DNA of 11,226 nucleotides, from assembly GCA_016193065.1 (NCBI GenBank), contig JACPSX010000002.1, positions 1 to 11,226 on the forward strand. The letters run 5' to 3'. The notes beneath the pieces are model-generated. The model saw nothing but the letters and a program-made list of their open reading frames with translations. It had not been told where the DNA came from and searched no databases. The DNA comes from Candidatus Tectimicrobiota bacterium. Its GTDB lineage: Bacteria; JACPSX01. This document shows, piece by piece, positions 1 to 11,226 of this stretch (the stretch's first letter is position 1; each line of letters opens with the position of its first letter). The position numbers were made by a program, and so were the translations under genes.

Positions 1-849
1 CGCCTGCTGAGCCGCCGCTGCCCCCGCAGTATCCCGCATCGTTACCGCTTCACTTTGCGCCTCCCGCGCCGCCTGCAAGGACGCCTGGGCCTGCACCCCC
101 GCCGCCTGCGCCGTCTGCTGCGCCGCCGCCACCTGCTGCGTGGGCGCCTGGGCCGCCGCCTGCTGCGTCGCCTGCGCCGCCTGCTGCGTCGCCTGCACCG
201 CCTGCTGCGCCGCCGCCACCGCCTGCGCCGCCGCCTGCTGCACCGGGGCCTGCCTAGCCTGCGCCGGCAGTACCACCGGGAGCGTGGGAGAAATCGGCGC
301 TGATGGCACCCAGTTCCCTTGAGTCAGCCCCCCCCCGGTCTGCCCCTGCAATCCAACCCCCAGGTTGCCTGCCGTCCCCCTTAGGGCCGCCACCACCGTG
401 GGCGTCTCCAACGAATGCTCCTTTTCCCCTTCTTTGCTGGTTAAATTAAAGGCAATCTGTCCCAGCAACACCCGGACCTTACGGACCACCACCAAGCGGC
501 GCACAAAAAACCCCCGGCTCTCTTTCTTCTCCGTAATCCGCACGTTGGAGTCCGGAGATACATCCACCACCCCCCCATCGGACCACACCACCCGGGCCCG
601 CCCCTCCTGGGTCACCACCTTGTCCCCGCTGACCAGATCCACAGGCACCCGCTCCACCACCGTCCAGTTCTCCTGGCTCTTCACCCACACCACCCCCTGA
701 AACTGGTCGATCCGCGCTATGGACTCAGTCTGGGCAAACACAGGCGGGGCAATCAGAACGGACCCAACGGTAAAAAGAAACAGCAGGACCACACACTGCG
801 CCAGAGCACGGCTTGAGAAGGAGAAACCTTTCAAGTAGAAGCGCCGCAT
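1..849 (-). CDS. Exported FecR-domain protein with Ala/Gln-rich tail (3' end outside window)
   Basis: The minus-strand frame from ATG 849 stays open for 283 codons to the window edge, so the C-terminus is missing. An AGGAGG ribosome binding site lies 5-6 bases upstream of the ATG. Residues 1-39 form a signal peptide (hydrophobic core about 20-34, likely cleavage after VFA). Residues about 44-160 match a FecR-type domain: a QGVVWV strand, a SGDKVVT segment, a VVWSDGGVVDVSPDSNVRI stretch, and the family's closing ETPTVVAALRGT motif. Residues 197-283 are almost wholly Ala and Gln with loose seven-residue periodicity, probably a long helix. Three Gly codons (172-174) form a run of nine G. FecR-domain proteins are periplasmic or surface sensors or scaffolds; this one has no obvious sigma-factor partner in view. 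The neighbouring CHASE2 cyclase suggests a shared envelope-sensing role. Family call is firm; exact function is unknown. Confidence 0.87.
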   Translation of the reverse strand, partial: MRRFYLKGFSFSSRALAQCVVLLFLFTVGSVLIAPPVFAQTESIARIDQFQGVVWVKSQENWTVVERVPVDLVSGDKVVTQEGRARVVWSDGGVVDVSPDSNVRITEKKESRGFFVRRLVVVRKVRVLLGQIAFNLTSKEGEKEHSLETPTVVAALRGTAGNLGVGLQGQTGGGLTQGNWVPSAPISPTLPVVLPAQARQAPVQQAAAQAVAAAQQAVQATQQAAQATQQAAAQAPTQQVAAAQQTAQAAGVQAQASLQAAREAQSEAVTMRDTAGAAAAQQA

Positions 850-957
850 CTTGCACCTCCTAAAAAAGCCGAAGACCGGGGTTGTTAGTGTCCTTAGCTT
901 TGTCTTGAAAATCAGGCCGGGCTTACCTCCCGGACTCCCAGAGAGGGAATAGACCTA

Positions 958-986
958 ATTATAGGAACGAGCCAGGGGAAAAGCAA
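958..986 (-). promoter_or_regulatory. Sigma-70-type promoter of the FecR-domain gene
   Basis: On the minus strand, TTGCTT (981-986) and a perfect TATAAT (958-963) are separated by exactly 17 bp. The predicted start of transcription is near 951, giving a leader of about 100 nt before ATG 849. A CRP-type box sits upstream at the spacing expected for class I activation. The -35 element is imperfect (4 of 6), which fits an activator-dependent promoter. It closely resembles the promoter at 5739-5767. Confidence 0.7.
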
Positions 987-1003
987 TAAATTTATCCTCC
1001 TAC

Positions 1004-1019
1004 AGTGACAACCGTCACA
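1004..1019 (-). promoter_or_regulatory. CRP/FNR-family operator (TGTGA-N6-TCACT)
   Basis: The minus strand reads TGTGA, six bases, TCACT, matching nine of the ten conserved positions of the E. coli CRP consensus TGTGA-N6-TCACA. The core dyad GTGAC-N4-GTCAC is perfect. Its centre (1011.5) is about 60.5 bp upstream of the predicted transcription start and 51 bp from the centre of the -10 hexamer; the lac promoter has about 52. This is the geometry at which CRP activates by contacting the RNA polymerase alpha C-terminal domain. The adjacent adenylate cyclase gene makes a cAMP-dependent regulator the natural candidate. A non-cAMP CRP/FNR-family protein could also bind. Confidence 0.6.
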
Positions 1020-1156
1020 TTTTGAGCCGACCAGGAGACCGAGAGGCCGGAGTCTATGGACCTCCGGAAGAATGCCGGACATCAGGAGCTTAATCTCCCG
1101 AGAAACCCGAAGAGAATCAGCACTTTTGCATGTACCAGGGCGTGACAGCAAGGAGG

Positions 1157-3412
1157 CTATTTCGTCTTCATTTCAAAGACCCCATCCCAGTCCACGGGAG
1201 GTGGTTCCACGATCAAGTCCTGGCACCGCTCGACGTACAACTTGCAGACTCCATCAGCGGGATAGATCCCAAGCGCTTTCGTGAACGAATCGATGGCCCG
1301 CTCCCACTGCCGATCCTTGTAGCACCCCATCCCCTCCGTATAGATCCGCAGGAACTCTCCCTCCTCGGGGCTGTAGGCGTCAGACTTTCCCCGCAACTCG
1401 TAGATCCGTACGGGAAGTTTCTTCCCCATGACCCTCACGGAATCCAGCTCCCTGACGCGAAAGGCCCCTTTGACCGCATTTTGGGTGAACTCGCTGATAA
1501 TCACGTTCGTGTGGTACTGCTTGTTGGCACCTTCGAGCCGGGATCCGAGGTTCACGCTGTCACCCATGACGGTATAATCGAACCTCTTGCTCGACCCCAT
1601 GTTCCCCACTACCATGGAACCCGTATTGACGCCAACGCCAATGTCGAGGACAGGAATGTTTTGCTCATTCCACCGCGTCTGCAGACGTTTGAGCTCCGCA
1701 AGCATCTCAAGGGCCACTGTGCACGCTCTGTGCGCGTGATCGGGCTGCGGGATCGGAGCACCAAACACCGCCATGATCGCATCTCCCATGTACTTGTCCA
1801 GGAGGCCGTCTTTGGCCAGGATCAGGTCCGTCATGGCCGTGAGGTACTCGTTCAGCAGGTGCACGAGTGCTTCCGGCTCCAATTTCTCCGAGACGCTCGT
1901 GAACCCGCGGATGTCGGAGAAGAGGACGGTTAGCTCCTTTTTATCTCCTCCCAGCTTGAGCATCTGGGGGTTCTTTAGAACCTCGTTTACCACAGAGGGA
2001 TTCAGGTACTGCTGGAATGCCCCTTTGACCTTCCTCTTCTCCCGCTCTTCCGTCATGAACCGGTAGGATATGACGCCCACGAAGCAGAGAACGATCGAAA
2101 GGGAAGGATAAATGAGGTTCAACCATATCCGGTAGCCGGCAAACATGGCGTACGCAAAATAAAAATACCCTCCCAGAAGGGCCAGAGAAAACACGGGTCC
2201 CCAGAACTTGGGCAATCGGGAAAGCACCACTCCGGACCCAAGTCCAAACAGAAGGACGAAAAACAGATCAAGAAACGTCATCCAATTGGCTCTTTCGAGA
2301 AAGCTTCCGTGGATGATGTTCTCGACCACATTGGCGTGTTTTTCCACTCCCGGGAGCGCCTTGGACAAGGGAGTCACCTTCTGATCGTGCAGCCCCGTAG
2401 CAGTAGCCCCAACAAGGACGGCTTTTCCCTGAAAGGTCTGCGGAGGCACCCGTCCCTCCAGGACATCCACAAAGGAGTAACGGGGAAACGTGTTCGCGTA
2501 CCCGTTGTAATTGATCAGCATGCGCATGCGCTCATCGGTCGGAACAAACACATTGGTCAGGTCTATCCCTTCTCCGAAGTTTGCGATCATCTCCTCTGGA
2601 GACAGCCCCAGGTAAGTTCGCGCCACCTGAAGGGCAAAAGAAGGGTAATAGCTTCCCGGGTACTGAACCAGCAGAATTTCCCAGCGCGCGACTCCGTCGA
2701 TATCCGGCTTCATGTTCGCGTGACCGACAGCTTGCGCACTCCTACCCAGCACCTCGAGGGGAGCGGTGATATTGGTGGCTGAAATTGGGGGGATGAGACG
2801 TGTTACCTGTTTGTTCTTTACGAGCTTGAACTCCGATTTTCTCAAGTAAAGCGGAGCGGGCTTCCCGGTCCGGGACACGCCGTTCGCAGGCGCATCGACC
2901 CCGTCAAAAAACATCGCCAATACAACAGAGCCCGAACCTCTGACGGCCTCGCCGAGGAGGTAGTCGTTGTCTTCTTTCTTCTCGAGTGCTTCCAGGAGCT
3001 TGGAAAACCTTCGCCCCTGGTCGTTCTGCCGCTCAAGCCCAAGGGAGCTGTAATTTTCCCGGAGCATTCGGAACTGTTTGAGATCCGCGCTGACCTCCGG
3101 CTCGCTGAAGATAATATCGAAGCCGACGGCACGCGGTTTCCCCGCCGAAATTTTGTTGATTAGATCCGCGATCCGGGAACGAGGCCAGGGCCACCGGCCA
3201 ATCCGTTCAATACTCTTGTCATCGAGGGCCACGATCACAATCTCGGACCCGACCTTCTTTTGCCCCCGTATCTTGAAGCGCAGATCGAGAGTCTTTAATT
3301 CCAGAGACTCGAACAAGGCCAGGTCAGAACCGATAAAAAGGAGGATTGCCACAAATATGGAGATGAGAACGCTCAGCCAGAACCCCGACATTTTTAAACG
3401 AGGAAACCTCAT
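1157..3412 (-). CDS. CHASE2-domain class III adenylate cyclase
   Basis: A 751-residue membrane receptor cyclase that should convert ATP to cAMP. Order of parts: one N-terminal membrane helix (about 11-29); a periplasmic CHASE2 sensor (about 35-375, with GRWPWPR at 72-78 and VLVGATATGL near 332-341); three membrane helices (about 378-398, 404-424, 429-450); then a cytoplasmic cyclase domain (about 490-675). All catalytic positions are visible: metal-binding Asp500 (FSDIRGF) and Asp544 (KYMGD), purine-specifying Lys540 and Thr614, and transition-state Asn621 and Arg625. The Lys/Thr pair is typical of class IIIb adenylate cyclases rather than guanylate cyclases. A TPR-like helix pair follows (about 700-735). 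ATG 3412 has a GAAGGG motif 7 bases upstream; GTG 3418, two codons earlier, is an alternative. It lies 66 bases after the HEAT gene, probably in the same transcript. The ligand sensed is unknown. Confidence 0.96.
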   Translation of the reverse strand: MRFPRLKMSGFWLSVLISIFVAILLFIGSDLALFESLELKTLDLRFKIRGQKKVGSEIVIVALDDKSIERIGRWPWPRSRIADLINKISAGKPRAVGFDIIFSEPEVSADLKQFRMLRENYSSLGLERQNDQGRRFSKLLEALEKKEDNDYLLGEAVRGSGSVVLAMFFDGVDAPANGVSRTGKPAPLYLRKSEFKLVKNKQVTRLIPPISATNITAPLEVLGRSAQAVGHANMKPDIDGVARWEILLVQYPGSYYPSFALQVARTYLGLSPEEMIANFGEGIDLTNVFVPTDERMRMLINYNGYANTFPRYSFVDVLEGRVPPQTFQGKAVLVGATATGLHDQKVTPLSKALPGVEKHANVVENIIHGSFLERANWMTFLDLFFVLLFGLGSGVVLSRLPKFWGPVFSLALLGGYFYFAYAMFAGYRIWLNLIYPSLSIVLCFVGVISYRFMTEEREKRKVKGAFQQYLNPSVVNEVLKNPQMLKLGGDKKELTVLFSDIRGFTSVSEKLEPEALVHLLNEYLTAMTDLILAKDGLLDKYMGDAIMAVFGAPIPQPDHAHRACTVALEMLAELKRLQTRWNEQNIPVLDIGVGVNTGSMVVGNMGSSKRFDYTVMGDSVNLGSRLEGANKQYHTNVIISEFTQNAVKGAFRVRELDSVRVMGKKLPVRIYELRGKSDAYSPEEGEFLRIYTEGMGCYKDRQWERAIDSFTKALGIYPADGVCKLYVERCQDLIVEPPPVDWDGVFEMKTK

Positions 3413-3478
3413 AGACACACCCTTCTCCGTGGAGATCCGCGGGAAAAATGGCCTTCCACCGGACCATGCCTCATTAAG

Positions 3479-4654
3479 CTATCCTCCCGCTGCCCTCTTC
3501 TTTAACCTTTCGATGGCCCATCGGGCTCGCCTTCCCACCTCGCCTTCCTTTTCTGTTTGCTCGAGGAACATGAGGGGCCCCAGGGCTTCCGGACGACCCG
3601 CCGAAAAAGCCTTAAGGTTCGAATCGCCTCCGGAAAGGCCAGCCACGAGCTTGCCGCTTATCTTCTTCTCGCCGATGAACCCGAGAGAGAAAGCAGCGGA
3701 CTGGCGCACTTCTCCGTTGGAATCGGACAACAATTCGGCCACAGGGCCAGCCGAGTTCTTTCCCCCAATAAATCCGAGGGCACTTGCCGCGTACCTCCGG
3801 ACGGCGGGCGCCTGATCCTTGAGACGCCTCACAAGAGCCCGCTCGGCACGCTCATCGTACACGGCGTTAAACGCCAGCGCGGAAAATGTCCGATGGAGAG
3901 CATTTTTGCTGGTCAGTTCCTGGATCAGAAAAGAGTTCGGGCTTCTTACCTGTGCAACCCGGCGAATGAAATCAATCGCATTGCGGGCGAATACCTGCTG
4001 CTGCTGGTTCTGCCCGTCCTTGGCCTGAGTGAGAAATTGCAGGATGTTCTGGTTCCTTGGGTGCACGATTCCCGCCGCTGCAAAATCCGGAAGGTCCGCT
4101 TTGTTCTCTTGCATTACATTAAGCAGGGCATCGATCACGCGCTCATCCCGGGTCGCCATGAGCGCATGAGCGGCAAACCTCCGCACCCACTCGCTTTCGT
4201 CCCTCAAGTGGTCAACAAGAGCACCGACCCCCTCCTCGTTGTCGGAAAATTTAAAAAAAGCAAGGGACCGTGCCGCGAAAAGCCGCACCTCGTCGTCCGG
4301 ATCCTCAAGCGCTTTCAGGAGTGGCGCCACCGCCCTCCGTTCCCTTAAGTATCCGAGTTCCCTGGCCGCTTCAGCTCTTTGCTCCGGCTTGCCGGTTTTC
4401 AGAACGGTAATCCACCTGTCTCTGGATTGCCGCGTCGAGGGCGCGGTCTTCTTCGGCCCGGCTGCCGGAGCCGGTTCCACCATCCAGCCCAGAAGACATA
4501 CGAGACACAGAACGAGGGACAGAATTGCCCTCCCCCGCTTCGCAACCAACCGGAAGCCTCCCCTCAACTCCACAGGCACTCCTGCACTCCGTTCCGGCAT
4601 CGGGCTTGAGTCGCCTCCCGGGTTATCAAATTCTTTCTGCATGGATACCTTCAT
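3479..4654 (-). CDS. Exported HEAT-repeat protein
   Basis: A 391-residue protein with an N-terminal hydrophobic helix (about 43-59) followed by PAPAA, read as a signal peptide or membrane anchor with an unusually long n-region. Residues about 80-385 are built from HEAT repeats of the PBS-lyase type: recurring helix pairs with Ala-rich first helices and motifs such as DPDDEVRLFAARSLAF, DESEWVRRFAAHALM, LKDQAPAVRRYAASALGFIG and DSNGEVRQSAAFSLGFIG. Such solenoids bind other proteins and have no catalytic site. The start is set at ATG 4654 because it overlaps the upstream CHASE2 stop as ATGA, a classic translational-coupling arrangement; a GTG at 4672 is an in-frame alternative. Placement between two CHASE2 genes suggests it bridges or tunes the sensors. 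That partner role is inference. Confidence 0.87.
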   Translation of the reverse strand: MKVSMQKEFDNPGGDSSPMPERSAGVPVELRGGFRLVAKRGRAILSLVLCLVCLLGWMVEPAPAAGPKKTAPSTRQSRDRWITVLKTGKPEQRAEAARELGYLRERRAVAPLLKALEDPDDEVRLFAARSLAFFKFSDNEEGVGALVDHLRDESEWVRRFAAHALMATRDERVIDALLNVMQENKADLPDFAAAGIVHPRNQNILQFLTQAKDGQNQQQQVFARNAIDFIRRVAQVRSPNSFLIQELTSKNALHRTFSALAFNAVYDERAERALVRRLKDQAPAVRRYAASALGFIGGKNSAGPVAELLSDSNGEVRQSAAFSLGFIGEKKISGKLVAGLSGGDSNLKAFSAGRPEALGPLMFLEQTEKEGEVGRRARWAIERLKKRAAGG

Positions 4655-5661
4655 CTTGCCGGCGAAGGCCACCTCGACAGAAGCGCATCAATCGCCGTAG
4701 CCAGCAGCTCCATCCCCGGGTAGTAAAACGATACGGGCGTGGGATGGTAGTCCGAGAGCCCGGTGGCGTTGACCCCGATAATGACGATCGCCCCCCGAAA
4801 GAGGGAAAGAAAATCCTCTCCGTCGAGCACTCGCGCCGCCGAGACGTGCGAAAAACGGGTGCCCGGAGCCGAAAAAGCAAGGGGAATGTCCCCCGCGGAA
4901 TCGATCCGAATGTTCACTTCCCCCATCTCGATCCGGTCCCCCAGCCTCAGGACCACATTGGACGGTGTCCGGTTCCGGAGCCACATCGCCACGGCCAGCG
5001 GCAGGGAAGGGTACACTTTCCCTTCATATGACACCGCCAGGGTGGCTTTTCTTACCAGCCCTGGACCGCCCTCGCGGGATTCAGGAAACACGTTGACGAA
5101 CCCGAGCCCCGCCGCCTTGCGAGCAAACTGTGGAAGCGGGAACAGCACACTGCTGGCCTCTCGCAGGACGTCATCCCATTCCCTTCCCCTGGCCAGAGCG
5201 TGGTTCCGGAGAAGCGCCGTGCGTTCGGGCTCCGGAGCCGCTCCCGGTATGCCGAACTGAAACGCAAAGGCCAGGAACACGTTCCCTCCCGATCCGATCA
5301 CCTCCGCCAGATCCCGGTCCTTCTCGGGAAATTGCGCATCCTCTTCGCTGAACAGGAGATCGAGGACGACCGCCCTGGGCGAGAACTTTTGAGTACCGCG
5401 GAGGAGCCGAGCCTGGAGATCGCGCGGCCACGGCCACCGTCCAAACTTTCCCAGGCTGGCATCATCAATGTCAACGATGACGAGGGGAGGAGCATCGGCT
5501 GAAAAACTGGCCGCGGGGGTGCAGAAGAGAGCCAGACACACAAACGCGAAAATCACCCGCAGGCGAAAAATCAGCCCTGCATAAAACGGGCCCGTGGAGT
5601 CCCGATCAGAGCAGACCGGAGGACCCGCCGTCGGCGCCCGCAGATCGAACCGCCGGCCCAT
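4651..5661 (-). CDS. Stand-alone CHASE2 sensor protein without output domain
   Basis: The 336-residue product is a CHASE2 sensor domain and little else. A hydrophobic helix at about 35-52 ending in PAASFSA looks like a signal peptide or anchor. The CHASE2 fold runs about 58-325, with DIDDASLGKFGRWPWPR, then VVLDLLFSE, and near the end AIVIIGVNATGLSDYHPTP; each has a counterpart in the cyclase gene downstream. The reading frame stops about ten residues after the domain, before the three membrane helices and effector that CHASE2 receptors normally carry, so it should lie wholly outside the cytoplasm. ATG 5661 has only a weak ribosome binding site; TTG 5673 and an internal GTG (start of VIFAFVCLAL) are alternatives, and the N-terminus is unusual (see the ATG-TAA entry). 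It is coupled to the HEAT gene by ATGA. Likely a decoy, co-receptor or ligand-capture subunit for the cyclase; that is inference. Confidence 0.85.
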   Translation of the reverse strand: MGRRFDLRAPTAGPPVCSDRDSTGPFYAGLIFRLRVIFAFVCLALFCTPAASFSADAPPLVIVDIDDASLGKFGRWPWPRDLQARLLRGTQKFSPRAVVLDLLFSEEDAQFPEKDRDLAEVIGSGGNVFLAFAFQFGIPGAAPEPERTALLRNHALARGREWDDVLREASSVLFPLPQFARKAAGLGFVNVFPESREGGPGLVRKATLAVSYEGKVYPSLPLAVAMWLRNRTPSNVVLRLGDRIEMGEVNIRIDSAGDIPLAFSAPGTRFSHVSAARVLDGEDFLSLFRGAIVIIGVNATGLSDYHPTPVSFYYPGMELLATAIDALLSRWPSPAR

Positions 5662-5718
5662 GGCAAACCCCAAAATGAGCGCGCCAGCGAAAAGGACAAA
5701 CCATAGGGGAAAGCCCCC

Positions 5719-5724
5719 TTACAT
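5719..5724 (-). other. In-frame ATG-TAA start-stop ahead of the CHASE2 gene
   Basis: On the minus strand an ATG (5724-5722) is followed immediately by TAA. It is in the same frame as the CHASE2 gene, and the 15 codons after the TAA encode a membrane-helix-like stretch (PLWFVLFAGALILGFAMGRR) that joins the CHASE2 N-terminus without another stop. Either the second codon of a once longer gene became a stop, or this is a minimal start-stop element in the leader. An AGAGGT motif lies upstream, but most of it would precede the predicted transcription start. Confidence 0.4.
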
Positions 5725-5738
5725 CCCGGCTTTACCTC

Positions 5739-5767
5739 TTTATAGGATCGAATCGAATGAAAAGCAA
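5739..5767 (-). promoter_or_regulatory. Sigma-70-type promoter of the CHASE2-HEAT-cyclase operon
   Basis: The minus strand has TTGCTT (5762-5767), 17 bp, then TATAAA (5739-5744), with transcription predicted to start near 5732. The first three spacer bases (TTC), the TCC before the -10 and the AGG after it are shared with the FecR promoter at 958-986. No CRP-type box lies upstream; instead a six-base direct repeat (CGTTCT, period 9) occupies about 5783-5797, near positions -51 to -65, and could bind a different regulator. Confidence 0.6.
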
Positions 5768-5850
5768 CGAGTTTTCAAATTGAGAACGGACAGAACGAAC
5801 GTTACGCTTTCAGATGGCCCGGGGACCGCGAGGTTGGGATAAGATAAAGT

Positions 5851-6630
5851 TTAACGCCGGGGACGAGGCGACTGCTGAGGCCCCAGGAGCCTCTGCACGA
5901 TTTCGTTTTCCCGGCGCGCCTTGTCTCCCTGTCCCAGCCGGGAATAAATCTGAGCCAGGCCGCTGTGGGCAGCCACCAAGTTCGGATTGATCTCCAAGGC
6001 CTTCTCGAGAGCCTGGATAGCCTCCTTCCATTGCTGCTGCCTCATGAGAGCCGAGCCCAGGTTGAGCTGGGCCTCGGCGTAGCGCGGGTTGAGGCGCAGG
6101 GCCTGCCGGTACTCGCTAATCGCTCCCTTGAACTGGGCCTTAGCCCCGTAAGCGGCGCCCAGGTTGTTATGAGCTTCAGCGTTCGAGGGATCGAGTCGCA
6201 GAGCCTGCTTATTGGCCTCGATGGCCTCGTCGTACATCCCCCTCATGGCATAAACGACCCCCAGATTGTAGTGAGCCCGGCTGTTCTTGGGGTCAACGGC
6301 GATGATCTCTTGGAGCTCCCGGACCGCCTCGTCCAAAAACCCGGCCTGGCCGTAGCCGATGGCCAAGCGCAGCCGTCTCTCCAGATAATTGGGGTCCGTT
6401 TGCAGGACCTGGGGACGGTTTGGAGACCCGCCGCTGACCAGGACGACCGGAGCGCCGCTGGTAAATGCACGGATCACCAACAGCCACAGGGCCAGGGCAA
6501 TGGCTCCCAAGAGAATCTTTCCGGTAAGATCAAAGGTCATGACCCGGAGATGGTGAGAAGATTCTCCTCCTCTGAACCTTTCTTTTGCTTTCTGCAACTG
6601 AATCAAAACGGAATGAACCAGCGGAGCCAT
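5851..6630 (-). CDS. Membrane-anchored TPR-repeat protein
   Basis: A 259-residue protein with a short cytoplasmic N-terminus, one membrane helix (about 38-55, KILLGAIALALWLLVIRAF) and at least four tetratricopeptide repeats from about 78 to 245. The repeats carry typical TPR signatures: AHYNLGVVYAMRGMYDEAIE, AHNNLGAAYGAKAQFKGAIS, AQLNLGSALMRQQQWKEAIQ and AHSGLAQIYSRLGQGDKARR, each followed by a xxDP or xxNP turn. TPR arrays are protein-binding scaffolds. ATG 6630 is preferred because an AAAGG motif lies 8 bases upstream and a possible promoter sits at the right distance. ATG 6540, directly before the membrane helix, would give 229 residues. It precedes the CHASE2 operon on the same strand but is separated from that promoter by under 100 bases, so it may belong to the cassette. 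No partner can be named. Confidence 0.86.
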   Translation of the reverse strand: MAPLVHSVLIQLQKAKERFRGGESSHHLRVMTFDLTGKILLGAIALALWLLVIRAFTSGAPVVLVSGGSPNRPQVLQTDPNYLERRLRLAIGYGQAGFLDEAVRELQEIIAVDPKNSRAHYNLGVVYAMRGMYDEAIEANKQALRLDPSNAEAHNNLGAAYGAKAQFKGAISEYRQALRLNPRYAEAQLNLGSALMRQQQWKEAIQALEKALEINPNLVAAHSGLAQIYSRLGQGDKARRENEIVQRLLGPQQSPRPRR

Positions 6631-6683
6631 TTTCACGACCTTTTTCCCTTGGAAGCAATTCAACTGAATCGAATTGCGGCCTT

Positions 6684-6712
6684 ATCGTGCGTAGCGGCGG
6701 CGGAATTGTCAA
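6684..6712 (-). promoter_or_regulatory. Possible promoter of the TPR gene
   Basis: The minus strand has a perfect TTGACA (6707-6712), 17 bp, then CACGAT (6684-6689), which matches the -10 consensus at only three of six positions. Transcription would start near 6677 and give a 47-nt leader to ATG 6630. The weak -10 means an activator or another sigma factor may be needed, or that the match is chance. Confidence 0.35.
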
Positions 6713-6798
6713 GCGGAAAACCCCGCCGCCGCACCCCCTTACCCCGGTTGGAAGCAAACGGGCCACGTAAGGATCCCCAGGGCGAGGAACCATTCCTC

Positions 6799-6827
6799 TT
6801 GACATCGCCGGTTGCAGCCCGTACATT
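6799..6827 (+). promoter_or_regulatory. Sigma-70-type promoter of the DksA-like gene
   Basis: A perfect TTGACA (6799-6804), a 17-bp spacer and TACATT (6822-6827, four of six) place the transcription start near 6834 and give a leader of about 48 nt before ATG 6882. It rules out the upstream ATG at 6828, which sits at the -10 element. Confidence 0.6.
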
Positions 6828-6846
6828 ATGTTTCATTTTAGAGGGG

Positions 6847-6873
6847 CTTGCAGCTTGCATTCTGCGCTGCAAG
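6847..6873 (+). promoter_or_regulatory. Leader hairpin ending 8 nt before the DksA-like start codon
   Basis: CTTGCAGC (6847-6854) and GCTGCAAG (6866-6873) are perfect 8-bp inverted repeats with an 11-nt loop. In the mRNA the 3' arm would occlude the region where a ribosome binding site should be, and no other good one is seen before ATG 6882. It could therefore limit translation, or act as an operator dyad in the DNA. Confidence 0.45.
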
Positions 6874-6881
6874 TGACAACG

Positions 6882-7238
6882 ATGGACGAAACAACAATCA
6901 CCTTCTTCCGCGACCTCCTGCTGAAAAAGAAGCAGGGTCTGCAAAACGGTTCCCTCCAGGAGGGAATTCAAGTCGTCAAAGAGGACCTCCCCGATACGGT
7001 CGACCGCTCGGCTCTCGAGAGCGATCGCAATTTCGTCCTCCGTCTCAAGGACCGCGAGCGCAAGCTTCTCAAGAAGATCGACGAGGCCCTCGAGCGCATC
7101 GAGAGCGGTGAGTTCGGAACCTGCGATGCCTGCGGAGAGGAGATCGGGGTCGAGCGACTCAAGGTCCGTCCGGAAGCCACGCTCTGTATTGCCTGCAAGG
7201 AAGAGCAGGAGAGACGCGAAAAACTCCAACCGAGTTAG
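6882..7238 (+). CDS. DksA/TraR-family C4 zinc-finger protein
   Basis: A 118-residue protein of the family that binds in the secondary channel of RNA polymerase and, in E. coli, acts with ppGpp to reset transcription during starvation. The four zinc ligands are intact (Cys81, Cys84, Cys102, Cys105 in CDACGEEIGVERLKVRP and LCIACK), and the stretch LKDRERKLLKKIDEALERIE matches the second arm of the coiled coil. The tip motif of E. coli DksA, DxxDxA, appears as Asp38-T-V-Asp41-R-Ser43: both acidic residues are kept but the Ala is Ser. It lacks about 30 N-terminal residues of the 151-residue E. coli protein, so it could be a DksA homologue or a shorter TraR-like relative. ATG 6882 is chosen because the earlier ATG at 6828 overlaps the promoter. 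Its stop codon overlaps the stop of the convergent ATPase gene. Confidence 0.92.
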   Translation: MDETTITFFRDLLLKKKQGLQNGSLQEGIQVVKEDLPDTVDRSALESDRNFVLRLKDRERKLLKKIDEALERIESGEFGTCDACGEEIGVERLKVRPEATLCIACKEEQERREKLQPS

Positions 7239-7990
7239 TTCCCCGGCAAGCCGAGAGCCCCCAGGATCTCCTTCTGGAGCGCAATCAGCCTGGGATCATC
7301 AATCTGCCGCACCCGAGGGATATCTACCGGGACTGTCTTCATAATCGTGGCCGGCCTGGTGCCGAACAGGTGCACGCGATCCGCCAAGTACACGGCCTCC
7401 AAAGCATTATGAGTCACAAAGAGAACCGTCCTGCGGTCTTCACGCCAGATGCGCAGAAGCTCCTGGCGCATCGTGCGGGCTGTGAGTTCGTCCAGATGGC
7501 TGAAAGGCTCATCCATCAGGAGAATATCCGGATCGATGACCAGAGCCCGGGCAATGGCAACCCGCTGCTGCATCCCTCCTGACAGGGACAGAGGGTATTC
7601 TTCCACGAACTGCTCAAGCCCCACCAGCCTCACGTAACGGTTCACCCGGTCGGCCCACTGCGAGCGCGGGATTTGCCTGGCCTCCATGGCGAAGTGGAGG
7701 TTTTCCCGCACGGTACGCCAGTTGAGAAGCCGGCTCTTTTGAAAAACATAGCCTGTCCTCACAGGCGAGACCTCCAGGCTCTTCCCCCCCACGGTGACCT
7801 TGCCCCCATCGGTCGTCATCAATCCCGCCAGGATGTTCAAGACCGTGGATTTTCCGCACCCCGACGGCCCCAGGAGGCAGCAAAACTCCCTCTCTTCCAC
7901 GGAGAAGCTGACTCCCCCCAGGACGGGAAGCGGCGTGCCGTTCTGCAGCCGGAAGGTCTTGTGAAGATCCTCAATCACCAAAAAGGACAT
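7235..7990 (-). CDS. ABC importer ATPase, NitT/TauT type
   Basis: A 251-residue ATP-binding subunit that powers import by the permease encoded just upstream. All motifs are present: Walker A GPSGCGKST (41-49), Q-loop Gln84 (YVFQKSRLLNW, the variant typical of nitrate/sulfonate/taurine importers), signature LSGGMQQR (136-143), Walker B ILLMDEP (156-162), D-loop SHLD, and switch His194 (FVTHN). Length is normal for SsuB/TauB-like proteins. It begins 21 bases after the permease stop and is the last gene of the operon. Substrate cannot be read from this subunit. The stop codon shares bases with that of the convergent DksA-like gene. Confidence 0.97.
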   Translation of the reverse strand: MSFLVIEDLHKTFRLQNGTPLPVLGGVSFSVEEREFCCLLGPSGCGKSTVLNILAGLMTTDGGKVTVGGKSLEVSPVRTGYVFQKSRLLNWRTVRENLHFAMEARQIPRSQWADRVNRYVRLVGLEQFVEEYPLSLSGGMQQRVAIARALVIDPDILLMDEPFSHLDELTARTMRQELLRIWREDRRTVLFVTHNALEAVYLADRVHLFGTRPATIMKTVPVDIPRVRQIDDPRLIALQKEILGALGLPGN

Positions 7991-8011
7991 CGCCTGCTTT
8001 TCCCCGAGGGA

Positions 8012-8776
8012 TCACATGAGGGTTACTGCGGGCCGCCATTTGGTAGCCCGCTTTTCAATGAGCTTTACGATGCCGAACTCCAGAAGAATCATCACCAGAG
8101 TGAAGGACAGCGTCCAGGCCAGCACCCCTTCCATGTCAAAGAGGCCAAAGGAATGATTGATCATGAAGCCCACTCCGTTGCTCAGGCCCAGCATTTCCGC
8201 CACCACGACCACTTTCCAGGCCAGGGCAAAGCCGAAGCGGGTCGCTGCAAAAAGGTAGGGGACCAATTGGGGAATGACCACGTGGCGAATGACCATCTTC
8301 CGGCTGGCCTTGAAAGCATGTCCCATCTCGATGAGCTCTCTGTCCAGGGCCTTGGTCCCCTCCCACATGTTCACGGCAATCATGGGCAGGATGATGATGA
8401 AGATGGAGAAGATGGCCGAGAAATCGCGAATCCCAAACCACATGAGGGAGATGATGGCCCAGGCCAGGCCGGGGATGGTCAGTCCCACAAGAACTTCGAC
8501 CTCAAAGAAGTGTTCCGCCAGCCGGCTAAATCCCATAACCATGCCAATCAGGCTTCCAATCACGAAAGCCCACAAAAACCCCAGGATGACCCGCAGGAGG
8601 GTTTTGTACATGTGAAACAGAAACTCGCCGGTAAAGAGCAGAGCAGCCACTTTCTTCAGGACAATTTCCGGCCCCGGGATAAAGCTCGGGGGGAAAAACA
8701 GGGAAATAATCCACCAGACCACAAGAATCGCCAGGAGAGAGAGGCCCCGGATCAGGTTTGCTGACGATCTGTTCAT
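8012..8776 (-). CDS. ABC importer permease, NitT/TauT type
   Basis: A 254-residue inner-membrane subunit with about six hydrophobic helices (for example 11-28, 61-82, 104-114 with 119-136, 172-195, 217-240). The cytoplasmic coupling motif of importer permeases is visible at about 147-173 (ELIEMGHAFKASRKMVIRHV, then IP), where the ATPase docks. Overall layout, with FIPGPEIVLKK after the first helix, matches SsuC/TauC-like permeases. ATG 8776 has a GGAGG motif 13 bases upstream, slightly far. It lies between the binding-protein and ATPase genes, separated from the former by a strong hairpin. Confidence 0.97.
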   Translation of the reverse strand: MNRSSANLIRGLSLLAILVVWWIISLFFPPSFIPGPEIVLKKVAALLFTGEFLFHMYKTLLRVILGFLWAFVIGSLIGMVMGFSRLAEHFFEVEVLVGLTIPGLAWAIISLMWFGIRDFSAIFSIFIIILPMIAVNMWEGTKALDRELIEMGHAFKASRKMVIRHVVIPQLVPYLFAATRFGFALAWKVVVVAEMLGLSNGVGFMINHSFGLFDMEGVLAWTLSFTLVMILLEFGIVKLIEKRATKWRPAVTLM

Positions 8777-8810
8777 CAGTTTCTTGCGGCCTCCGGGCGC
8801 CGAAATCCCA

Positions 8811-8850
8811 CGGGCCCCCGCCCGCGCCGAAGCGGAGTGCCGGGGGCCCG
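8811..8850 (-). promoter_or_regulatory. Strong intra-operon hairpin
   Basis: CGGGCCCCCG (8811-8820) and CGGGGGCCCG (8841-8850) are a perfect 10-bp inverted repeat, all G-C, around a 20-nt loop that contains a smaller CGC/GCG pairing. It lies after the binding-protein gene and before the permease gene, with no T-run, so it is not a simple terminator. In that position such structures protect the upstream message from 3' decay and keep binding protein in excess over membrane subunits. Confidence 0.6.
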
Positions 8851-8869
8851 CCGTATACAGGCGCTCAGC

Positions 8870-9841
8870 CTAATCCACACTGCGCAAAAATTCATCCTTG
8901 GGCATTTGTTCCAGGATCTTCATCTCCACATTCTTCTGGATTAACAACTTCGTGTTCTCCAGAAGCTTTGGAGCCCAGCCCTCTATAAAGATCCCCGGCA
9001 TACGGGAAGTGACCAGTTTCATTTCCTCAGGCGTTTTGACTCCCAGGAAATCGTTTTGCTCCTCTATGATTTTAGCAGGGTTTGTCTTGAGCATGCGCAC
9101 CCCCTCGGTAAATGCCCGCCCCAATCCCCTAGCGGCTTCCAGGTTTTTATCAATCCATCCCTTGTGTGCGGCGATACCGATAATCAGCAAGGGCTGCCCC
9201 GTTTCGCTGCGCCAGAGGTCGTTAAAGGTGGCGGTTTCCCGGGCCTGGTTGGCGGCGATCAGCTTGGAGGTGTTCGCATCAAACTGGCCGATGGCATCCA
9301 CGTCCTTGCGAAGGAGAAACGCGTTCAAGGCCTGAGGTGTGCCAAAGGTCAGCTTATAATCTTTCTCCACGTCGCCTCCCCGCATCTTCACAATCGTGGC
9401 AAAGGAGGTGTACATGGCCGAGACCCGGGCCAGCAAGCCCAGCTTCTTCCCCTTCAGGTCATCCACGGTTCGCAGCGGCGATTCGGGGGGGACGAGAATT
9501 GAAAAGTGGCTCAGCATGATCGGGTGGAAAATTTGGACCTTTTGCCCTTTCAGATTGGCCCGGGCTGCCGAAACGGGGGCAAAAATCCCCGCATCGACCG
9601 TTTTAAAGAAGACGGCCTCCTCTCCCTTGGCCGGATCGAAGTACTTGAAGTCGATGGCAAGCCCGTGCTTCTTGTCGAGCCCGCGACCGTCGATGATCTT
9701 GCTGATGAGCCCCGCCGCTGCCCCAGCGCTAGTGGTCGAAACCGTCACCTTCTTTAAGTCCTGGGCCCAAGTGCTTCCAGCAAAAAGCACAAAGGCAACC
9801 AAGGTGCAAAAGGCCCCTGCGATCCTGCGATCTCGATCCAT
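8870..9841 (-). CDS. Periplasmic substrate-binding protein of NitT/TauT-type importer
   Basis: A 323-residue exported protein that should capture the substrate and deliver it to the permease. Residues 1-26 are a signal peptide (core about 9-21, cleavage likely after STWA). No lipobox Cys follows, so it should be soluble. The mature part resembles the NMT1/THI5-like, SsuA-like fold: an early KVTVSTTSAGAAAG strand and loop, then VDAGIFAPVSAARA, DDLKGKKLGLL, and a region around FDANTSKLIAANQARE. ATG 9841 is preceded by a strong GGGGGAG ribosome binding site 5 bases away, so the longer open frame to 10117, which crosses the promoter and a repeat, is not used. It is the first gene of the operon. 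Candidates for substrate are sulfonates, nitrate, pyrimidine precursors or other small organics; the sequence does not decide. Confidence 0.93.
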   Translation of the reverse strand: MDRDRRIAGAFCTLVAFVLFAGSTWAQDLKKVTVSTTSAGAAAGLISKIIDGRGLDKKHGLAIDFKYFDPAKGEEAVFFKTVDAGIFAPVSAARANLKGQKVQIFHPIMLSHFSILVPPESPLRTVDDLKGKKLGLLARVSAMYTSFATIVKMRGGDVEKDYKLTFGTPQALNAFLLRKDVDAIGQFDANTSKLIAANQARETATFNDLWRSETGQPLLIIGIAAHKGWIDKNLEAARGLGRAFTEGVRMLKTNPAKIIEEQNDFLGVKTPEEMKLVTSRMPGIFIEGWAPKLLENTKLLIQKNVEMKILEQMPKDEFLRSVD

Positions 9842-9864
9842 GGTTGCTCCCCCTTGTCGCGATG

Positions 9865-9878
9865 ATTTCCCGGGAAAT
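9865..9878. promoter_or_regulatory. Perfect 14-bp palindrome, candidate operator of the ABC operon
   Basis: ATTTCCCGGGAAAT is a perfect palindrome lying about 7 to 20 bases downstream of the predicted transcription start of the importer operon. A repressor bound there would block initiation or early elongation. The regulator is not encoded in view. Confidence 0.45.
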
Positions 9879-9890
9879 AAGAGTTTCAAA

Positions 9891-9919
9891 AATCTACCAA
9901 AACCCCTCCCATCTGTCAA
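9891..9919 (-). promoter_or_regulatory. Sigma-70-type promoter of the ABC importer operon
   Basis: The minus strand has TTGACA (9914-9919), 17 bp, then TAGATT (9891-9896, four of six). Transcription would start near 9884, giving a leader of about 43 nt that contains the palindrome and the GGGGGAG ribosome binding site. Confidence 0.6.
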
Positions 9920-9953
9920 TTCCTCCTCGGCTTCTTGAAGCTGGCGCGACAGA

Positions 9954-10003
9954 GGGCACCCACCTGCCTGCCGCGGCGCAGGCAGGCGCAGGGGTGCCCC
10001 TAC
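9954..10003 (-). repeat. REP-like palindrome with GTAG head
   Basis: Read on the minus strand, GTAG (10003-10000) is followed directly by an arm GGGCACCC (9999-9992), a short unpaired stretch, CCTGCCTGC (9986-9978), a 6-nt loop, GCAGGCAGG (9971-9963) and GGGTGCCC (9961-9954). The two arms pair over 8 plus 9 bp with a small asymmetric bulge. A GTAG tetranucleotide at the foot of a GC-rich hairpin is the form of REP elements mobilised by RAYT transposases. No transposase and no second copy lie in the window. Confidence 0.5.
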
Positions 10004-10020
10004 GCGGTAGTCTTCAGTCC

Positions 10021-10130
10021 GAGGGGGTAGCTCCCGTAGGCGATCTAAGCGGTTGCGAGGAAGAGAACTCTCAATCCGGCCGACACAACTCACGTCGCAA
10101 GCGCTTCGTGAGCCCAAGGGAGCTCCCCCG
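10021..10130. other. Possible structured RNA or imperfect long stem
   Basis: GGGGGTAGCTCCC (10023-10035) pairs with GGGAGCTCCCCC (10118-10129) over 12 bp with one bulged T. Inside lies a 6-bp hairpin CTCACG/CGTGAG (10089-10094, 10107-10112) with a 12-nt loop, and a weak GAGA/TCTC pairing near 10062-10072. It could be a leader structure for the small downstream gene, an uncharacterised RNA, or a remnant of a mobile element. It matches no RNA family I recognise. Confidence 0.3.
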
Positions 10131-10245
10131 AGGAACTGATGAGGGAGGGCAGCAATTCCTCGCTAGAAAAAGGGGATGGGCAAGCGGCAGAGTCCCTTGT
10201 AATTCTCCAGCACCCGTGGTAAACAGGGGCAGGAGGATTTGGGTC

Positions 10246-10554
10246 ATGGGAAAACATCAAGCCACAACGATCGAGGTGATCTGCCCTTGCTGCCAGGCGA
10301 AGCTGACCATCGATCCCTCACTGAAGGCTGTCCTCAGCCATGAGCCGCCTCCCAAAGCCAGCGCCGTTACCGACCTAACCGAGGCGGTGCAAGCCCTCAA
10401 GGGGAAAGCGAGCGAGCGCGAAGCCCGCTTCCTGCAATCCGTCGAAGCGGAAAAGGGAAAGGGGAAAGTCTTGGAGCGCAAGTTCCAGGAAGCCTTCAAG
10501 AAGGCCAAGGATGAGCCCATTACCCGCACCCCCAGGCCCTTCGACCTTGACTGA
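10246..10554 (+). CDS. Small CPCC-motif conserved hypothetical protein
   Basis: A 102-residue protein. The first 20 residues hold IEVICPCCQAKLTID, a CPxC-type zinc-ribbon half-site with Cys13, Cys15 and Cys16 and no second Cys pair, so a metal site would need a partner or a dimer. Residues about 42-90 are highly charged (Lys, Glu, Arg) and likely a helix; the end is Pro-rich. An AGGAGG ribosome binding site lies 9 bases before ATG 10246, which supports this start over the much longer open frame beginning at 9844. It lies 54 bases before the squalene/phytoene synthase gene in the same direction and is probably co-transcribed. I know no assigned function; the name rests on the visible motif only. 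Confidence 0.72.
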   Translation: MGKHQATTIEVICPCCQAKLTIDPSLKAVLSHEPPPKASAVTDLTEAVQALKGKASEREARFLQSVEAEKGKGKVLERKFQEAFKKAKDEPITRTPRPFDLD

Positions 10555-10608
10555 TCCGGCGCGTGGCCCCGCGGCGGGCGCGGCCGCAATCCTCTAGCCT
10601 CGCTGTCC

Positions 10609-11226
10609 GTGTCTGATCCTCTGCTGGGACCTCTTCTCAAAGGGGTGAGCCGGTCATTTTTCCTGACCCTGTGGGTTCTCCCGCCAGATCTAAAAGAACC
10701 CATGGGGCTCGCTTACCTGCTGGCCCGGGCCGCTGACACTCTCGCAGACCTGCCCTCTGTGAACCTCCCGGATCGCCTGCTGGCCCTGGACTATTTTCGC
10801 AGACGGCTGCGGGAGAAGGACAGCCCTCTGTTCAAGTACATTGCGGACGCTTGCCGGGCAGGAGATGCCGGATCCAGCGAGATCATTCTCCTGCGCCGGC
10901 TCAGCGACTGCTTGCAACGCTACGATGGTCTGGAGAACGGCGACCGGGAAAAGGTGAGCCGCCTCTTAATGACCCTCACTCAAGGGATGATGACCGATCT
11001 TACCGTCTTCCACGGAGAGAACCCGAGGCCCGTTGTGGCTTTGAAAACGCGCCGGGACCTCGAGAGCTACACCTATTCCGTGGCCGGCTGCGTGGGGAAG
11101 TTTTGGACCGAGATGGTCATGGCCCACCGTCCCTCCTGTTCTCACTGGGACCCGGAAGCCATGCCCCAAATGGGAATCCGCTTCGGCCAGGGACTCCAGA
11201 TGACGAACATCCTGCGGGATCTCCCC
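10609..11226 (+). CDS. Squalene/phytoene synthase family protein (3' end outside window)
   Basis: From GTG 10609 the frame is open for 206 codons to the window edge. Proteins of this family join two prenyl diphosphates head to head, making squalene for hopanoids or sterols, or phytoene for carotenoids. The entry segment GVSRSFFLTLWVLPPDLK (12-29), the first Asp-rich motif ARAADTLAD (Asp43, Asp47), the core SYTYSVAGCVGKFW (about 153-166) and the beginning of the second Asp-rich motif QMTNILRD (Asp204) are all present; the last Asp of that motif lies beyond the edge. Most of the active site is therefore seen and intact. GTG 10609 restores the usual N-terminal length; GTG 10645 is possible but would remove the segment before SRSFF. 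The ribosome binding site is weak, so coupling to the small upstream gene is likely. Whether the product is squalene or phytoene cannot be decided here. Confidence 0.92.
   Translation, partial: MSDPLLGPLLKGVSRSFFLTLWVLPPDLKEPMGLAYLLARAADTLADLPSVNLPDRLLALDYFRRRLREKDSPLFKYIADACRAGDAGSSEIILLRRLSDCLQRYDGLENGDREKVSRLLMTLTQGMMTDLTVFHGENPRPVVALKTRRDLESYTYSVAGCVGKFWTEMVMAHRPSCSHWDPEAMPQMGIRFGQGLQMTNILRDLP

Follow-up and report, generated by a model that had tools for sequence, protein, structure and literature searches.

A CRP-like palindrome between a CHASE2 adenylate cyclase gene and fecR in a Candidatus Tectimicrobiota genome: a plausible, unproven cAMP-dependent switch

Organization of the locus

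The window, i.e. the whole 11,226-nt stretch of DNA analysed here, carries on its minus strand a CHASE2 adenylate cyclase gene followed downstream by a gene for a FecR-domain protein. The features around this pair are listed below.

1..849, minus strand: FecR-domain protein (PF04773) with a signal peptide and an Ala/Gln-rich C-terminal part, truncated by the contig end
856..861, minus strand: Shine-Dalgarno sequence AGGAGG ahead of the FecR ATG at 849, found by reading
958..963, minus strand: -10 hexamer TATAAT, perfect, read from the sequence
981..986, minus strand: -35-like hexamer TTGCTT, poor (3/6 matches), with a 17-bp spacer, found by reading
1004..1019, minus strand: CRP-like box TGTGACGGTTGTCACT, centre 1011.5, minus-strand reading 1019-1004
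1157..3418, minus strand: CHASE2 sensor plus class III adenylate cyclase (CHASE2 E 9e-70, Guanylate_cyc E 2e-27)
3479..4672, minus strand: HEAT-repeat protein, upstream of the cyclase on the same strand
4651..5673, minus strand: second CHASE2 protein, without a cyclase domain
5851..6663, minus strand: TPR protein with a hydrophobic N-terminal segment

The cyclase gene ends at 1157, and the intergenic region between it and fecR measures 307 bp. Judged from the protein sequence, the presence of both CHASE2 and a class III cyclase domain is beyond doubt. An earlier note on this DNA had placed a cyclase with adenylate-specific residues next upstream of the box, and this was borne out, as the adenylate-type Lys (in DKYMGD) and Asp (in VMGDSVNLGSR) are both present. 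The catalytic domain could be aligned with CyaB and cyanobacterial cyclases, among which one Cya2-type PDB chain has Glu for the DKYMGD Lys. The envelope protein target named in the same note also corresponds to what lies downstream of the box, namely a predicted periplasmic FecR-domain protein, whose PF04773 match (E 8e-5) falls slightly short of the Pfam cut-off. This fecR is a single copy in the genome. At least two further cyclase-domain genes were found in the genome (contigs C259 and C215), and no phosphodiesterase was recognised within the window.

The window also contains one copy (about 10018-10140, minus strand) of an interspersed repeat of about 120-160 bp, which has about 45 genomic copies of 74-96% identity, nearly all of them intergenic. 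The repeat consensus forms a long, imperfect palindrome with a predicted fold of -72 kcal/mol on one strand and resembles REP/BIME or MITE elements; the copy at about 10018-10140 had no match in Rfam. Because the TTG-start ORF at 8870-10117 extends into this repeat, the real start codon of the ORF probably lies further downstream.

The CRP-like box and the fecR promoter

The minus strand across box and promoter reads AAAATGTGACGGTTGTCACTGTAGG...CCTATAATTAGG. The box at 1019-1004 differs from TGTGA-N6-TCACA by a single mismatch, and within it GTGAC-N4-GTCAC forms an inverted repeat without any mismatch. Its centre is 51 bp away from that of the TATAAT at 963-958, so the box would be placed at -60.5 if this hexamer is used. 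The same arrangement, a TGTGA-type box 51 bp from a perfect TATAAT at about -60.5, had been described in the earlier note and was thus reproduced on the minus strand. No other hexamer on the minus strand of the intergenic region matches the -10 consensus at 5/6 or better. Class I CRP promoters of E. coli (lac type) have TGTGA-N6-TCACA near -61.5, a -10 and a weak -35. By geometry with the predicted start, the box at -60.5 would occupy such a class I position near -61.5, on the right helical face. The fecR leader, from the predicted start to the ATG at 849, would be about 100 nt long.

A standard sigma-70 consensus scan detected no promoter at the box/TATAAT region. A weak -35 together with an empty promoter scan is normal for activator-dependent promoters, yet it is no evidence for one. 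Two other candidates for the region were rejected: the box is not within a dispersed repeat, the intergenic region being unique in the genome, and the 5' leader of fecR gave no Rfam match and an ordinary folding energy (z 0.38), which speaks against a riboswitch or other RNA structure there.

CRP/FNR regulators of the genome

Three CRP/FNR proteins with an HTH, on contigs C83, C182 and C293, are encoded in the source genome, which is 86% complete and comprises 2.9 Mb in 294 contigs. The objection that no CRP/FNR regulator might be at hand thus fails because there are three of them, and the search for CRP-family proteins suggested in the earlier note led to one, C83, with matching DNA-contact residues. 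C83 is the only one of the three to combine a CRP-type recognition helix with the cAMP phosphate pocket: the equivalents of R180/E181/R185 (DNA contact) and of G71/E72/R82/S83 (phosphate pocket) are kept. Both of its adenine contacts are changed (T127A, S128N); M. tuberculosis CRP, among the best solved relatives of C83, has N aligned at the S128 position. C182 and C293 carry V and P at position 180, respectively, and R82/S83 are missing in both. In this family R180 reads G, and G is present in both half-sites of the box. CRP is the NCBIfam model nearest to C83, with a score far under the equivalog cut-off, and the upstream region of the C83 crp gene itself contains no box.

Chance estimates and genome-wide counts

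At no more than one mismatch, the box is the sole match in the whole window, where shuffling gives 0.14 expected matches and at least one match in 26 of 200 shuffles. When the 307-bp intergenic region was shuffled (Markov-1), a box occurred in 576 of 200,000 shuffles (0.29%), a box accompanied by a -10 of 5/6 or better, phased for any class I/II position, in 8 of 200,000, and a box with a phased perfect TATAAT in 0 of 200,000. These p-values are post hoc, because the box was chosen after the window had been read.

In the whole genome, 38 sites were found at no more than one mismatch, compared with 19 for a reversed control pattern, and the majority of the 38 are intragenic. A phased -10 accompanies two of the 38, i.e. 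the window box and a site on C291 (at -72.5). By a symmetric CRP matrix, our own approximation of the E. coli consensus, only two sites in the 867 kb sampled score higher than the window site, which is the best of those in promoter regions. Promoters showed no enrichment: in the unbiased sampled gaps no site exceeded 12 bits, where 2.25 were expected. This result applies to an E. coli-like consensus, from which that of the host may differ. The sample for this comparison covers about 30% of the genome, taken as stretches; contigs with known sites were left out because the sample partly favours them, and promoter gaps were defined by gene calls from a simple codon-bias script. Hence, the window site is locally striking, and the genome gives no sign of an E. 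coli-consensus regulon. As missing enrichment is a property of the regulon, it weakens the operator claim and still leaves room for a single site.

Two further contigs carry CRP-like sites of their own. On C161 (L041 166-181), a CRP-like box TGTGATCCCCATCACT stands directly upstream of a sigma-54-like promoter TGGCATGAGGGTTGCT, and the gene that this promoter precedes encodes a prepilin N_methyl motif. On C291 (L167 1501-1557), two CRP-like palindromes with one mismatch each lie 41 bp apart ahead of an alanine dehydrogenase gene; one of the two has the TATATT that places it at -72.5.

Relatives of the cyclase-fecR pair

In 19 other loci, which carry the labels of several phyla, a fecR homologue adjoins a CHASE2 cyclase gene or lies close to one. 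In 17 of the 19, fecR is upstream of the cyclase and co-directional; in the other two it is downstream on the opposite strand; the order cyclase-then-fecR on one strand occurs in none. Upstream of the fecR homologues, all from other phyla, there was no box at one mismatch, and at two mismatches three were found versus 2.1 expected. Thus the comparison among relatives that the earlier note had proposed returned no box beyond chance and the same gene order nowhere. Boxless relatives are weak evidence against the box, because those genomes belong to other phyla.

The nearest cyclases, at 43-50% identity, belong to Deltaproteobacteria, Syntrophaceae among them. In several MAGs of this class, of which one bears the label Syntrophaceae, an alanine racemase gene rather than fecR directly follows the CHASE2 cyclase (L045, L049, L054, L058). 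Similar fecR - CHASE2 cyclase pairs were also seen on MAG contigs labelled as Woesearchaeota, Nanoarchaeota and Thermoplasmata (L092, L094, L095, L098, L102, L107, L121), which are likely misbinned bacterial contigs or cases of gene transfer.

Operator or coincidence

We tentatively read the palindrome as a class I operator for C83, the single CRP-type regulator of the genome, with confidence a little short of even. A chance palindrome is about as likely: in that case either a constitutive promoter or transcription running on from the cyclase gene would express fecR, and FecR would be tied to the cyclase as a protein, the periplasmic partner of CHASE2, and not through transcription. One match per window is unremarkable (26/200 shuffles), the 38 genomic matches are mostly intragenic, promoter regions show no enrichment, the fecR relatives of other phyla do not conserve the box, and no terminator was detected from the cyclase gene to the box, as read-through would have it. 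What speaks against chance is the joint rarity of an intergenic site and exact phasing with a perfect TATAAT (8/200,000), together with the presence of C83 as a matching CRP-type regulator.

The box might instead be read by another dimeric regulator in response to a redox or other signal and not cAMP, either the FNR/FixK-like C182 or C293 (TTGAC/TTGAT-N4 sites) or an unrelated reader of GTGAC-N4-GTCAC. We consider this distinctly unlikely. Two FNR/FixK-like proteins are encoded in the genome, and GTGAC-N4-GTCAC is a generic Crp/Fnr-superfamily shape, one base per half from TTGAC-N4-GTCAA; however, both half-sites have the G that R180 reads, and C182 and C293 have V and P in place of this residue. 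A role of the inverted repeat as an RNA hairpin, at the end of the cyclase transcript or in a leader element, instead of as a DNA operator is very improbable. A 5-bp stem with a 4-nt loop can form on either strand, but on the minus strand no T-run follows the repeat, the predicted leader beyond the -10 folds with ordinary stability (z 0.38), and Rfam returned no family.

Proposed circuit

If the palindrome is an operator for C83, the CHASE2 cyclase, or another cyclase, would raise cAMP, and the C83 CRP-cAMP complex would bind the box at -60.5. Bound CRP would bring RNA polymerase to a promoter whose -10 is good and whose -35 is poor, and fecR, the putative periplasmic partner of the CHASE2 sensor, would be switched on. 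Binding, cAMP dependence, activation and any FecR feedback on the sensor are steps that we infer; that FecR acts back on the cyclase is speculative. The local feed-forward circuit of the earlier note stands in part: its parts, its geometry and an experimentally studied precedent in S. meliloti (PMC5498481) favour it, while "local" is unsupported because cAMP diffuses, the crp gene lies on a different contig and the genome has two or more additional cyclase-domain genes.

Comparison with known systems

Compared with the E. coli class I promoters, the window box is one base off, its position of -60.5 is only predicted, and the host is unrelated.

In Campylobacterota, CHASE2 cyclase genes form clusters with genes for a FecR protein, a TPR protein and a phosphodiesterase (PMC9239204). 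The window likewise groups CHASE2 adenylate cyclase, FecR-domain and TPR genes, with HEAT and second CHASE2 proteins in place of the phosphodiesterase reported there. A CRP box is not described for the Campylobacterota cluster in the passages of PMC9239204 consulted.

In S. meliloti, Clr (SMc02175, CRP-like), CyaD1 (SMc02176, a CHASE2 adenylate cyclase) and SMc02177 (FecR domain) have consecutive locus tags (PMC5498481); CHASE2 in CyaD1 is also assigned in PMC13001267. SMc02177 is activated by Clr and cAMP, a Clr-box is predicted in its promoter, and signal perception in the tests did not require SMc02177 (PMC5498481). As in the window, a CHASE2 adenylate cyclase gene is found in the neighbourhood of a FecR-domain gene, and the core of the box, GTGACGGTTGTCAC, conforms to the core of the Clr motif, GTNNCNNNNGNNAC (PMC10127613), a loose pattern with six fixed bases. 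The differences are that clr adjoins cyaD1 whereas crp of the window genome sits on another contig, and that smc02177 has its promoter in the gap towards smc02178 whereas the window fecR is downstream of the cyclase. Unlike the S. meliloti case, the putative operator here is of the E. coli TGTGA type.

That FecR and CHASE2 cyclase genes are associated is known from S. meliloti and Campylobacterota, and control of such a fecR by cAMP from S. meliloti, so the circuit idea is not new. That CHASE2 cyclase, CRP and FecR form here a feed-forward circuit of independent origin or anciently related to Sinorhizobium CyaD1-Clr-SMc02177, as part of a widespread design that puts the periplasmic partner of the sensor itself under cAMP, is rather unlikely in our estimate. 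If real, the switch would show that distant environmental bacteria, too, place the FecR partner of CHASE2 cyclases under cAMP control, as has so far been known from a legume symbiont, and FecR function in CHASE2 cyclase modules would become testable as a common component. The switch is thus a plausible, unproven addition to the arrangement of CHASE2 cyclase, CRP-like regulator and FecR in Sinorhizobium meliloti.
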